From NCBI GenBank assembly GCA_017623055.1, contig JAGAPX010000034.1, positions 1-64,000 on the forward strand: a stretch of DNA of 64,000 nucleotides, written 5' to 3'. The notes under the pieces are model-generated. The model saw only the letters and a program-made list of their open reading frames with translations. It was not told where the DNA came from and searched no databases. Made by a program: the position numbers and the translations under genes. This DNA is from Phascolarctobacterium sp. (lineage in GTDB: Bacteria > Bacillota > Negativicutes > Acidaminococcales > Acidaminococcaceae). How positions within the stretch are numbered: the first letter of the stretch is position 1; each line of letters starts with the position of its first letter. Below are positions 1 through 64,000 of the stretch, one piece after another.

Positions 1-489
1 AAAGCTGCTAACCCGGACTTCATCTACATTCCCGGTTACTATCAAGAAGTTGGTCTGATTATTAAACAAGCTCGTGAAATCGGCTTGAACATTGCTATCG
101 CAGGTGGCGATGGTTGGGATAGCGCTAAGCTTCCTGAAATCGCTGGCAAAGAAGCACTTAACGGTACTTTCTTCTGCAACCTGTATTCTCCGGATGATAC
201 CTCCGATTTGAACAAAAACTTCGTTGCTGAATACCAAAAAATGTTCAATGCTAAACCGGACGTATTCGCTGCTTTGGCGCATGACTCCGCAATGGCTATC
301 GTAAAATCTATTGAAGATGCGAAGTCTGCTGATCCTGCAAAAGTTGCCCAAGCAATGGCAAAAATTAAAGATTTGCAAGGTGTATCCGGCGCAATCACTT
401 TTGATGATAAACACAACCCGATTAAGAGTGCAGTTATCATCGAACACATTGATGGTAAACAAACCTTCAAAACTAAAATCAATCCTTGA
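1..489 (+). CDS. livK: Branched-chain amino-acid ABC transporter substrate-binding protein, C-terminal part
   Basis: The gene enters from the left edge; only the last 162 codons are present, ending at TGA 487-489. The protein looks like the C-terminal half of a periplasmic Leu/Ile/Val-type binding protein (Peripla_BP_6 fold): it has the 'AGGDGWD' segment, an 'AALAHDSAM' helix and the 'VSGAITFDD' segment typical of LivJ/LivK. It would capture branched-chain amino acids in the periplasm and hand them to LivHM. livH follows after 82 bp that hold a hairpin. The true start and lipoprotein or signal sequence lie outside the window, so ligand preference cannot be judged. Confidence 0.9.
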   Translation, partial: KAANPDFIYIPGYYQEVGLIIKQAREIGLNIAIAGGDGWDSAKLPEIAGKEALNGTFFCNLYSPDDTSDLNKNFVAEYQKMFNAKPDVFAALAHDSAMAIVKSIEDAKSADPAKVAQAMAKIKDLQGVSGAITFDDKHNPIKSAVIIEHIDGKQTFKTKINP

Positions 490-518
490 TAACTACAACA
501 CTTAAACACTAAAACTCT

Positions 519-545
519 AAGGCTGTTGCCTAAAACAACAGCCTT
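519..545 (+). terminator. Intercistronic hairpin between livK and livH
   Basis: GGCTGTTG (521-528) pairs with CAACAGCC (536-543), extended by A-T pairs to 519-545, followed by a short T run. It sits inside an operon, so partial termination or mRNA stabilisation would favour the binding protein over the membrane subunits. That role is inferred. Confidence 0.7.
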
Positions 546-571
546 TTATAACATTCTAAGGGAGGGTAATT

Positions 572-1462
572 ATGGATAACTTTTTGCAGCAGTTTTTTCA
601 ACAGCTGATTAACGGTGTATCTTTGGGCAGTATCTATGCCTTGATTGCATTAGGTTATACTATGATTTACGGTATCATCAAGCTGATTAACTTTGCGCAC
701 GGCGATATCTATATGATCGGCGCATATTTCGGCTTTTTTGCTACCACACAATTAGGTGTAGGATTTATTCCCGCAATTATCATCGCAATGGCAGGCGCTG
801 CTATTGTTGGTATTATTATTGAACGCATTGCGTATCGTCCCATGCGTAATGCTCCTCGTATTGCAATCTTAATCACCGCTATCGGTGTATCTTTCTTTCT
901 TGAATACGGTATGATTTTGTTAGTATCTCCGCAACCGCGTACTTTCCCTGCTGTATTCGCTCCGACTGTTTACCACATGGGACCCTTGGTTGCAAATAGC
1001 CAACAATTGGTTATTTTGATTAGTGCCCTCATTTTGATGGTTACTTTGTCTTACATTGTAAATAGCACTAAAGCAGGCAAAGCTATGCGTGCCGTTTCCT
1101 TTGACGCTGACGCAGCAAGACTCATGGGTATCAACATCGACAAAGTTATCTCCATGACCTTCGCTTTGGGCAGTGCATTGGCAGCAGCTGGCGGCGTACT
1201 GGTTGGTGTTTACTATAACTCCATCGACCCGCTGATGGGTATGATGCCCGGTTTGAAAGCTTTCGTTGCAGCGGTACTTGGTGGTATCGGTATTATTCCC
1301 GGTGCAATGATGGGCGGCATCATCCTTGGTGTAGTAGAAGCTATGGTAAGTGGTTTCTTGTCCTCCACCTTCCGTGATGCAGCGGCGTTCGGTATTTTGA
1401 TTTTGATTTTGCTGTACAAACCGGCTGGCTTGCTTGGCAAAAACGTGCGCGAGAAAGTGTAG
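572..1462 (+). CDS. livH: Branched-chain amino-acid ABC transporter permease LivH
   Basis: This 296-residue inner-membrane protein is one of two permease subunits of the LIV transporter. It starts at ATG 572 behind AAGGGAGGG. The sequence opens with 'GVSLGSIYALIALGYTMIYG', the classic LivH start, and continues with about eight hydrophobic segments; 'INFAHGD' (about residues 42-48) and the GGIG-containing loop near residue 237 are family hallmarks. Length matches the family (about 290-310). It is followed directly by livM, whose start lies nine bases after the livH stop. There is no sign of damage. Confidence 0.95.
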   Translation: MDNFLQQFFQQLINGVSLGSIYALIALGYTMIYGIIKLINFAHGDIYMIGAYFGFFATTQLGVGFIPAIIIAMAGAAIVGIIIERIAYRPMRNAPRIAILITAIGVSFFLEYGMILLVSPQPRTFPAVFAPTVYHMGPLVANSQQLVILISALILMVTLSYIVNSTKAGKAMRAVSFDADAARLMGINIDKVISMTFALGSALAAAGGVLVGVYYNSIDPLMGMMPGLKAFVAAVLGGIGIIPGAMMGGIILGVVEAMVSGFLSSTFRDAAAFGILILILLYKPAGLLGKNVREKV

Positions 1463-1471
1463 GTGGGCAGT

Positions 1472-2407
1472 ATGAATCAAGTAAGAAAATTCGACTTAGC
1501 TTTGTTTGCTGCTTGCGTAGCTCTCTTTGCTGCAATGCAAGGTATGATTTTTACCGGCATCATTGGTCCTTTCTGGGAACTGAACATTATCTTAATCTGC
1601 ATTAACATTATCTTGGCAGTAAGCTTGAACCTTATCAACGGTTACACCGGTCAATTCTCCATTGGTCACGCAGGCTTCATGGCAGTTGGCGCTTACACCA
1701 GTGCTGTTATTACTGTAAAACTTGGCTTGCCCTACGAACTTGGTCTTGTTGTTGCAACTCTTTCCGCAGGCTTCTTAGGCTTCCTCATTGGTTTGCCTAC
1801 CTTGCGTTTGAACGGTGACTACTTGGCAATCGCTACCTTGGGCTTGGGCGAAATTATCCGTATCTGCATCCTGAACATTGATTACGTTGGCGGTGCTTCC
1901 GGTTTGATGGGTATTCCTCGTCTGACCACCTTCGCTTACGTGTTCTGGATTATGATTGCAGTAATCTTCTTCATTAAAAACTTTAAGAACTCTGCTCCCG
2001 GTCGTTGCTGCCTGGCAATTCGTGAAAACGAAATCGCAGCAGACACCATGGGCATTAACACTACTAAATATAAAGTGCTGGCGTTCACTTTGGGTGCTTC
2101 CTTCGCTGGTACTGCGGGCGCACTTTTTAGTCACTACTTCTTCTTAGCGCATCCCGCATCCTTCACCTTTATGCGTTCCTTCGATATTCTGACCATGGTT
2201 GTACTTGGTGGTCTGGGTTCCATGACCGGCTCCATTACCGGCGCTATCCTCTTGACCTTCATTTCTGCATTCCTGTCCGACTTCCCCGAATGGCGTATGA
2301 TTATCTATTCCGTTACCATGATTATCTTGATGCTCTATCGTCCGCAAGGTTTGTTTGGTAACAAAGAGCTTAGCGTAAAAATGTTTAAATTAGGAGGTAA
2401 GGGCTAA
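1472..2407 (+). CDS. livM: Branched-chain amino-acid ABC transporter permease LivM
   Basis: This 311-residue polytopic membrane protein is the second LIV permease subunit. An in-frame GTG at 1463 abuts the livH stop, but ATG 1472 is preferred because AGGTGGG (1461-1467) sits just ahead of it. Markers are 'NLINGYTGQFSIGHAGFMAVG' (the LivM motif, about residues 54-74), 'YLAIATLGLGEI', and the 'VVLGGLGSMTG' coupling loop near residue 250. The stop overlaps the livG start (TAATG), so the two are translationally coupled. Confidence 0.94.
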   Translation: MNQVRKFDLALFAACVALFAAMQGMIFTGIIGPFWELNIILICINIILAVSLNLINGYTGQFSIGHAGFMAVGAYTSAVITVKLGLPYELGLVVATLSAGFLGFLIGLPTLRLNGDYLAIATLGLGEIIRICILNIDYVGGASGLMGIPRLTTFAYVFWIMIAVIFFIKNFKNSAPGRCCLAIRENEIAADTMGINTTKYKVLAFTLGASFAGTAGALFSHYFFLAHPASFTFMRSFDILTMVVLGGLGSMTGSITGAILLTFISAFLSDFPEWRMIIYSVTMIILMLYRPQGLFGNKELSVKMFKLGGKG

Positions 2408-3180
2408 TGGCAGAACTGCTGAAAGTAAATGACATTTCCATGGTCTTTGGTGGTCTGCGTGCAGTTTCCAACCTTACCATGCACATTGACAAAGGCGAGC
2501 TGATTGGCCTCATCGGTCCTAACGGTGCAGGCAAGACTACTGCCTTCAATATGATTACCGGTGTTTATACTCCCACCGAAGGTGAAATCTATTTTGACGG
2601 CGAAAAGAGTAGCGGTAAAAAATCTTATCAAGTTACCTAAATGGGTATGGCTCGTACTTTCCAAAACATCCGCCTGTTCTCTGAACTGAGCGTAATTGAT
2701 AACGTAAAAATTGCTTACAATATGCACGTATCCTACGGTCTTGCAAGCGCAATCTTCCGCAATGGCAAATACCTGAGCGAAGAAGAAATGATTACCCAAA
2801 AAGCTCTCGACCTTTTGAAAATCTTCCACTTGGAAGACAAAGCTTATGAACAAGCTAAGAACCTTCCTTACGGCGAACAACGTCGCTTGGAAATTGCCCG
2901 CGCATTGGCAACTGAACCTAAGCTTTTGCTCTTGGACGAACCTGCTGCAGGCATGAACCCCCAAGAAACTAAAGAGCTGATGGAAATGATTCGCTGGATT
3001 CGCGACAAATTTGATTTGTCCATCCTGCTCATTGAACACGATATGGGTCTTGTAATGGGCGTATGCGAACGTATCTACGTTTTGGAATACGGCTGCCTCA
3101 TTGCAGAAGGTACTCCTGATGAAATCAAAAATAACAAACGCGTTATTGAAGCATATCTTGGCGAGGAGGTAATCAACTAA
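2407..3180 (+). pseudogene. livG: livG, branched-chain amino-acid ABC ATPase interrupted by an in-frame TAA
   Basis: The reading frame is that of LivG, one of the two cytoplasmic ATPases of the LIV transporter, but codon 78 (2638-2640) is TAA. Residues 1-77 hold Walker A ('GPNGAGKTT', about 37-45). The same frame resumes at once with ATG 2641 and gives 179 residues with the Q-loop region ('RTFQNIRLF'), a signature-like segment ('LPYGEQRRLEIARAL'), Walker B ('LLLLDEPAAGMNP') and the H-loop ('LLIEHDM'). Family members have Lys or Arg here, so a single AAA-to-TAA change explains it. The total of 257 codons is normal LivG length. No strong ribosome site precedes ATG 2641, though stop-start adjacency could allow reinitiation. 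Assembly error, real pseudogene, readthrough or two-piece protein remain open. Confidence 0.85.
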
Positions 3181-3884
3181 TGTTAAGAGTTGAAGATATT
3201 AACGTTTATTACGGTGCCATCCACGCCATCAAAGGCATTAGCCTGGATGTTCCCGACGGAGAAATTGTTGCTCTGATTGGTTCTAACGGCGCAGGTAAAT
3301 CTACAACTTTGCGTACCATCTCCGGTTTGATGAGACCTAAAAAGGGTAGAATTATGTACGATGGTGAAGACATTACCGGTGTACCTGCTCATAAAATCGT
3401 AGGTAAAGGCTTGTGCCAAGTTCCCGAAGGTCGTCACGTATTTGCAAACATGACCGTTTTGGAAAACTTGGAGTTGGGCGCTTACCTGCGTAACGACAAA
3501 GACGGTATCGCTAAAGATATGGAAGCTGTCTTTGAAAAATTCCCCCGCCTTTTGGAACGTAAGAACCAAATCGCAGGTACTCTTTCCGGTGGCGAACAAC
3601 AAATGCTGGCAATGGCTCGTGCTTTGATGAGCCGTCCTAAACTTTTGTTGTTGGACGAACCTTCCATGGGTTTGGCTCCGCTTCTGGTAAAAGAAATTTT
3701 CAACATCATTAAAGAAATCAATGCCAGCGGCACCACCGTTCTCCTGGTAGAACAAAACGCAAATATGGCATTGTCCATCGCTGACAAGGCATACGTTCTG
3801 GAAACTGGTCGTATTACCTTGAGCGGTACTGCTGCTGAACTGGCAAGCAGTGAAGAAGTTCGTAAAGCATATCTTGGTGGTTAA
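3180..3884 (+). CDS. livF: Branched-chain amino-acid ABC transporter ATPase LivF
   Basis: This 234-residue cytoplasmic ATPase is the partner of LivG. It has Walker A 'GSNGAGKST' (about 34-42), signature 'LSGGEQQMLAMARAL' (about 135-149), Walker B 'LLLLDEPSMGL' and H-loop 'LLVEQN'. The ATG shares its first A with the livG stop and follows an AGGAGG at 3164-3169. It is intact, so if livG is truly broken LivF would be left without its usual heterodimer partner. Length and order livKHMGF are standard. Confidence 0.95.
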   Translation: MLRVEDINVYYGAIHAIKGISLDVPDGEIVALIGSNGAGKSTTLRTISGLMRPKKGRIMYDGEDITGVPAHKIVGKGLCQVPEGRHVFANMTVLENLELGAYLRNDKDGIAKDMEAVFEKFPRLLERKNQIAGTLSGGEQQMLAMARALMSRPKLLLLDEPSMGLAPLLVKEIFNIIKEINASGTTVLLVEQNANMALSIADKAYVLETGRITLSGTAAELASSEEVRKAYLGG

Positions 3885-3907
3885 TAGTTAAGGAGTGTGT
3901 TCAAAGA

Positions 3908-4567
3908 ATGTTAGTTAAAGATTTTATGACCCCTGTTGTTATTACTGTTCGTGAAGACCAATCCATGCTCGAAGCACGCGAAACAATGCGTGGCAAAAAC
4001 CTCAACAGCCTTCCCGTAGTTGACGATTTGAAACGTGTTCGTGGCATTATTACTGCTGAAGATATTGGTAAAGCTTCTCCCAGTGATGCAAGCACTCTGT
4101 CCCGTTACGAAGCAAACTATCTCCTTGGTCGTTTGAAAGTACGCGATATTATGAGCCGTACCGTAATCACCGTTGAAGCTGATGACACCATCGAATATGT
4201 TGCTTACAAACTGTACAAATTCAAAGTAAACGCTTTGCCCGTAGTTGATGAAAACAACAAATTAGTAGGCATTATCTCCCAAACCGATATCTTCCGTGCA
4301 TTCGTAGAAATTATGTCTATGGATCGTAGCTGCACTCGTATTACCTTTGACGCAACCGATAAAGTAGGTGTTGTTGCAGAAGTATCCAACCTCTTTAAAG
4401 AAGCTGGCATCAACATTATTTCCATCGTTAGCCGTCAATTGGAAGATAGCACTGCAGAAGTTGTTGTTCGTGCTGACTTGAGAGAACATGGTATGGGCAT
4501 CATCGAAAGTATTCGTGAAGCAGGCTACACCATTACCAGCATCGAAACCTACGAAGGTGTAGAATAA
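3908..4567 (+). CDS. CBS-pair and ACT domain protein (AcuB-like)
   Basis: This 219-residue soluble protein has two CBS repeats (about residues 1-60 and 75-130; 'DFMTPVVITV...' and 'DIMSRTVITV...') followed by an ACT domain (about 140-215, 'TDKVGVVAEVSNLFKEAGIN'). CBS pairs usually bind adenine nucleotides and ACT domains amino acids. The architecture resembles Bacillus AcuB, whose biochemical role is unclear. It lies 23 bp after livF with AAGGAGTG before the ATG, so it is probably co-transcribed with the transporter. A role as sensor of amino acid and energy state for the LIV operon is inference. Confidence 0.85.
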   Translation: MLVKDFMTPVVITVREDQSMLEARETMRGKNLNSLPVVDDLKRVRGIITAEDIGKASPSDASTLSRYEANYLLGRLKVRDIMSRTVITVEADDTIEYVAYKLYKFKVNALPVVDENNKLVGIISQTDIFRAFVEIMSMDRSCTRITFDATDKVGVVAEVSNLFKEAGINIISIVSRQLEDSTAEVVVRADLREHGMGIIESIREAGYTITSIETYEGVE

Positions 4568-4568
4568 A

Positions 4569-4763
4569 ATGCTGAAAGGCGTTACCTTTCACATTGGCGA
4601 TGTGGTTATTATGAAAAAGGCGCATCCCTGCGGTAGCAACCAATGGGAAATTACCAGAACCGGTATGGATTTTGGTATGAAGTGCTGTGGCTGTGGTCAT
4701 TTTGTAATGCTGCCCCGTGTGAAATTTGAAAAGGCTGTTAAGTCAATCGTCCCCAAAGAATAA
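4569..4763 (+). CDS. DUF951 family small protein
   Basis: This 64-residue cytoplasmic protein has the DUF951 pattern: 'GDVVIMKKAHPCGSNQWEI' near the start, 'TGMDFGMKCCGCGH' in the middle and 'MLPRVKFEKAVK' near the end. The cysteines at about 21, 39, 40 and 42 could bind a metal. Function of the family is unknown; it is usually a short gene in Firmicute genomes, often beside chromosome-partition or ychF genes. It starts one base after the previous stop, and a bidirectional terminator follows. Confidence 0.88.
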   Translation: MLKGVTFHIGDVVIMKKAHPCGSNQWEITRTGMDFGMKCCGCGHFVMLPRVKFEKAVKSIVPKE

Positions 4764-4767
4764 AGAA

Positions 4768-4799
4768 AGAGCAGTTCCGTTTGGAACTGCTCTAATTTT
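4768..4799. terminator. Bidirectional terminator after the liv operon
   Basis: AGAGCAGTTCC (4768-4778) pairs with GGAACTGCTCT (4783-4793), loop GTTT, followed by AATTTTTT on the plus strand. It lies between convergent genes and may also serve the minus-strand gene at 4816. Confidence 0.88.
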
Positions 4800-4815
4800 T
4801 TAGGCAAGTATTAAA

Positions 4816-5529
4816 TTATTTCTTTTTGCTGCCGCCCATAAGACGATTTGCGTAATTGCGCATGCCTTCGTTAGCTTTTTGTTTGTAATCAGCAGGGGGA
4901 AGTGCAAAAGCGGTTTCTGCGTTTACTACATTGCTAACTTCTTCAACTTTGAAAGCAGGCAGATAGTTAACTTCGTAGCCTTTCCAGTTGGCAGTACCTT
5001 TTTCGTAGTAGAAGTACAGGGAGTTGCTGCCTTTGGTCATTTTATCGTATTCGTAACCGGTAACTGCGTCAACGCCAGCTTCGGGGCGTACGCTAAACCA
5101 GCTGATTAAGGTTTCAGCAAAGGGTTTGCTCATACCGGGAAGTTCCGGCAGGCGGTCGTAGGTTTTATTAACGAAGTCGATGGTGTACCAGTAGCCACCT
5201 TTTACAAAGGTGTTGGTGTCGCTGATGATTTTGCCTTCACCGTCAATGCGGGTATTGCGTTCAGCATAGATGCCATTTGCTTCATTATATTCAGTACGGC
5301 TATAACGAACCTTTTGTGCAGTAGAAAGTTTGTTGTAAGCTTCGGGAGTAAGAATTTCAGCCATATCAATTTTTTGAGTAACTACTAAATGCACAGGCTG
5401 CTTGTCGCTGTTCAAGGTACTGCCCAAAAGTTGGATGGTACGTTGACCGGGGTTATAAGCGAAAGCTGCAACTGCGTTGACGAGGGTAAAAACGCAAGCT
5501 AACAGTAAAACCAGCAGAGATTTTCTCAT
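4816..5529 (-). CDS. Exported protein of unknown function
   Basis: This protein of 237 residues has a clear signal peptide: 'MRKSLLVLLLACVFTL' then a hydrophobic stretch to 'AAFAYN', with likely cleavage after AFA. An in-frame GTG lies nine bases upstream, but ATG 5529 is preferred because GAGGTG sits at normal distance. The mature part is rich in Tyr, Asn and Thr and ends in a lysine-rich tail ('GGSKKK'). I do not recognise a domain; there is no lipobox cysteine, so it is probably periplasmic. It is a single-gene unit with a -10 TATAAT upstream on the minus strand. Confidence 0.8.
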   Translation of the reverse strand: MRKSLLVLLLACVFTLVNAVAAFAYNPGQRTIQLLGSTLNSDKQPVHLVVTQKIDMAEILTPEAYNKLSTAQKVRYSRTEYNEANGIYAERNTRIDGEGKIISDTNTFVKGGYWYTIDFVNKTYDRLPELPGMSKPFAETLISWFSVRPEAGVDAVTGYEYDKMTKGSNSLYFYYEKGTANWKGYEVNYLPAFKVEEVSNVVNAETAFALPPADYKQKANEGMRNYANRLMGGSKKK

Positions 5530-5561
5530 ATTATTCACCTCATGAAAAAGATTGGTAATTC

Positions 5562-5590
5562 ATTATACCATAAAGAATAAATTAAAAGAA
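5562..5590 (-). promoter_or_regulatory. Candidate promoter for the exported protein
   Basis: On the minus strand TTCTTT (5585-5590) and TATAAT (5562-5567) are 17 bp apart. The -35 is weak; the -10 is perfect. Confidence 0.45.
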
Positions 5591-5627
5591 AGAGAGTAGG
5601 CAAAGTATTACCCGGGAAATGTGACAA

Positions 5628-5639
5628 ACGCCTAGGCGT
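5628..5639. other. Perfect 12-bp palindrome
   Basis: ACGCCTAGGCGT is exactly self-complementary and lies between two divergent exported-protein genes, 112 bp upstream of the plus-strand start. It could be an operator. There is no other copy that I noticed. Confidence 0.3.
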
Positions 5640-5751
5640 GCTTCATAAAAACGTCGCTGTATTTACAAAGTGTTTTCTGTACAAGCAGATAGGGCAGGCA
5701 TAGAATAAAAGTACCATAAGAATTAAAAATTCTTAAAAGGAGGTTTTACCT

Positions 5752-6228
5752 ATGTTGAAAAAAGTATTCGCGGCAACAGCAATGCTTGGCGTAATGTTAT
5801 TTTCTACCAGTGCCTTCGCCGCAATTAGAGGCACAGAAGCAGTTGAAGCGGCAAAAACTAAATTGCCGGAAAATATTGTAGTCTTAGGTTATGACGAAGG
5901 TCAGGACACTGCCATCGTTAACTTCCGCAACCCGGATGACCTTTTTGACTATGCAGTGGAAGTTTCTTTGGAAACAGGCAAAGTTTTGAAAATGCATATG
6001 GAAGGTGCTTCCATCCATGGCAGTACTGTTATGACAAAATCTTTTGAGGATATTGAAGCCATTATTTTGGAAGAATATCCTGATGCTCAAGAAATTATCA
6101 TTACTACTGGTCAAGACGGCAACAACACTTATTACGATGCAGTATTCGTAACCGGTGAATTTGCTGCTGAAGCAAAAATTAATCCTGTAACCGGTGCTTT
6201 TTCTGAAAGAGAATATGTTTTCTTTTGA
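5752..6228 (+). CDS. Exported PepSY-like domain protein
   Basis: This 158-residue protein has an N-terminal signal peptide ('MLKKVFAATAMLGVMLF', cleavage near AFA-AI at about residue 23). The rest appears to hold two PepSY-like repeats: each ends in the characteristic strand-turn-strand 'VSLETGKVLKM' (about 83-93) and 'AKINPVTGAFSEREY' (about 142-156). PepSY proteins are often secreted and may inhibit or chaperone peptidases; here the substrate is unknown. AGGAGG precedes the ATG, and the gene stands alone ahead of a terminator. Confidence 0.75.
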   Translation: MLKKVFAATAMLGVMLFSTSAFAAIRGTEAVEAAKTKLPENIVVLGYDEGQDTAIVNFRNPDDLFDYAVEVSLETGKVLKMHMEGASIHGSTVMTKSFEDIEAIILEEYPDAQEIIITTGQDGNNTYYDAVFVTGEFAAEAKINPVTGAFSEREYVFF

Positions 6229-6247
6229 GGAAGTAGTTTAAGACACG

Positions 6248-6277
6248 AGGCGAGCGTAATTGCTCGCCTTATTTTAT
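6248..6277 (+). terminator. Rho-independent terminator
   Basis: AGGCGAGC (6248-6255) pairs with GCTCGCCT (6262-6269), followed by a T-rich tract. It ends the PepSY gene. Confidence 0.8.
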
Positions 6278-6295
6278 TTGCAGGCGGGGAAAGCG

Positions 6296-6324
6296 TTGCA
6301 TAAAGAGTGCTTTTAGGATAAAAT
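6296..6324 (+). promoter_or_regulatory. Candidate sigma-A promoter of ychF
   Basis: TTGCAT (6296-6301) and TAAAAT (6319-6324) are separated by 17 bp, 54 bp before the GTG start. Confidence 0.6.
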
Positions 6325-6377
6325 ATTATAGATATGAATGTTTATAATCTATAAATATAAAACGAGGAGAGATTATT

Positions 6378-7484
6378 GTGAGCACTAATTTAGAAGTAGG
6401 TATCGTTGGTTTGCCTAACGTTGGCAAAAGTACCCTGTTTAACGCAATTACCAAAGCTGGCGCGGAAGCTGCCAACTATCCGTTCTGCACCATTGAACCC
6501 AACGTAGGTATCGTTGATGTTCCTGATAAAAGATTGGACGTTTTAAGCGAAATGTTCAAATCCAAAAGAATTGTTCCCGCGGCAATGCGCTTCGTAGATA
6601 TTGCTGGTCTTGTAAAAGGCGCTTCCAAGGGCGAAGGCTTGGGTAACAAATTCTTGGCACACATCCGCGAAGTAGATGCTGTTGCTCAAGTTGTACGTTG
6701 CTTTGAAGATAGCAACATCACCCACGTTGAAGGCAGCATTGACCCCTTGCGTGACATTGAAATTATCAACACCGAACTGTGCCTTGCAGATATGGAATCC
6801 GTTGAAAAACGTATGGAACGTTTGGTAAAACTTCTCAAAACTGGCGACAAGAAAGCTCCGCTGGAAAAAGCTTGCTTGGAAAAAGTTTTGGAAGGCTTGG
6901 GTGATGCAGTTCCTGCTCGTCGCATGGGCTTGACCGATGACGAAAAAGATTTCTTGAAAGAATTGCACCTTTTGACCATGAAACCCGTACTTTACATCAC
7001 CAACGTAGCTGAAGGCGAAGTAGCAGATACTTCCGGCAACGCTCACGTACAAGCTGTAGTTAAGTACGCTGAAGAAGAAGGCGCAGAAGTTATCGTTGTA
7101 TCCGCAAAAATGGAAAGCGAAATCGCTGAACTTGACGACGAATCTGCTCAAGAGTTCTTGGAAATGGCAGGTCTTTCTGAAACTGGCTTGGATAGACTTA
7201 TCAAAGCTGGCTTTAAACTGTTGGGCTTGCAAACTTATCTGACCGCTGGCGAAATGGAATCCCGCGCTTGGACCATTACTCGTGGCACCAAAGCTCCTCA
7301 AGCTGCCGGCAAAATTCACACCGACTTTGAACGTGGCTTTATCCGTGCTGAAATTGTTTCCTATGACGACCTTGTTGCTTGTGGCTCTAAAGCAGCTGCT
7401 CGCGAAAAAGGACTTGTACGCCTTGAGGGCAAGGAATATGTGATGCAAGACGGAGACGTAGTAGAGTTCCGCTTTAACGTATAA
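6378..7484 (+). CDS. ychF: Redox-regulated ATPase YchF (Obg/OLA1 family)
   Basis: This 368-residue cytoplasmic P-loop NTPase is close to universal in bacteria; it prefers ATP over GTP and is thought to act on ribosomes and stress responses. The P-loop 'GLPNVGKST' is at residues 11-19, 'DIAGLV' switch II follows near 75-80, and the C-terminal TGS domain runs from about 280 to the end. The start is GTG 6378 with GAGGAGAG seven bases upstream; the next in-frame ATG would remove the P-loop strand. It is followed after 12 bp by a PHP phosphatase gene, probably the same transcript. Confidence 0.96.
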
Positions 7485-7496
7485 GAAGGTAGTAAA

Positions 7497-8273
7497 ATGA
7501 TTTTCGACACTCACATGCATTGCGACTTCTCAACTGATAGCAGTATGACTTTGGAAGAAGCAATCGCAGCTGCTGAAAAAGAAAATATCGGTATGATTGT
7601 CACTGAGCATTGGGATTACGATTATCCAACCAATCCCACCGAGTTCATTTTTGACCTCAATGCTTACTATGACAAAATGTGCAAGTTCCGCAGTGACAAA
7701 GTGCTCATCGGCATTGAGATTGGTATGCAAACTCATACCATCGAGCTGGACAAGAACATTTCTGCCAGCCACGAGTTCGACTTTGTCCTTGGTTCCATTC
7801 ATTGCATGAAGCGTAAGGATTTGTACGAAGAGTATTGCTACGAAGGCTTAACCCGTCAAGAAGCAGTGCACGACTTTTTAGAAGATAGCATTTACTGCAT
7901 TACCCATAACACTGATTATGACGCCTTCGCTCACATTGACTACCTTACCCGCTACTGGATTTACAAGGGCGAATACTTGGAATATGCAGACGCGCCTGAA
8001 CTTTTCGACGAACTGTTTAAGATTTTGGCAAATGGCAACAAAGCTATTGAAATCAACACTCGTCGTTTAGATGACCAAAAGGCAATTGACGCACTGGTTG
8101 CACTCTATAAACGCTTCGCTGAACTTGGGGGTAAGTACTGCACTTTGGGTAGTGACGCTCACTACGCAGAACATGTTGGCAGACGTATGGACGTTGCCCT
8201 CGCCATCGCTCGCGAATGCGGATTGACTCCGGTTTATTTCAAAAAACGTCAAATACAAATTATAGAAGCTTAA
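7497..8273 (+). CDS. Histidinol-phosphatase-like PHP domain protein
   Basis: The 258-residue protein belongs to the HisJ/HisK branch of the PHP metal-dependent phosphoesterases. Metal-binding motifs are 'DTHMHCDFS' (4-12), 'TEHWDYD' (about 36-42), 'GIEIGM' (about 73), 'GSIHCMK' (about 100) and 'GSDAHY' (about 220). Length is right for histidinol-phosphate phosphatase, but no his gene is nearby, so another sugar or amino-alcohol phosphate is possible. It lies 12 bp after ychF and a terminator follows. Confidence 0.82.
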   Translation: MIFDTHMHCDFSTDSSMTLEEAIAAAEKENIGMIVTEHWDYDYPTNPTEFIFDLNAYYDKMCKFRSDKVLIGIEIGMQTHTIELDKNISASHEFDFVLGSIHCMKRKDLYEEYCYEGLTRQEAVHDFLEDSIYCITHNTDYDAFAHIDYLTRYWIYKGEYLEYADAPELFDELFKILANGNKAIEINTRRLDDQKAIDALVALYKRFAELGGKYCTLGSDAHYAEHVGRRMDVALAIARECGLTPVYFKKRQIQIIEA

Positions 8274-8280
8274 AATTACG

Positions 8281-8312
8281 CTCCGATGTTCTTATGAATG
8301 TCGGAGTTTTCT
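8281..8312 (+). terminator. Rho-independent terminator
   Basis: CTCCGA (8281-8286) pairs with TCGGAG (8301-8306), with TTC/GAA continuing the stem after a small internal loop; TTTTCTTTTT follows. Confidence 0.75.
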
Positions 8313-8421
8313 TTTTGAGTGTTGCCGTAATACATATATTTTTCTATAGAAATAAATATGATATAATACTGTAATGACTAAGCAGTCAATTCATTCCCGC
8401 AAGCGAGGGGAGGTTTCATAA

Positions 8422-9759
8422 ATGCTTTTGAATATGACCGAAGGCAAGCCCTTAAAGCTCATCCTTCCGTTTATGGTTCCGCTTTTGATTGGCAACATTT
8501 TCCAACAATTATATAACATTGCTGATATCATCATCGTCGGGCGTACTATTGGCGTAGCGGCTTTGGCGGCGGTTGGTGCGGTGTCGCCCCTGTTTATGAT
8601 GCAAGTAATCATTACCTTGGGTTTGGGCAATGGCTTTACCGTTGTAACAGGACAACGCTACGGTGCCGGAGATATGAACGGTATGCGTCGCAGTATTGCC
8701 ACTGGCATAATTCTCAGTTTAATCTCTGTGCTCGTCATTATGGCAGTCACTTATCTTTCCATTGATTACGGCTTGAAGCTGATGAACATTCCTCAAGAGC
8801 TTTTCAGCGACGCTCGCAGTTATGTGCTTATCATCACCGATGGCTTGATTACCATGATGGGCTACAACTTTCTTTCTTCTGTAATGCGTGCTTTGGGTGA
8901 CAGCAAAACTCCGCTGTATTTTTTGATTGTTGCAACCATCGCCAACATCTTTTTGGCGTTGCTCTTTATTTTATATTTTGGCTGGGGCGTCCCCGGTAGC
9001 GCAGTTGCCCTTGTTATTGCCCAGGCAATATCTGCAATTTTGTGCTTGGTTTATATTTACAAACGCTTTCCCAAGCTCCATTTAAGCAGAAAAGATATCT
9101 GCCTTACTAAAGAAGAAATGTGGGAGCATTTAAGAATGGGCTTGCCCATGGCGGTGCAGTTCTCCGTTTTGGGTTTGAGCATTATCTTTATGCAATCCAT
9201 TTGTAATAAATTTGGTGCCAACACCATCGCAGGCTTCACTACCGCGGTGCGTGTGGAACAGCTTGCCGTGCAACCTATGATTTCCTTTGGCTTGGCAATT
9301 GCTGTTTTTACTGCGCAAAACTATGGCGCACGTCGCTTTGATAGAATTCGTGAAGCAATCAAGAAATGCTCCATGATTATTTTTGGCTTTGCTTGCTTTG
9401 CTGCGGCGTTGATTTTCTTCTTCGGTAAGGATATCATCGGTATCTTCCTTGATAATCCCGATCCGGAAGTTTTGAGTGCTGCGTATTTGTATATTACTTA
9501 TTCCGTGCCTTTCTATTTCTTCTTTAGCCAGATGTTTATTTATCGAAACGCCTGCCAAGGTATGGGCATTGCTCTTATTCCTATGATGACTGGCGTGGTG
9601 GAACTTTTCGTCCGCACGGGCGTAGCAGTTTTCTTAACGGATAGCCATGGTTACTTGGGGATTTGCTTGGCTTCCCCAATTGCGTGGGTAAGCAGTTGTA
9701 GCGTGGCGTACTTTAGCTATCGTTACTTCATCAAGATTTTGGAAGTTAAGAACCGTTAG
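8422..9759 (+). CDS. MATE-family multidrug efflux transporter
   Basis: A 445-residue inner-membrane protein with about twelve hydrophobic segments in two homologous halves. The N-terminus 'TEGKPLKLILPFMVPLLIGN' and 'LYNIADIIIVGR' (about 30-41) are typical of the NorM/DinF-type MATE family, which couples drug or metabolite export to Na+ or H+ entry. Substrate cannot be told from sequence. A -10 TATAAT is at 8362-8367, and GGGGAGG lies before the ATG. The next gene starts eight bases after its stop, so the two are likely co-expressed. Confidence 0.92.
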   Translation: MLLNMTEGKPLKLILPFMVPLLIGNIFQQLYNIADIIIVGRTIGVAALAAVGAVSPLFMMQVIITLGLGNGFTVVTGQRYGAGDMNGMRRSIATGIILSLISVLVIMAVTYLSIDYGLKLMNIPQELFSDARSYVLIITDGLITMMGYNFLSSVMRALGDSKTPLYFLIVATIANIFLALLFILYFGWGVPGSAVALVIAQAISAILCLVYIYKRFPKLHLSRKDICLTKEEMWEHLRMGLPMAVQFSVLGLSIIFMQSICNKFGANTIAGFTTAVRVEQLAVQPMISFGLAIAVFTAQNYGARRFDRIREAIKKCSMIIFGFACFAAALIFFFGKDIIGIFLDNPDPEVLSAAYLYITYSVPFYFFFSQMFIYRNACQGMGIALIPMMTGVVELFVRTGVAVFLTDSHGYLGICLASPIAWVSSCSVAYFSYRYFIKILEVKNR

Positions 9760-9767
9760 GTAGCGCT

Positions 9768-10565
9768 ATGGATAAAGGATATTTTTCTAAGATTGCTAAA
9801 TGTGAGCGTAAAAATTTTGCTCCCTGCTCCGAAAACAGGGAAGCGCTGGTAGAATTTTTGCAGGCTAAGGCAGAAGAAGTTCTTGCTTTTTCCAAGGAAG
9901 TTTTAGGCGCAAGCTATCCCGCTCATTTTGAAATGCCTAAGCTTTTAATTTTACCTGTCAAGAAACAGCAAAGCTTTGGCAAATATGCCTACAATATGGT
10001 TTTGCAGGAAGAAGCAAAATTGGCGCAGTCTTGTGGAGCAGAGAAGAAAGCTTTGCAGGAAAAGCTTGCCGTGATGAAAGCCAATATTAAAATTGAGCAG
10101 CCTGTTAAAGGAAGCTTCTTTGCTGACGGCGGTATCGTCATTTACTACTGCAACATTTGTGAACTGTGCGCTAAGGATAATCTTGATTTTAAAGATTATC
10201 TTGCTTCCGTATTGGCACACGAAATTTTCCACGCTTTGCATTTTGCCTGCTGTGATAGAACTCAAGAGTGGAAGCAGATGGATTATTGGAATGGCGTTGG
10301 CTATGAATATGCCAAAGTAAGTGCGGTGCGGGAAAGCTTGGCGGAATATTTCCGTTATTTGTGGCTTATGAAACAGCGGCAAGAAGCGTTGCTTGCTATA
10401 ATGCACAAGGAATTAGCAAAGCCTTACGCTACAGTGCCCAATTATCCCTATGCAGGAGTGAAGCACTTGCTTTCGGAAGAAGTTCTGGAAAATGCAAGGT
10501 TCCATTCCGTTTTGGAAAGCTCTCTTATAAATTGGCAGGAAGCTTACGAATTGCTAATAAGTTAG
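9768..10565 (+). CDS. Uncharacterised cytoplasmic HExxH metalloprotease-like protein
   Basis: I do not recognise the family of this 265-residue protein. It has a zinc-protease motif 'HEIFH' at residues 151-155 inside a hydrophobic helix, and 'ESLAEYF' about 35 residues later, which supplies candidate glutamates (189, 193) for the third metal ligand as in gluzincins. There is no signal peptide or membrane segment, so it should act in the cytoplasm. Cysteines at 128, 131 and 134 lie just before the motif. It follows the MATE gene by eight bases. A peptidase is likely but unproven. Confidence 0.7.
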   Translation: MDKGYFSKIAKCERKNFAPCSENREALVEFLQAKAEEVLAFSKEVLGASYPAHFEMPKLLILPVKKQQSFGKYAYNMVLQEEAKLAQSCGAEKKALQEKLAVMKANIKIEQPVKGSFFADGGIVIYYCNICELCAKDNLDFKDYLASVLAHEIFHALHFACCDRTQEWKQMDYWNGVGYEYAKVSAVRESLAEYFRYLWLMKQRQEALLAIMHKELAKPYATVPNYPYAGVKHLLSEEVLENARFHSVLESSLINWQEAYELLIS

Positions 10566-10577
10566 GTTAATATAGAA

Positions 10578-10613
10578 AAACAGGGTATTCCACTAAGGTG
10601 GAGTACCCTGTTT
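10578..10613. terminator. Bidirectional terminator
   Basis: A 16-base arm starting AAACAGGGTA (10578-10593) pairs with the arm ending TACCCTGTTT (10598-10613), loop TAAG. It sits between convergent genes. Confidence 0.85.
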
Positions 10614-10626
10614 GCATTAGTACGGT

Positions 10627-10833
10627 TTATTTAATTTCTACTACGTCAAAGCCAATGTCTTCGATTGCTTCTTGCAAGGTTTCGTCAGCGATTTCTTCCA
10701 CTTCTACGATGGCTTGACCATCTTCAAGAGAAACATCTACGTGAGTAACGCCTTCTAAAGCTTCAAGTTCTCTTTTTACGGCAGCGACGCAGTTGGGGCA
10801 GTGCATGCCTTCGATTTTTATTTCTTTGATCAT
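10627..10833 (-). CDS. copZ: Copper chaperone CopZ-like heavy-metal-associated domain protein
   Basis: This 68-residue single HMA domain has the metal motif 'MHCPNC' at residues 10-15 and the usual ferredoxin-like pattern. It would carry Cu(I) in the cytoplasm to the CopA ATPase encoded just upstream on the same strand. The start ATG 10833 follows AGGAGAGAT; the frame stays open further upstream only because it reads through a repeat element, and those codons are not part of the gene. Between this gene and copA lies a 120-bp hairpin repeat, which may separate their expression. Confidence 0.92.
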   Translation of the reverse strand: MIKEIKIEGMHCPNCVAAVKRELEALEGVTHVDVSLEDGQAIVEVEEIADETLQEAIEDIGFDVVEIK

Positions 10834-10851
10834 TGTTATCTCTCCTTTTAG

Positions 10852-10972
10852 AAAATCATTATAAGCACTGTTATGCTTTGTCGCAACTTGCTTACTTGCT
10901 CGATGTACCATTAGTACACCTTCGCCGCATAAGCTTCGTTGCTTCGCGCCTTCCAGCACTTCTAACGATTTT
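10852..10972 (+). repeat. Dispersed ~120-bp hairpin repeat, copy A
   Basis: The element has imperfect inverted ends: left arm AAAATCATTATAAGCACTG and right arm whose reverse complement reads AAAATCGTTAGAAGTGCTG. The inner part holds an apical hairpin (GTAC...GTAC) and the conserved 'GCATAAGC' block. Three further copies at 13278, 31727 and 42374 share the core. This copy sits between copA and copZ, upstream of copZ. Confidence 0.9.
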
Positions 10973-11003
10973 TATTTGTTCTATTGTATTATATAACATA
11001 AAT

Positions 11004-13265
11004 TTACTTATTCGTCCAGAAGCGCAGGCGTAAAGCGTTCGTTACAACACTAACCGAGCTGAAGCTCATAGCTGCTGCGGCAATCATAGGGCTTAGCAAA
11101 ATTCCGAAGTGGGGGTACAGTACGCCCGCCGCAACAGGAATACCAATGGCGTTGTAGAAGAACGCCCAGAATAAATTTTGCTTAATGTTATTCATAACCG
11201 CTTTGCTCAAGCTAATTGCTTTGGGCACGTCCAAAAGATCGCTCTTCATCAGAACAATATCCGCAGATTCAATGGCGATATCCGTACCGGCACCAATTGC
11301 GATTCCAACATCAGCACGAGCGAGGGCGGGGGCGTCGTTAATTCCGTCGCCAACCATTGCTACCTTGTGACCTTGCTCTTGCAAACGGCGCACGGTGCGT
11401 TCCTTATCTTCGGGGAGCAGTTCTGCTAAAACTTCGTCCATGCCAACTTGGCGGTGGATTGCCTCCGCTGTAATTTTGTTATCGCCAGTAAGCATAATAA
11501 CTTTAATCTTCATCTTTTGTAATTTGGCAATGGCTTCGGCGCTAGTAGGCTTAACAGTATCTGCCACAGCGATAATGCCTAAAAGCTTATAGCCCTCTGC
11601 AAAATAGAGAGGAGTTTTGCCATCGTGGGCAAGCTCAGCGGCGATTTCATTAAATTCGCCAAGGTCAATGTTTTCAGCAGTCATCAGCTTGGCATTGCCT
11701 GCGAAACATTTTTTGCCGTTTACTAAAGCTTCTAACCCTTTGCCGGGAAGCAGGCGATAGTCGGAGGCAGGGGGCAGTTCTAAACTGCGTTCTTCTGCGT
11801 AGTTGATGATTGGCTCAGCCAAGGGATGCTCCGAAAGCTTTTCCATTGCTGCCGCCAGACTAAGCAGTTGGTTTTCCTCAATATTATTAGGAACGATATC
11901 CGTTACAACAGGCTTGCCTTCCGTAACAGTACCGGTCTTGTCCAAAATAACGGTATCAATATTGTGGGCAGCTTCCAGTGCAGAAGCAGATTTGATTAAA
12001 ATTCCGTTAGCAGCTCCTCGCCCGGTGCCAACCATAATAGCGGTGGGAGTTGCCAAACCCAAAGCGCAGGGACAGGAGATTACCAAGACGGAAATTCCGA
12101 TGGCAAGAGCGAATTCCAGATTATAGCCTAAGCAAATCCAAGTTGCCGCCGCAAAGACCGCAATGGTAATTACCACAGGAACGAAAACTCCGCTAATCTT
12201 ATCTGCCATTTTGGCTATGGGAGCTTTGGAAGAAGTTGCTTCGTCAACTAAAGCAATAATCTTAGCCAAAGTTGTGTGTTCGCCAACAGCGGTTGCACGC
12301 ATTTTAAAGTAACCACTCTTGTTAATAGTGCCACCTGTGACCCTGTCGTCCACGTGTTTTTCTACAGGAATGCTTTCGCCGGTAATGGCAGCTTCGTCAA
12401 GAGCACCACTGCCTTCGATGATAACTCCGTCTACGGGAACAGTAGCACCGGATTTTACAATCAAGATGTCGCCGGTGATTACTTCTTCCACAGGAATTTC
12501 GCCCTGCATTCCGTGACGTTCCACAAGTGCAGTTTTGGGAGCAAGGTTCATAAGCTTGGTGATTGCCTCGCTGGTACGGTTTTTAGCACGAGCTTCCATA
12601 AATTTACCCATGGTGATGAGGGTTAAAATCATGGCGGCGGATTCAAAATATAAATCGTGGGAGAAGCGGTGCACCAGTTCCATATCACCGTGACCGAAGC
12701 CGTAAGCAATCTTGTAAATTGCATAAACCCCGTACACAAAGGCAGCACTACTGCCAATGGCGATAAGTGAATCCATATTGGGAGCTTTGTTCCACAAATT
12801 CTTGAAGCCGTTTTCAAAATACTTAATGCCAATGAGCATAACGGGAATGCTCAAAAGCAGTTGAGTAAGTCCGTTGATGAGAGCATTTTCCATTCCGAGG
12901 AAAATGTCGGGTAGGGGCCAACCCATCATTGCGCCCATGGAAATGTAGAAAAGTGGCAGAGTAAAGACCATGGACCAGATGAATCTTTGCTTCATAGCCT
13001 GCATTTCTTGGGCAGCTGTGTCTACGGGCTTCGCCTTAGATTGACTTTGCTGAGCGTGAATGCTTGCACCGAAGCCAAGCTTTTCTACTTTGGCGATAAT
13101 ATCTTCTGCGGAGATTACGCCTTCGTCAAAGGTGACGTGCATATTATTTTTTAACAGGTTGACGTTAATTTCTTCAACGCCTTTTTGCTTGCCGACGACT
13201 TTCTCGATACGGGAGGAGCAGGCCGAACAGTGCATTCCAGTAATGTCAAATTTTTCTTTTCTCAT
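11004..13265 (-). CDS. copA: Copper-exporting P1B-type ATPase CopA
   Basis: A 753-residue inner-membrane Cu(I) pump. One N-terminal HMA domain carries 'MHCSAC' (11-16); eight membrane helices follow with the ion-binding 'SCPCAL' in helix 6, then the phosphorylation motif 'DKTGT' and 'GDGINDAPALARADVGIAIG'. One HMA domain and about 750 residues is the common Firmicute form. ATG 13265 is chosen because the HMA domain begins there; upstream codons read into repeat copy B. The copper chaperone gene follows on the same strand. No CsoR or CopY regulator is adjacent. Confidence 0.95.
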   Translation of the reverse strand: MRKEKFDITGMHCSACSSRIEKVVGKQKGVEEINVNLLKNNMHVTFDEGVISAEDIIAKVEKLGFGASIHAQQSQSKAKPVDTAAQEMQAMKQRFIWSMVFTLPLFYISMGAMMGWPLPDIFLGMENALINGLTQLLLSIPVMLIGIKYFENGFKNLWNKAPNMDSLIAIGSSAAFVYGVYAIYKIAYGFGHGDMELVHRFSHDLYFESAAMILTLITMGKFMEARAKNRTSEAITKLMNLAPKTALVERHGMQGEIPVEEVITGDILIVKSGATVPVDGVIIEGSGALDEAAITGESIPVEKHVDDRVTGGTINKSGYFKMRATAVGEHTTLAKIIALVDEATSSKAPIAKMADKISGVFVPVVITIAVFAAATWICLGYNLEFALAIGISVLVISCPCALGLATPTAIMVGTGRGAANGILIKSASALEAAHNIDTVILDKTGTVTEGKPVVTDIVPNNIEENQLLSLAAAMEKLSEHPLAEPIINYAEERSLELPPASDYRLLPGKGLEALVNGKKCFAGNAKLMTAENIDLGEFNEIAAELAHDGKTPLYFAEGYKLLGIIAVADTVKPTSAEAIAKLQKMKIKVIMLTGDNKITAEAIHRQVGMDEVLAELLPEDKERTVRRLQEQGHKVAMVGDGINDAPALARADVGIAIGAGTDIAIESADIVLMKSDLLDVPKAISLSKAVMNNIKQNLFWAFFYNAIGIPVAAGVLYPHFGILLSPMIAAAAMSFSSVSVVTNALRLRFWTNK

Positions 13266-13277
13266 ATTTTTCACCCG

Positions 13278-13397
13278 AAACGCGTGATAAGCACCATCTA
13301 ACTGTGTTGCCATAAAATTGCTTGCTTGACGTACCACCAGTACGCCTTCGCGGCACAATTTTATGTCGCCTTGTTATCTGGCACTTCTGACGCGTTT
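13278..13397 (+). repeat. Dispersed ~120-bp hairpin repeat, copy B
   Basis: Left arm AAACGCGTGATAAGCACC (13278-13295); the reverse complement of the right arm (13380-13397) reads AAACGCGTCAGAAGTGCC. Inner arms CATAAAATTG and CAATTTTATG are perfectly complementary, and CGTACCACCAGTACG forms the tip. It lies just upstream of copA and therefore in its 5' leader or promoter region. Confidence 0.92.
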
Positions 13398-13527
13398 AAT
13401 TATTAGAAGTTTAAAATTGTTCGTCGCTAAAATTATAACATAAATCCATAGTGCGAGAAAAACTCAACTGTGAATTTTGCGTAGCAGGAAAAAAGTTTTT
13501 GTCGCAGAATTATTTAAGTAGGTAAGT

Positions 13528-13556
13528 TTGTGGCAAGGTGATACGCCACGTAAAAT
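13528..13556 (+). promoter_or_regulatory. Candidate promoter with inverted repeat in the spacer
   Basis: TTGTGG (13528-13533) and TAAAAT (13551-13556) are 17 bp apart. GTGGC and GCCAC form an inverted repeat across the spacer (13530-13549), a layout that would suit a repressor site. Confidence 0.5.
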
Positions 13557-13586
13557 AAGTTAGCAAAACTATTTGGAGGTAATTTT

Positions 13587-14183
13587 ATGAATTGCGCATT
13601 CTGCAAACATCGTAACTGCTACGTTAAAGAACAAAACTGCACTCGTTATTCTAAAGAAGAAGCTGCTGCCCTCTACACTGAAGAGGACGTTAAAATTATG
13701 CAAGCTGCGGCTGCCACCGAAACCCGTAACTATTTGAAAATGACCCGCTTGGAAGAAAGCCTTTTCTTCATTCAACAAATGGGCTACAAAAAAATCGGTA
13801 TTGCTTTCTGCATCGGCTTGGCAAACGAAGCTAAGTTCTGCGCTCAATATTTTAAAAACGCAGGCATCGAAGTAGAATCCGTGTGCTGCAAAAACTGCTC
13901 CATTGATAAGAGCATTTGGGAACTGGAAAAAATTAAACCCGGTCAACACGAAGCAATGTGCAATCCTAAAATGCAAGCTCAACTGATGAACGATGCTAAA
14001 ACTGAAATGAACTTCATCGTTGGCTTGTGCGTTGGTCACGATATGATTTTCACCAAGCATAGTGAAGCTCCCGTTTCCAGCCTCATCACCAAAGATAGAG
14101 TGCTTGCCAACAATCCTGCAGGCGTAGTTTACAGCCGTTACTGGAGAAGAAAACTGGGTATCTTGGAAGAAGGTACTGTGTAA
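13587..14183 (+). CDS. DUF1847 cysteine-rich protein
   Basis: The 198-residue protein opens with 'MNCAFCKHRNCY' and matches the DUF1847 family, small proteins of anaerobes with conserved cysteines that probably bind metal. Other conserved cysteine clusters are 'VCCKNCS' (about 96-102) and 'GLCVGHD' (about 149-155). Function is not established. It has AGGAGG-like TTGGAGG upstream of ATG 13587 and stands alone between a promoter and a terminator. Confidence 0.85.
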   Translation: MNCAFCKHRNCYVKEQNCTRYSKEEAAALYTEEDVKIMQAAAATETRNYLKMTRLEESLFFIQQMGYKKIGIAFCIGLANEAKFCAQYFKNAGIEVESVCCKNCSIDKSIWELEKIKPGQHEAMCNPKMQAQLMNDAKTEMNFIVGLCVGHDMIFTKHSEAPVSSLITKDRVLANNPAGVVYSRYWRRKLGILEEGTV

Positions 14184-14191
14184 AAATGAAA

Positions 14192-14228
14192 AAAGACCGT
14201 AGCGTTCTTAGTGAACGTTACGGTCTTT
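14192..14228. terminator. Bidirectional terminator
   Basis: AAAGACCGTAGCGTTC (14192-14207) pairs with GAACGTTACGGTCTTT (14213-14228) with one mismatch. It separates convergent genes. Confidence 0.85.
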
Positions 14229-14244
14229 GTGCTTTAGTATTAAC

Positions 14245-15816
14245 TTACTCCTCTTCTTTCTCGGCAGCGAGCTTTTGCAAAAGGACAACGTGTTCGTTAT
14301 GACTAAGGACGTAGATGAAGTCCCCTGCCATAATTTTAGTGTCGCCTGCGGGAACAAGTTGTTCCTCGCCACGTTTGATGTCTACAAGCAAAGTGTGAGG
14401 AGGCCATTTGATATCTTTAACAAGTTTGTTTTCAATGGGGCTGCCACTGCACACGGCAAGCTCGGTAATATTGCGTTGTTCCATCAGCTCTGGTTCGGGA
14501 GTTGTCTTGTTCAAAGTGCGGTTAAGTAGTTCTTCGTAAATGGGTTTGCTTTTGCACAGCTCTGCTACAACGAAGGCAACCATGGCGGCGATGGAAAGGG
14601 CAAGCAAATGTTGGTAGGAAGCAGTCATTTCCATAATCAAAACTGTGCCTGTAATGGGGGCGCGAACAGATGAGGAGAACAGTGCTGCCATACCGATGAC
14701 AATAATATTGGAAGCGTAGGCTGGGTCAATCCAACCAAGGCTAATCAAAACATTACTGCAAATGCTTCCACACAGTGCACCGATAACAAGCATGGGCAGG
14801 AAGAAGCCACCGGGAACTCCGCAACCATAGCTTATCAAAGTAAAAAGCAATTTGCCAACGAGGAACAGAAGCAAAAGTTGCAGGGAAACTGGTGTGCTGG
14901 AGATGGTGTTGATGAGCTGATTACCACCGCCTAAAACTTCGGGTAGTAAGTAGCCCAAGACACCTGCGGTTAAAAGGGCGAAGGTGATTTTATGGACGGG
15001 CTTTTTGAAAAGGGGCAGTGCGTAAAATTTAGGAACGCCCAACAAGCCTTTGTTAAAGAGTACGCCACACAAACCAACCACCAAAGCAACTAGTACTACA
15101 ATTCCGTAATAGTTTATGGGCAAAAGGGGCAGGTCGGTGAATTCGAAGATAGTCGCTCTGCCGAAAAGTGCACGAGATACTACTGTCGCCGTCATTGCTG
15201 CTGCCATACAGGGAAGCAGTACTACGATGGAAAAGTTGCGGTGCAATTCTTCCAAAGCAAAGATTACGCCAGCAAGGGGAGCGTTGAAGGCTGCTGCCAA
15301 ACCTGCACTGGCACCGCTGGTCATAAGGTAACGCTCTTCCATACGAGTGCGTTTGAGCATTCGGCTTACGCCTTGGGCTGCTACGGCACCAAGTTGAATG
15401 GAGGGACCTTCTCGGCCAAGGGAAAGACCAGCGCCAATACCCAAGATGCCTGCGGTCAACTTAACCCACAGGATACTGAACCAACGCATTTTAATCAAAC
15501 CGAGGATTGCTCCCTTAACTTGGGGAATACCACTGCCTGCGGCGAGGGGTTCAATTTTGTTAAGCTTATCCAAAACGTAGGCAAGTGCTACCAAACAGCA
15601 GAACCACGCCACGCTATAAGTCCAATCTGCGGTGGTAAGGTATTTGTAAAAAATTCCACGGAAGTGTTCTACTTCGTGTAGTGCGTAGCGGAAGAAGCAG
15701 ATTACCAATCCAGAAAAAATACCAATCAAAATACCTTCAGCAAAGAGGCGCAAGCGAAAGTTGTGCCATTCGCTAAGGGATTTATACGTATTCATTACTT
15801 GATATTTAGAGCTCAT
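14245..15816 (-). CDS. ClC-type chloride/proton antiporter with C-terminal TrkA_C domain
   Basis: A 523-residue membrane protein of the ClC family. Selectivity motifs are present: 'GSGIPQ' (about 94-99), 'GREGPS' (about 133-138, including the gating glutamate) and 'GGFFLP' in the second half. A glutamate pair in 'ALEELHRNF' lies where exchangers have the internal proton glutamate, and 'EMTASY' supplies the central tyrosine, so H+/Cl- exchange rather than a pure channel is likely. The C-terminus (about 450-515) looks like a TrkA_C ligand-binding domain. Its ATG overlaps the hydE stop by four bases. Confidence 0.92.
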   Translation of the reverse strand: MSSKYQVMNTYKSLSEWHNFRLRLFAEGILIGIFSGLVICFFRYALHEVEHFRGIFYKYLTTADWTYSVAWFCCLVALAYVLDKLNKIEPLAAGSGIPQVKGAILGLIKMRWFSILWVKLTAGILGIGAGLSLGREGPSIQLGAVAAQGVSRMLKRTRMEERYLMTSGASAGLAAAFNAPLAGVIFALEELHRNFSIVVLLPCMAAAMTATVVSRALFGRATIFEFTDLPLLPINYYGIVVLVALVVGLCGVLFNKGLLGVPKFYALPLFKKPVHKITFALLTAGVLGYLLPEVLGGGNQLINTISSTPVSLQLLLLFLVGKLLFTLISYGCGVPGGFFLPMLVIGALCGSICSNVLISLGWIDPAYASNIIVIGMAALFSSSVRAPITGTVLIMEMTASYQHLLALSIAAMVAFVVAELCKSKPIYEELLNRTLNKTTPEPELMEQRNITELAVCSGSPIENKLVKDIKWPPHTLLVDIKRGEEQLVPAGDTKIMAGDFIYVLSHNEHVVLLQKLAAEKEEE

Positions 15817-16868
15817 CTAATCACTCCCGGATAATCACCGCGGCTAATGGCGATTTCGTAGCCAAGTTCTGCAAGCTGTTTGCGGAGTAGGGCAATGCCT
15901 TCCGCAGCTTCGCTACCGCTGTGCTTTTTGTTGTCGTAAAGATTATATTTGTCGCGCACGTTTTGTGGCGAAAGGTTAGGCATAATTACGTTAGCGCCTG
16001 CCAAAATTCCCTGTTGATGTCCATTGCTGAGCAAAGTGTTGAGAGCGGTGGTGGCAGGGATAAGTGCTTGGGGCAGGAGCAATCTTATAATGGAAAGAAG
16101 TTTTAAGGTCAGCTTGGCGCTACCAGCTTCGCACTCGCCAAAAGGAGTGTCCTTATGAGGAATAAAGGGACCAATGCCAACCATATGAGGGTTAAATTTT
16201 TTAAGGAAGTGTAAATCTTCCACAAGGTTTTCTAATTTTTGGAAGGGAGAGCCTACCATAAAGCCTGTGCCAACTTGGTAGCCAAGGCTTTTTAAATTTT
16301 GCAGGCATTCCAAACGAGTAGCAAGCTTTAGCTCCGCAGGGTGAAGCTTTTCGTAATGGTTACTATTTGCCGTTTCGTGACGGAGCAAGTAGCGATCCGC
16401 CCCCGCTTCGAACCACATCTGGTAAACTTCGGGGGAACGCTCTCCGGCGGAAAGGGTTACTGCGCAATCGGGGTGCTGCTTTTTAATGAGTGCAACTACT
16501 TCTGCTAAACGCTTGTCGTCGTAGGCGAAGTCTTCCCCGCCCTGCAAAACGAAGGTGCGCAAGCCAAGCTCATAGCCTGTGGCGCAACATTCTAAAATTT
16601 CTGCAGGGATCAGGCGGTAGCGGGAAGCGTTTTTATTACTGCGACGGATTCCGCAATAAAGGCAATCGTTTTTGCAAAAATTGCTGAACTCGATGAGCCC
16701 ACGCAAATAAATTTTGTTGCCAAAGGTTTTTTGCGCCTGTGCTTGTGCTTTTTGACGTAAAGCTTCATTTATAAATGGGTCTTCGCAGGTGAGCAAAGCT
16801 AAAAGCTCTGCACCAGTTGCTGTATGTTCTTGTGATAATTTATCAATAGTTTCAATGGGATTTAACAT
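15813..16868 (-). CDS. hydE: [FeFe]-hydrogenase H-cluster radical SAM maturase HydE
   Basis: This 351-residue radical SAM enzyme has the cluster motif 'CKNDCLYCGI' (Cx3Cx2C, about residues 55-64) preceded by 'RGLIEFSN', which is diagnostic of HydE over biotin synthase. HydE acts with HydF and HydG to build the di-iron subcluster of [FeFe] hydrogenases; its presence implies the cell makes such a hydrogenase, although none is in the window. ATG 16868 has GAGG upstream. It forms a two-gene unit with the ClC gene and is divergent from the thiamin operon. Confidence 0.9.
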   Translation of the reverse strand: MLNPIETIDKLSQEHTATGAELLALLTCEDPFINEALRQKAQAQAQKTFGNKIYLRGLIEFSNFCKNDCLYCGIRRSNKNASRYRLIPAEILECCATGYELGLRTFVLQGGEDFAYDDKRLAEVVALIKKQHPDCAVTLSAGERSPEVYQMWFEAGADRYLLRHETANSNHYEKLHPAELKLATRLECLQNLKSLGYQVGTGFMVGSPFQKLENLVEDLHFLKKFNPHMVGIGPFIPHKDTPFGECEAGSAKLTLKLLSIIRLLLPQALIPATTALNTLLSNGHQQGILAGANVIMPNLSPQNVRDKYNLYDNKKHSGSEAAEGIALLRKQLAELGYEIAISRGDYPGVIR

Positions 16869-16965
16869 AAAAGCCTCGTATCTTTCCTGTGCAATATTAT
16901 AGCACATTTGCCAATCTGCAAAAGTATTTTGTAAGGGATTATGAAAATAAATGCAAGCGGCTAAC

Positions 16966-16994
16966 TTGACAAGAAAGAACTGCGGTTTTACAAT
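16966..16994 (+). promoter_or_regulatory. Promoter of the thiamin operon
   Basis: TTGACA (16966-16971) and TACAAT (16989-16994) with a 17-bp spacer, just upstream of the TPP riboswitch. Confidence 0.75.
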
Positions 16995-17014
16995 GAAGGC
17001 ACAATTTAATATTG

Positions 17015-17100
17015 TCGGGGAGCTTATAAATAGGCTGAGAGGAAGTTGAGAACTTCGACCCGTGAACCTGATATGGGTAATGCCAACGTAGGGAAATGTT
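17015..17100 (+). promoter_or_regulatory. TPP (THI-box) riboswitch
   Basis: The aptamer is recognised by 'GGGGAGC' at the 5' side, 'GGCTGAGA' (17033-17040), 'GACCC', 'GAACCTGATATGGGTAATGCC' split across the P4-P5 junction, and 'AACGTAGGGAA' at the 3' side. These are the conserved thiamin-pyrophosphate-binding segments. With a terminator right after it, high TPP should end transcription before thiSFGH. Confidence 0.95.
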
Positions 17101-17111
17101 TTTGGATTAGT

Positions 17112-17136
17112 GGAGCTACGTGGTAGCTCCTTTTTT
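17112..17136 (+). terminator. Expression-platform terminator of the TPP riboswitch
   Basis: GGAGCTAC (17112-17119) pairs with GTAGCTCC (17123-17130) and is followed by TTTTTT. The 5' arm GGAGCT also occurs inside the aptamer base (17019-17024), consistent with a switch between pairings. Confidence 0.85.
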
Positions 17137-17174
17137 ATTACGCATACAGGGTTCTAAAGTTAGAGTGACGCTTA

Positions 17175-17227
17175 GGCGCACGAAGGGGTACACCACCGCG
17201 GGTGTAATTTCTTCGTGTGCCTTTTTT
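17175..17227 (+). terminator. Second tandem terminator upstream of thiS
   Basis: GGCGCACGAAG (17175-17185) pairs with CTTCGTGTGCC (17211-17221) and encloses an inner stem TACACC/GGTGTA (17189-17194, 17201-17206); TTTTTT follows. It is unusual to find a second strong terminator between riboswitch and first gene. Confidence 0.8.
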
Positions 17228-17258
17228 ATTCACCGAGGTTCAAAAAGGAGGTTTGAAA

Positions 17259-17453
17259 ATGAAAGTCAACGGAGAACAAATAATTTTATCCGAGAAAATT
17301 CCACTAAGCGAATTTTTACAGCGAGAAGGCTATTTCTGTGACAAAATTGCGGTAGAGCTGAACGGAGAGATTATTCCAAGAAGCAGATATGCTTCCGTAT
17401 TTTTGACGGACGCAGACAAATTGGAAATTGTTTCCTTCGTGGGAGGTGGGTAA
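17259..17453 (+). CDS. thiS: Sulfur carrier protein ThiS
   Basis: This 64-residue ubiquitin-like protein ends in Gly-Gly-Gly ('FVGGG'), the C-terminus that ThiF adenylates and that carries the thiocarboxylate sulfur for the thiazole ring. ATG 17259 has AAAGGAGG ahead of it. The next gene, thiF, starts at the base after its stop. Confidence 0.93.
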   Translation: MKVNGEQIILSEKIPLSEFLQREGYFCDKIAVELNGEIIPRSRYASVFLTDADKLEIVSFVGGG

Positions 17454-18092
17454 GTGATTTCTACAGATTTTTTGTATGAAGAATGGAACTGCCAATTACG
17501 GGAACGTTGTGGTAAAGAAGCAACGGACAAATTACAGCAGGCGCGTGTGGCGGTAGCTGGACTTGGCGGCTTGGGCAGTAACATTGCCATTTTGCTTACG
17601 AGAATGGGTGTTGGCAATTTACACCTTATTGATTTTGACAAGGTTGATTATAGCAATCTCCAGCGACAGCAATATTTTGTAGAGCAGGTTGGTAAATACA
17701 AGGTGGAAGCCCTTGCGGAAACTTTGCGGAAAATAAATCCCTACGTTAATTTAAAGCTTAGTTGCGTAAAGGTAAGTGCAGAAAATTTGCCGGAGCTTTT
17801 GGCACAGGACGAAATAATCTGCGAAGCCTTCGACAAGGCAGAAGCAAAGGCAATGCTGGTCAACGGAGTGTTAGAACATTTCCCGGGAAAAGTTATCGTT
17901 GCAGGTAATGGTATAGCAGGATTGGGCGCTGGCAATTTAATTCAGGCGAGGCGCGTAAGTAAAAGCTTGTACTTGTGTGGAGACGGGGTGAGTACTTGCG
18001 AAGAAGTTCCTCTTTATGCAGGAAGAGTTGCTCTTTGCGCGGCACAGCAGGCACATTTGGTGCAAAGAATAATTTTAGGCTTGGAGGGTTAA
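17454..18092 (+). CDS. thiF: ThiS adenylyltransferase ThiF
   Basis: A 212-residue E1-like enzyme that adenylates the ThiS C-terminus. The nucleotide loop 'AGLGGLGSN' is at about residues 35-43, 'DFDKVDYSNLQRQQY' near 62-76 provides catalytic Asp and Arg, and 'CGDGVST' lies near the C-terminus. It is the short ThiF type common in Clostridia. It starts with GTG directly after the thiS stop, with GGAGGTGGG inside the thiS 3' end as ribosome site. Confidence 0.92.
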   Translation: MISTDFLYEEWNCQLRERCGKEATDKLQQARVAVAGLGGLGSNIAILLTRMGVGNLHLIDFDKVDYSNLQRQQYFVEQVGKYKVEALAETLRKINPYVNLKLSCVKVSAENLPELLAQDEIICEAFDKAEAKAMLVNGVLEHFPGKVIVAGNGIAGLGAGNLIQARRVSKSLYLCGDGVSTCEEVPLYAGRVALCAAQQAHLVQRIILGLEG

Positions 18093-18095
18093 GCT

Positions 18096-18857
18096 ATGGA
18101 TAAATTTATTTTAGGTGGTCATGAATTTACTTCTCGTTTTATTTTAGGTAGCGGTAAATATTCCTTGGAACTGATTAAGGCAGCAGTGGAGGAAGCTGGT
18201 GCGGAAATCATTACCCTTGCTTTGCGACGTGCCAATGGTGGAGAACTTGCCAATATTTTAGACTACATTCCTGAAAACGTAGTGAAGCTTCCCAATACGT
18301 CCGGAGCACGCACTGCGGAAGAAGCGGTGCGTATCGCCCGCTTAGCTCGCGAGCTGTGCCAAAGTGATTTTATCAAAATAGAAGTCATCAGAGATAGCAA
18401 GTACTTTTTGCCGGATAATTACGAAACCTGCAAGGCAACGGAGCTTTTGGCAAAGGAAGGCTTCGTGGTAATGCCTTATATGTATCCTGATTTACAAGCT
18501 GCCCGTGACATGGCAAATGCAGGAGCAAGCTGCATTATGCCTTTGGGAGCACCCATCGGTAGTAATAAGGGTTTGTGCACTTTGGACTTTATCAAAATTT
18601 TAATAGACGAGATTGAGCTTCCCATTATTGTTGACGCTGGGATAGGCAAACCGTCCCAAGCCTGCCAAGCCATGGAGCTGGGAGCTTCTGCTGTAATGGT
18701 GAACACTGCCATCGCCAGCGCAGGAGATATTACTCAAATGGCGCGAGCTTTTCGTGAAGCAGTAAGCGCAGGACGTAGAGCATATCTTTCCGGCTTGGGT
18801 GAGGTGCGTGATTTAGCAAATGCGTCTTCTCCCTTGACCGGTTTCCTGCGTGATTAA
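18096..18857 (+). CDS. thiG: Thiazole synthase ThiG
   Basis: A 253-residue TIM-barrel enzyme that condenses deoxyxylulose phosphate, dehydroglycine and ThiS-thiocarboxylate to the thiazole phosphate. Markers are '[10 protein letters not shown]' (about 9-18), 'LPNTSG' , the Schiff-base lysine in 'FIKIEVI' (about 91-97) and '[12 protein letters not shown]'. Length is typical. It begins three bases after the thiF stop with GGAGGG upstream. Confidence 0.95.
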
Positions 18858-18869
18858 GAGGTATATATA

Positions 18870-20078
18870 ATGGAAGATAAATTTTTTAACACTACTATAT
18901 ATAATGAAGAAAGTCGTCAAAAAGCACAAAATCTTGGTACGGATTATTTGGAATATCAAGAGGGAATGGAGATTTTAGATAGCGATATGCTGGAGCAGGT
19001 AAAAGCTTTTCGTGCGGAATATAACCCTGCAAATTTTACGGAAGCTGACGTGCGTAGGGCGCTCCGTTCTGAAAAGAAAACTCTTAGGGATTTTGGGGCG
19101 CTCCTTTCCCCGGCGGCAGAAGCTTTGCTTGAAGAAATCGCTCTTGCCGCACGGAAGGAACGGCAGAAATATTTTGGGAACAATGTACTTTTCTTTACGC
19201 CTTTGTACTTGGCAAACTACTGTGAAAATTACTGTGTTTATTGTGGCTTCAACTGTCACAACAAAATTCAGAGGGCGCGTTTGAGCGTGGAGCAGCTGGA
19301 GCAAGAAATGCAAGCCATTGCTGCCACGGGAATGCAGGAGGTGTTGCTCCTAACTGGCGAAAGCAGGAAGATGTCAGATATCAATTATATTGGCGAAGCC
19401 TGCAAGCTGGCTCGCAAGTATTTTAAGGTTGTAGGTTTAGAGATTTACCCTGTCAACAGCGAGGAATACGCTTATTTGCACAAATGTGGTGCGGATTTCG
19501 TGACCATCTTCCAAGAAACATACAACAGTGAAAAATATGGACAGCTTCATCTGGCAGGGCATAAGCGTAGTTTTCCCTATCGTTTTTACGGGCAGGAGCG
19601 TGCGCTTAAAGGTGGAATGCGTGGTGTAGGCTTGGCTGCTCTTTTAGGTTTGGACGATTTTCGTCGAGATGCCTTTAGTGTGGGCGTACATGCTTATCTT
19701 TTGCAACGGAAGTTCCCTCACGCAGAGATTGCTTTGTCCTGTCCGCGCTTGCGTCCCATTATCAACAACGATAAAATTCAGCCCCTTGATGTAGGTGAGC
19801 GCCAGCTTTTGCAAATCGTCTGCGCTTATCGCTTGTTCCTGCCTTACGCTTCCATAACTGTTTCCAGCCGTGAATGCGCAAGGGTACGTGATAATTTGAT
19901 GAGCATTTGCGCCAACAAAATTTCTGCAGGCGTAAGTACGGGTGTTGGTAGTCATGGTGGCAGTGGACTGGGAGATGAGCAGTTTGAAATTGATGACGGA
20001 CGTAGTTTGGCGGAAATTTTTGCAGATTTAAAAGGGCGAGGGCTGCAGCCTGTTATGGCAGATTACGTGTATGTTTAA
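18870..20078 (+). CDS. thiH: 2-iminoacetate synthase ThiH
   Basis: This 402-residue radical SAM enzyme cleaves tyrosine to dehydroglycine and p-cresol in anaerobes, supplying ThiG. The cluster motif 'CENYCVYCGF' (Cx3Cx2C) lies around residues 112-121. The C-terminal 'ISAGVSTGVGSHGG' and 'QFEIDD' segments match ThiH and separate it from HydG. It is the last gene of the thiSFGH unit; no thiC, thiD or thiE is present here, so pyrimidine synthesis must be encoded elsewhere. Confidence 0.94.
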   Translation: MEDKFFNTTIYNEESRQKAQNLGTDYLEYQEGMEILDSDMLEQVKAFRAEYNPANFTEADVRRALRSEKKTLRDFGALLSPAAEALLEEIALAARKERQKYFGNNVLFFTPLYLANYCENYCVYCGFNCHNKIQRARLSVEQLEQEMQAIAATGMQEVLLLTGESRKMSDINYIGEACKLARKYFKVVGLEIYPVNSEEYAYLHKCGADFVTIFQETYNSEKYGQLHLAGHKRSFPYRFYGQERALKGGMRGVGLAALLGLDDFRRDAFSVGVHAYLLQRKFPHAEIALSCPRLRPIINNDKIQPLDVGERQLLQIVCAYRLFLPYASITVSSRECARVRDNLMSICANKISAGVSTGVGSHGGSGLGDEQFEIDDGRSLAEIFADLKGRGLQPVMADYVYV

Positions 20079-20175
20079 TTTTGGAGTAGACTTCGGGCAG
20101 GAGAAAAAGCTTATTCCAACGAATATAAAACCATTATGACTTTATACGAAAAATAAAATGTAAAGGAGTCCTGCC

Positions 20176-21402
20176 ATGAGAGAGATTATCAAAAAATATT
20201 TAACTGACCATTACGCTGACTATGTTAAAGATTTGGAAATTCTTACCAACATTGATTCCGGTAACGGCGACCGCGAAGGAACCGAAGCTGCCAACAAATT
20301 TGTTGCACAGCATATGGAAGCTATGGGCGCAACTACTGAGTTTAGATACAATGACCGTGCTTGCCATTTGATTTCCCGTTTGCGTGGCGAAGGTGAGCTG
20401 ACCGTGCTCCTCGTTGCTCACGTTGATACTGTGTTTAATCGTGGCGAAGCAGCAAAACGTCCCTTCCGTGTTGACGAAAACGGTTTTGCTTGGGGTCCTG
20501 GTGTTGGCGACGACAAAGCAACTGTTATGGAAGTTATCTATGGTTTGAAAGCGCTCCAAGAAGCAGGTTTCAAAAACTTTAAAGAAATCATTTACTATAC
20601 CAACGGTGAAGAAGAGGGCGGTTCCAAAACTGCGGAAGAAATCGTAGCAGAGCTGTCCCAGCAATCTGACTTTGCAATTATTATGGACGTTGCCCGCCCC
20701 AACTGGGGTATTGTTACCCAACGTAAGAGTAACGCAAAATATCGTGTAGAGGTTACCGGTATTGGCGGTCACCACGGCAACGCTTCCCAACATTGCGCGA
20801 ACGCAATTCATCAGCTGGCGTACACCATTACTGAAATTCACAAGCTGGCTAGCCCTATGCCCGGTGCTCCCGAAGATTTCACTGCAGAAGCTTTGAAAGC
20901 ACGTGGCATTGTGGATGCAGGGCAGTTCATTCCTCAAAACACCGTAAACGTTGGCGTTATTGGTTCCACCAACGATAAGATTAGCGTAATTCCCGGTGAC
21001 GCTTTCTGCGAAGTAAATATCCGTTGCTTCTCCACCGCAGAGCAAGAACGTATTGATAAAGAAATCAAAGCTTTGGCAGATAAGATTGTTATTGCTGGCA
21101 CCAAAGTTAGCATTACCGGCGGTATGGTGACTGGCCCCATGGAAAAAACTCCCCAAGTTCAAAAAATGGTGGATGTTTACAAGGCAGTTGTTAAGGAAGA
21201 ATTTGGCGGCGAAGTGAACGAGTGGGTTGCAGGTGGTTTGACTGACGGCAACCGTACTGCTAAGTTTATTCCTACCCTTGATGCGTTGGGGGTAGAAAAT
21301 TACGACGAGCATACTGATCATGAGTCTGTTGACCTTAAGACTGCTGTTCCGAGAACTGCGGCGTTTGCTATTACTTTAGCTGAATTAACTAAGATTTTCT
21401 AA
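20176..21402 (+). CDS. M20-family metallopeptidase
   Basis: A 408-residue cytoplasmic di-zinc hydrolase of the M20 family (peptidase T / carboxypeptidase G2-like). Metal ligands are in 'AHVDTV' (about 80-85), 'GPGVGDDK' (about 107-114), 'NGEEEGG' (about 145) and 'DHESVD' near the end; the dimerisation domain lies around 190-300. It resembles the second M20 gene at 42525 in motifs and length. It likely trims peptides or N-acyl amino acids; the exact substrate is unknown. AAAGGAG precedes the ATG and it is a single-gene unit. Confidence 0.88.
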   Translation: MREIIKKYLTDHYADYVKDLEILTNIDSGNGDREGTEAANKFVAQHMEAMGATTEFRYNDRACHLISRLRGEGELTVLLVAHVDTVFNRGEAAKRPFRVDENGFAWGPGVGDDKATVMEVIYGLKALQEAGFKNFKEIIYYTNGEEEGGSKTAEEIVAELSQQSDFAIIMDVARPNWGIVTQRKSNAKYRVEVTGIGGHHGNASQHCANAIHQLAYTITEIHKLASPMPGAPEDFTAEALKARGIVDAGQFIPQNTVNVGVIGSTNDKISVIPGDAFCEVNIRCFSTAEQERIDKEIKALADKIVIAGTKVSITGGMVTGPMEKTPQVQKMVDVYKAVVKEEFGGEVNEWVAGGLTDGNRTAKFIPTLDALGVENYDEHTDHESVDLKTAVPRTAAFAITLAELTKIF

Positions 21403-21409
21403 ACAAAAG

Positions 21410-21443
21410 AAGGACATTCCCAAAAAAAATTGGGAATGTCCTT
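21410..21443. terminator. Bidirectional terminator
   Basis: AAGGACATTCCCAA (21410-21423) pairs with TTGGGAATGTCCTT (21430-21443), loop of six A. It separates the peptidase from the convergent pan operon. Confidence 0.88.
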
Positions 21444-21466
21444 TTAATATTGTTTACTAATATTAT

Positions 21467-21850
21467 TTAGCCAATTTCGCCTGCCAGTTCAGTACCTCGT
21501 ACTTTGATAGGACGATTTTTTTCGTCCACCATAACAACCTTGGGAACGAAGCTCTTTGCTTCTTCCTCTGTCATCATACTGTAGGCAATGATAATGACAG
21601 TGTCGCCAACTAAAACTTTACGAGCTGCTGCACCATTTAGACAAATTACACCACTACCAGGTTCGCCAGCAATAACATAGGTTTCCAAACGATTACCGTT
21701 ATTGTTGTCTACTATTTGTACTCTTTCACCGGGGAGTATGCCAGAAAGTTCTAAGAGTTCACTGTCTATGGTAATGCTACCCATATATTCTAAATTTGCT
21801 TCAGTAACGGTAGCACGATGAATTTTTCCGTGAAACATATTATAAAGCAT
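21467..21850 (-). CDS. panD: Aspartate 1-decarboxylase PanD
   Basis: The 127-residue proenzyme makes beta-alanine for pantothenate. Self-cleavage occurs between Gly24 and Ser25 to create the pyruvoyl group, and the sequence has exactly Gly24-Ser25 in 'EYMGSITID', which fixes the start at 21850. The residue before Gly is Met rather than the more common Glu/Gly, which is tolerated in the family. Its ATG overlaps the panC stop (TAATG). Last gene of the operon. Confidence 0.95.
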
Positions 21851-22704
21851 TATTTCTCCTCCAAAACAACATTGTCGATTAAACGGGTTGTTCCAAATTT
21901 AACTGCTACTGCTAAAAGGTTACTGCCTTGCAAAGGGTTAGTTACAGGCTTAAGTTCAGGCAAAGCATAAATTTCTACATAATCAATGTTGCTCAGGGGT
22001 TCTTCCTTAATGCCGGCAATGACTGAGGAAATAAGAGCGTCTTTATTGCGCTCGCCTTTTTCGTAAAGCTTTTGAGCTGTTTTCAGACTGCTGTTTAAAA
22101 CTAAAGCCGCACTTCTTTCTTCATTAGATAAGTAAGTGTTACGAGAACTTTTTGCTAAGCCGTCCTTTTCACGAACAATGGGCATAATGCGTAACTGAAT
22201 GTTAAAGAATAAATCTTTTACCATGCGTTTAAGCACTTCAACTTGTTGCGCATCCTTTTGACCAAAATAAGCGCGGTCAGGTTGAGCAAGGTTGAAGAGT
22301 TTGGTAACAACAGTGGTAACTCCGCGGAAATGGATGGGGCGGCTACGACCACATAAAACCTTAGTAATATCGCCTGTAACTTCTACCCATGTATCATCTT
22401 CACTAGGGTACATTTCTTTGGGAGTGGGTGCGAAGACGATATCAGCACCCATTTCTTGTGCAAGAATGCAGTCAGCATCTAAAGTACGAGGATACGCATC
22501 TAAATCTTCGTTGGGTGCAAATTGAGTTGGATTTACGAATACGCTGACAATTACGCAATCGTTTTCCATATTTGCTGCTTTAATAAGGGAAGCATGACCC
22601 TCGTGTAAAGCTCCCATAGTGGGGACTAAACCAATGGTTTCGCCTTTAGATTTAGCAAGGCTAACTTCTTCGCGCAGTTCTGCAACGGTCTTTATAAGTT
22701 TCAT
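21850..22704 (-). CDS. panC: Pantothenate synthetase PanC
   Basis: A 284-residue ATP-dependent ligase joining pantoate and beta-alanine. The HIGH-like 'MGALHEGH' (about 31-38) and KMSKS-like 'DGLAKSSRN' (about 178-186) nucleotide-binding motifs are present. An in-frame GTG lies nine bases upstream, but ATG 22704 is preferred because AGGGTG is at correct spacing and family members start with the 'LIKT' strand. It sits eighteen bases after panB on the minus strand and couples to panD. Confidence 0.95.
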
Positions 22705-22721
22705 TTCATTCACCCTGCTTT

Positions 22722-23561
22722 TTAATACAATTTTTCTAAAACGGTGTCGTCTATTTTAAAGATATGTTCCGGAGCTGGGAAGCTTCTATCTTTTACTTCA
22801 TCAATATAATTTTTTACCGCGTTTACTGTAATGGAATGTACGTCCGCATATTTTTTTACAAATTTTGGACAGAAGCCATTGCTTACACCAAGTAGGTCGT
22901 TGCAAACTAAGACCTGTCCGTCACAACCATTTCCGGCACCGATGCCTATGGTTGCCATTGTGGAAAGCTCTTGGGTAATCTTACTAGCTAATGCAGCGGG
23001 AACACATTCCAGTACACAAGCGAAAGCACCTGCTTCTTCTAAAGCCTTAGCATCGTTGATAAGTTTTTTGGCAGCTTCAACGTCTTTGCCCTGTACTTTA
23101 AAACCACCTAATTGATTTACTGATTGGGGTGTTAAACCAATATGAGCCACAACCGGAATACCTGCTTGAGTTAATTTGCTAACCAATTCGCAAACTTCAC
23201 TGCCACCTTCAAGTTTTACGGCAGTGCAACCGGTTTCTTTTAAGAAGCGTGCAGCGTTATGCATTCCTTCCGTGATACTGGCTTGATAGCTCATGAAGGG
23301 CATATCGCCTACAACTAAAGCTGTTTTGTTGCCACGCATTACTGCTTTGGTATGGTGAATCATTTCGTCCATGGTTACAGGGACGGTGGAGTTGTAACCT
23401 AACATTACATTCCCTACAGAGTCACCAACTAAAATCATGTCAATTCCTGCTTCGTTAACATTTTTTGCCATTGCAAAATCGTAGGCGGTAATCATAGTAA
23501 TAGGCTCGCCTCGTTTTTTCATCTCTTTGATGGTTGCAATAGTAACCTGTTTCTCTTTCAT
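22722..23561 (-). CDS. panB: 3-methyl-2-oxobutanoate hydroxymethyltransferase PanB
   Basis: The 279-residue TIM-barrel enzyme makes ketopantoate from ketoisovalerate and methylene-tetrahydrofolate. 'LVGDSVGNVMLGY' (about 43-55) supplies metal-binding aspartate, 'KLEGG' and 'AHIGLTPQS' are family signatures. Length is standard. It starts one base after the stop of the preceding DUF2520 gene, so all four genes form one operon. Confidence 0.96.
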   Translation of the reverse strand: MKEKQVTIATIKEMKKRGEPITMITAYDFAMAKNVNEAGIDMILVGDSVGNVMLGYNSTVPVTMDEMIHHTKAVMRGNKTALVVGDMPFMSYQASITEGMHNAARFLKETGCTAVKLEGGSEVCELVSKLTQAGIPVVAHIGLTPQSVNQLGGFKVQGKDVEAAKKLINDAKALEEAGAFACVLECVPAALASKITQELSTMATIGIGAGNGCDGQVLVCNDLLGVSNGFCPKFVKKYADVHSITVNAVKNYIDEVKDRSFPAPEHIFKIDDTVLEKLY

Positions 23562-23562
23562 T

Positions 23563-24420
23563 TCATTCCTCCGAATTTTTAACTTGCCTCAGCTGCAAAA
23601 GATTTTGAAGCTGATGTGCTGTTTGTAAGTCAATGGTTTCGTTGGATAATGCGATTTGTACGGTTGCCAAACATAAGGAGCAGTAAATTGAAAGGTATTC
23701 GTTTGGTAAGGATAGTAAGTGCTTTTCGATGGTGTTAATATCACCGCGAGCAACTGGACCTGTAAGAACTTTATTGGTTTTTTTGGTAGATTCTAAATTA
23801 GCTACAGTTCCTTTAAACAGCGGTAGTAATGCCTGCCATGCGGCTTCTTCACTTCCTGTCCAACGGCTCATTAATTTTTGCGCAAGGGTTTCTACGGTAA
23901 CTGCATAGTTTGAGCAAAAGCAAGCTGCTGCGTGGTAGGCGGCTCGTTCTTCGCCAGGTACGAAAAAGCTGTTGCCACCTAAAAGTGTAACGATTTCTTT
24001 TGCTTTAGCTTGTGCGATAGCATCGCCATCAACTGCCATATAAACACCTTGCAATTTTGTGGCTCCACCTGCGAAGCTTTGTAAAGGATGCATACTACCA
24101 CAGTGAGCACCTTGTTCATGCAAAGCTTGTAATGGTTCAAGTCCTAAACTGCCACTGCAGTGCAAAAAGATTTTGCCAGCTACTTTTGTAGCAGAAGCAA
24201 TCTCGTTGGCAAGCGTCATAATTTTTCTGTCAGGTAATGTTAAGAAAATTACTTCTGCCTGTTCAATGACTTCAAGCGTTGCAGTGTAAGAAGTGTGAAA
24301 GCGATCTGCCAGTTCTTGGTTTTTAGTAGAAGTTGATGCGGTGATGCCCACCAAATGATTTTGGAGATATTCTGCCAAACAACAGCCTACTTTACCTCCA
24401 CCAATAATACCGATTTTCAT
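23563..24420 (-). CDS. Rossmann-like/DUF2520 protein, putative ketopantoate reductase (PanG-like)
   Basis: This 285-residue protein starts with a dinucleotide-binding motif 'IGIIGGGKVG' (residues 3-12); a C-terminal helical DUF2520 domain covers roughly 140-270. ATG 24420 with AGGAGAAG is used; longer versions read into the leader. DUF2520 proteins of this type beside panBCD have been shown in Francisella (PanG, from memory) to reduce ketopantoate to pantoate, the step otherwise lacking here. The operon would then encode the full route from ketoisovalerate and aspartate to pantothenate. Assignment rests on context plus fold. Confidence 0.65.
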   Translation of the reverse strand: MKIGIIGGGKVGCCLAEYLQNHLVGITASTSTKNQELADRFHTSYTATLEVIEQAEVIFLTLPDRKIMTLANEIASATKVAGKIFLHCSGSLGLEPLQALHEQGAHCGSMHPLQSFAGGATKLQGVYMAVDGDAIAQAKAKEIVTLLGGNSFFVPGEERAAYHAAACFCSNYAVTVETLAQKLMSRWTGSEEAAWQALLPLFKGTVANLESTKKTNKVLTGPVARGDINTIEKHLLSLPNEYLSIYCSLCLATVQIALSNETIDLQTAHQLQNLLQLRQVKNSEE

Positions 24421-24451
24421 TGCTTCTCCTTTCTGGTTTGGGCAGAGCAAT

Positions 24452-24480
24452 AAAAAAGCGCACTTCGACACGAAATGCGC
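24452..24480 (-). terminator. Terminator in the leader of the pan operon
   Basis: On the minus strand GCGCATTTCG pairs with CGAAGTGCGC (ten pairs, one U-G) over a three-base loop and is followed by TTTTTT. It lies about 30 bases before the first gene, so it probably acts as an attenuator. Confidence 0.82.
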
Positions 24481-24612
24481 ATAGTTATACCTTATTGCGT
24501 CTCGTCCCGGTCATAAATAGATTGATCCAAGCGATTATTGACTTTAGATTTTTGTGAGTTGCCCTTTGGCTAGTCAATATGGTTCGTTGCGATACCACTT
24601 GATAAAAACTCG
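24481..24612 (-). promoter_or_regulatory. Structured leader upstream of the pan operon, unidentified RNA element
   Basis: About 130 nt of leader precede the attenuator. TATTGACT and AGTCAATA (24572-24579 and 24536-24543) can pair to close a loop, and 'GACGAGACGCA' near 24485-24512 partly matches the 5' arm region of the terminator and could form an antiterminator. I see no T-box core, and it is not a clear match to the common riboswitches I know. The reported 'pan' RNA motif of pantothenate operons is a candidate, but I cannot check its consensus. Confidence 0.5.
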
Positions 24613-24619
24613 CAGATAG

Positions 24620-24648
24620 ATAATATTATAAAGAGTTTTGTTTGTCAA
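24620..24648 (-). promoter_or_regulatory. Promoter of the pan operon
   Basis: On the minus strand TTGACA (24643-24648) and TATTAT (24620-24625) are 17 bp apart. It overlaps a divergent promoter for the next gene. Confidence 0.75.
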
Positions 24649-24665
24649 TAATTTTGTGGTATAAT
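24638..24665 (+). promoter_or_regulatory. Promoter of the membrane protein gene at 24702
   Basis: TTGTTT (24638-24643) and TATAAT (24660-24665) with a 16-bp spacer. Its -35 overlaps that of the divergent pan promoter, so the two may compete for polymerase. Confidence 0.6.
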
Positions 24666-24701
24666 GAAACAGTTATAAATTTTTATACGAGGGATGATGA
24701 A

Positions 24702-25577
24702 ATGGCTAAAAAGACAAATAAGTATGCAGGCTACCAAGCTGTTGAAGACGTTATGGGCGTTGGTGCCTACGTTGGTTTAGGTAGACCTATTGATTTAGAC
24801 GACAACAATACCCGTATGGCGATTGTCGGTTCCATTATTTCCATGGCAGCAGTAACTGCTTGGCAAATTATGAAGAATGTTGAAGTTTGGGACGCTGCGT
24901 TCACCGGCGTTGGTGCGGCACTGGGCTTCCTATTCTCCTACATGATTGCCCAAGAGCTTGACCCTGACCGCAAGTTTGGTGGTATTATCGGTGGCGTGCT
25001 TACCATGGCGGCAACTGCGTATTTGGGCGAAGGCAACATTATGGTTGTGTTGTGGCTGATGTTTGTATTGCGTATGCTCAACAGAACCTCCGGTTCTCGT
25101 CACAAAATTGGTGACAACGTAATCATCATTGGTATTTCTGCTTGGCTGGGTCACGATGGCTACTGGCTGTATCCGCTGATTACAGCTTCTGCTTACGCAA
25201 TTGAAACTCAAATTCCCGGCGGCTACTTCCGTAGCTGGTACTTGGCAGGCTTAACTTTGGCAACCTGCTTCTTCTCTGACTTTAACTTCTTGGTACAAAA
25301 CCTGTCTATGGTTTACGTTTACATTATGTGCGCAACCTTCATTATCTTCTTGCCGGAAATTCGTGCGGCAGCATTTACTGAAGCTAAAGGCGACAGAAAT
25401 AATAAACGTATTAACCCTAGACGTTTGCAAGTTGCGCAAGGTGTATTCCTGATGATTGTAATTGCTTTGGGTTACCTCCACGGTGACAGCCAAGCTCAAT
25501 CCTTGATTCCTGCGTATATGGCAGCAATCGGTTGCGGTTTGTACTTAGTTCCTGCTTTAATGCAAAAGAAAAAATAA
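24702..25577 (+). CDS. Polytopic membrane protein of unknown function
   Basis: A 291-residue protein with about eight or nine hydrophobic segments and a short polar N-terminus ('MAKKTNKYAGYQAVEDVMG'). I do not recognise a family. Features are 'QELDPDRKFGG' between the second and third segments, a basic loop 'GDRNNKRINPRR' near residue 230, and a lysine tail. ATG 24702 with GAGGGATGATGA upstream is used rather than an upstream start inside the promoter. A cyclophilin gene follows after 26 bp. Confidence 0.75.
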   Translation: MAKKTNKYAGYQAVEDVMGVGAYVGLGRPIDLDDNNTRMAIVGSIISMAAVTAWQIMKNVEVWDAAFTGVGAALGFLFSYMIAQELDPDRKFGGIIGGVLTMAATAYLGEGNIMVVLWLMFVLRMLNRTSGSRHKIGDNVIIIGISAWLGHDGYWLYPLITASAYAIETQIPGGYFRSWYLAGLTLATCFFSDFNFLVQNLSMVYVYIMCATFIIFLPEIRAAAFTEAKGDRNNKRINPRRLQVAQGVFLMIVIALGYLHGDSQAQSLIPAYMAAIGCGLYLVPALMQKKK

Positions 25578-25603
25578 TATAAATTTCATTGGAGGATTCA
25601 ACA

Positions 25604-26074
25604 ATGGCTGAAAACAGAAAAATTAAATTTACCACTAACAAAGGCGTATTCGTTGCTGAAATGTTTGAGGACAAAGCTCCCATTACCACCGGCAACTTTA
25701 TTGAACTTACCGAAAAAGGCTTCTATGATGGCTTGATTTTCCATCGTGTAATTGAAGACTTCATGATTCAAGGCGGCGACCCTACCGGTACCGGTTGCGG
25801 CGGCCCTGGCTATCACATTAAAGACGAATTTGGCGAAGGCTTGAAACATGACGACGAAGGTATCCTTTCCATGGCAAATGCTGGCCCCAACACCGGTGGC
25901 AGCCAATTCTTCATTACCTTGGCTCCCACTCCCTGGCTCAATGGTCATCATGCAATCTTCGGCAAAATTGTTGAAGGTATGAACGTAGTTCGTCTGATTG
26001 GCGCAGTTGTTACCGATTTCCGTGATCGTCCCCGTGAAGCAGTTATCATGGAAAAAGTAGAAGTTGTAAAATAA
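25604..26074 (+). CDS. Cyclophilin-type peptidyl-prolyl isomerase
   Basis: The 156-residue protein is a minimal single-domain cyclophilin. Catalytic and binding segments are '[15 protein letters not shown]' (about 46-60), 'GSQFFIT' (about 102-108) and 'LNGHHAIFG' (about 115-123). It lacks a signal peptide, so it works in the cytoplasm. A TTG at 25589 is in frame, but ATG 25604 follows GGAGG properly. It may be co-transcribed with the membrane protein upstream. Confidence 0.94.
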
Positions 26075-26138
26075 TAAAAAGCGACATTTCTAAGAAATTT
26101 TAGAAGTTCTGGAAGAATAGAAATTATCTGAACATTCA

Positions 26139-26167
26139 TTGCGGATTTCCTCCTTGTGATGTATAAT
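26139..26167 (+). promoter_or_regulatory. Promoter of the cold-shock-like gene
   Basis: TTGCGG (26139-26144) and TATAAT (26162-26167), spacer 17 bp; the leader is about 50 nt. Confidence 0.65.
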
Positions 26168-26225
26168 GAAGACAAGCCAGTAGCATCAAAGCTCTGCGTG
26201 CCAATTTCATACAGGAGGTGAAGCA

Positions 26226-26435
26226 ATGGTCGGAAAAGTAAAGTGGTTTAATGCCATCAAAGGTTATGGCTTTATCGAATGTAGGGTAAGCAATAATGTT
26301 TTTGTACATTATTCTTCCATACGAATGTACGGCTACAAAACCTTAGAAGATGGTCGCGACGTACGTTTTGATTTAGTTCAAAGCGGTCGTGGAGCTAAAG
26401 CCATTAACGTGGTCAGGCTAAGACCTTTACTTTAG
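26226..26435 (+). CDS. Cold-shock-domain protein (CspA family)
   Basis: A 69-residue single cold-shock domain that binds single-stranded RNA and DNA. 'KVKWFNAIKGYGFIE' (4-18) contains RNP1 and 'NVFVHYSSI' (about 24-32) contains RNP2. The loop after RNP1 ('CRVSN') is shorter and less acidic than in CspA, and the C-terminus ends in a basic 'VVRLRPLL'. AGGAGGTG precedes the ATG. It is a single gene with its own promoter and terminator. Confidence 0.9.
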   Translation: MVGKVKWFNAIKGYGFIECRVSNNVFVHYSSIRMYGYKTLEDGRDVRFDLVQSGRGAKAINVVRLRPLL

Positions 26436-26471
26436 GAATCCGCTTTACCAGTTTTTATATGCAGTGAGTCT

Positions 26472-26496
26472 AGACGCTATCAGTTTGGTAGCGTCT
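26472..26496 (+). terminator. Rho-independent terminator
   Basis: AGACGCTA (26472-26479) pairs with TAGCGTCT (26489-26496), followed by TTACTTTT. A further hairpin, AAGAGCAGGC with GCTTGCTCTT, is at 26528-26556 and may act as a second stop. Confidence 0.75.
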
Positions 26497-26572
26497 TTAC
26501 TTTTATAAATGTAAATAATTTTACAAAAGAGCAGGCGAAAAATTTTGCTTGCTCTTAATTTTTGGTTAGCCG

Positions 26573-26601
26573 TTGACAACCCAAAATATTTTTAGTATAG
26601 T
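26573..26601 (+). promoter_or_regulatory. Promoter of the trmB-like gene and lysA
   Basis: TTGACA (26573-26578) and TATAGT (26596-26601), spacer 17 bp. GTTTCCAAACAGGAAC, an imperfect inverted repeat, follows at 26602 and could be an operator. Confidence 0.72.
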
Positions 26602-26650
26602 GTTTCCAAACAGGAACAACAAACAAGAAAGAAGAGCCAAATGAGGGATT

Positions 26651-27358
26651 ATGGAGCTTATCGAAGGATTAACACATTTTAATCTAACTAAACAAGAGGC
26701 AACCTTGTACGTGCTGCTTTTAAAAGAAGGTTATTTAACCGGGTACGAAGCAGCCAAACAAACAGGCATCAGCCGTTCCAATACTTATACTGCTTTGGCA
26801 GGCTTAGTAGAAAAAGGCGCAGCCTATGTTTTGGAAGAAGGTAAGGTTACCCGCTACACTCCGGTAGCACCGGAGGAGTTCTGCACTAACAAGATTGACA
26901 GGCTACGAGAAATAAAACAAAAGGTTTTAAGCCAACTGCCTGTTTTGAAAAGTGATGCAGAAGGTTATATTACCATTAAAGGTGAGTTGGAGATTATAAA
27001 TAAATTAAAGAACACAGTTCGCCAAGCAGAAGCACGCATTTATGTTTCTGCAAATAAGAGGGTAATGGAGCTGCTGAAATCAGAATTGGTTGACGCACTC
27101 GACCGTGGATTAAAAGTTGTAATCATCAGCGATAAGCAATTTACTTTGCCGCAGGCAATTTGCTACGGCACCGAAAAGCAAAATGAGCAGATTCGCTTAA
27201 TCGCAGATTCACAAACCGTTGTGACCGGTGATTTAGAAGACGAAGAAAATTCGACTTGTTTATATTCCTGTAAACGCAACCTTGTAGATTTATTCAAGGA
27301 CGCACTCAAAAATGAAATAAAGCTTATTGAATTGCAGAAAGGTGATAACCGTGGCTAA
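26651..27358 (+). CDS. TrmB-family transcriptional regulator
   Basis: A 235-residue protein with an N-terminal winged helix-turn-helix of the TrmB type (about 6-75, 'FNLTKQEATLYVLLLKEG', 'TGYEAAKQTGISRSNTYTAL') and a C-terminal phospholipase-D-like sensor fold (about 105-230). TrmB proteins usually sense sugars in archaea; bacterial ones are mostly unstudied. Its gene overlaps lysA by eight bases, so the pair is coupled and it may control lysine synthesis or its own operon. Which ligand it senses is unknown. Confidence 0.85.
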   Translation: MELIEGLTHFNLTKQEATLYVLLLKEGYLTGYEAAKQTGISRSNTYTALAGLVEKGAAYVLEEGKVTRYTPVAPEEFCTNKIDRLREIKQKVLSQLPVLKSDAEGYITIKGELEIINKLKNTVRQAEARIYVSANKRVMELLKSELVDALDRGLKVVIISDKQFTLPQAICYGTEKQNEQIRLIADSQTVVTGDLEDEENSTCLYSCKRNLVDLFKDALKNEIKLIELQKGDNRG

Positions 27359-28625
27359 GAAAATTCCGTTTGTTACAAAAGAACAACTTGAAAATATCGC
27401 GTCCCAGTACGCAACTCCTTTTTATCTCTATGATGAAGCAGGTATCCGCAAAACTGCTCGCCTTGTAAACCAAGCTTTTAGCTGGAACAAAGGTTTCAAA
27501 GAATATTTTGCAGTTAAGGCAACTCCCAATCCGTCCATCTTGAAAATTTTGCACGAAGAAGGTTGCGGTGCGGACTGCTCCTCCTATACCGAACTTTTGA
27601 TGTCCGATGCAGTTGGCTTCAAGGAAAGTGAGATTATGTTCTCTTCCAATGCAACTCCTGCTGAAGATTTCCAACTGGCTCGCAAATTAAATGTTACCAT
27701 TAACTTGGACGATATTACTCATATCGACTTCTTGGAAAAAGTAGCAGATATTCCTGAAACCATCAGCTGCCGTTACAATCCCGGTGGTCATTTCGCTATT
27801 GCCAATAACATCATGGATAACCCTGGTGATGCTAAATACGGTTTGACTCGCCCGCAAATGACTGAAGCTTATAAAAAACTCCTTGCTAAAGGCGTTAAAC
27901 ATTTTGGCATGCACGCATTCCTTGCTTCTAACACTGTTACTAACGATTACTATCCGGAATTGGCACGTATCCTTTTTCAAGTAGCAGTAGAATTGAAGGA
28001 AGAAACTGGTGCTCACATCGAGTTCATCAATCTTTCCGGCGGTATCGGTATTGCTTACAAACCTGACCAACCGGAAAACGACATCCTTGCCATTGGCGAA
28101 GGTGTGCGCCAAGCTTACGAAGAAATTCTCGTTCCTGCAGGTATGGGTGATGTAAAAATCTTCGCAGAATTGGGTCGCTTTATGTTGGCTCCCTATGGTG
28201 CTCTCGTTGCCAAAGCAATTCATGAAAAACACACTCACAAAGAATACATTGGTCTTGACGCTTGCGCAGCTAACTTGATGCGTCCTGCAATTTATGGTTC
28301 TTACCATCACATTACCGTAATGGGCAAAGAAGATGCTCCCTGCGACCACAAATATGACGTAACCGGCGGATTGTGCGAAAACAACGACAAATTTGCCATT
28401 GACCGTATGCTTCCGGAAATTGAAATGGGCGATTTGCTCTTTATCCACGATGCAGGCGCTCACGGTTTTGCAATGGGCTACAATTATAACGGCAAACTGC
28501 GCAGTGCAGAAATTTTGCTGAAAGAAGATGGCAGCACTCAAATGATTAGAAGGGCAGAAACTCCGGCGGATTATTTTGCTACTTTCGAAGGATGTGCCTT
28601 TGGAAAAGAGCTCTTGGGAAAATAA
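27351..28625 (+). CDS. lysA: Diaminopimelate decarboxylase
   Basis: This 424-residue PLP enzyme of the alanine-racemase fold converts meso-diaminopimelate to lysine. The PLP lysine is in 'YFAVKATPN' (about 54-62), 'LSGGIG' binds phosphate, 'ELGRFM' replaces the usual EPGR, and 'CENNDKF' supplies the substrate cysteine. The start is GTG 27351 with AAAGGTG ahead; upstream codons overlap the regulator. The ELGR variant and the gap-rich length suggest a subfamily found in Bacteroides-type LysA; a related amino-acid decarboxylase is possible but less likely. Confidence 0.87.
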   Translation: MAKKIPFVTKEQLENIASQYATPFYLYDEAGIRKTARLVNQAFSWNKGFKEYFAVKATPNPSILKILHEEGCGADCSSYTELLMSDAVGFKESEIMFSSNATPAEDFQLARKLNVTINLDDITHIDFLEKVADIPETISCRYNPGGHFAIANNIMDNPGDAKYGLTRPQMTEAYKKLLAKGVKHFGMHAFLASNTVTNDYYPELARILFQVAVELKEETGAHIEFINLSGGIGIAYKPDQPENDILAIGEGVRQAYEEILVPAGMGDVKIFAELGRFMLAPYGALVAKAIHEKHTHKEYIGLDACAANLMRPAIYGSYHHITVMGKEDAPCDHKYDVTGGLCENNDKFAIDRMLPEIEMGDLLFIHDAGAHGFAMGYNYNGKLRSAEILLKEDGSTQMIRRAETPADYFATFEGCAFGKELLGK

Positions 28626-28643
28626 TTTGACAAAATAAATATC

Positions 28644-28682
28644 AAACTGTCGACGGGAAACTTTCTGTCGACAGTTTTTTCT
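28644..28682 (+). terminator. Rho-independent terminator of the lysA unit
   Basis: AAACTGTCGAC (28644-28654) pairs with GTCGACAGTTT (28667-28677), followed by a T run. Confidence 0.88.
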
Positions 28683-28744
28683 TTTGATAGTATAATGACC
28701 TTACCTCTTTATATAGAAAAAGAGGTTAATTTATATGGAAGCAA

Positions 28745-30115
28745 GTGTTAAAAATGTTAGAAGAACGCGTACCCCCACAAAGTATCGATGCAGAACAATC
28801 TGTCTTAGGTGCAATGCTAATAGATAACGCAGCAATTGCGCAAGTAACTGAAATTATCAGTGCCAGTGATTTTTACCGCGAGGCTCATCGCGTTATTTTT
28901 GATGCCATGATGAAGCTGTACGCTAAAAATGAAGCTGTAGATTTAATTACCATTACCGATGTGCTGCGTCGTGAAAACAAAATGGATGATGTTGGTGGTA
29001 TTGCTTACATTACTTCCCTTGCCAACGCAGTTCCCACTGCTGCTAACGTAAAGTACCATGCAAAAATTGTGTATGAAAAATCCGTACTGCGTCAAATGGT
29101 TAAGGTTTCCACAGAAATTGCTGCCATGGGCTACGAAGCTGAAGATGAAGTAAGCGTTTTGTTAGATAAAGCAGAAAGCCGTATTTTGGAAATTTCTAAT
29201 CGTGGTAAAAATTCTGAGTTTACCCACATTGGTACCATTCTTGGTAGTGCGGTAGAGATGATTCAAGCTCTTACAGAAAATAAAGGCGGCTTAACTGGCA
29301 TTCCCACAGGCTTTACTGATTTGGATAAATTAACTTCTGGCTTGCATCCTTCTGATTTTATAATTCTTGCAGCTCGTCCTTCTATGGGTAAAACTGCCTT
29401 TGCCTTGAACGTAGTGCAAAACGTTGCCCTGCGCGCTCATAAAAAATTGAAAAAGAAAGAGCCGTATGCAGTTGCCTTCTTTAGCTTGGAAATGAGCAAG
29501 GAGCAATTGGTAAATCGTATGCTTTGTGCAGAAGCAAATATTGATTCTCAACGTTTGCGTACAGGTGAAATGGCAGAAAAAGATTGGCACGCATTGTGGG
29601 CGGCTTGTGAAGATATGCATACTGCAAAAATTTATATAGATGATACTCCTGGTATTACAGCCATGGATATGCGAAGCCGTGCTCGCCGTTTAAAAGCAGA
29701 ACATGGTTTGGACTTGATTGTTGTAGACTACCTGCAGTTGATGCAAGGTAGTGGCAAGCGCAATAATTCCGGTGATAGACAACAAGAAGTTTCTGAAATC
29801 TCCCGTTCATTGAAAGCCCTTGCCCGCGAACTTGATGTGCCTGTAATCGCACTTTCCCAATTAAGCCGTGGCGTAGAAGCTCGCCAAGTGAAACGCCCCA
29901 TGCTCAGTGACTTGCGTGAATCCGGCTCCTTGGAACAAGACGCAGATATTGTAGCCTTCCTTTATCGTGAGGATTACTACAATCCTGAAACGGAAAACCA
30001 AAATATTACGGAGCTTATTATTGCTAAACACCGTAACGGTCCTGTTGATACTGTCAACCTGTTCTTCCATAAGCAGTTCACAAAATTTGTCGGCTTCTCC
30101 AAAATGAAAGAGTAA
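28745..30115 (+). CDS. dnaB: Replicative DNA helicase DnaB
   Basis: A 456-residue hexameric helicase. The N-terminal primase-interaction domain begins 'VPPQSIDAEQSVLGAML' (about 9-25) and the RecA core has Walker A 'ARPSMGKT' and Walker B 'LIVVDYLQLM'. The start is unclear: GTG 28745 or ATG 28754 are in frame but lack a good ribosome site, whereas ATG 28735 has AGAGG at proper distance and is out of frame by one base, ahead of an A5 tract. In many Firmicutes dnaB follows rplI; here rplI is 13 kb away. Confidence 0.95.
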   Translation: MLKMLEERVPPQSIDAEQSVLGAMLIDNAAIAQVTEIISASDFYREAHRVIFDAMMKLYAKNEAVDLITITDVLRRENKMDDVGGIAYITSLANAVPTAANVKYHAKIVYEKSVLRQMVKVSTEIAAMGYEAEDEVSVLLDKAESRILEISNRGKNSEFTHIGTILGSAVEMIQALTENKGGLTGIPTGFTDLDKLTSGLHPSDFIILAARPSMGKTAFALNVVQNVALRAHKKLKKKEPYAVAFFSLEMSKEQLVNRMLCAEANIDSQRLRTGEMAEKDWHALWAACEDMHTAKIYIDDTPGITAMDMRSRARRLKAEHGLDLIVVDYLQLMQGSGKRNNSGDRQQEVSEISRSLKALARELDVPVIALSQLSRGVEARQVKRPMLSDLRESGSLEQDADIVAFLYREDYYNPETENQNITELIIAKHRNGPVDTVNLFFHKQFTKFVGFSKMKE

Positions 30116-30122
30116 AAATTTT

Positions 30123-30155
30123 AGACCTGTGTCTCGTACACAGGTCTTTTGTTTT
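30123..30155 (+). terminator. Rho-independent terminator after dnaB
   Basis: AGACCTGTGT (30123-30132) pairs with ACACAGGTCT (30138-30147), followed by TTTGTTTTT. Confidence 0.88.
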
Positions 30156-30537
30156 TGAAAAATAGTTGCATATATGAAAGTTTTGCGAATGTTAAAGATG
30201 TAGGAATAAATTTCGTTCGAGAATATTGCAAAATTAAGGCGTGCGTATTATAATATGACTGGAATTTTTGCAAAGCACCTTTCATTCTCCGAACTATACC
30301 TTAAGATTTGCCAGTGATAGTTTAGAAAGAAAAAATTTACTTGCTTTTACAATTTGTGCAGGAATTTTTCGTGTTTAAGCAGAATTTTAACAAGGTAGTT
30401 TTATGTTTTTCTTGCAGGATTAGGAACGATAAGTTATAATATCTGCGGATTGTTTTTAAAATGCTCTTACATATCATTCGGGATTAGTCTGAGGATATTA
30501 TAAGTATTTATATTCTATATTGTGGAGGCACATATTT
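30156..30537 (+). promoter_or_regulatory. Gene-free stretch with two promoter-like sites
   Basis: No open frame or structured RNA is recognised here. Two promoter-like pairs with 17-bp spacers occur: TTGCAA/TATAAT (30226-30231, 30249-30254) and TTGCAG/TATAAT (30412-30417, 30435-30440). The first would give a leader of about 275 nt, the second about 90 nt, for the gene at 30538. Confidence 0.5.
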
Positions 30538-31728
30538 ATGGAAAGAAGAGTGGGTACTGTTTCTAGAGGCATTCGTTGCCCGATTATTCGCGAAGGAGAT
30601 AACTTACCCGAAATCGTAGTTAATAGCGTTATGGAAGCTGCTAAAAGCGAAGGCTTTGAACTTCGTGACAGAGACGTTATTTCTGTAACTGAATCTATTG
30701 TTGCAAGATCTCAAGGCAACTATGCTTCTGTTGATGATATTGCTGCAGATGTAAAAGCAAAATTGGGTGGCGAAACCATCGGTGTAATTTTCCCGATTTT
30801 GTCCCGTAACCGTTTTGCAATTTGCTTGCGTGGTATTGCTAAAGGCGCTAAAAAAGTTGTGCTTATGCTCAGCTATCCCAGTGACGAAGTTGGCAACGCT
30901 TTGTTGACCTATGACCAATTGGACGCTGCAGGCATTAATCCCTATAGTGATGTGTTGTCCTTAGAAAAATATCGTGAATTGTTTGGCGAAAACAAGCACG
31001 AATTTACTGGCGTAGACTATGTTCAATACTATGCTGATTTGATTAAAGAATCTGGTGCAGAAGTTGAAGTTGTTTTTGCAAACCAAGCAAAAACCATTTT
31101 GAACTATGCTGACTGCATTTTGAACTGCGACATTCATACCCGCGTTAGAACCAAACGCATCCTTATGGAAAACGGTGCGAAAGTTGTTTGCAGCTTAGAT
31201 GATATTCTGACTGCTTCCGTAAATGGCAGCGGTTATAATGCTCGCTATGGTCTCTTGGGTTCCAACAAATCCACCGAAGACCAAATCAAACTTTTCCCCC
31301 GCGAATGCCAAGACATGGTTGAAGAAATTCAATCCAAAATCATGGAACTGACCGGCAAACACGTGGAAGTTATGGTTTACGGCGACGGCGCTTTCAAAGA
31401 TCCCCAAGGCAAAATTTGGGAATTGGCTGACCCCGTAGTATCTCCTGCTTTCACCAAAGGTTTGATTGGCACTCCCAACGAATTGAAACTGAAATATTTG
31501 GCAGATAACGACTTCAAAGATTTGCACGGCGTTGCTCTTAAAGAAGCTATCTCCAATGCTATTAAAGAAAAAGAAGGCAACTTGGTTGGCAACATGGCTT
31601 CCCAAGGTACCACTCCGCGTCAATTGACCGACCTCATCGGTTCCCTGTGCGATTTGACCAGTGGTTCTGGTGATAAGGGTACTCCGGTTGTTTTAGTTCA
31701 AGGCTATTTTGATAACTTCACTGACTAA
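30538..31728 (+). CDS. CofE-like (coenzyme F420-0:L-glutamate ligase family) protein
   Basis: The 396-residue protein has a CofE-type domain (residues ~5-240): it starts with 'GTVSRGIRCPIIREGD', has 'VISVTESIVARSQGNY' (about 42-57) and 'YGDGAFKDP' (about 285). CofE adds glutamate to F420, but no other F420 genes are in the window and Negativicutes are not known F420 producers. It is longer than archaeal CofE (about 250), with a C-terminal extension. It may ligate glutamate or another amino acid to a different acceptor. GGAGG precedes ATG 30538. Its stop lies inside repeat copy C. Confidence 0.75.
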   Translation: MERRVGTVSRGIRCPIIREGDNLPEIVVNSVMEAAKSEGFELRDRDVISVTESIVARSQGNYASVDDIAADVKAKLGGETIGVIFPILSRNRFAICLRGIAKGAKKVVLMLSYPSDEVGNALLTYDQLDAAGINPYSDVLSLEKYRELFGENKHEFTGVDYVQYYADLIKESGAEVEVVFANQAKTILNYADCILNCDIHTRVRTKRILMENGAKVVCSLDDILTASVNGSGYNARYGLLGSNKSTEDQIKLFPRECQDMVEEIQSKIMELTGKHVEVMVYGDGAFKDPQGKIWELADPVVSPAFTKGLIGTPNELKLKYLADNDFKDLHGVALKEAISNAIKEKEGNLVGNMASQGTTPRQLTDLIGSLCDLTSGSGDKGTPVVLVQGYFDNFTD

Positions 31729-31846
31729 ACTTTCCATAAGCACTGTCTAATTGTGTTGTCACAAAATTATTTGCTCGACGTACCTCAAGTACGCCTTCGC
31801 GGCATAATTTTGCTCCGCCTTGTTATCCAGCACTTCTGAAAAGTTT
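31727..31846 (+). repeat. Dispersed ~120-bp hairpin repeat, copy C
   Basis: Left arm AAACTTTCCATAAGCACTG (31727-31745); reverse complement of the right arm reads AAACTTTTCAGAAGTGCTG. Inner arms ACAAAATTAT and ATAATTTTG are complementary and CGTACCTCAAGTACG is the tip. The stop codon of the CofE-like gene lies in the left arm. Confidence 0.92.
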
Positions 31847-31867
31847 ATAAGTTACTGTAAAACTAAA

Positions 31868-31893
31868 AGCACGCTTTCCAGCGTGCTTTTTTT
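31868..31893 (+). terminator. Rho-independent terminator
   Basis: AGCACGCT (31868-31875) pairs with AGCGTGCT (31880-31887), followed by TTTTTT. Confidence 0.85.
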
Positions 31894-31915
31894 GTGGAAA
31901 AATTGCGAGATGTGC

Positions 31916-31944
31916 TTGACAAGCCTCGTTTTAGCCTGTATAAT
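31916..31944 (+). promoter_or_regulatory. Promoter of tRNA-Lys
   Basis: TTGACA (31916-31921) and TATAAT (31939-31944), spacer 17 bp: a consensus promoter about 25 bp ahead of the tRNA. Confidence 0.85.
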
Positions 31945-31974
31945 AACTAACGTTGCTGATGAGGCAACTGACGT

Positions 31975-32050
31975 GATCCACTAGCTCAGTCGGTAGAGCA
32001 CCTGACTTTTAATCAGGGTGTCCCGCGTTCGAGTCGCGGGTGGATCACCA
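31975..32050 (+). tRNA. tRNA-Lys(UUU)
   Basis: The acceptor arm GATCCAC pairs with GTGGATC; the anticodon stem CCTGA/TCAGG encloses CTTTTAA with anticodon TTT; the T arm holds GTTCGAGTC. Discriminator A and CCA are encoded. All arms fold cleanly in 76 nt. Confidence 0.96.
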
Positions 32051-32067
32051 TTTTTTTGTAACAATTC

Positions 32068-32100
32068 AGTCTACTTTCAATAGAAAGTGGGCTTTTATTT
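32068..32100 (+). terminator. Terminator after tRNA-Lys
   Basis: AGTCTACTTTC (32068-32078) pairs with GAAAGTGGGCT (32083-32093) including two G-T pairs, followed by TTTATTTTTTT. Confidence 0.72.
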
Positions 32101-32151
32101 TTTTATGTGATAAAATGATAGCAGTATTACTTTTCCGAAAGGAGGCTCTTT

Positions 32152-32358
32152 ATGCCGTACGTAAACATTAAAATCACTCGCGAGGGTAACGTAACCCCGG
32201 AACAAAAAGCTCAGCTTATCGAAGGTGCGACCAACCTGCTTCACGATGTTCTTGGCAAAAACAAAGCTACCACTGTTGTTGTCATTGACGAAGTTGAAAC
32301 TGACAACTGGGGTATCGGCGGTATTCCCGTTACTGAAATTAGAAAACAAAAGAAATAA
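32152..32358 (+). CDS. 4-oxalocrotonate tautomerase family protein
   Basis: The 68-residue protein starts 'MPYVNIKITREG', with catalytic proline 2 exposed after Met removal, and has 'GNVTPEQKAQLI' and 'VVVIDEVETDNWGIGG' as in the DmpI-type tautomerases. It would form a hexamer and interconvert keto and enol forms of 2-hydroxydienoates, though no aromatic degradation genes are nearby, so a stray or different substrate is possible. AAAGGAGG is upstream and a terminator follows. Confidence 0.88.
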   Translation: MPYVNIKITREGNVTPEQKAQLIEGATNLLHDVLGKNKATTVVVIDEVETDNWGIGGIPVTEIRKQKK

Positions 32359-32368
32359 CCTTGCTTCT

Positions 32369-32411
32369 AAATCCTTTGATTCTTGCAAAAGAGTTGAAGG
32401 ATTTATTTTTT
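32369..32411 (+). terminator. Rho-independent terminator
   Basis: AAATCCTT (32369-32376) pairs with AAGGATTT (32397-32404), followed by ATTTTTTG. Confidence 0.7.
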
Positions 32412-32474
32412 GTAATATGTTTTACAGAAAAGTAGTGACAAAAAAAGCAAATCGTAAAATTTCTATAGAAATAG

Positions 32475-32503
32475 TTGACAATAAAAAATAGTGGTGCTAA
32501 ATT
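32475..32503 (+). promoter_or_regulatory. Promoter of the trp operon
   Basis: TTGACA (32475-32480) and TAAATT (32498-32503), spacer 17 bp, immediately before the T-box leader. Confidence 0.75.
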
Positions 32504-32509
32504 TAAGGC

Positions 32510-32805
32510 GAAGTAAATATTCACCACAAACCGTTGAGACGGAGATCAAGTCGAAAGATGCGCTCACAGAGAGTTCGGGGAGCTGAGAGCCGAATAGAAA
32601 TGCAGTTCGATAAATGGACCGTTGAGGGCACAGTGAACGAAGCGACAGCTTTAAGTATTCTGTGACGTGTTGGCATACGTTAGTTGTCGGGGATATGTTG
32701 GTATCCTGTCAAGCGCACGGGTCATGCCGTGAATTCAAGGTGGCACCGCGGGTAAAGTGTTTTATTCGTCCTTGATGGAGTAATATCTGTCAAGGGCGAT
32801 TTTTA
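32510..32805 (+). promoter_or_regulatory. T-box leader, probable tryptophan specifier
   Basis: The leader has the T-box core AAGGTGGCACCGCGGG (32737-32752) and the terminator TCGTCCTTGA/TCAAGGGCGA (32766-32775, 32790-32799) with TTTTT. Upstream, AGAGAG and a GGGGAGCTGAGAGCC loop mark stem I. A TGG lies in the expected specifier position (32615-32617, 'AAATGGACC'). Uncharged tRNA-Trp would favour antitermination and transcription of trpDCFA. The specifier call is by position only. Confidence 0.9.
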
Positions 32806-32862
32806 TTTGCACTCTTGGCAGGACAGAAGGGTTAACTTGCTGTGAGCAAAGGAGTGAAAATT

Positions 32863-33894
32863 ATGATTAAGGAAGCAATTGTAAAAATCGTTAACAAGGC
32901 AGACCTTTCCTACGAGGAAGCCTATGCCGTAATGAATGAAATTATGAGTGGCAATACTACTGTTACTCAAAACGCTGCCTTTTTGGCGGCACTGTCAACT
33001 AAAAGTGCTCGTGCTGAAACCATTGATGAAATCGCTGGGTGTGCAGCTGCTATGCGCGACCACGCCACGAAAGTTGAAACTGGTTTAAATGTTTTTGAAA
33101 TTGTCGGTACGGGTGGGGATGGTGCCAACAGCTTCAATATTTCTACAACCTCTGCGTTAGTTTGTGCAGCTGGGGGAATGAAGGTTGCTAAGCATGGAAA
33201 CCGTGCTGCCTCATCCAAGTGTGGCACTGCTGATTGCTTGGAGGCATTGGGCGTTAACATTCAGCAAAGTCCTGCAAAGTGCATCGAGCTTTTGAATGAG
33301 GTTGGAATGTGCTTCTTCTTTGCCCAAAAGTATCACACTTCCATGAAATATGTGGGTGCTATCCGTAAGGAGCTTGGCTTCCGCACGGTGTTCAATATTC
33401 TTGGACCATTGACGAATCCTGCTAGTCCTAAAATTCAGCTTTTAGGTGTTTATGACGATTATCTTGTAGAACCGTTGGCACAGGTTTTGATTAACTTGGG
33501 TATCAAACGAGGGATGGTAGTTTACGGACAAGAAAAGTTAGATGAAATATCTGCTAGCGCACCCACAAGCATTTGTGAATTTAAGGATGGATGGTTTAAA
33601 ACTTACGTAATTACTCCTGAAGATTTTGGTTTTGAGCGTTGTGCTAAAGAAGATTTATTAGGTGGCACTCCGGAAGAGAACGCAATTATTACGAAAGAAA
33701 TTCTGCAAGGTGCGCCCGGTGCCAAACGTACTGCAGTCCTACTGAATGCAGGGACAGGCTTGTACTTGGCAGGCAAGGCAGAAAGTATGCAAGCAGGTAT
33801 CCAGTTGGCAGGAGAGCTTATCGATAGTGGCAAGGCTTATGCAACTTTGCAAAAGTTGATTAAAATCAGCAACTTGCCGGAGGTAGCAGGATGA
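32863..33894 (+). CDS. trpD: Anthranilate phosphoribosyltransferase TrpD
   Basis: A 343-residue enzyme joining anthranilate and PRPP. The PRPP loop '[14 protein letters not shown]' is at about residues 82-95, '[15 protein letters not shown]' at about 109-123, and the 'GPLTNPA' segment near 172-178. ATG 32863 follows AAAGGAGTG. The stop overlaps the trpC start (ATGA), so it is coupled. No trpE or trpG lies upstream: the operon begins here after the T-box. Confidence 0.95.
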
Positions 33895-34670
33895 CAATTT
33901 TAGATGAGCTGGCTACTTACGCCAAAGAGCGCGTTCAAAAGGCGCAGGCTGTGAAAAGTTTGGAGGAGCTTCGAGAGCAGGCACTTGCTTTGCCTAAAGG
34001 AGACCTGCCTTTTTCCAAAGCTTTGAGAAAAACGGAGCTTAGCTTCATCTGCGAATGTAAGAAGGCTTCACCGTCCAAGGGGATTATCGCCACAAGCTTT
34101 CCCTATTTAGAAATTGCCAAGCAGTATGAGAAGGCAGGCGCAGATTGCATCTCTGTTTTGACAGAGCCTAAGTGGTTTTTAGGTAGTGACGCATATTTGC
34201 AAGCAATTTCTAGTAACGTGCAGTTACCTTGCTTGCGCAAAGACTTCGTCGTTGACGAATACATGCTGTATGAGGCGAAGCTTTTAGGCGCGGCGGCAGT
34301 ACTTCTTATTTGCACAATTTTAAGTGAGGCTCAGTTAAAAAAGTATTTGGGTATTTGTGCTGAACTTGGTTTAGATGCGTTGGTAGAAGTTCACGACGAA
34401 CAGGAGCTACAGCTTGCCCTAAAAACAGGCGCGCAGATTATCGGCGTGAATAATCGTAATCTGAAAGATTTTACCGTGGATATGGAAAACAGCAGACGTT
34501 TGCGAGCGCTTGTGCCACCAGGGGTACTCTTTGTTGTAGAAAGTGGCGTTAGTACTGTGGAAGATGTAAGACGGGTGAAAGCTATTGGCGCTGATGCTGT
34601 CTTGATTGGTGAGGCGTTGATGCGTGCGTCTGATAAAATAAGTTTTTTGCGAGAATTGAAAAATGCTTAA
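33891..34670 (+). CDS. trpC: Indole-3-glycerol phosphate synthase TrpC
   Basis: A 259-residue TIM-barrel enzyme closing the indole ring. '[12 protein letters not shown]' (about 49-60) carries the catalytic lysine and phosphate contacts, 'LRKDF' (about 114-118) and '[10 protein letters not shown]' (about 184-193) are conserved, as is 'VVESGV' near the end. It is a stand-alone enzyme, not fused to TrpF. It overlaps trpD by four bases and trpF by eight. Confidence 0.95.
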
Positions 34671-35295
34671 AGTAAAAATTTGCGGTTTACGCCGCATCGA
34701 AGATATAAAAATAGTTAATGAGCTTCTGCCTGACTACATTGGTTTCGTCTTCACTCCAAGTTCACGGCAAGTTACTGTGCAAGAAGCAAAGGTGCTGAAA
34801 AATTTACTGCGTCCCGAAATTAAGGCAGTGGGAGTTTTCGTCAATACTTCCGTTGAAGAAATTGTCAGCTTGGTCAATGACAAGGTTATAGATTTAGTTC
34901 AACTGCACGGAGACGAAGACGTTTTTTATTGTCAGACCTTGCGCGAAAAAATAAAGGTACCCATCATCAAAGCAATTCCTTTGAAAGATGAACAGACTCT
35001 AGAAAATTTAGCTGTTTTTGCCTGTGATTATTTTCTTTTTGATACCTACGTGGCTGGTAAATACGGTGGAAGCGGTCAAGTGGGGAACATTAGTCTTCTA
35101 GAAGGGAAGAAGATTCCAAAACCATATTTTCTGGCAGGAGGGTTAACTGCCCAGAATGTAAGCGAGGCGTTGGCGCATGTGGAAGCCTTCGCCGTTGATG
35201 TAAGTGGCGGCGTAGAAGTAGATGGCTATAAAGACAGGGATAAAATTGCAGATTTTCTGCAGGCAGTAAGAGTTGGGAGTAAATATTATGGGTAG
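34663..35295 (+). CDS. trpF: Phosphoribosylanthranilate isomerase TrpF
   Basis: A 210-residue TIM-barrel enzyme converting phosphoribosylanthranilate to the enolamine. 'VKICGLRR' (residues 3-10) contains the catalytic cysteine, 'GFVFTPSSR' and 'VQLHGDE' follow, and 'FDTYVAGKYGGSG' carries the catalytic aspartate. Its start overlaps trpC and its end overlaps trpA by eight bases. In most operons trpB would be here; there is no room for it. Confidence 0.93.
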   Translation: MLKVKICGLRRIEDIKIVNELLPDYIGFVFTPSSRQVTVQEAKVLKNLLRPEIKAVGVFVNTSVEEIVSLVNDKVIDLVQLHGDEDVFYCQTLREKIKVPIIKAIPLKDEQTLENLAVFACDYFLFDTYVAGKYGGSGQVGNISLLEGKKIPKPYFLAGGLTAQNVSEALAHVEAFAVDVSGGVEVDGYKDRDKIADFLQAVRVGSKYYG

Positions 35296-36070
35296 AATAC
35301 AAAAAGCCTTTGAACTGCATAAAAAACTTTTTATAGGTTTCGTAACAGCAGGTGATCCTAATTTAGAAGTAACAAAAGAAATTGTTTTGGAAATGGTGCG
35401 AGCTGGTGCTGGAATCGTGGAGCTTGGCATACCATTTTCTGATCCTGTTGCCGAAGGTGTAGTCATTCAAAGAGCAGACGTGCGTGCTTTGCAGGCAGGG
35501 ACGACTACGGACAAGATTTTCCAATTAGTAAAGGAACTACGCCAAGAAGTGGAGGTGCCGTTGGTTTTCTTAACCTATGCAAATCCAATCTTTACTTATG
35601 GTTGTGAAAAATTCTTTGCGCAATGTGAAGCAGCTGGCGTAGACGGAGTGATTGTCCCGGATATTCCCTTTGAAGAACGGGAGGAACTGTTACCTTTCAG
35701 CAAACCTCACGGCGTAGAAATCATTTCATTGGTTGCGCCTACTTCTCGTGACAGAATCAAGCTGATTGCCCAAAAAGCAGAAGGCTATGTTTATTTAGTA
35801 TCGTCTTTAGGAGTTACGGGTGTCAGAAAAAATATCACCACGGATATTCCTGCCATTGTTGCGGAAATTCGCAAGGTAACCACGGTTCCCGTGGCTGTCG
35901 GTTTTGGCATTGCGGAGCCTGCGCAAGCGAAAGCCATGGCGAAGGTCAGTGATGGTGCCATCGTAGGCAGTGCCATTGTAAAAATTGTGGAGCAATATGG
36001 CGAGGATGCTCCCAAATACGTCTATGACTATGTAAAAGAAATGGTTGCAGCTGTTAACGAAGCTATTTAG
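35288..36070 (+). CDS. trpA: Tryptophan synthase alpha chain TrpA
   Basis: A 260-residue TIM-barrel subunit that releases indole from indoleglycerol phosphate. 'ELGIPFSDP' holds the catalytic glutamate; the position of the second catalytic acid is Glu ('VAEGV') where enterobacterial TrpA has Asp, a variant I recall as common in clostridial TrpA. 'SLGVTGVR' binds phosphate. ATG 35288 is preferred over a start 15 bases upstream. The beta subunit gene is missing from the operon; TrpA normally needs TrpB for activity, so a distant trpB is expected. Confidence 0.94.
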   Translation: MGRIQKAFELHKKLFIGFVTAGDPNLEVTKEIVLEMVRAGAGIVELGIPFSDPVAEGVVIQRADVRALQAGTTTDKIFQLVKELRQEVEVPLVFLTYANPIFTYGCEKFFAQCEAAGVDGVIVPDIPFEEREELLPFSKPHGVEIISLVAPTSRDRIKLIAQKAEGYVYLVSSLGVTGVRKNITTDIPAIVAEIRKVTTVPVAVGFGIAEPAQAKAMAKVSDGAIVGSAIVKIVEQYGEDAPKYVYDYVKEMVAAVNEAI

Positions 36071-36078
36071 CAAAAAAT

Positions 36079-36117
36079 AAACCGTTCACCTCATTGTAGT
36101 TCGAGGTGAACGGTTTT
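36079..36117. terminator. Bidirectional terminator after trpA
   Basis: AAACCGTTCACCTC (36079-36092) pairs with GAGGTGAACGGTTT (36103-36116). It separates convergent genes. Confidence 0.87.
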
Positions 36118-36130
36118 GTGGTTATAGGGT

Positions 36131-37417
36131 TTATTCTTCTTCGGACTGTTCTTCTTTTTTGTGAATAATAAGTCTGATTTTTTCTACGCGGTTTTCGTCC
36201 ATTTCCAATACAGAAACTTCCAAGTTTTGCCAGGTGCCGGTGTCGCCTTGAACAGGAATGCGTCCTAAAACTTCTTCCATTACCCAACCGCTAACGGTGA
36301 CAACTTCCATTTCTTCAACTTCTTCGTCAATTTTCATACCCATGTCTAAAATTTCAAAGAGGTCTTCCAAATTGGTGCTGCCATGAACGATGTACTCAGT
36401 ATCAGAAATTTTTTCAATCTCGTTGATTACTTCGTCGTGCTCGTCCCAAATTTCGCCAACCAGCTCTTCCAAGATGTCTTCCAAGGTTACGATACCGGTG
36501 GTGCCGCCATATTCGTCAAGAACAATGGCGATGTGGGATTTTTTATGTTGCAGTTCTTGCAGAAGCTCACCAATTTTTTTGCTTTCGGTGATGTACAGAG
36601 CAGGACGGATGATGGATTCAATGTCGCCGTCCTTATCATAAACCACATTGTAGAAGTCTTTTTGGTAGATGATACCAATGATGTGGTCCATGGTTTCCTT
36701 GTACACGGGCAAACGGGAGTAATTGGTTTCTGCAAAAACTTGGGCAATTTCTTCTTTAGTCGCTTCGGAAGAAACACCTACGATGTCAATACGCGGGGTC
36801 AGGATGTCGATGGCTTCCTGCTCGCTGAACTCGATAGCGCTACGAATTAAGGAGCTTTCCTGCTCGTCAATTCTGCCTTCTTGTTCCGCTTCCTCTACGA
36901 TGGTAAGCAGTTCTTCTTCTGTGATGGAATAGTCGTTTTCTGTGTGGAAGATTTTGGACAACAGCTTCTTCCATTGTTTAAACAGGAAGTTGAAGGGGGT
37001 CAACACAATCATCAACAGATTTAAGAAAGGGGCAGCAAACATAGCGAATTTTTCCGGATTTTCCTTAGCAATGCTTTTGGGGGATACTTCGCCAAAAATC
37101 AAAACCACTATGGTGATGACGATGGTAGCCACACTAGGACCTTGTTCTTCGCCCAACAATTTTACGAATAAAACGGTAGCAACGGATGCGCAGGCAATGT
37201 TTACGATATTATTGCCAATGAGGATACTGGAAAGGAGTCCGTCGAAGTTTTCGAGCATATCCAATACCAGCTTCGCTCTTTTGTCGCCTTTTTCAGCCAT
37301 GTTTTTAATGCGGATGCGGTTCAAGGAAGAAAAGGCTGTTTCTGTTGCGGAAAAATAGCCGGAAAATAAAATGCATAAAATAATGATTAACACCGATGTA
37401 CTACTGTCGCTTGTCAT
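36131..37417 (-). CDS. CNNM/CorC-type transporter with CBS domains
   Basis: A 428-residue membrane protein of the hemolysin-C/CorC group. The N-terminal DUF21 domain (about 1-165) has three or four membrane segments and '[14 protein letters not shown]'; a CBS pair spans about 200-325 ('DILTPRIDI', '[23 protein letters not shown]'); the C-terminal CorC_HlyC domain covers about 340-415. Such proteins are linked to Mg2+ (or Co2+) efflux. It is followed on the same strand by a small membrane protein gene transcribed before it. Confidence 0.93.
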
Positions 37418-37452
37418 AACAATTCCTCTCTAATAAAAATAAAATAGGTTGA

Positions 37453-37671
37453 TTAACGATACTTGTTTTTATGTTTAGTCTTGAGCTTTTTATCGAGCTC
37501 TGCCATTTTGGTGTATTCTTGCCACCAGTAGAGGGCGGTCAAAGGAATACCTACGCCAATGAAGCCCAGCCAACGGTTTTGCAGCAAGAATTCTGCAGCA
37601 ATACCAGCAGCAATGGTTGCGATAACAATGATGAACATGCTCAATTTAATACCTAAAAGAAATTTTTTCAC
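37453..37671 (-). CDS. Small membrane protein of unknown function
   Basis: The 72-residue protein has two hydrophobic segments (about 7-28 and 33-47) and a lysine-rich C-terminus ('KLKTKHKNKYR'). I do not recognise a family. It sits between gluQ and the CorC-type gene on the same strand, with GGAGGAACC before the ATG, so it is probably translated and part of that unit. Confidence 0.65.
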   Translation of the reverse strand: MKKFLLGIKLSMFIIVIATIAAGIAAEFLLQNRWLGFIGVGIPLTALYWWQEYTKMAELDKKLKTKHKNKYR

Positions 37672-37689
37672 GATGGTTCCTCCTAAAAT

Positions 37690-38649
37690 TTATAATCGTG
37701 GAAGTTGTGGGGGCACAACTATATTATCTGTGGGAATAAGCTCTGGCTTAAAGATTTTCGCCAGCTCTAAGGTGCTGATAGGTTCAGCCTTGGGGATTTG
37801 TCCTGCCAAATAAGCAAGGTAGCCGATGATTGGTTCAGGACTATCGTATTCTTTACGCATCATACTTAAATCTAAATCCTTGTCACGTTTTGCCAAGCGA
37901 CGTCCGTCAGGCGCCATCAAAAGGGGGATGTGCAAAAATTCAGGTGGCGTAAAGCCTAAAAGTTTGTAGATATAAATCTGAATGGGGGTGGAGCTTAGTA
38001 AATCTGCGCCACGTACTACGTGGGTAACGTTCATCAGCCCATCGTCCACCGTTACTGCAAGCTGATAAGCGTACACTCCGTCACTGCGTCTAACGATGAA
38101 GTCTCCACTTTCTTCTATTAAATTATAGCTTTGCTTGCCATAGTTGCCGTCAATAAAACTAATGGGCTCGTCAATAACTGCCAAGCGGTAAGCAGGCTGG
38201 CGTAATTTGGCACGTTCTTCACGCTCGGAAACAGTTAAGTTTTTGCAGGTTCCTGCGTACAGAATGCGTCCGTCGCTTAAATGGGGAGCTTCCGCTGCGT
38301 GAAGCTGCCCTCTGCTGCAAAAGCAAGGGTAAATTAAACCTCGGTCTTCCAGTTTGCGGAAGTGTTCTGCGTAAATATCGAAGCGTTGGCTTTGAAAGTA
38401 ACGTTCGCCATCTTCGCTAACATAAGCTCCTTTGTCCCAAGTAAGTCCTAGCCATTCTAAATCCTTTGCTAATAAATCGGCATTGGGGCGAGGGCAACGC
38501 ACCTTGTCCAAATCTTCAATGCGCAGGACAATTTCACCGCCTTGAGATTTGGCGTGGAGCCAAGCTAATAAACTACAAAATATATTTCCTAAATGAATGC
38601 GTCCGCTAGGCGTGGGAGCAAAGCGTCCACAAATCTTAGAGTTCTTCAT
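37690..38649 (-). CDS. gluQ: Glutamyl-Q tRNA(Asp) synthetase
   Basis: This 319-residue protein resembles the catalytic half of glutamyl-tRNA synthetase. It adds glutamate to queuosine in tRNA-Asp. 'RFAPTPSGRIHLGN' has the HIGH-like motif (about 9-22), 'CFCSRGQ' begins the zinc site, and 'RLAKRDKD' stands in for KMSKS. It lacks an anticodon-binding domain, as expected. ATG 38649 with GGAAGTG upstream is chosen; a nine-codon longer start is possible. Confidence 0.9.
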   Translation of the reverse strand: MKNSKICGRFAPTPSGRIHLGNIFCSLLAWLHAKSQGGEIVLRIEDLDKVRCPRPNADLLAKDLEWLGLTWDKGAYVSEDGERYFQSQRFDIYAEHFRKLEDRGLIYPCFCSRGQLHAAEAPHLSDGRILYAGTCKNLTVSEREERAKLRQPAYRLAVIDEPISFIDGNYGKQSYNLIEESGDFIVRRSDGVYAYQLAVTVDDGLMNVTHVVRGADLLSSTPIQIYIYKLLGFTPPEFLHIPLLMAPDGRRLAKRDKDLDLSMMRKEYDSPEPIIGYLAYLAGQIPKAEPISTLELAKIFKPELIPTDNIVVPPQLPRL

Positions 38650-38800
38650 AAAATGAGGCACTTCCTTTATTATCATTATATTTTAACATAAGAATGCAAA
38701 ATACAAAATAAATTCTGCAAGAAAATTTTAACATTAAGAAAAATTTAACCTGTTTCGCACAGTATTTACAGAACAAGAGACCGTGGGTGGCAAGGACACT

Positions 38801-38829
38801 TTGCTTTTTAAGGCGGTTTGATGTAAAAT
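38801..38829 (+). promoter_or_regulatory. Candidate promoter of the DUF2232-gdpP-rplI unit
   Basis: TTGCTT (38801-38806) and TAAAAT (38824-38829), spacer 17 bp, 62 bp before the GTG start. Confidence 0.5.
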
Positions 38830-38890
38830 ATACTATTATAGAAATAATTACACTGGGTTATTAGTGTTTTTAATAAAAGGAGGAAATTCT

Positions 38891-39850
38891 GTGTTTCGTA
38901 AAACTTCCGCCATGGTAGAATCCGGCATTATGGCTGCCATTGCTATTGTTATGGCTTTGATTAGTATGTATGTGCCCGTTGCAGGTGCTTTCGTAAATTT
39001 CGTGTGGCCTTTGCCAATTATTATTTGTGGTATGCGCCATGGTTTGAAATGGAGCTTGATGAGCCTTATCGTAGCAGGCATTATTATCGCCATTGTTATT
39101 AGCCCCATCAACGCTTTCTTCTTGGTGGCAATCTTTGGCTTAATGGGCATTATCTTGGGCGAATGTATGCGTCGTCGTCTTCCTCCCATGAAGCTGATGT
39201 TTTTCGGTAGTATTGGTGCAGTTTTGGCGCTTATTATCAACGTGGTATTGAGCTTTGCAGTTTTGGGCATTAACCCCATCGAGATGATGTTTACTTCCTT
39301 TAACCAAAGCTTGACTGAACTTGCTGTGTACTATCGTGAGCAAGGTATGTCCGAAGCTGATATTAAGACTGCAGTTCAAGGCTATGCAGATTTGCTGAGC
39401 ATGATGCGTATCATTATGCCCGGTGCTTTCCTGGTGAGTGCTCCTGTGCTGGCGTTCATCAACTATTGGGCTGCTAAAAAAATCTTGGCGAAATTGGGCG
39501 AAACCTTTGAACCCTTCCCGCCCTTTACCCAACTGCAAGTTCCCGGCTGGATTTTATTTCCTTACGCTGCATCTCTCTTTGCAGTAACTTACTTCTATTT
39601 AAATGATAGGGACAGCTGGATGTATAATCTTTCTGTAAATGTGCAGACCGTAACCAGCTTCCTCTTGGTGCTTCAAGGCATCTGTCTCATCTACTGGTTT
39701 GTAGAAACTAAAAAGAAACCTGCTTGGTGGGCGCACATGGCAACTGGCTTGATGTTCTTCATTCCCTTGTTCTCTCAAATCATCGTTTATGTTGGTGCTT
39801 TCGACATAGTTTTTGATTATAGAAAGATTCGTTCTAAACGCCTTTTCTAA
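38891..39850 (+). CDS. DUF2232 (YybS-like) membrane protein
   Basis: This 319-residue polytopic protein has about eight membrane segments and matches the DUF2232/YybS family, which in Firmicutes precedes gdpP and rplI, as here. The start is GTG 38891, ten bases after AGGAGG; codons further upstream contain the ribosome site itself. Function is unknown; the fold is thought to resemble ECF-type substrate-binding membrane proteins. It is followed by gdpP after 18 bp. Confidence 0.88.
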   Translation: MFRKTSAMVESGIMAAIAIVMALISMYVPVAGAFVNFVWPLPIIICGMRHGLKWSLMSLIVAGIIIAIVISPINAFFLVAIFGLMGIILGECMRRRLPPMKLMFFGSIGAVLALIINVVLSFAVLGINPIEMMFTSFNQSLTELAVYYREQGMSEADIKTAVQGYADLLSMMRIIMPGAFLVSAPVLAFINYWAAKKILAKLGETFEPFPPFTQLQVPGWILFPYAASLFAVTYFYLNDRDSWMYNLSVNVQTVTSFLLVLQGICLIYWFVETKKKPAWWAHMATGLMFFIPLFSQIIVYVGAFDIVFDYRKIRSKRLF

Positions 39851-39868
39851 AGAATTGAGGTGAACTAA

Positions 39869-41953
39869 ATGTTCAATTTGTTCAATCGTAATATGAATTC
39901 CAAGGTGGATACCAATATTTATCTGTTGGTTATCCTGCTTTTGGGAGTAATGCTCTGTTATTTTGAGCCTTTTATGATTCCCGTAGTGGCAATCGTTTTT
40001 GGCTTAACCTATTATTTTAGCCGTCGCACCTTGATGAGCAAGGAGATTTTCTTTAGCAGTTACTTGGATAATATCATCCGTAACATCGAGCGCACCAATC
40101 ATTACGCTGTGCGTAAGCTTGATGTTGGTATGGCAGTGTTCTCCAAAGATGGCAAGCTGCAATGGAAAAACGAATTGTTCCAAGAATGGACTGGCAAAAA
40201 GAATTTGGAAGGCTTAAAGCCGGAAGAGGTGCTGCCCTTACAGCCCAATGCTTTTGAACTTTTAAGCGTTAAGGATGGGGCAAGGGTTATTCAAATGAAT
40301 GACCGTTACTATAATATGAAGTATTGTCGCGTGCAAACCCAAGACAAGGCTGATAAAAAAGGTGAGCAAAACAATAGCGGTCTGATGATTTATCTGACGG
40401 ACATTACCGATTTTGAATTGCTGCGCCAAAAATATGCTAAAGAAAAAATTTGCTTGGCATATATTCGCTTTGATAATTACGAAGACGTAATGCGCGGTTT
40501 GAGTGAAACCAATATGGCTAACCTTAACGGCGAAATCCACGAAATGGTTACCAAGTGGGTTGCTGAGAAAAATGGTTTCATCTGCCGTATGAATAAGGAG
40601 CAAAGCTTAGCAGGCTTTACTCAAAGTGCTGTAGCAGAAATTATTGAAGAAAAGTTTGCGGTATTGGACAAGGTGCGTGAAATTCGCGCAGGGAATAAGA
40701 TTCCTCCAACCTTGAGTATTGGTGTTTCCTGTGATGGCGATACCCTTGACGAGCTGGTACAGAACGCCAACAATGTTTTGTACTTGGCGTTAGGTCGCGG
40801 TGGTGACCAAGCTGTTGTTGTTCAGAACAAGGCAACTCAATTCTTTGGTGGCACCTCCACCGTATCGGCAAAGGCAACTCGCGTACGTGCCCGCATTGTA
40901 GCTCAAACAATTAATGAGCAAATGCAGGCTTCCGATAAAGTTTTCATTATGGGTCACGCCAACGAAGACTACGATGCTATCGGCAGTGCCATTGGCATGG
41001 CGAAGCTTTCCCTGTCCTTGAACAAGGAAACTTATATCGTACTTAGCGGTCGCAATGAAAACGTGAACCGTATTTCTGAAATGCTTGCTCACGAATGCGT
41101 GAAGGTAAGCGACCACGAGGAAGATTACAATTCCATTATGGTGGAAGAGGAGGAAGCGCTTAAGCATATTACTCCGAGCAGCCTTTTGATTTTGGTTGAC
41201 CACCATCGTGAAATACTTACAGCAAGCAAGAGCGTTTTGGACGCTATCCCCAAACGAATTATTGTAGACCACCATCGTCGTGCGGAAGATTTGCTGGGCG
41301 ATACAGTACTGTTGTATCTTGAACCATCCTCTTCTTCTACCAGCGAGCTTTTAACTGAATTGGTTGGCTACTTTAATGATAGACTGGAGATTACTCCGGC
41401 AGAAGCAACTGCTCTTTACGCAGGAATAGTTCTGGATACGAAAAACTTTGCCGTGCAAACCGGTGAGCGTACTTTTGAAGCTGCAGCGCTCCTGCGTCGT
41501 AGCGGTGCGGATCCCACCATGGTTCGCTTAATGTTCAAAGACGATATGGATGTTCTGAAACTGCGTGCCCGTCTTTTGGCAGAAGCTAAAACCATCGAAC
41601 CTGGTATTGCCATTTCTATTTACAAGAAAGCAGAAAAAGGTGCAAAGGCTACAATCCTTGCGGCGCAACTGGCAGACCGTTTGATTAACGTGGAAGGCAT
41701 TCACGTGGGCGTTGCCATCAATGAATATAAAGATGGTAGTTTGGGCGTAAGCGCACGAAGCGACGGTAGCGTGAACGTACAAATTATTATGGAGGAATTA
41801 GGCGGCGGCGGTCACCAGACGGTGGCAGGCGTACAGCTTGATAATATGCGTGCAGCGGATATTGAACCGCAAATTATCGCACTGGCAAAAAAACAATTAG
41901 AACAATTAGAGGAGAAAGATAACAATGAAAGTGATTCTGTTACAAGATGTTAA
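39869..41953 (+). CDS. gdpP: Cyclic-di-AMP phosphodiesterase GdpP
   Basis: A 694-residue membrane protein that degrades c-di-AMP. Two N-terminal membrane helices (about 18-50) are followed by a PAS-like domain, a degenerate GGDEF domain (about 190-310) that lacks the GGDEF motif, and a DHH/DHHA1 phosphodiesterase: '[11 protein letters not shown]' (about 358-368), 'VDHHR' (about 443) and '[10 protein letters not shown]' near 645. All metal ligands expected of active enzymes appear present. Its 3' end overlaps rplI by 29 bases, so translation is linked to a ribosomal protein. Confidence 0.95.
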
Positions 41954-42368
41954 AAATTTAGGTAAAAAAGGCGACATCGTTGAAGCTGCTGACGGTTATG
42001 CCCGCAACTTTTTGCTGGCTCGTAAAGTAGCGAAAGAAGCAAGCGTTGCTAACGTAAACCAAGCTAAACAAGATAAAGCAGTTGCTTCCCATCGTGCAGC
42101 TCAACAAAAAGACGAAGCTGTAGTATTGGGCGCACAAATTGAAAAAGTAGTTGTAAATATTAAAGTTCAATTGGGTGCAAACGGTAAAATGTTTGGCTCC
42201 GTAACTTCTAAAGACGTTGCAGAAGCTTTGATTAAACAAACCGGCATCCAAATTGACCGCCGTAAAGTTGAATTGAAAACTGCTGTTAAAGGCTTGGGCG
42301 AATACGATGCTGTTGCAAAGTTGCATCCGGAAGTGACTTCTGCTTTTAAAGTTGTAGTAAGTGCGTAA
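41925..42368 (+). CDS. rplI: 50S ribosomal protein L9
   Basis: The 147-residue bL9 has the N-terminal rRNA-binding domain ('[17 protein letters not shown]', '[13 protein letters not shown]'), a long central helix and the C-terminal domain from about residue 80. ATG 41925 has GAGGAGAAAG upstream, inside gdpP. In Firmicutes dnaB normally follows; here repeat copy D and a peptidase gene do. Confidence 0.96.
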
Positions 42369-42373
42369 TTTCT

Positions 42374-42494
42374 AAAATCGTTATAAGCACCATTATGCTG
42401 TGTCACAGCTTGCTTACTTGCTCGACGTACCACCAGTACGCCATCGCGGCATAAGCTTCGCTGTTTCTTGCCTTCTGGTACTTCTAACGATTTT
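42374..42494 (+). repeat. Dispersed ~120-bp hairpin repeat, copy D
   Basis: Left arm AAAATCGTTATAAGCACC (42374-42391); reverse complement of the right arm (42477-42494) reads AAAATCGTTAGAAGTACC. The tip is CGTACCACCAGTACG and 'TTATGC' pairs with 'GCATAA'. It begins five bases after the rplI stop and could act as its terminator or mRNA 3' hairpin. Confidence 0.92.
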
Positions 42495-42524
42495 ATTTTT
42501 TATATGGGTAGAGGTGACTTCGTC

Positions 42525-43694
42525 ATGGAAAGCAAAGTTTTAAACGCAATCGCTGCTTACGAAGCAGAGATTTTAGATTTTACAAAAGAAATGGTAAATA
42601 TAGATAGCGGTGTGGATTGTCCCGAAGGCGTGCGCCAAATTGCAGAGCTGATTAAGGAAAAGCTGTTGCCCTTAGGATTTAAGGTAGAGCTTTTGGAAAG
42701 CGCAGGTTCCGTTCAGCTTTTGGCAACTCGTCCCTGCGAGGGTGCGAAGAAAATTTTGCTTAGTGGTCATACGGACACCGTGTTCTTCAAAGGCGAAGCG
42801 GCAAAGCGCCCCTTCCGTATTGAAGATGGTATCGCTTATGGTCCTGGCGTTTTAGATATGAAGTCCGGTATTGCGGTGCTTGTTTACGCAGTGAAGGCTC
42901 TGCTCGAAAATGGCTGGGACAAAACTGATTTGACCATCTTCATCGTAGGTGACGAAGAAACCAATCATCCCAACACTAATGCTGTAGAAAACTTTAAGCG
43001 AGTTGCTCAAGGCAAGGACGCTTGCTTTAACTTTGAGCTTGGTCGTGCCAACGGAAGTGTCGTTATTGGACGTAAAGGTCGTTGGGCGCCGGAGCTGCAC
43101 ATCAAAGGTATTGCTGCCCACGCAGGTAACGAACCGGAAAAAGGAGCCAGCGCCATTACGGAGCTGTGCAAAAAAATTAGCGATTTGGCAGACGTTAACG
43201 ATTATGCCAGTGGAACAAGCTGTAACGTAGGCGTAATCAGCGGTGGCACTCTCGCCAATGTAGTTGCTGAATATGCAGAAGCAAAGCTTGACATTCGCTA
43301 TACAACTATGGCGGAAGCTGCTAAGGCTGTGGAAAAGGTGAAGGCAATCGTAGCGAAAAACTACGATGAACGTACTACCACTGAACTTGTGGAAGCTGGT
43401 CCTCACGTGTACACTCCCCCTATGGAAACAACGGAAGAAGTAAAAAGATTATATAGATTTGTTAAAGCCCAAGCAGCGAAGCTGGGACAACCTGAATTGG
43501 GTGCTATGATTGTAGGTGGTAGCGCAGATGCTAATTACATTTGTGCGGAAGGCGTGCCTACCATTTGCAGTATGGGGCCTGCAGGCGTAGGACCTCACTC
43601 TAACAACGAGTATGTTTTCGTGAAATCCTTTGTGGAGCGGGCACAGCTTACTGCTATGTCCATCATGCACTTGGACGAACTGGATAATTTTTAA
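42525..43694 (+). CDS. M20-family peptidase (glutamate carboxypeptidase-like)
   Basis: A 389-residue cytoplasmic zinc hydrolase. Metal-binding segments are 'SGHTDTV' (about 83-89), 'GPGVLDMKSG' (about 107-116) and 'GDEETN' (about 144-149). The 'AAHAGNEPEKGASA' segment is typical of carboxypeptidase G2-type enzymes that cut C-terminal glutamate. ATG 42525 follows GAGGTG; upstream in-frame codons read through repeat D. It is followed by another M20 gene after 14 bp and then a DhaK-like gene, forming a three-gene unit. Confidence 0.88.
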   Translation: MESKVLNAIAAYEAEILDFTKEMVNIDSGVDCPEGVRQIAELIKEKLLPLGFKVELLESAGSVQLLATRPCEGAKKILLSGHTDTVFFKGEAAKRPFRIEDGIAYGPGVLDMKSGIAVLVYAVKALLENGWDKTDLTIFIVGDEETNHPNTNAVENFKRVAQGKDACFNFELGRANGSVVIGRKGRWAPELHIKGIAAHAGNEPEKGASAITELCKKISDLADVNDYASGTSCNVGVISGGTLANVVAEYAEAKLDIRYTTMAEAAKAVEKVKAIVAKNYDERTTTELVEAGPHVYTPPMETTEEVKRLYRFVKAQAAKLGQPELGAMIVGGSADANYICAEGVPTICSMGPAGVGPHSNNEYVFVKSFVERAQLTAMSIMHLDELDNF

Positions 43695-43708
43695 AAGAAG
43701 GAATTACC

Positions 43709-45265
43709 GTGCTCAAAGAAAGAGTTTTAGAAATAACTAAAGAACTGGTAAAAATTTACAGCCCTACCAACACTGCGGAGGAACTGAAGGTAGAAGAATA
43801 TCTTTTGAACTTATTGCAAGGTATGCCTTATTTTAAAGAGCATCCTGAAAATTGCGGAGCCTTTGCCGCGGCAGATGATTGCTTTGGACGAAGCACCATT
43901 TATGGTTTGGTATTGGGCAAGAGCAAAAAGACCGTAGTATTTATGGGGCACCACGATGTTGTCAGCACGGAAGTTTATGGCGCGCTGGCAAATGTTGCTT
44001 GCGAGCCGGAACTTTTGGAGCAAAAGCTGGCAAGCGTTGACCTGCCCGAAGAAGCTTCTCTTGATTTAGGGAGCGGTGAGTGGCTGTGGGGACGTGGCAC
44101 TTGTGATATGAAGGGTGGCACTGCGGCACAGCTTGCCGTTTTAGAAAGTTACGCTCAAAGTCCGGAAGCAGGAAGCATTTTGTTTATTTCTGTTCCAGAT
44201 GAGGAAGCTTTTTCCGTAGGAATGCGTAGCTGTTTGCCGTTGCTGAAAGCTCTGCGTGACCGTTATGGGATAGAATATGAAGTTGCTCTTAACTGTGAGC
44301 CTAACAGCGTGGAAAATGATAAGCAAATTATCTACAGCGGAAGCGTTGGCAAAATGCTCCCCGTTGTTTTAGTGCAGGGCAAGTCCGTACAAATTGGCAG
44401 CTACCCGCAAGGTGTGAACCCTGTTGCTGTTTTGGCAGAGATTATCTGCGCTACGGAAGCTGATTACCAAATTAGCGATACTCTTGGCGAAGAAAGCACA
44501 GTACCTCCCGTCTGGAATTTTGCACGCGATTTGAAACCAGGTTACGATTTTAGTTTGCCTCGTCGCAGTGCAGGCTACTGCAACGTGTTGACCTTTAGCA
44601 AAACTCCGGCGCAGATTATGGATTGGTTCGTTGGTAAATGTTACCAAGGAGCGCAAACCGCGCTGGCGAAGCAGGGGTGCGGACATAGCCTGAAAGCTAT
44701 GACTTACGGCGAACTTTTGAAAGTTGCCCAAGAGCGTACTAGTTTTGACGATTTTTATAAAAACTTGCAGGCGGAGATGACACGCAAGCTACAGGTTGAA
44801 CAACTTGATTTCCCTAGCATTACCTTATGGGCGATGGAAGAAGTGCTTAACTTTACAGGCATAGATTATCCAGTAGTAATTACTGCCTTTGCGCCGCCAT
44901 ACTATCCTGCGCTGAACAGTGGCAAGTTGGTGGGTGAAGGTTTCAAAAAAGTAGTGGATTTCGTAGGCACGTTGCTTCCTGTAAAATGCAAGGAATACTT
45001 TATGGGTATTTCCGATTGCAGTTATTTGGGAATGGATGCAGAATTTGACAGCGAAGCTTTGGCGGCGAACATGCCTTGCTGGGGCAAGCTGTATAGCTAC
45101 GATATGGAAGCCTTGGCAAAATTACAGATACCTTTCTTGCTCCTTGGTCCTTGGGGCAAAGACCTGCATCAACGGACGGAACGTGTACACGTAGAAAGCT
45201 TGGGCTTAGTTTTACCCAAGGTTTTGCAGGAAGTATGCGGGTTTGTGTGGAATGAAGAAAGATAA
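43709..45265 (+). CDS. M20-family peptidase of the RocB-like type
   Basis: A 518-residue protein, longer than common M20 enzymes, resembling Bacillus RocB of the arginine-use operon, whose activity is undefined. It has 'MGHHDVV' (about 79-85), 'GRGTCDMKGG' (about 131-140) and 'VPDEEAFSVG' (about 167-176) as metal ligands. The start is GTG 43709 with AGAAGGAA ahead. It lacks a signal peptide. Its context with another peptidase suggests breakdown of an unusual peptide or acyl-amino acid. Confidence 0.82.
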   Translation: MLKERVLEITKELVKIYSPTNTAEELKVEEYLLNLLQGMPYFKEHPENCGAFAAADDCFGRSTIYGLVLGKSKKTVVFMGHHDVVSTEVYGALANVACEPELLEQKLASVDLPEEASLDLGSGEWLWGRGTCDMKGGTAAQLAVLESYAQSPEAGSILFISVPDEEAFSVGMRSCLPLLKALRDRYGIEYEVALNCEPNSVENDKQIIYSGSVGKMLPVVLVQGKSVQIGSYPQGVNPVAVLAEIICATEADYQISDTLGEESTVPPVWNFARDLKPGYDFSLPRRSAGYCNVLTFSKTPAQIMDWFVGKCYQGAQTALAKQGCGHSLKAMTYGELLKVAQERTSFDDFYKNLQAEMTRKLQVEQLDFPSITLWAMEEVLNFTGIDYPVVITAFAPPYYPALNSGKLVGEGFKKVVDFVGTLLPVKCKEYFMGISDCSYLGMDAEFDSEALAANMPCWGKLYSYDMEALAKLQIPFLLLGPWGKDLHQRTERVHVESLGLVLPKVLQEVCGFVWNEER

Positions 45266-45286
45266 TAACTCCTTGGAGGATTTGAT

Positions 45287-46279
45287 ATGCAAAAATTTAT
45301 CAATAACCCTGATACTGTGACCATAGAGATGTTAGAGGGCTTGGCTCTTGCTCACGCTGACATTGTGTTCTTAGAATTGGGCGGCAAATTAGTTGTAAAT
45401 AAAAAATTGGCAGAAGCTGACCGTGTGACCATCGTTACCCTTGGCGGTAGTGGTCATGAACCTGCTTTCTGTGGCTTTGTTGGCGAAGGCATGGTAGACA
45501 TTGCCGTAGTTGGTGACGTATTCGCCGCGCCCGGACCCCAAGCGTGCATTGAAGCAATCAAGCTTGCGGATAAAGGTCACGGTGTTTTGCTGGTGGTTCT
45601 TAATCACGCAGGCGATATTTTGGCTTCCAATCTTGCTGTGAAGCAAGCAGAAAAGCTTGGTCTTAACGTAACAAAGATTGTGGTGCAGGAAGATATTGCT
45701 AACGCAAGTCGTGAGGAAGCACAAAACCGCAGAGGTATGGTTGGTTGCGTGCCCTTGTACAAAATTGCCGGTGCTGCTGCTCGCGCAGGTAAATCTTTGG
45801 AAGAAGTTACTGCCATCGCCCAAAGCTTTGCAGATAATATGGCAAGCTTAGCCGTTGCAGCAAGTGGTGCTACCAATCCTGCGACTGGTATGGAAATTGC
45901 CCAAGTGGCAGCTGGCTGTATGGAAGTGGGCGTAGGCTTGCACGGTGAAAAAGGTAATGCTAAACCTTTGCAAACTGCGGAAGCGACTGTTACCTTAATG
46001 CTTGATGCTTTGTTGGAAGACCTTAACGTGCTTCCTGAAGAAAAGCTTTTAGTGCTTGTTAGTGGTAGTGGTGCTACTACTTTGATGGAACAGCTGGTAG
46101 TTTTCCGCAATGCTTACGCATACCTAAATGAAAAGAACATTGAAATCGTAGCCAGCCATGTTGGTGAGCTGATGACTGTTCAAGAAATGGCAGGCTTTGA
46201 AATTTGCATTGCTCGTATGAATGAGGCGCTTTTGGAATACTGGAACGCTCCCTGTTACACTCCTTACTTTAAAAAATAG
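45287..46279 (+). CDS. Dihydroxyacetone kinase subunit DhaK-like protein
   Basis: The 330-residue protein has the DhaK fold: 'GGSGHEPA' (about 53-60) for substrate binding and 'EVGVGLHGEKG' (about 215-225) with the histidine that binds dihydroxyacetone covalently. DhaK needs DhaL and a phosphoryl donor (DhaM or ATP). Neither gene is present nearby, so partners must be elsewhere or the protein acts on another carbonyl compound. TTGGAGG precedes ATG 45287; it is the last gene in the unit with two M20 peptidases. Confidence 0.85.
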   Translation: MQKFINNPDTVTIEMLEGLALAHADIVFLELGGKLVVNKKLAEADRVTIVTLGGSGHEPAFCGFVGEGMVDIAVVGDVFAAPGPQACIEAIKLADKGHGVLLVVLNHAGDILASNLAVKQAEKLGLNVTKIVVQEDIANASREEAQNRRGMVGCVPLYKIAGAAARAGKSLEEVTAIAQSFADNMASLAVAASGATNPATGMEIAQVAAGCMEVGVGLHGEKGNAKPLQTAEATVTLMLDALLEDLNVLPEEKLLVLVSGSGATTLMEQLVVFRNAYAYLNEKNIEIVASHVGELMTVQEMAGFEICIARMNEALLEYWNAPCYTPYFKK

Positions 46280-46314
46280 TACGTGGCTTTCGAAAAAAGT
46301 CTTGTGAAAATCGT

Positions 46315-46367
46315 AATTCACTGTGCAAAGTTAGCAAAAGTGTTAATTTTTGTACAGTGAATTTTTG
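46315..46367 (+). terminator. Terminator after the DhaK-like gene
   Basis: AATTCACTGTGCAAA (46315-46329) pairs with TTTGTACAGTGAATT (46349-46363) with one mismatch, followed by TTTG. Confidence 0.72.
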
Positions 46368-46409
46368 TTTACTAAAATTGTGAACAAAAAATTAAAATTT
46401 TGTTTACAA
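46365..46409. promoter_or_regulatory. Inverted and direct TTGTTTAC repeats
   Basis: TTGTTTAC (46365-46372) is answered by GTGAACAA (46380-46387), one mismatch, and TTGTTTACAA recurs at 46400-46409 over the -35. CTGTTTACAA also covers the -35 of the next promoter (47579-47588). These may be operator half-sites, but AT-richness makes chance possible. Confidence 0.35.
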
Positions 46410-46431
46410 GTGAGAAATAAAGTAATAAAAT
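46403..46431 (+). promoter_or_regulatory. Promoter of the first ABC binding-protein gene
   Basis: TTTACA (46403-46408) and TAAAAT (46426-46431), spacer 17 bp. Confidence 0.65.
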
Positions 46432-46495
46432 GTAACTATCCGCAAAAGATTTAGGAGACGGAATGCTAAATTTGTATATGGAAGGATGATATAAC

Positions 46496-47497
46496 ATGTT
46501 TACTTTGAAAAGCAAAAAATTGAAAATGTTGACCGCAGGCGTAATGCTTACCTTGGCTATGGGCTTAATGGTAGGCTGCGGCGGCGAAAAGAAAGAAGCT
46601 AAAAAAGACGCTAAAGTTAGCGTTGGTATCGTTCAATTAGTTGAACACGCTGCTCTTGACGCTGCAAACAAAGGCTTTGTAGACGGCATGGCATCCAAAG
46701 GCTATAAAGAAGGCCAAAACGTTACTTATGATAGACAAAATGCTCAAGCAGATCAATCCAATCTGCAAAACATCGCACAACGCTTTGTAAACAACAAAGT
46801 TAATTTGATTTGCGCAATCGCTACTCCGGCAGCTCAAACCGTTGCTAACGTAACTCCGGATATTCCCATCGTTGGTACCGCTATTACTGACTACAAAGCT
46901 GCTAAACTTGTTAAAGACAATGCAAAACCGGGTACCAACGTAACCGGTACTACCGATATGAACCCCATCGAAGCTCAACTTGATTTGCTGCTCCAATTGG
47001 TTCCGGGTGCAAAAACTATTGGTGCTATTTACTGCTCCAGCGAAGTTAACTCCCAATTGCAAATCGATATCCTGAAAGCTGCTGCTAAAACTAGAGGCGT
47101 AGAAGTTAAAGAAGCTACCGTTTCTACCGTAAATGATATTCAACAAGCAGCTCGTAGCTTGGTTGGCAAAGTTCAAGGCATCTATGTTCCTACCGATAAC
47201 ATTCTTGCTTCTGCAATGCCTACCTTGGCAATCGTTACTGAAGAAGCTAAACTTCCCGTTGTTGCTGGCGAAGGCGGCATGGTTAAAGCTGGCGGCGTTG
47301 CAACCCTCGGCATTGACTACTACAAACTGGGCGTACAAACTGGCGAAATGGCAGCTGATATTCTCAGCGGCAAATCCAAACCCCAAGATATGCCTATCCA
47401 ATCTCAAAAAGACTTCTCCGTTATCGTTAACGAAGCTAACGCTAAGAAAATTGGCTTGACTATTCCTGAAGAAATCCTCAAAAAAGCTGTAAAATAA
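46496..47497 (+). CDS. ABC transporter substrate-binding lipoprotein, TrpX-like (copy 1)
   Basis: A 333-residue lipoprotein: signal 'KMLTAGVMLTLAMGLMVGCGG' has its lipobox cysteine at residue 28. The mature part matches the ABC_sub_bind family (PF04392; TrpX, YtfQ-like fold), with 'VGIVQLVEHAALDAANKGF' at its start and 'YVPTDNILASAMP' near residue 225. Ligand is probably an amino acid or aromatic compound, but not provable. It is separated from copy 2 by its own terminator and a promoter, so the two can be expressed differently. Confidence 0.88.
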   Translation: MFTLKSKKLKMLTAGVMLTLAMGLMVGCGGEKKEAKKDAKVSVGIVQLVEHAALDAANKGFVDGMASKGYKEGQNVTYDRQNAQADQSNLQNIAQRFVNNKVNLICAIATPAAQTVANVTPDIPIVGTAITDYKAAKLVKDNAKPGTNVTGTTDMNPIEAQLDLLLQLVPGAKTIGAIYCSSEVNSQLQIDILKAAAKTRGVEVKEATVSTVNDIQQAARSLVGKVQGIYVPTDNILASAMPTLAIVTEEAKLPVVAGEGGMVKAGGVATLGIDYYKLGVQTGEMAADILSGKSKPQDMPIQSQKDFSVIVNEANAKKIGLTIPEEILKKAVK

Positions 47498-47514
47498 TAA
47501 ATTAGTTTATTCCA

Positions 47515-47547
47515 AAAAGGTACGAGGTTTCAAACTTCGTACCTTTT
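47515..47547 (+). terminator. Rho-independent terminator
   Basis: AAAAGGTACGA (47515-47525) pairs with TTCGTACCTTTT (47536-47547), loop GGTTTCAAAC; TTTGTTTTT overlaps the end. Confidence 0.8.
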
Positions 47548-47580
47548 GTTTTTTATGGCGCTTACAAAAATTATTTACTG

Positions 47581-47609
47581 TTTACAATTTCGGGGAAAAA
47601 GAATACAAT
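47581..47609 (+). promoter_or_regulatory. Promoter of the second ABC binding-protein gene
   Basis: TTTACA (47581-47586) and TACAAT (47604-47609), spacer 17 bp, the same -35 as the first copy. Confidence 0.65.
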
Positions 47610-47668
47610 AGACATATCTATAAATTACGGAGAGTCTGTCCGATTTGTAGAATGGAAGGATGTTATTT

Positions 47669-48661
47669 ATGTTTAGGCTGAAAAGCAGAAATTTGAAAAT
47701 GCTGGCTGCAGGCGTAATGCTTACCTTGGCAATGGGAGCGTTGGCTGGTTGCGGCGGCGAAAAGAAGGAAGCTGCTAAAAAAGATAAGTTTAATGTTGGC
47801 ATCGTACAAATTGTAGAGCATGCTGCTCTTGACGTGGCAAGCAAAGGCTTTGTTGATGGTATGGCTGCTAAAGGTTATAAAGAAGGCGAGAACGTAACTT
47901 ACGATAGACAAAACGCTCAAGCAGACCAATCTAACCTGCATACCATTGCTCAACATTTTATCAATAAAAAAGTAGATTTGATTTGTGCTGTGGCTACTCC
48001 TGCAGCTCAAGTAGTGGCGAATGCTACTCAAGATATTCCCATCGTAGCAACTGCTGTAACTGACTATGAAGCAGCAAAGCTTATCAAGAGCAATGCAAAA
48101 CCGGAAACCAATGTTACCGGTACCAGTGATATGAACTTGGTGGAAGCTCAGCTGGATTTAATCATTAAGCTTGTTCCTACCGTAAAAACTGTTGGCGTTA
48201 TTTATAATTCCAGTGAAATCAATTCTCAAGTACAAGTTGATTTGCTGAAAGGCTTTGCCAAAGATAGAAAGGTAGAAATTAAAGAAGCTACCGTAAATAA
48301 TGTAAATGATATTCAGCAAGCAGCACGTAGCTTGATTGGTAAAGTTGAAGCAATTTATGTTCCTACTGATAACGTGCTGGCTTCTGCAATGCCTGCTTTG
48401 ACAATGGTTACTGAAGAAGCGAAGCTTCCCGTTGTTTCCGGTTGGGACGACGCTAATGGCATTGCGACTATTGCTATTGACTACTATAAGCTGGGCGTAC
48501 AAACTGGCGAGATGGCGGCAGATATTTTGAGCGGTAAAGCTAAACCTCAAGATATGCCTATTCAAACTCAAAACGAGTTTACCGTTATTGTAAATGAAGC
48601 TAATGCTAAAAAAATTGGTTTGACAATTCCTAAAGAAATTCTTGATAAGGTTGCCAAATGA
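47669..48661 (+). CDS. ABC transporter substrate-binding lipoprotein, TrpX-like (copy 2)
   Basis: A 330-residue paralogue of the gene before it; signal, lipobox ('ALAGCGG'), and most of the mature sequence align without gaps apart from the ligand region, where copy 1 has 'GEGGMVKAGG' and copy 2 'GWDDANG' (about residue 260). This suggests tandem duplication followed by ligand drift. ATG 47669 is chosen over ATG 47660 because GGAAGG abuts the latter. The permease gene follows after 14 bp. Confidence 0.88.
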   Translation: MFRLKSRNLKMLAAGVMLTLAMGALAGCGGEKKEAAKKDKFNVGIVQIVEHAALDVASKGFVDGMAAKGYKEGENVTYDRQNAQADQSNLHTIAQHFINKKVDLICAVATPAAQVVANATQDIPIVATAVTDYEAAKLIKSNAKPETNVTGTSDMNLVEAQLDLIIKLVPTVKTVGVIYNSSEINSQVQVDLLKGFAKDRKVEIKEATVNNVNDIQQAARSLIGKVEAIYVPTDNVLASAMPALTMVTEEAKLPVVSGWDDANGIATIAIDYYKLGVQTGEMAADILSGKAKPQDMPIQTQNEFTVIVNEANAKKIGLTIPKEILDKVAK

Positions 48662-48675
48662 GGAAGGATGGTTAG

Positions 48676-49560
48676 ATGTTAGATTTGTTAGTGCCAACTA
48701 CGGCGCAAGGCTTGCTTTGGGCTGTAATGGCTTTAGGTGTTTATATTACGTACAGGGTTTTGGACATAGCGGATTTGACCGTTGAAGGCAGCTTCCCATT
48801 GGGTGCAGCTGTGGCGGCTTCCATGCTTTCCGCAGGTTATGGTCCCATTCCTTCTTTTGTAGTTGCTGCTATTGCAGGTATGGTAGCAGGCGTTGTAACT
48901 GCTCTCCTGCATACCAAAATGAAAATTCCTGCGCTTTTGGCAGGTATCTTGACTATGATTGCGTTGTACTCCGTAAATCTGCGCGTTATGGGCAAGGCAA
49001 ACCTTTCCCTTTTGGGTACTGATACCACTTTTTCCATCATCAGAAAAATGTTGAGCTTGAACAGCGCCTACACCACTTTGGTTGTTGGTCTTTTGGCTAC
49101 TGTTTTGGTTGCAGTATTCATTTATTGGTTCTTTGGTACTGAAATTGGCGCTGCCATTCGTGCTACCGGCTTTAACCAACAAATGATTAGAGCTCAAGGC
49201 GTTGATACTGATGTTACCATTATGATTGGCTTGCTTCTTAGCAATGCGCTTGTTGCAATTTCCGGTGCTCTTGTTGCTCAAAGCAATGGTTTTGCCGATG
49301 TTGGTATGGGTACTGGTACCATCGTTATTGGTTTGGCTTCCGTAATCATTGGCGAAGTTCTCTTTGGTACTCGTAGCTTTAAAAACAGTGTTATTTCCGT
49401 AATCTTAGGCTCTGTTGTTTATCGTATCGTAATTGCGGTTGTTCTCCAACTGGGTATGCCGCCTAACGATTTGAAACTCTTTACTTCTATTCTGGTTGCT
49501 TTTGCATTGGCAATGCCTTTGATCAAGAGCAAATTTGGTTCTAAAAAGGTGGTGGGCTAA
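48676..49560 (+). CDS. ABC transporter permease, TrpY-like
   Basis: A 294-residue membrane protein with about eight segments, of the BPD_transp_2 (LivM/sugar) superfamily and closest in pattern to TrpY of the TrpXYZ system: 'TYRVLDIADLTVEGSFPLG' (about 25-43) near the start and 'GFADVGMGTGTIVIGLASVIIGE' near residue 210. It starts 14 bp after the second binding protein and its stop abuts the ATPase start. Confidence 0.9.
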   Translation: MLDLLVPTTAQGLLWAVMALGVYITYRVLDIADLTVEGSFPLGAAVAASMLSAGYGPIPSFVVAAIAGMVAGVVTALLHTKMKIPALLAGILTMIALYSVNLRVMGKANLSLLGTDTTFSIIRKMLSLNSAYTTLVVGLLATVLVAVFIYWFFGTEIGAAIRATGFNQQMIRAQGVDTDVTIMIGLLLSNALVAISGALVAQSNGFADVGMGTGTIVIGLASVIIGEVLFGTRSFKNSVISVILGSVVYRIVIAVVLQLGMPPNDLKLFTSILVAFALAMPLIKSKFGSKKVVG

Positions 49561-50355
49561 ATGTTACATATTGAAAATATTTCCAAAACATTTTTCCCTG
49601 GCACCATTAACGAAAAACGCGCTTTGCAAAATTTAAGCTTGCACCTTAAACCCGGTGATTTCGTTACTGTTATTGGCGGTAACGGCGCAGGTAAATCTAC
49701 CATGCTTAATGCTGTGGCAGGCGTGTTCCCCATTGATAGCGGTAAGATTATCATTGACGGAGAAGACCTTACTAAGCAAGCAGAACATAAACGTGCTAAA
49801 TATATTGGTCGCGTATTCCAAGATCCCATGCTTGGTACTGCTGCTGGTATGATGATTGAAGAAAATTTGTCCATTGCTTCCCGTCGTGGTAAAACTCCTG
49901 GTTTAGGCTGGAGCTATAGCAATGAACAAACTAATAAATTTAAAGAGCTTTTGAAAGAATTAGACCTTGGTCTTGAAAATCGTATGAGTGCAAGGGTTGG
50001 CTTGCTTTCCGGCGGTCAACGCCAAGCGTTAACCTTGCTCATGGCAACCTTGAAGAAACCTAAGCTGCTTCTTCTTGACGAACACACTGCAGCTCTTGAC
50101 CCAAAAACTGCAGAAAAGGTTCTGACCTTGACTGATAAGATTGTTTCTCGTGACAACCTTACTACTTTGATGATTACCCATAATATGCGCGACGCTCTCC
50201 GCTTTGGCAACAGATTGATTATGCTCCACAATGGACGTGTAATTATTGACGTTGAAGGGGAAGAGAAGAAGCACTTGCAAATTCCGGACTTGCTCACTAT
50301 GTTTGAAAAGGCGAGTGGTGACGTTATGGCTAACGACCGTATGCTTCTGGGTTAA
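49561..50355 (+). CDS. ABC transporter ATPase, TrpZ-like
   Basis: A 264-residue ATPase. Walker A is 'GGNGAGKST' (about 39-47), signature 'LSGGQRQAL' (about 149-157) and Walker B 'LLLLDEHTAALDP' (about 171-183) with the His after Glu that marks this subfamily. H-loop 'MITHNM' follows. ATG 49561 comes at once after the permease stop. It ends just inside a leftover of the dispersed repeat and before a strong terminator. Confidence 0.92.
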   Translation: MLHIENISKTFFPGTINEKRALQNLSLHLKPGDFVTVIGGNGAGKSTMLNAVAGVFPIDSGKIIIDGEDLTKQAEHKRAKYIGRVFQDPMLGTAAGMMIEENLSIASRRGKTPGLGWSYSNEQTNKFKELLKELDLGLENRMSARVGLLSGGQRQALTLLMATLKKPKLLLLDEHTAALDPKTAEKVLTLTDKIVSRDNLTTLMITHNMRDALRFGNRLIMLHNGRVIIDVEGEEKKHLQIPDLLTMFEKASGDVMANDRMLLG

Positions 50356-50370
50356 ACGCGTGATAAGCAC
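50354..50370 (+). repeat. Remnant of the dispersed hairpin repeat
   Basis: AAACGCGTGATAAGCAC equals the first 17 bases of copy B at 13278 exactly, but the rest of the element is absent. The stop codon TAA of the ATPase gene overlaps its first bases. Confidence 0.7.
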
Positions 50371-50376
50371 AAAAAT

Positions 50377-50410
50377 AAAAGCATCCGAAAATTTTTCGGA
50401 TGCTTTTTTA
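50377..50410 (+). terminator. Rho-independent terminator
   Basis: AAAAGCATCCG (50377-50387) pairs with CGGATGCTTTT (50397-50407), followed by TTTA. It also faces the convergent patatin gene. Confidence 0.87.
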
Positions 50411-50412
50411 TG

Positions 50413-51267
50413 TTACTTACTATTCAGTTCAAGCATTCTGTCGATTGCCGCCAGCCCACATTCAACGCCGTGGTCGTGAAGTTCCAAGAGCTTGTCCGGT
50501 TTAATGGAAAGCCTTGCGATTTCCAAAGGTTTTTCCGGACGGATGATAATCACGTTGCCGTCACGTTCCATTTGCTCAATGCGTTCCAACTGCTCGTTGT
50601 AAAGTTTGGGGCGATTTTGCATTGCGTCCCACAATTTAGGATACTGGCTGTACCAAGCTTTCAGTAGCAATTTTGGAACAGCGCCTTTTTTGCGATAACC
50701 TTCGTTACGGGTAAGGACAACGATAAATTTCTTGTAGCCCGCTTCAATAGCTTTGTCGATGGGAATGGGAGAAACGATTGCTCCGTCCAAGAGGGGGCGT
50801 CCGTCAATATTTACGATGGGCGCCAAGAAGGGCAGGGAAGCAGAAGCGATTACAGATTTAAAAGCAATTTCTGCGCGCTTGTTGTAATGCCATACAGCTT
50901 CGCCAGTGCTTACGTCTGTGGTACCAACTTGCAGCTCACCGGGATATTTTGCGTAAGTGTCGTAATCAAAGGGCAAAAGCTCTTTGGGCAGTTTATCAAA
51001 GATGAAGTCCCAGCCAAAAAGACTACCTGTACGCAGATAGTTGCTAATACTAAAGTAAGGTTTGGTGCCAACGTATTTTTCAATTATTTTGCGAGTACGC
51101 ATGGGCTGATGGGACATATAAGATAAAATGTTGCAAGCTCCTGCAGAAACCGCAGTTATATATGGAAAGGTTAGTTCGTGCTGCAAGAAGGCTTCGAATA
51201 CGCCGGCACTGAACATGCCGCGCATACCACCGCCCTCTAAAACTAACGCAGTGTTTTCTAAATGCAT
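50413..51267 (-). CDS. Patatin-like phospholipase
   Basis: The 284-residue protein has the patatin oxyanion loop 'EGGGMRG' (about 11-17), a nucleophile segment 'AVSAGACN' (about 39-46) in which the usual first glycine of GxSxG is alanine, and the dyad 'DGAIVSPIP' (about 155). It resembles the YjjU/RssA group. It is cytoplasmic with no signal; substrate is probably a lipid acyl ester. ATG 51267 follows GGAGGTATAAT. It seems to be a single gene. Confidence 0.88.
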   Translation of the reverse strand: MHLENTALVLEGGGMRGMFSAGVFEAFLQHELTFPYITAVSAGACNILSYMSHQPMRTRKIIEKYVGTKPYFSISNYLRTGSLFGWDFIFDKLPKELLPFDYDTYAKYPGELQVGTTDVSTGEAVWHYNKRAEIAFKSVIASASLPFLAPIVNIDGRPLLDGAIVSPIPIDKAIEAGYKKFIVVLTRNEGYRKKGAVPKLLLKAWYSQYPKLWDAMQNRPKLYNEQLERIEQMERDGNVIIIRPEKPLEIARLSIKPDKLLELHDHGVECGLAAIDRMLELNSK

Positions 51268-51371
51268 AAGATTATACCTCCAACATATTAGATTATACAC
51301 TACGAAATGTACAAAAGACACAAGTCGCTGTTGCAACTTGTGTCTTTTATTTATAATTACATAATTAAATG

Positions 51372-52319
51372 CTATAAAATCTTTTGAAGGAGATTGAGCG
51401 CGTTTCTGTGCGTAATCTTCTCGATGGTGCTGTCGCTGTAATTTTTGCTTTGCAAGTATTCAACGATGGCTTTGTAATCTTGCACGCCCTTCATATCGTA
51501 GGGAAGAGTTGTGCCGTCAAAGTCACTGCCAAAACCAATGTGGTCGTCGTTGCCCATCAAGTTCAGCATATAATCAATGTGGCGGTATACGTCGTCAATG
51601 CAAGCTTTGTCGCGGTCTTCGTTCAAGAATTGGCGTGCGTAGGTAATGCCAATTAAACCGTCATTTTCGTTGATGGCAAGAATTTGCTTGTCGTCTAAGT
51701 TACGAGGATGGGGGCACAAGCCCTTAGCGTTGGAGTGAGTTGCGATAATAGGCTTGCTGGAAAGATTGATTACATCCCAGAAACCGGCAGGCGCAATGTG
51801 GGAAACGTCTATGAGCATACCAAGACGGTTCATTTCTTGCACAACCTTGCGTCCGAAAACAGTTAAGCCGCCGCCACTGCCTTCTTCGTTTACACCGTCA
51901 GCAATGTCATTGCGATTGCTCCAAGTCAAGGTCATGGCACGCAAGCCCAATTCGTAAAGGCAACGCAAAGCTTCAAGGCTTCCGTCAATGGCACCGCCTT
52001 CTTCAATAGCGAGAAGGGTTGCTGCTTTATGGTTAAGAGCGTCCGCAGCGTCAGCTTTTGTTAAAATGGGGAGTACGTCCACGCCGTCAGCTTGCATTTT
52101 CTTAATCTCTTGGATGTATTTGTCCAAAAGGCACATAGTATAGCGCAAGCCTCCGTAATAACGGAACTCGTGGGTGGGAACAAAGATGGCGCAAAATTGC
52201 AAGCCGCCGCCCAATTCAATCATACGCTTCACGTCAAAGTGTTGGTCGTTGCTGTAGAGGGACAAATCTTTTTTATAGAGTTCAGTTAGAGTATCACAAT
52301 GACAATCAACAATATACAT
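51372..52319 (-). CDS. Membrane dipeptidase (peptidase M19)
   Basis: A 315-residue zinc dipeptidase of the renal-dipeptidase fold. Metal ligands are 'DCHCDT' (residues 5-10), 'IEEGG' (about 125-129), 'DVSHIA' and 'ATHSNA' (about 192-210), and 'GSDFDG' near 275. It has no signal peptide, so the bacterial form is cytoplasmic. It hydrolyses dipeptides, often with D-residue tolerance. GGAGATGAT is upstream of ATG 52319. It fits the peptide-using context. Confidence 0.93.
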   Translation of the reverse strand: MYIVDCHCDTLTELYKKDLSLYSNDQHFDVKRMIELGGGLQFCAIFVPTHEFRYYGGLRYTMCLLDKYIQEIKKMQADGVDVLPILTKADAADALNHKAATLLAIEEGGAIDGSLEALRCLYELGLRAMTLTWSNRNDIADGVNEEGSGGGLTVFGRKVVQEMNRLGMLIDVSHIAPAGFWDVINLSSKPIIATHSNAKGLCPHPRNLDDKQILAINENDGLIGITYARQFLNEDRDKACIDDVYRHIDYMLNLMGNDDHIGFGSDFDGTTLPYDMKGVQDYKAIVEYLQSKNYSDSTIEKITHRNALNLLQKIL

Positions 52320-52337
52320 AATATCATCTCCTATAAT

Positions 52338-52365
52338 AAAAGGACTGTCGATAGACAGTCCTTTT
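52338..52365. terminator. Bidirectional terminator
   Basis: AAAAGGACTGTC (52338-52349) pairs with GACAGTCCTTTT (52354-52365), loop GATA. It ends the dcuC gene on the minus strand. Confidence 0.85.
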
Positions 52366-52385
52366 AATTTCTAAATGAGCGAGTT

Positions 52386-53756
52386 TCACCAGTTGGTGTA
52401 GTAGTAGAAGAAGGTCATGCCTACGTTACAGAGCATTGCGCCAGCCATGGGGATTGCAGTACGTTTCACCAAATCGAAGGAAGAAACGCCACCCATACCG
52501 GAGGATACTACGATAACCGCAGTAATCGGAGAGCAGTTACGCATGATGGATGCAGCGAAGTGCATGGGAAGCAGCATCAATACCGGGTGCAAGCCACTGT
52601 GAGCAGCAACTGCCGGAGTGAGGGATGCGAACGCGAAGAAAGGAGCGTTACCGCTACCCATAACAATTGCAGACATAGAAATGATTGCTACCATAACCAA
52701 CATCATCGCCATCGGAGGGAAACCTAAATCTTTGGAACCATCAATCAAGGTGCTGATTGCGCCCATGGAAATCAAGCCTTGCGCAAAGGTTTGACCTGCT
52801 ACGATAAGGGTGATTACGTTTGCCATTTGCATGCCCAAGCCATCGAAGAAGGTTTGGATATCGTCAAATACTTTCTTGCCGTCACGCCATCTGATGAATT
52901 CGCAGCATACGCCAACGAAAAGACCAATGAACATTGCCATAACGATGTTCATTTTGATGGAGGTAATCCACAAGGAGCTGAAGGACAAAATCAAGGACAG
53001 GGGGATAACAGGAAGGATTGCGTACCACAGCGGAGCGTTATCGGATTCGTCTTGAACCTTTTCAACTTCCATAGGTTGTACAATATGGCCTTCTTTTTTA
53101 TCCATATATTTTTGGGTGAAGTAGTGGAGTGCGCCTACAACTACGAAAGCCAAAGCTACGATGGGAACTTGGTAGTGGCTCCAGTAGATTACCGGGTCAA
53201 CGCCAGCCATTTCTGCGGAGTAAATGGTACCGGTGTCACTGGGGCTCCAGTCAAAGCACAGGGTAGTAGCTACTGCAGCAGTTGCAGAAAGACGACTTAC
53301 GCCCAAGCCAATCAGAATGGGGAACATGGTAACCATCAAAAGCATTGCCAAACCGGAAGCACTGTTGATGCACAGACCAATGAGCATACCTGTAATCCAG
53401 GTACCTGCCAAAACAAGGTAGGGGGATTTCAAAGCAAGAAGGGGTTTAATGGTTAAACGAACCAAGGAACGGGACGCGCCAATTTTATCCATATAACGGG
53501 CAAATGCACCAACGGACATAATGTTGAGACCGAGTTTGGCAGCGTTGGAGCTCATAGTTCTACGAATGAACTCGAATGCGTCAAAGAAAGAACAGCCGGT
53601 GGTAGCCTTTGCTCCTAAAATTTGACCATAACCTAAAATAACAGCTAAATACATTAACACCATACCGCCCATAAAAAGAACCGGTTGGGGTTTGAACTTT
53701 TTGTAGATTAAGTAACCTACCCAAAAAGTTACAATGGCAGAGATAACCAGTGCCAT
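52386..53756 (-). CDS. dcuC: C4-dicarboxylate anaerobic carrier DcuC
   Basis: A 456-residue membrane protein with about twelve hydrophobic segments of the DcuC family, which exchanges or exports succinate and fumarate during fermentation. Family marks include 'MSVGAFARYMDKIGAS' (about 81-96), 'DWSPSDTG' (about 169-176) and 'GSGNAPFFAFASL' (about 370-382). A TTG one codon upstream is in frame, but ATG 53756 is used. In a succinate-handling Negativicute it would be a central transporter. Confidence 0.9.
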   Translation of the reverse strand: MALVISAIVTFWVGYLIYKKFKPQPVLFMGGMVLMYLAVILGYGQILGAKATTGCSFFDAFEFIRRTMSSNAAKLGLNIMSVGAFARYMDKIGASRSLVRLTIKPLLALKSPYLVLAGTWITGMLIGLCINSASGLAMLLMVTMFPILIGLGVSRLSATAAVATTLCFDWSPSDTGTIYSAEMAGVDPVIYWSHYQVPIVALAFVVVGALHYFTQKYMDKKEGHIVQPMEVEKVQDESDNAPLWYAILPVIPLSLILSFSSLWITSIKMNIVMAMFIGLFVGVCCEFIRWRDGKKVFDDIQTFFDGLGMQMANVITLIVAGQTFAQGLISMGAISTLIDGSKDLGFPPMAMMLVMVAIISMSAIVMGSGNAPFFAFASLTPAVAAHSGLHPVLMLLPMHFAASIMRNCSPITAVIVVSSGMGGVSSFDLVKRTAIPMAGAMLCNVGMTFFYYYTNW

Positions 53757-53837
53757 CAATCATCATCCTCTCTTCTTTAAAATAATAGCAAAATTATATC
53801 ATTTGCAGACTAATTTGTATATGGCGTTTGAAAAAAT

Positions 53838-53861
53838 AAAAACTGCCTTTAAGCAGTTTTT
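53838..53861. terminator. Terminator at the end of the regulator gene
   Basis: AAAAACTGC (53838-53846) pairs with GCAGTTTTT (53853-53861). On the minus strand it follows the regulator stop. Confidence 0.72.
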
Positions 53862-54225
53862 ATTTTTCTAATATACGTTTTATTCCGTTAAAGGTTTCAG
53901 GGCTGATGATGTGTTCAATGCGGCAAGCGTCCTTTTCTGCAACTTCTTCGGGCACTCCCAAAACTTCGCTAATGAAGCGGGTTAAAATGGTGTGGCGCTC
54001 TAAAATAGCAGTAGCTTTTTTGAGACCTTCTTCTGTGAGCACCAAGCGTCCGTCAGTTTCCATAATAATTAAGTTTTCGCGCTTTAAGATGCTCATGGCA
54101 CGGCTAACGCTAGGTTTAGTAAAGTTCATTTCATTGGCAACATCTATGGAACGCACACTGCCGTTGCGTTGTGTCAAAACAAGGATTGTTTCTAAATAGT
54201 TTTCACCGGATTCGAGCAGGGACAT
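53860..54225 (-). CDS. DtxR/MntR-family metal-dependent regulator
   Basis: A 121-residue protein with an N-terminal winged helix ('SGENYLETILVLTQRNGSVRS' start, about 6-26; 'KPSVSRAM') and the dimerisation/metal domain ('ERHTILTRFISEVLGVPEEVAEKDACRIEH', about 76-105) holding His, Glu and Cys ligands. It lacks the SH3-like third domain, like MntR. It may control Mn2+ or Fe2+ uptake, such as the ABC transporter at 55649. CGGAGG is upstream. It is alone on the minus strand. Confidence 0.88.
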   Translation of the reverse strand: MSLLESGENYLETILVLTQRNGSVRSIDVANEMNFTKPSVSRAMSILKRENLIIMETDGRLVLTEEGLKKATAILERHTILTRFISEVLGVPEEVAEKDACRIEHIISPETFNGIKRILEK

Positions 54226-54298
54226 AATAAAACCTCCGAGAGTTTTTCTATAGCATACATTCTATCATATTATTAAGCGTCTGCAAATAGAGAAAGCG

Positions 54299-54327
54299 TT
54301 TGTGCCTTTTTGAAGTTAGTGTATAAT
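54299..54327 (+). promoter_or_regulatory. Candidate promoter of the FkbM-type gene
   Basis: TTTGTG (54299-54304) and TATAAT (54322-54327), spacer 17 bp, 26 bp before the ATG. Confidence 0.5.
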
Positions 54328-54353
54328 TAATGTAAGAAGTTGGAGGAATTTTT

Positions 54354-55424
54354 ATGCTTAGTTTTATAAATGAAAGTCTTAGTGCGTGGGAACGCCTTTT
54401 GCAAACTGCAAAGCCCATTGTTTTATATGGTATGGGCAACGGAGCTGATAAAATTGTTGATTGGTGCGAAGCTAATTCCGTAAAAATTGCAGGCATCTTT
54501 GCCAGCGATGAGTTCGTCCGTGGGCAAAGCTTCCGTGGTTTTATATTAGAGCGTTACGCAGACATCGTCTCTCGTTTGGGAAAAGATATTTTAATTGTGA
54601 TTGCTTTTGCCAGCGAGCGTCCCGAGGTTTTGGCACGCTTTAAGGAACTGGCAGAAGCCCACGAAACTTTGGCACCTCACCTGCCGCTTTTTGACGAACC
54701 TGAAACTGTAAGCCTTGCTTGGCTAGAAAAGTATGAGGCTGAATTACAAAAGGTTTATGATGGTTTGGCAGACGATGTTTCACGTGAAACATTTGCCAAC
54801 GTGCTTAACTACAAGCTGAGCGGAAAGGTGGAGTATCTTTTTGCCTGCGATACAGCCCGCGAGGAAGATCTGCGCCAGCTCTTTACCTTCGGCGAAAATG
54901 AAGTGTACATGGATTTGGGCGCTTATAATGGCGATACGGTGCAGGAGTTTTTGGATTTAACTGGTGGTAAGTATCAGCACATCATTGCTGTGGAACCGGA
55001 CAGACGTAATTGCAAAAAGCTTAATGCAATGGCGGAAGACCTTGGGGAAATTACCGTGCATGAGTGCGGGGTGTGGAGCGAGGCTGGCGAGCTGGGGTTT
55101 TCTGACAGCGGAGGCAGGCAGTCCACTTTTTTGGCAACTCAAAAGAAAACTGTTCCTGTAAATTCCATAGATGATTTGGCACAGGGAAGAGCAGTTTCCT
55201 ACATTAAAATGGATGTTGAAGGCGCAGAGGTGCAAGCATTAGAAGGGGGCACCAAGGTTATCAAAGAGTATGCTCCTAAAATGTTTGTTGCTGCTTATCA
55301 TTACGATGTTGATATTTTTAGACTGCCCATATTAATTTGGAAGCTTGTTCCAGAATATAAAATCTTCTTTAGAAAGCACCCTTATGTTCCGGCATGGGAA
55401 CTTAATTTTTTAATTACAAAATAG
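54354..55424 (+). CDS. FkbM-family methyltransferase
   Basis: The 356-residue protein has a C-terminal FkbM SAM-dependent methyltransferase domain (about 165-310): 'EVYMDLGAYNGDTVQEFL' binds SAM and 'VEPD' follows. The N-terminal part (about 1-110, 'PIVLYGMGNGADKIVDWCE') looks like a nucleotide-sugar-type Rossmann domain as found in cell-surface polysaccharide enzymes. It may methylate a surface sugar. The codons for 'DVSRET' (54776-54791) form a perfect parS, so the gene is under double constraint. TTGGAGG precedes the ATG. Confidence 0.85.
   Translation: MLSFINESLSAWERLLQTAKPIVLYGMGNGADKIVDWCEANSVKIAGIFASDEFVRGQSFRGFILERYADIVSRLGKDILIVIAFASERPEVLARFKELAEAHETLAPHLPLFDEPETVSLAWLEKYEAELQKVYDGLADDVSRETFANVLNYKLSGKVEYLFACDTAREEDLRQLFTFGENEVYMDLGAYNGDTVQEFLDLTGGKYQHIIAVEPDRRNCKKLNAMAEDLGEITVHECGVWSEAGELGFSDSGGRQSTFLATQKKTVPVNSIDDLAQGRAVSYIKMDVEGAEVQALEGGTKVIKEYAPKMFVAAYHYDVDIFRLPILIWKLVPEYKIFFRKHPYVPAWELNFLITK
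54776..54791. other. Perfect parS centromere site
   Basis: TGTTTCACGTGAAACA is the exact 16-bp consensus for ParB/Spo0J binding. It lies inside the FkbM-type coding region. Such sites cluster near the replication origin and load ParB-CTP and SMC. Chance occurrence of a 16-mer in 64 kb is very low. Confidence 0.9.
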
Positions 55425-55648
55425 CGGGACGCAGATTGTTCCCAGCAGGACAAAACGCACTGTTTGTAAATTTGTGGTGGAGTGTCTACGATAAAAACGT
55501 TAATGTGACAAAAAATTTAATTTTACGTGAAAGATTCTGTAAACTGTAAGCAGGAAAATTAAAGGGTAGGGAGAATCTTTAGAAGTAACAGTATAGAAAT
55601 TCTATGCCTATTTATAAAAAAGTTATTTTGAAAAGGAGTGTTTCTGTA
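55425..55648 (+). other. Gene-free region before the iron-type ABC operon
   Basis: 224 bp with no recognised gene. It should hold the promoter of the following operon, but no confident -35/-10 pair is seen. A weak parS-like match, TTTTACGTGAAAGA, is at about 55521-55534. Confidence 0.4.
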
Positions 55649-56677
55649 ATGAAAAAATCTACTTGGGTTTTAGGTGCGGCTGCATTATTGGCATTATCCG
55701 TAGCAGTAGCTGGCTGCGGTGGCGGCGACAAAAAAGAAGCTGCTAAAGGCGTAAAAGGCGAAGTAATGGTTTATACTTCCATTTATCCTGACATCATCGA
55801 CAATATGTGCAAACCTAACTTGGCAAAAGCTTTCCCCGAAATGAAAGTTAACTGGTTCCAAGGCGGCACCGAAAAAGTTGTAACCAAAATCACCGGCGAA
55901 ATGAAAGCTAACAAAGTTGGCACCGACGTATTGATGGTTGCTGACCCCTCCTACTATCTGAAACTGGATAAAGAAGGCTGGCTCATGCCTTACAAATCCA
56001 AAGAACACAACAACGTTATTGCTGATAAAGCTGAAAACGGTGCTTGGTATGCAGTTCGTGTTTGCAACATGATTATTGCTTACAACGCTGACAAACTGAA
56101 AGCAGAAGATGCTCCGAAATCCTGGCAAGAATTGACCGATCCGAAATGGAAAGGCAAAATCGCTATGCCGAACCCGATGCTCTCCGGTACTGCTTATGTA
56201 GCAGTTGGCGCATTGGCTGACAAATTCGGTTGGGAATACTTCGACAAACTGAAAGCTAACGGTATCCGTGTTGAATCTGGTAACTCCGCAATTCAAAACA
56301 AATTGTTGACTGGCGAATATGCTGCTGCAATGATTCTGGAAGAAAACATCCTGAAACTTGCTGCAACCAAAAAAGAACCGTTGAAAGTTTCCTATCCGGC
56401 AGAAGGCGTTATCAACATTCCTTCCCCGATCGCTATCTTCAAAACTACCAAAAATGCTGAAGGCGCTAAAGCTATGGTTGACTGGTGGCTGTCCAAAGAA
56501 GGTCAACAAGCAGTTGTTAAAGGCTGGATGCACTCTGTTCGTGGCGACGTAAAAGAACCCCTCGGTTCCGTTGAAACCAAAAAATTGGTTGAAGGCAGAG
56601 TTAAAGTTAACTGGCAAAAACTTGCTGACAACAACGCAGCAATCAAAGAAGAATTCCGTAAACGCGTAATGGAATAA
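55649..56677 (+). CDS. Iron(III)-type ABC transporter substrate-binding lipoprotein
   Basis: A 342-residue lipoprotein with lipobox 'AVAGCGG' (Cys at about 23). The mature domain is of the FbpA/AfuA class: 'VMVYTSIYPDIIDN' near the N-terminus, 'TDPKWKGKIAMPNP' (about 160-173) and 'KEGQQAVVKGW' (about 285). These proteins bind Fe3+, but close relatives bind phosphonates or polyamines, so iron is probable rather than proven. ATG 55649 with AAAGGAG is used; a longer start lacks a signal. It is followed by a terminator then permease and ATPase genes. Confidence 0.86.
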   Translation: MKKSTWVLGAAALLALSVAVAGCGGGDKKEAAKGVKGEVMVYTSIYPDIIDNMCKPNLAKAFPEMKVNWFQGGTEKVVTKITGEMKANKVGTDVLMVADPSYYLKLDKEGWLMPYKSKEHNNVIADKAENGAWYAVRVCNMIIAYNADKLKAEDAPKSWQELTDPKWKGKIAMPNPMLSGTAYVAVGALADKFGWEYFDKLKANGIRVESGNSAIQNKLLTGEYAAAMILEENILKLAATKKEPLKVSYPAEGVINIPSPIAIFKTTKNAEGAKAMVDWWLSKEGQQAVVKGWMHSVRGDVKEPLGSVETKKLVEGRVKVNWQKLADNNAAIKEEFRKRVME

Positions 56678-56719
56678 TCTGATAGTCAGGCTACAGGTTT
56701 TAATATTAGGTGTAATAAA

Positions 56720-56757
56720 GAAAAACAGGGACGCTTTTGCGCTCCCTGTTTTTCCCA
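56720..56757 (+). terminator. Terminator or attenuating hairpin after the binding-protein gene
   Basis: AAAAACAGGGA (56721-56731) pairs with TCCCTGTTTTT (56743-56753) with an inner CGC/GCG; it lies in the operon, so it would lower permease expression relative to the binding protein. Confidence 0.8.
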
Positions 56758-56859
56758 CGTTATAAAAGAGGGCTGTTTTTGACGGCATTTTAGTAAATTT
56801 CCCTTAGGTTTGCCCCGTAAACCCCTTAATTTTTAAGGGAAAGGAGAAAATAGTTTTTC

Positions 56860-58530
56860 ATGGCTTCAAGAATTAATAGTAAATTTATTGTAATATCCCT
56901 TTCCGTACTGTTGCTTTTGTATTTTGTAATATTCCCTATGGGCGTATTGCTGTACGATAGTGTCGTTTTAGGCAGCAGCATTAACTTTGACAATTATCGC
57001 GCAGTATATAGCCAGGACGTAAACTGGCGCGCGCTTACAAATACAATCAACTTGTCACTCTTGGTTATGTTTGCCAGCGTAGTGATTACCTTCCCTCTGG
57101 CTTGGTTGGTTGGACGTACGGATATGCCCGGTAAAAAGAACTTCCGTACCTTGCTGGTATCCAGCTATATGATTCCCCCTTATGTAGGCGCAATCGCATG
57201 GGTGCAACTTTTAAACCCCAGCGTTGGCTACATGAACAATTTCTTTAAAGATTTGCTGGGCTTGTCTCAAGCTCCCTTTGATATTTATACTTTCTGGGGT
57301 TTGGCTTGGGTATTAACCCTGTTCTATTCTCCCTTCGCATTCATCACCATTTCCCGCGCAATGGAAAAAATGGATCCTACTTTGGAAGAAGCTGCTCGCG
57401 TATCCGGTGCTTCCCCGCTGCGTACCCTGCTTGACGTAACCTTGCCCTTGATGGCTCCCTCCATTTTGGCAGGCGGTCTCTTGGTATTCATCGCAGCAGG
57501 TTCCTGCTTCGGTATTCCCTCCATCGTAGGTATGCCCGGTAACATTGAAGTTTTGACTACCCGTATCGTAACCTACGTTTACATGGGTAGCGCAGAAGGT
57601 ATCCGCGAAGCCACTGCTCTTGCTGCTTCCCTGATGTTCTTGGCAAACTCCTTGCTCTTCACCATGACCTGGATGATTGGTCGTAAAGATTACACCACCA
57701 TCAGTGGTAAATCTACCCGCCCCAACATCGTAGAGCTTGGCAAATGGAAATGGCCTGCATTCTGTGCAGTAGGCGCTTATGGTATGATTTCCGTAATCAT
57801 TCCCTTGGGCTCCATCGTTGTAACCTCTTTGCTCAAGAGTATGTCCAAGCCTATTACCTTGGATAACTTGGGCTTTGAATCTTGGATTCCTGTTGTTACC
57901 AGTGCTCAATATCTGGAATGCATCTGGAACTCCGTTGTTTACGCAGTTTTGGCTGCAACCATCGGTACTGCGTTGTCCCTCTTCGTTGCGTACTTGGCAG
58001 TTAAGACCACTGTTAAAGGCCGTAGCATTCCGGACCTTCTCACCGTTATCGGCGGCAGTACCCCCAGTATCGTAATCGCTTTGGCTCTGGTAATTACCTT
58101 CTCCGGTAATTATGGCTTGAACCTGTACTCCACAGTTTGGATTCTGGTTGTCAGCTATTTGGTAAAATACATGACCATGTCCGTTCGTACCATCGCTGCT
58201 TCTCTTAGCCAAGTACATAGCTCCTTGGAAGAAGCTGCTCTCAACTCTGGTGCTGACTGGCTCAGATGCTGTAAAGACATCATTATTCCGCTTATTGCCC
58301 CCTCCGTTATCGCAGGCTGGTTCTTGATTTTCATGCCGTCTTTCTACGAATTGACCATGTCCTTGCTCCTTTACGGTGCGGAAACAAAAACTATCGGTGT
58401 ATTGCTTTACGATTTGCAAACCTATGCTGATGCGCAAAACGCTTCCGTGCTTTCCGTAATCATCTTAGGCGTTGTACTCATAGGCAACCTGATTCTCAAC
58501 AAAGTTACCAAAGGCAATGTAGGTATCTAA
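56860..58530 (+). CDS. Iron(III)-type ABC transporter permease, two-domain
   Basis: A 556-residue inner-membrane protein with twelve or so segments: two fused BPD_transp_1 halves, as in FbpB/AfuB. EAA loops are present in both: 'EEAARVSGASPLRTLLDVTLP' (first half, about 187-207) and 'EEAALNSGADWLRCCKDIIIP' (second half, about 460-480). Length is standard. AAAGGAG lies 13 bp ahead of the ATG, slightly far. The ATPase gene follows after 19 bp. Confidence 0.93.
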   Translation: MASRINSKFIVISLSVLLLLYFVIFPMGVLLYDSVVLGSSINFDNYRAVYSQDVNWRALTNTINLSLLVMFASVVITFPLAWLVGRTDMPGKKNFRTLLVSSYMIPPYVGAIAWVQLLNPSVGYMNNFFKDLLGLSQAPFDIYTFWGLAWVLTLFYSPFAFITISRAMEKMDPTLEEAARVSGASPLRTLLDVTLPLMAPSILAGGLLVFIAAGSCFGIPSIVGMPGNIEVLTTRIVTYVYMGSAEGIREATALAASLMFLANSLLFTMTWMIGRKDYTTISGKSTRPNIVELGKWKWPAFCAVGAYGMISVIIPLGSIVVTSLLKSMSKPITLDNLGFESWIPVVTSAQYLECIWNSVVYAVLAATIGTALSLFVAYLAVKTTVKGRSIPDLLTVIGGSTPSIVIALALVITFSGNYGLNLYSTVWILVVSYLVKYMTMSVRTIAASLSQVHSSLEEAALNSGADWLRCCKDIIIPLIAPSVIAGWFLIFMPSFYELTMSLLLYGAETKTIGVLLYDLQTYADAQNASVLSVIILGVVLIGNLILNKVTKGNVGI

Positions 58531-58549
58531 GAAGGAGTGTAATAAATAA

Positions 58550-59596
58550 ATGGCACAAGTACGAATTGAACATGTATATAAACGTTTCGGCGCTGTAACT
58601 GCCGTAGACAATTTTGATGTAGTTGTAGAAGATGGCGAATTTGTCTCCATCCTCGGTCCTTCCGGTTGCGGTAAAACTACTACCCTGCGTATGATTGCAG
58701 GCTTTGAACGTGCAACTGAAGGTGAAATTTATATTGGCGATAAATGCGTAAGCTCTTCCATTAAAGGAACCTTCGCTCCCCCTGAAAAACGTGACATCGG
58801 TATGGTATTCCAATCCTATGCAGTTTGGCCCCATATGACCGTTGCTGAAAACGTTGGCTATCCTTTGAAAATTCAAAAGGTAGCTAAAGAAGAACGTGCT
58901 AAACGCGTTCAAGAAATGCTGGAACTGGTTCACCTCGGTGAATACGGCGAACGTTATCCCCACCAACTTTCCGGTGGTCAACAACAACGTGTAGCTTTGG
59001 CTCGTGCTCTCGTTGCTCAACCCGGCCTCTTGCTTCTCGACGAACCCCTGTCCAACTTGGATGCTAAGCTTCGTGAAAGCATGCGTTTTGAAATTTTGTC
59101 CATTCAAAAGAAATTGGGCATTACCGTTGTATATGTAACCCATGACCAAGGCGAAGCAATGGCAATGAGTGACCGCGTAGTCGTAATGAGCAAAGGCGTT
59201 GTTCAACAAGTTGGCGCTCCTCACGACATCTACACTAACCCTGCTAACAAAATGGTTGCAGACTTCATCGGTCTGGTTAACTTCATTCCCGGCGAAGCTA
59301 AAGGCGACCGCGTATTCATTAAAGACTCCAACGTTTCCTTTGCTAATCCCACCGAAATTACTGGCGAAGCAACTATCGCAGTTCGTCCGGAAAATATCTC
59401 CATCTCCGCTTCTGGTGGTCAATTAGAAGGCACCATGGTAGCACGCTTCTACCTTGGCGACGCTGTTGACTATCGCGTACAATGCGGCGACAATATGGTT
59501 CGCGTAATCGTTAAAGGTGCAGATGTTGATGCTTATCCTGATGGAAGCAAAGTATATCTGGACTTCGACCGCGTTATGGTATTTGGTAGAGACTAA
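58550..59596 (+). CDS. Iron(III)-type ABC transporter ATPase
   Basis: A 348-residue ATPase of the FbpC/PotA type: Walker A 'GPSGCGKTT' (about 36-44), signature 'LSGGQQQRVALARAL' (about 142-156), Walker B 'LLLLDEPLSNLD' and H-loop 'VTHDQGEAM', then a C-terminal TOBE-like domain (about 285-345). AAGGAG precedes the ATG. It completes the transporter with the two genes before it. A terminator follows. Confidence 0.93.
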   Translation: MAQVRIEHVYKRFGAVTAVDNFDVVVEDGEFVSILGPSGCGKTTTLRMIAGFERATEGEIYIGDKCVSSSIKGTFAPPEKRDIGMVFQSYAVWPHMTVAENVGYPLKIQKVAKEERAKRVQEMLELVHLGEYGERYPHQLSGGQQQRVALARALVAQPGLLLLDEPLSNLDAKLRESMRFEILSIQKKLGITVVYVTHDQGEAMAMSDRVVVMSKGVVQQVGAPHDIYTNPANKMVADFIGLVNFIPGEAKGDRVFIKDSNVSFANPTEITGEATIAVRPENISISASGGQLEGTMVARFYLGDAVDYRVQCGDNMVRVIVKGADVDAYPDGSKVYLDFDRVMVFGRD

Positions 59597-59614
59597 TTTA
59601 ATTAATAATTTCAG

Positions 59615-59652
59615 AAAGAACATCGTACAGTTTGTGCGATGTTCTTTTTTTT
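59615..59652 (+). terminator. Rho-independent terminator overlapping a promoter
   Basis: AAAGAACATCG (59615-59625) pairs with CGATGTTCTTT (59637-59647), then a T run. The next gene's -35-like TTGTGC (59632-59637) lies partly in the loop and its -10 TATAAT is at 59655-59660, 17 bp on. Confidence 0.82.
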
Positions 59653-59689
59653 GATATAATATGCGTATATCACTAAAGGCGGATGTATA

Positions 59690-60712
59690 ATGAAGAAAAT
59701 AGTTTGTGCACTGCTACTGCTTTTGATTTTTGTAATAAGCGGTTGCGCCGAAAATACACAACCGAAAAAAGTAGATGCCAATGGCGCACCCAAGTTAAGC
59801 TTGAACGTGTGCAGTAGTATGAGCGAAGCTGTTACTAAGCTTTTGGTGGAAGAGTATGCTCGTAAAAGTGGGGTAGAGGTAAAAGTAAAATACTTGCCTG
59901 CTGGATCCTTTGCTGAAAAAATAGATTTTCTAAGAGCAGATAAATTTGATTGCTGGCTGGGAGGTACTGCGGAAGAATACTATCTTGCAGACCAACAAAG
60001 TATGCTCGCTCCCTACAAGCCCCAAGAGTTTTATAAGATGCCTGCGGAATTGCGTAGCAGACAAGGTCAATGGACCAGCCTTTATTTAGAATACATTGCT
60101 TTTGTCAGCAATACAGAAAAGCTGGAGCAGAAAAAACTTTACGCACCAGATACTTGGGAAGAACTTTTGCTACCAGAGTTTAAGGACGAAATTACCATGC
60201 CGAATTTTGTCAATGGTGGTGCCAGCTACGGAATGATTACTTCTATCTGGCAATTGCGTGGTAAAGAGGCAGCCTTAGAATACGCTGGAAAGCTTAACGG
60301 ACAGAACATCGTTTATACGGATGATATCGCCGAAGCAGTGGACAAGGTTCATAAAGGCGAAAAGATGGTGGCAGTTGTACCCTTACGTACAGCGATTTTG
60401 CAGGAACTAAAGCATAAGCATTTATTTGCTACCGTCGTGAAGGATGCCAATCGTAATTTGCTAAACTGCGTGGCGGTGATGAACGATGCAGAAAATCTTA
60501 ATGAAGCACGTGGCTTCATAGATTATCTTATCAGCGACGAAAGTGAAGCCTTACTCCGCAGTAAAGGCTATCAATATATTTGGCACGCTAAAAACTATCC
60601 TTATAATGACGGACGTAAGGAGCTCATTGGTAACGTTAACGTACCAGTGGACGATTTAAGCTGGACTGCTTTCGAAAAAAATGAAATTATCAGCCAATGG
60701 CTGAAAGCTTGA
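59690..60712 (+). CDS. Second iron-type ABC substrate-binding lipoprotein
   Basis: A 340-residue lipoprotein with lipobox 'VISGCAE' (Cys at about 20). The fold matches the FbpA-type solute-binding family: 'LSLNVCSSMSEAVTKLLVEEY' near the N-terminus, 'KLYAPDTWEELLLPEFKDEITMPN' (about 148-171) and a C-terminal 'YQYIWHAKNYPYNDGRKE'. It follows the ABC operon behind its own terminator and promoter, so it may be an alternative binding protein for the same permease, with a different ligand. It has no close similarity in its signal region to the first one. Confidence 0.85.
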   Translation: MKKIVCALLLLLIFVISGCAENTQPKKVDANGAPKLSLNVCSSMSEAVTKLLVEEYARKSGVEVKVKYLPAGSFAEKIDFLRADKFDCWLGGTAEEYYLADQQSMLAPYKPQEFYKMPAELRSRQGQWTSLYLEYIAFVSNTEKLEQKKLYAPDTWEELLLPEFKDEITMPNFVNGGASYGMITSIWQLRGKEAALEYAGKLNGQNIVYTDDIAEAVDKVHKGEKMVAVVPLRTAILQELKHKHLFATVVKDANRNLLNCVAVMNDAENLNEARGFIDYLISDESEALLRSKGYQYIWHAKNYPYNDGRKELIGNVNVPVDDLSWTAFEKNEIISQWLKA

Positions 60713-60734
60713 TAAAAATAATACTAATAAAAGT

Positions 60735-60768
60735 AAAACACCCATCAGATTTGATGGGTGTTTTTGTA
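60735..60768 (+). terminator. Rho-independent terminator
   Basis: AAAACACCCATCA (60735-60747) pairs with TGATGGGTGTTTT (60752-60764), loop GATT, followed by T. Confidence 0.88.
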
Positions 60769-61200
60769 TTTATAAACAATTTGTTAAAGCGACTTAATGT
60801 TTGTGCTTAAATAATGGACTGCTAAAAATAATAAAATAAGGAATTTTTGTAATAAATTGACTAAAATTGACAGAGTTGTAACGAATGTAACAAAAAGAAC
60901 GAAAATATTAACTGTTAGAAAAAATAATTAAAAATATTTTAAGCCTAAAAATAATGACATTAGGTTTATAAAAAGAAAGTGTTGTAACAAATAGAAAATT
61001 TTTGAATTTGAAAGAAATGTGTTCCATTTACAAAGGGTTAAAAATATAGCTTTAGGCTGTACGAAGTTAACGGAGTCCGTATTTTGTGTACATTGATTAA
61101 TATATTATTACACTATATAATGAGCCTACAGTTAAAGGATTAATGAAAAAATATTGTTTAAATAATAAAAAGTGATGATTTTACAAAGGAGTGGTTCAAG
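60769..61200 (+). other. AT-rich gene-free stretch before the autotransporter gene
   Basis: About 430 bp, strongly AT-rich, with no recognised gene. Several TGTAAC and AAAATA runs occur but no convincing repeat. It contains the promoter listed separately and a leader of about 70 nt. Confidence 0.6.
61093..61121 (+). promoter_or_regulatory. Promoter of the autotransporter gene
   Basis: TTGATT (61093-61098) and TATAAT (61116-61121), spacer 17 bp, 80 bp before the ATG. Confidence 0.65.
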
Positions 61201-64000
61201 ATGACTAAGAAAAAGAAGACCTTGAGAGCAGCCGTATTGGCTTCTATTTTCGCGATGGCGTTTAGTGCTACTGCGTGGGGGGCAACATATGGAACTGTAG
61301 ATATTGATGGCTACGGCTCTAGTGAGATACAAAGCGTATTAAATGATCCTAATTCTGGTATATTTTATGATGGGGGATGGTATGCTCCCGATGGGAAGTT
61401 TTATTATTCAATAAATGGTCAGATAAAGTCGGTAGATGATATAGCCGATATACCATCTGATGATAGAAATGTTTTGTATGGAAAAGGTTTAGATCATAAT
61501 GAGCAAGCTGATTCTGTTGAAGATACCACTAAGGTACCTAGTTATGTGGGATATTTTGATAAGAATGGTTTTAATTCAAAAAGTGTTAGTGATATGCTTG
61601 CTGATAATTTAAAATTTAACAGTGATTTGGTGCGAACTGTATCAGAATGGGAAGAAGTTAATAGAAAAGCGACAGATAAGTATTTAAATGAGCAAATTTC
61701 TCAGATAGATCTTAGTTATGACTTGGAAAGTAATAAATTAACTTTTGTTACTGGTAGAGATAATACAAACGGAAATCCTGTTATTAATACAATAGATTTG
61801 AATGGGTTAGTAGAGAGAGATAATGGCTTATCCATTAACGGGAGTGTTTTAACACTGACTGTGAGTGATAAATCTGGTGAACAGGTTACAGGCAGAGCAG
61901 ACATTTCGAGTTATGTTCAAGGAGTAGTTAATAATAGTGTAAGCATATCGGGAGATACTATTACTGTCAATAACGGTGGTACTACTCAAACATTAACAGA
62001 TAAATACATTACGGGATTTGAACAAATTATTAGTGATAAAGGAATAATTAGTACTACCATAACTAGAAATAATGCAAGTGAAATTACAGATACATTGGAT
62101 ATATCTGATTATGTAAAGACACAAATTTTAAATAATGCTGGTAATGGTTATTATAATAATACAACAACAACGATAAACGAAGCTATAACAAACATTAATA
62201 GTACTATCGGTGATACAAATAATTTCAATAATAATATAAAAAATGAAGGTGGTACTACGACAACAGTAGTAGAAGCTATTAATAATACCTATGATGTTGC
62301 TAAAAAACATAACACTGTAATAGCTGGTGACAATATTATTGTTGATAGTACGGGTACGAATGATGATGGAGGAATAGAATATAAAGTTTCTTTAGGAACT
62401 GAATTGTCTGGTTTAGAGAAAGTAAGTACAAGAGAAGTTATTACTGAAAAGATTACTTTGGGTGAAAGTGAGAATAGTACTGCAATTACTTACGAACAGC
62501 ATAATAATGAGTATAGAATAAAATATGGTGATAACTATGTTGCCAATCTTAATGATGGTATGAAATATGGTGCTGATGCCGGTGAGGATTTAACTTTAAA
62601 CCTTAATGAAAAACTAAATATTAAGGGTGGAAGTAATATCAATACGATTGCAAGTGTTGTTGATGGTATTGCACAAATTGAAGTCAATTTGGACGAGAAT
62701 ATTGTTGTGAACTCTGTCAATACTCAAGTTCTATATTCAAACAATATATATTCTGATGCTGCTACAATAACAACAATCTATACTGACAATGTTTATGCTG
62801 GTGCTATTGATACCAAGATTTTGTATGCAGATAAGATTGATGCTGATGAAGCGGAAATAGATACATTACACTCTAAAAATATTTACTCTGATTCCGTAAG
62901 CACAAAAGTATTGTATTCTGATAATATCTATTCAGATGCTGGAACTATTGATAATTTGTACTCTAACTATGTTGATTCCAATGTAGTATCTACAAATACG
63001 CTCACATTAAAGGGCAACTCTCAAAATACTGATGTCACTTTTAACGATGCGGCAGATGGAAATGATGGTGCTAGAGGTCGTATTGAGTACAAAGATAGCT
63101 CTGGTGTTAGCCAGCAAGTTGCCAACCTTAATGATGGTAAAACTTTTGCTGGTGATTATGGTAGTGCCTTTGTTAAATTGCAAGATGGTGTAAACATCAT
63201 AGGTGGAGCTAATGTTCAAAATCTTTCCGAGGGCAATATCGGTGTTATAGCTGAAGCTAATAATGATGGTAGTGCAACGCTGAATGTTAAGTTGGCAAAA
63301 GACATAGCAGGTCTTGATTCTGTAGAATCTAACATAGTAAATGTTAATAACACACTTACTGTAGGTGATACTAATACTAATATTACCGTTACTAAAGATA
63401 CCATTAACATCAACAACAAAACACAAATTACTGAAAATGGAATTAACATCAATAATAAAGTAATTGTTGAAGAAAACAAAGTAGATGTTGGTGGCAACCG
63501 CATTGAAAATGTAGCTGATGGGGTAAATCCGACTGACGCAGTTAATGTGAGACAATTGGACAAACTCGGCAACCGCGTTGATAAGGTAGGTGCTGGTGCC
63601 GCGGCTCTGGCAGCTCTTCATCCGCTAGACTTTGACCCTGATGATAAGCTTAGCTTTAGCGCAGGTGTAGGTAATTACGGCAGCGAAACTGCTACTGCAC
63701 TTGGTGCGTTCTATCGTCCTTCTGAAAAAGTTATGCTTAGCGCAGCTGGTACCATGGGTAATGGAGAAAATATGGTTAACTTGGGGGTAACCTTCGCTTT
63801 GGATAAAACTAATAATGTTTCCAATAGTCGCGTGGCGATGGCTCGTGAAATTCAAGATTTGAAGTCTCATATTGTTAAGCAAGATGCGCAAATTGCTGAA
63901 TTAATTGCCTTGGTTGGACAGTTGACTGGGAAATCAATTGGTCAGAGTGAAGATAGTATTATGTTCCCGGATGTTCCTGAAAATCATTGGGCATACGATT
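61201..64000 (+). CDS. Trimeric autotransporter adhesin (YadA-like) with C-terminal SLH domain, cut by window end
   Basis: The frame is open for 933 codons and runs off the right edge. A signal peptide ('MTKKKKTLRAAVLASIFAM', cleavage near 'AWGA') is followed by an AT-rich passenger. Two 'ANLNDG' modules (about residues 445 and 640) and a run of about 15-residue repeats of the type 'VLYSDNIYSDA' (about 504-600) make up the stalk. 'NPTDAVNVRQL' (about 775) is the YadA neck, and residues ~800-865 are the trimeric beta-barrel anchor. Unlike classical autotransporters the chain continues: a coiled coil (about 870-910) and the start of an SLH domain ('FPDVPENHWAYD', from 922). SLH domains of diderm Firmicutes bind peptidoglycan, so the tail may tie the outer membrane to the wall. 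Confidence 0.9.
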   Translation, partial: MTKKKKTLRAAVLASIFAMAFSATAWGATYGTVDIDGYGSSEIQSVLNDPNSGIFYDGGWYAPDGKFYYSINGQIKSVDDIADIPSDDRNVLYGKGLDHNEQADSVEDTTKVPSYVGYFDKNGFNSKSVSDMLADNLKFNSDLVRTVSEWEEVNRKATDKYLNEQISQIDLSYDLESNKLTFVTGRDNTNGNPVINTIDLNGLVERDNGLSINGSVLTLTVSDKSGEQVTGRADISSYVQGVVNNSVSISGDTITVNNGGTTQTLTDKYITGFEQIISDKGIISTTITRNNASEITDTLDISDYVKTQILNNAGNGYYNNTTTTINEAITNINSTIGDTNNFNNNIKNEGGTTTTVVEAINNTYDVAKKHNTVIAGDNIIVDSTGTNDDGGIEYKVSLGTELSGLEKVSTREVITEKITLGESENSTAITYEQHNNEYRIKYGDNYVANLNDGMKYGADAGEDLTLNLNEKLNIKGGSNINTIASVVDGIAQIEVNLDENIVVNSVNTQVLYSNNIYSDAATITTIYTDNVYAGAIDTKILYADKIDADEAEIDTLHSKNIYSDSVSTKVLYSDNIYSDAGTIDNLYSNYVDSNVVSTNTLTLKGNSQNTDVTFNDAADGNDGARGRIEYKDSSGVSQQVANLNDGKTFAGDYGSAFVKLQDGVNIIGGANVQNLSEGNIGVIAEANNDGSATLNVKLAKDIAGLDSVESNIVNVNNTLTVGDTNTNITVTKDTININNKTQITENGININNKVIVEENKVDVGGNRIENVADGVNPTDAVNVRQLDKLGNRVDKVGAGAAALAALHPLDFDPDDKLSFSAGVGNYGSETATALGAFYRPSEKVMLSAAGTMGNGENMVNLGVTFALDKTNNVSNSRVAMAREIQDLKSHIVKQDAQIAELIALVGQLTGKSIGQSEDSIMFPDVPENHWAYD

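Follow-up and report, generated by a model that had tools for sequence, protein, structure and literature searches.

The gene at 61201-64299 of a Phascolarctobacterium contig encodes a YadA-type adhesin in which the membrane anchor is followed by a coiled coil, one complete SLH repeat and a tail homologous to the stalk of the porin OmpM. We interpret this protein as a type Vc trimeric autotransporter adhesin whose C-terminal, OmpM-type module would anchor it to the cell wall, a reading to which we assign, from its sequence, a probability of about two in three. The same domain order recurs in two paralogs and in many other Negativicutes, and the residues that line the ligand side of the OmpM SLH are kept throughout the collected adhesin modules.

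Gene structure and domain order

When open reading frames were read over the whole contig (C23 of the genome, 65,145 bases), the gene appeared as a single frame of 1032 amino acids with no internal stops. The stretch of DNA analysed here (the window) comprises the first 64,000 nucleotides of this contig; 61201-63999 is the part of the adhesin frame that lies within it, the frame being open at the window end, and the remainder of the gene is present beyond it. The original prediction had proposed that an SLH follows a YadA neck, anchor and coiled coil, and the order of Pfam matches in this one frame bears it out. A search with the YadA_anchor and SLH models, suggested as a check, returned both, and the matches to YadA_stalk, YadA_anchor and SLH all exceed the curated Pfam cut-offs (Table 1). 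The stretch FPDVPENHWAYD, originally read as an SLH start, begins one complete repeat, with the tail and the stop downstream; one to three repeats had been expected past position 64000. The 68 residues of the tail, AMLYRALEKGFPVDSRLLDEFDAELGRIRIDRIKGLDDDDNKIERVRVNQYEDRDDYGSKLTAVNEAE, comprise in order a helix (RLLDEFDAEL), a predicted beta-hairpin (RIRIDRIKG..NKIERVRVN) and the end YEDRDDYGSKL.

Table 1 Features of the adhesin gene, in contig coordinates (aa, residues of the protein; the window ends at 64000)
Feature	Position	Strand	Basis
Ribosome-binding site AAAGGAG	61185..61191	+	9 bases upstream of ATG, read from sequence
Signal-peptide-like N-terminus MTKKKKTLRAAVLASIFAMAFSATAWGA	61201..61284	+	judged by eye from sequence
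Passenger (adhesin part), about 738 aa	61285..63498	+	Pfam search, paralog comparison
YadA_stalk / neck, aa 767-798	63499..63594	+	PF05662, 38.4 bits, cut-off 28.4
YadA_anchor, trimeric autotransporter barrel segment, aa 812-866	63634..63798	+	PF03895, 48 bits on whole protein, cut-off 22.7
Last barrel strand NLGVTFAL	63778..63801	+	sequence reading
Predicted periplasmic coiled coil	63820..63933	+	heptad check, paralog alignment; helix 83-109 in the L051 model
SLH repeat, single, aa 922-964	63964..64092	+	PF00395, 44.6 bits, positions 2-44 of 44
Post-SLH tail, 68 aa	64093-64296	+	sequence; homologous to OmpM stalk
Stop codon	64297-64299	+	sequence

The protein has features of the type Vc class, namely an above-threshold YadA_anchor match, an anchor fold predicted in a close relative, an N-terminal export signal (by eye) and an N-terminal passenger. 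The genome holds two paralogs with the same domain order, one on C6 (857 aa) and one on C46 (1065 aa), whose C-terminal modules are 76-80% identical to that of the window adhesin and whose passengers differ. The N-terminus of the window adhesin is of the ordinary Sec type, and the extended signal peptide (ESPR) occurs in the C46 paralog only. The passenger of the window adhesin has no Pfam domain in the Pfam search and is not conserved across the three paralogs. The passenger has a G+C content of about 33% and the C-terminal module one of 43% (61285-64000), and the same step is seen in the two paralogs; this mosaic is in line with an exchange of passengers on a constant base.

That an anchor gene was wrongly fused to an SLH gene, by annotation or by assembly, is almost inconceivable. 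Such repetitive genes do lie at the ends of many Negativicute contigs (PMC5491611), which is the one point we found in favour of an artefact, but the frame is open throughout, both paralogs are intact and the order recurs in dozens of independent genomes. The same observations refute a frameshift or an assembly join between anchor and SLH, either of which would have undone the original prediction. An SLH start that broke off would have undone it too, and the repeat proves complete.

Upstream of the adhesin gene, a solute-binding protein, an ABC permease, an ATPase and a second solute-binding lipoprotein are encoded in a row (53860-60712), preceded by a regulator of the iron-dependent-repressor type; this arrangement resembles a locus for metal uptake. 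Beyond the window, 53 bases downstream of the adhesin gene (L009:202-3300), comes a small regulator of the Cro/C1 type (L009:3354-3686).

Predicted fold and topology

The structure predictions are monomers of modest confidence (mean pLDDT 62 and 68). In the AlphaFold model of the whole module of a close relative, L051, from which we use local elements alone given its mean pLDDT of 62 as a monomer, a helix and four strands are followed by a long helix, the SLH helices, a short helix and the tail beta-hairpin, itself predicted with modest confidence. The first helix and the four strands constitute the predicted anchor, which the adhesin shares with the classic autotransporters YadA, Hia and AtaA; the top five Foldseek matches to the model are the anchors of Hia, AtaA and YadA. 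YadA and Hia chains end at the barrel. The coil that links anchor and SLH in the window adhesin fits heptads, with hydrophobic residues at the heptad positions (register 3, with R M I L I Q I L V L at a/d), and in the alignment it is exactly seven residues longer than in both paralogs, an excess of one heptad that keeps the register.

The final strand of a YadA-type anchor finishes at the periplasmic face, so everything downstream of the anchor should be periplasmic. Anatomy and topology thus support the placement of the SLH in the periplasm, behind the barrel, that was originally put forward. The last strand, NLGVTFAL, fits a BAM beta-signal (polar-x-G-x-x-aromatic-x-hydrophobic), though it is internal and not C-terminal. 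Fusobacterium CbpF (9gh4) matches the anchor and coil of the adhesin in sequence; its barrel is poorly resolved by cryo-EM, and the structure gives nothing on the periplasmic side.

In the outer membrane, three chains would together build a single barrel of 12 strands, with the N-terminal passengers exposed outside and the C-termini leaving the last strand into the periplasm, where they would continue as a three-stranded coiled coil to three SLH repeats, one per chain. With one SLH per chain, a trimer would contribute three, the number in OmpM; both OmpM and S-layer proteins build one prism from three SLHs (PMC10628300), and the SLHs of the adhesin may join in the same way as those of three OmpM chains. 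Such a prism would bind the modified cell wall non-covalently, and the adhesin, gripped by both outer membrane and wall, would withstand pulling out and add to the OmpM tethers. AtaA of Acinetobacter has another solution to this problem, reinforcement by the separate periplasmic protein TpgA (PMC13082670), whereas the window adhesin would rely on a domain of its own.

Each of the five YadA proteins in the genome carries a coiled coil after its anchor, and two of them, small adhesins of 535 and 525 aa (L017:657-2264 and L018:620-2197), end in that coil without an SLH. This pattern speaks for a different role of the C-terminal module, as mainly a periplasmic assembly clamp in which coil and SLH hold the chains during BAM insertion and passenger export, with wall binding secondary or absent; Poppleton et al. 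(2017; PMC5491611) likewise suggest that the SLH stabilises the trimer. We regard a pure clamp as improbable, since it would have no need of the invariant ligand-side residues and since the existence of coil-only proteins implies that the SLH must add something. Anchoring to the wall remains the reading that we prefer, and the two coil-only proteins indicate that wall binding is dispensable for some such adhesins. The anchors of these two proteins are identical in amino acid sequence, yet their genes share only 78% of codons there.

Homology to the OmpM stalk

In hhalign, the tail aligned to the segment that follows the SLH in OmpM with a probability of 87.6, a score of 33.8 and a P value of 3.5e-6; the reversed control scored 13.7 and the maximum of 200 column shuffles was 15.8. 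Removal of the first 22 columns left a score of 22.1, still above every shuffle. The alignment pairs EFxPELxRIRVDRIxG...KIERVRV of the adhesin tail with EFxxELxxLGVRVxxLE...VKITGxxRxR of OmpM, and the tail end YEDRDDYGSKL has no clear counterpart in the OmpM stalk. The alignment and its shuffles rule out that the tail is a new, unrelated domain.

Two further comparisons agree with the proposed likeness between the adhesin SLH and that of OmpM. A profile of the module matched the solved OmpM1 structure 8bym with an E value of 4.6e-22 (hmmsearch), over a stretch that starts shortly ahead of the SLH and reaches into the tail, and the first PDB match in a Foldseek search with the predicted SLH-tail was the OmpM1 SLH crystal structure 8bz2 (prob 1.00, E 1.8e-3). 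Because the post-SLH segments are homologous, the module is equivalent to the N-terminal SLH-stalk end of OmpM placed behind a barrel. The term 'reversed design to OmpM' used in the original prediction is apt, in that OmpM runs SLH, coil and barrel and the adhesin runs barrel, coil and SLH.

OmpM (VpOmpM1 in Veillonella parvula), of which this genome has five copies, and the window adhesin have in common one SLH per chain, a coiled coil between SLH and barrel, the ligand-side residues and the homologous post-SLH segment. They differ in that OmpM has an N-terminal SLH and, after it, a porin barrel in every chain, whereas in the adhesin the SLH sits at the C-terminus and a single barrel of the YadA type should be shared by three chains; for these two reasons the window protein is not an OmpM. 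Nor does it have the three SLH repeats per chain of S-layer proteins, as the Pfam search of the whole protein found a single SLH stretch.

In an unrooted tree of the SLH and the next 50 residues, the adhesin modules form one clade separate from Negativicute OmpM (98/88, support that draws on tail columns that are themselves part of the trait), which leaves room for a different ligand. The 46 SLH columns alone leave a single origin of the adhesin SLH unsettled (3 changes). It is conceivable, although we hold it to be somewhat short of an even chance, that the Negativicute adhesin module derives from an OmpM-type N-terminal end, comprising the SLH and the beginning of the stalk, which was attached a single time behind a YadA barrel; that its SLHs form an OmpM prism turned upside down, because the chain comes into each SLH from the opposite side; and that the adhesins are load-bearing membrane-to-wall tethers that pass adhesion force to the wall.

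Candidate cell-wall ligands

The groove of the OmpM1 SLH is made up of W34, G58 and T63-R-Y65-E66 (TRYE), and Y36 and Y65, which are typical of Negativicute OmpM, have been proposed for polyaminated peptidoglycan (Silale et al., 2023; PMC10628300). W34, Y36, R64, Y65 and E66 (VpOmpM1 numbering) are identical in 55/55 distinct adhesin SLHs; the tryptophan was partly selected for in loci from the collection scan, one seed of which held it, loci found through the tail are unaffected, and the tyrosine was unforced by the seed, arginine also being seen at its position. Y36 is present in 30/30 Negativicute OmpM SLHs and in 6/15 SLH porins from outside the class, and Y65, invariant in the adhesins, is mixed in the outside porins. 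The proposed polyamine-related residues are therefore kept, as the predicted likeness to OmpM would have it.

The SLH might instead serve as the same anchor with another ligand, the CsaB-made pyruvylated secondary cell wall polymer that is bound by S-layer proteins of Bacillus. The genome encodes a CsaB pyruvyl transferase (L162:2678-3754; TIGR03609 equivalog, 299.8 bits, cut-off 213.1), and the TRYE arginine, which contacts pyruvate in SpaA (PMC10628300), is invariant in the adhesin SLHs. We nevertheless consider this ligand unlikely, because the two tyrosines typical of Negativicute OmpM are invariant in the adhesins and mixed in outside SLH porins, because a diamine decarboxylase is also encoded, closest to the lysine/ornithine decarboxylase 5gjm (E 3.2e-125), and because OmpM1 binding was demonstrated with polyaminated sacculi (PMC10628300). 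The decarboxylase homolog adjoins a second member of its family (L165:2-2839, on a contig other than that of CsaB), so diamines can probably be made. CsaB and the decarboxylases are relevant to both of the known types of SLH ligand.

Full-length OmpM1 binds sacculi of V. parvula and not those of E. coli, and its isolated SLH stalk does not bind sacculi (PMC10628300), so an SLH fold alone is no proof of binding. From the invariant tyrosines, we favour polyaminated peptidoglycan as the likelier candidate ligand of the adhesin.

Relation to known systems

The concept of an SLH behind a YadA anchor is already published, and the window adhesin is a further case. Poppleton et al. (2017; PMC5491611) described, in V. 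parvula, three adhesins whose YadA anchor is followed by a C-terminal SLH, proposed an OmpM-like, periplasmic contact with peptidoglycan and gave the layout as confined to Negativicutes. Béchon et al. (2020; PMC7549365) found that every trimeric autotransporter of Veillonella has an SLH or a coiled coil behind its anchor, and also proposed attachment to peptidoglycan. VtaG, VtaH and VtaI of Veillonella have the same YadA anchor and then an SLH, with the same proposed location and binding (PMC5491611, PMC7549365); they belong to another genus and carry other passengers. To this we add the single SLH per chain, Y36 and Y65 in 55/55 SLHs, the homology between tail and OmpM and a link between tail and anchor that holds in 84/84 genomes. 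The main-text parts of PMC5491611 and PMC7549365 available to us contain neither the conserved post-SLH tail nor its homology to the OmpM stalk nor the tyrosine statistics nor the strict link of tail and anchor. The effect of the extra domains on adhesin function, surface exposure and outer-membrane stability is stated to be unknown by Béchon et al. (PMC7549365), a question that the conserved tail, its homology to OmpM and the invariant residues on the ligand side open to direct test. If our reading is true, adhesins and OmpM porins of diderm Firmicutes use one wall-binding device, and adhesion force goes straight to the wall.

Inverse autotransporters such as YeeJ, in which peptidoglycan binding rests on LysM, are monomeric and have the wall-binding domain at the N-terminus, a domain order opposite to that of the window adhesin. 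They too include a peptidoglycan-binding adhesin (PMC5595812). The trimeric autotransporters of Streptobacillus also carry a wall-binding domain behind the YadA anchor, in their case a C-terminal OmpA family domain (PF00691) where the window adhesin has its SLH (PMC7549365).

Distribution in Negativicutes

Over SLH and tail, the closest relatives with a name, Phascolarctobacterium MAGs from the gut of roe deer, are 89-95% identical, which marks the genome as Phascolarctobacterium-like (Acidaminococcaceae). The same order is found in independent assemblies, among them those of the named isolates Succiniclasticum ruminis DSM 9236, Acidaminococcus intestini DSM 21505 and Veillonella caviae DSM 20738. 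In other Negativicutes, about 60 distinct loci combine an anchor, a coil of 41-57 residues, one SLH and the tail, and 66 distinct modules were collected when those of this genome are included. Among 380 Negativicutes genomes searched, a tail profile built from three near sequences had matches in 84 and YadA_anchor in 142, and every tail-bearing genome also had a YadA anchor (84/84); the matches listed number at least 192 tails and at least 787 anchors, the latter scored for up to 16 candidates in each genome. Outside the Negativicutes, a scan of 84,980 species with two short seed patterns matched porins with an N-terminal SLH and no adhesins.

A short-tailed version occurs in Dialister, Megasphaera and other Veillonellaceae (L098-L102), in which the chain ends soon after EFxPEL, without the predicted hairpin and the YGS motif. 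In the Phascolarctobacterium genome itself, an orphan remnant of the post-SLH tail, SSKIRQEFEKELGRVRVDRVKGADNDPNKIERVRVNTAIDRDDYGSKVVQVKH, lies on the minus strand of C16 (L161:2122-2301) with neither SLH nor anchor upstream, and is probably the leftover of a lost SLH-tailed adhesin gene. Two SLH porins from a MAG labelled Burkholderiales (L111 and L116) closely resemble porins of UBP9 MAGs (L110 and L113) over the stretches compared; the Burkholderiales-labelled MAG is probably a mislabelled or mixed bin.
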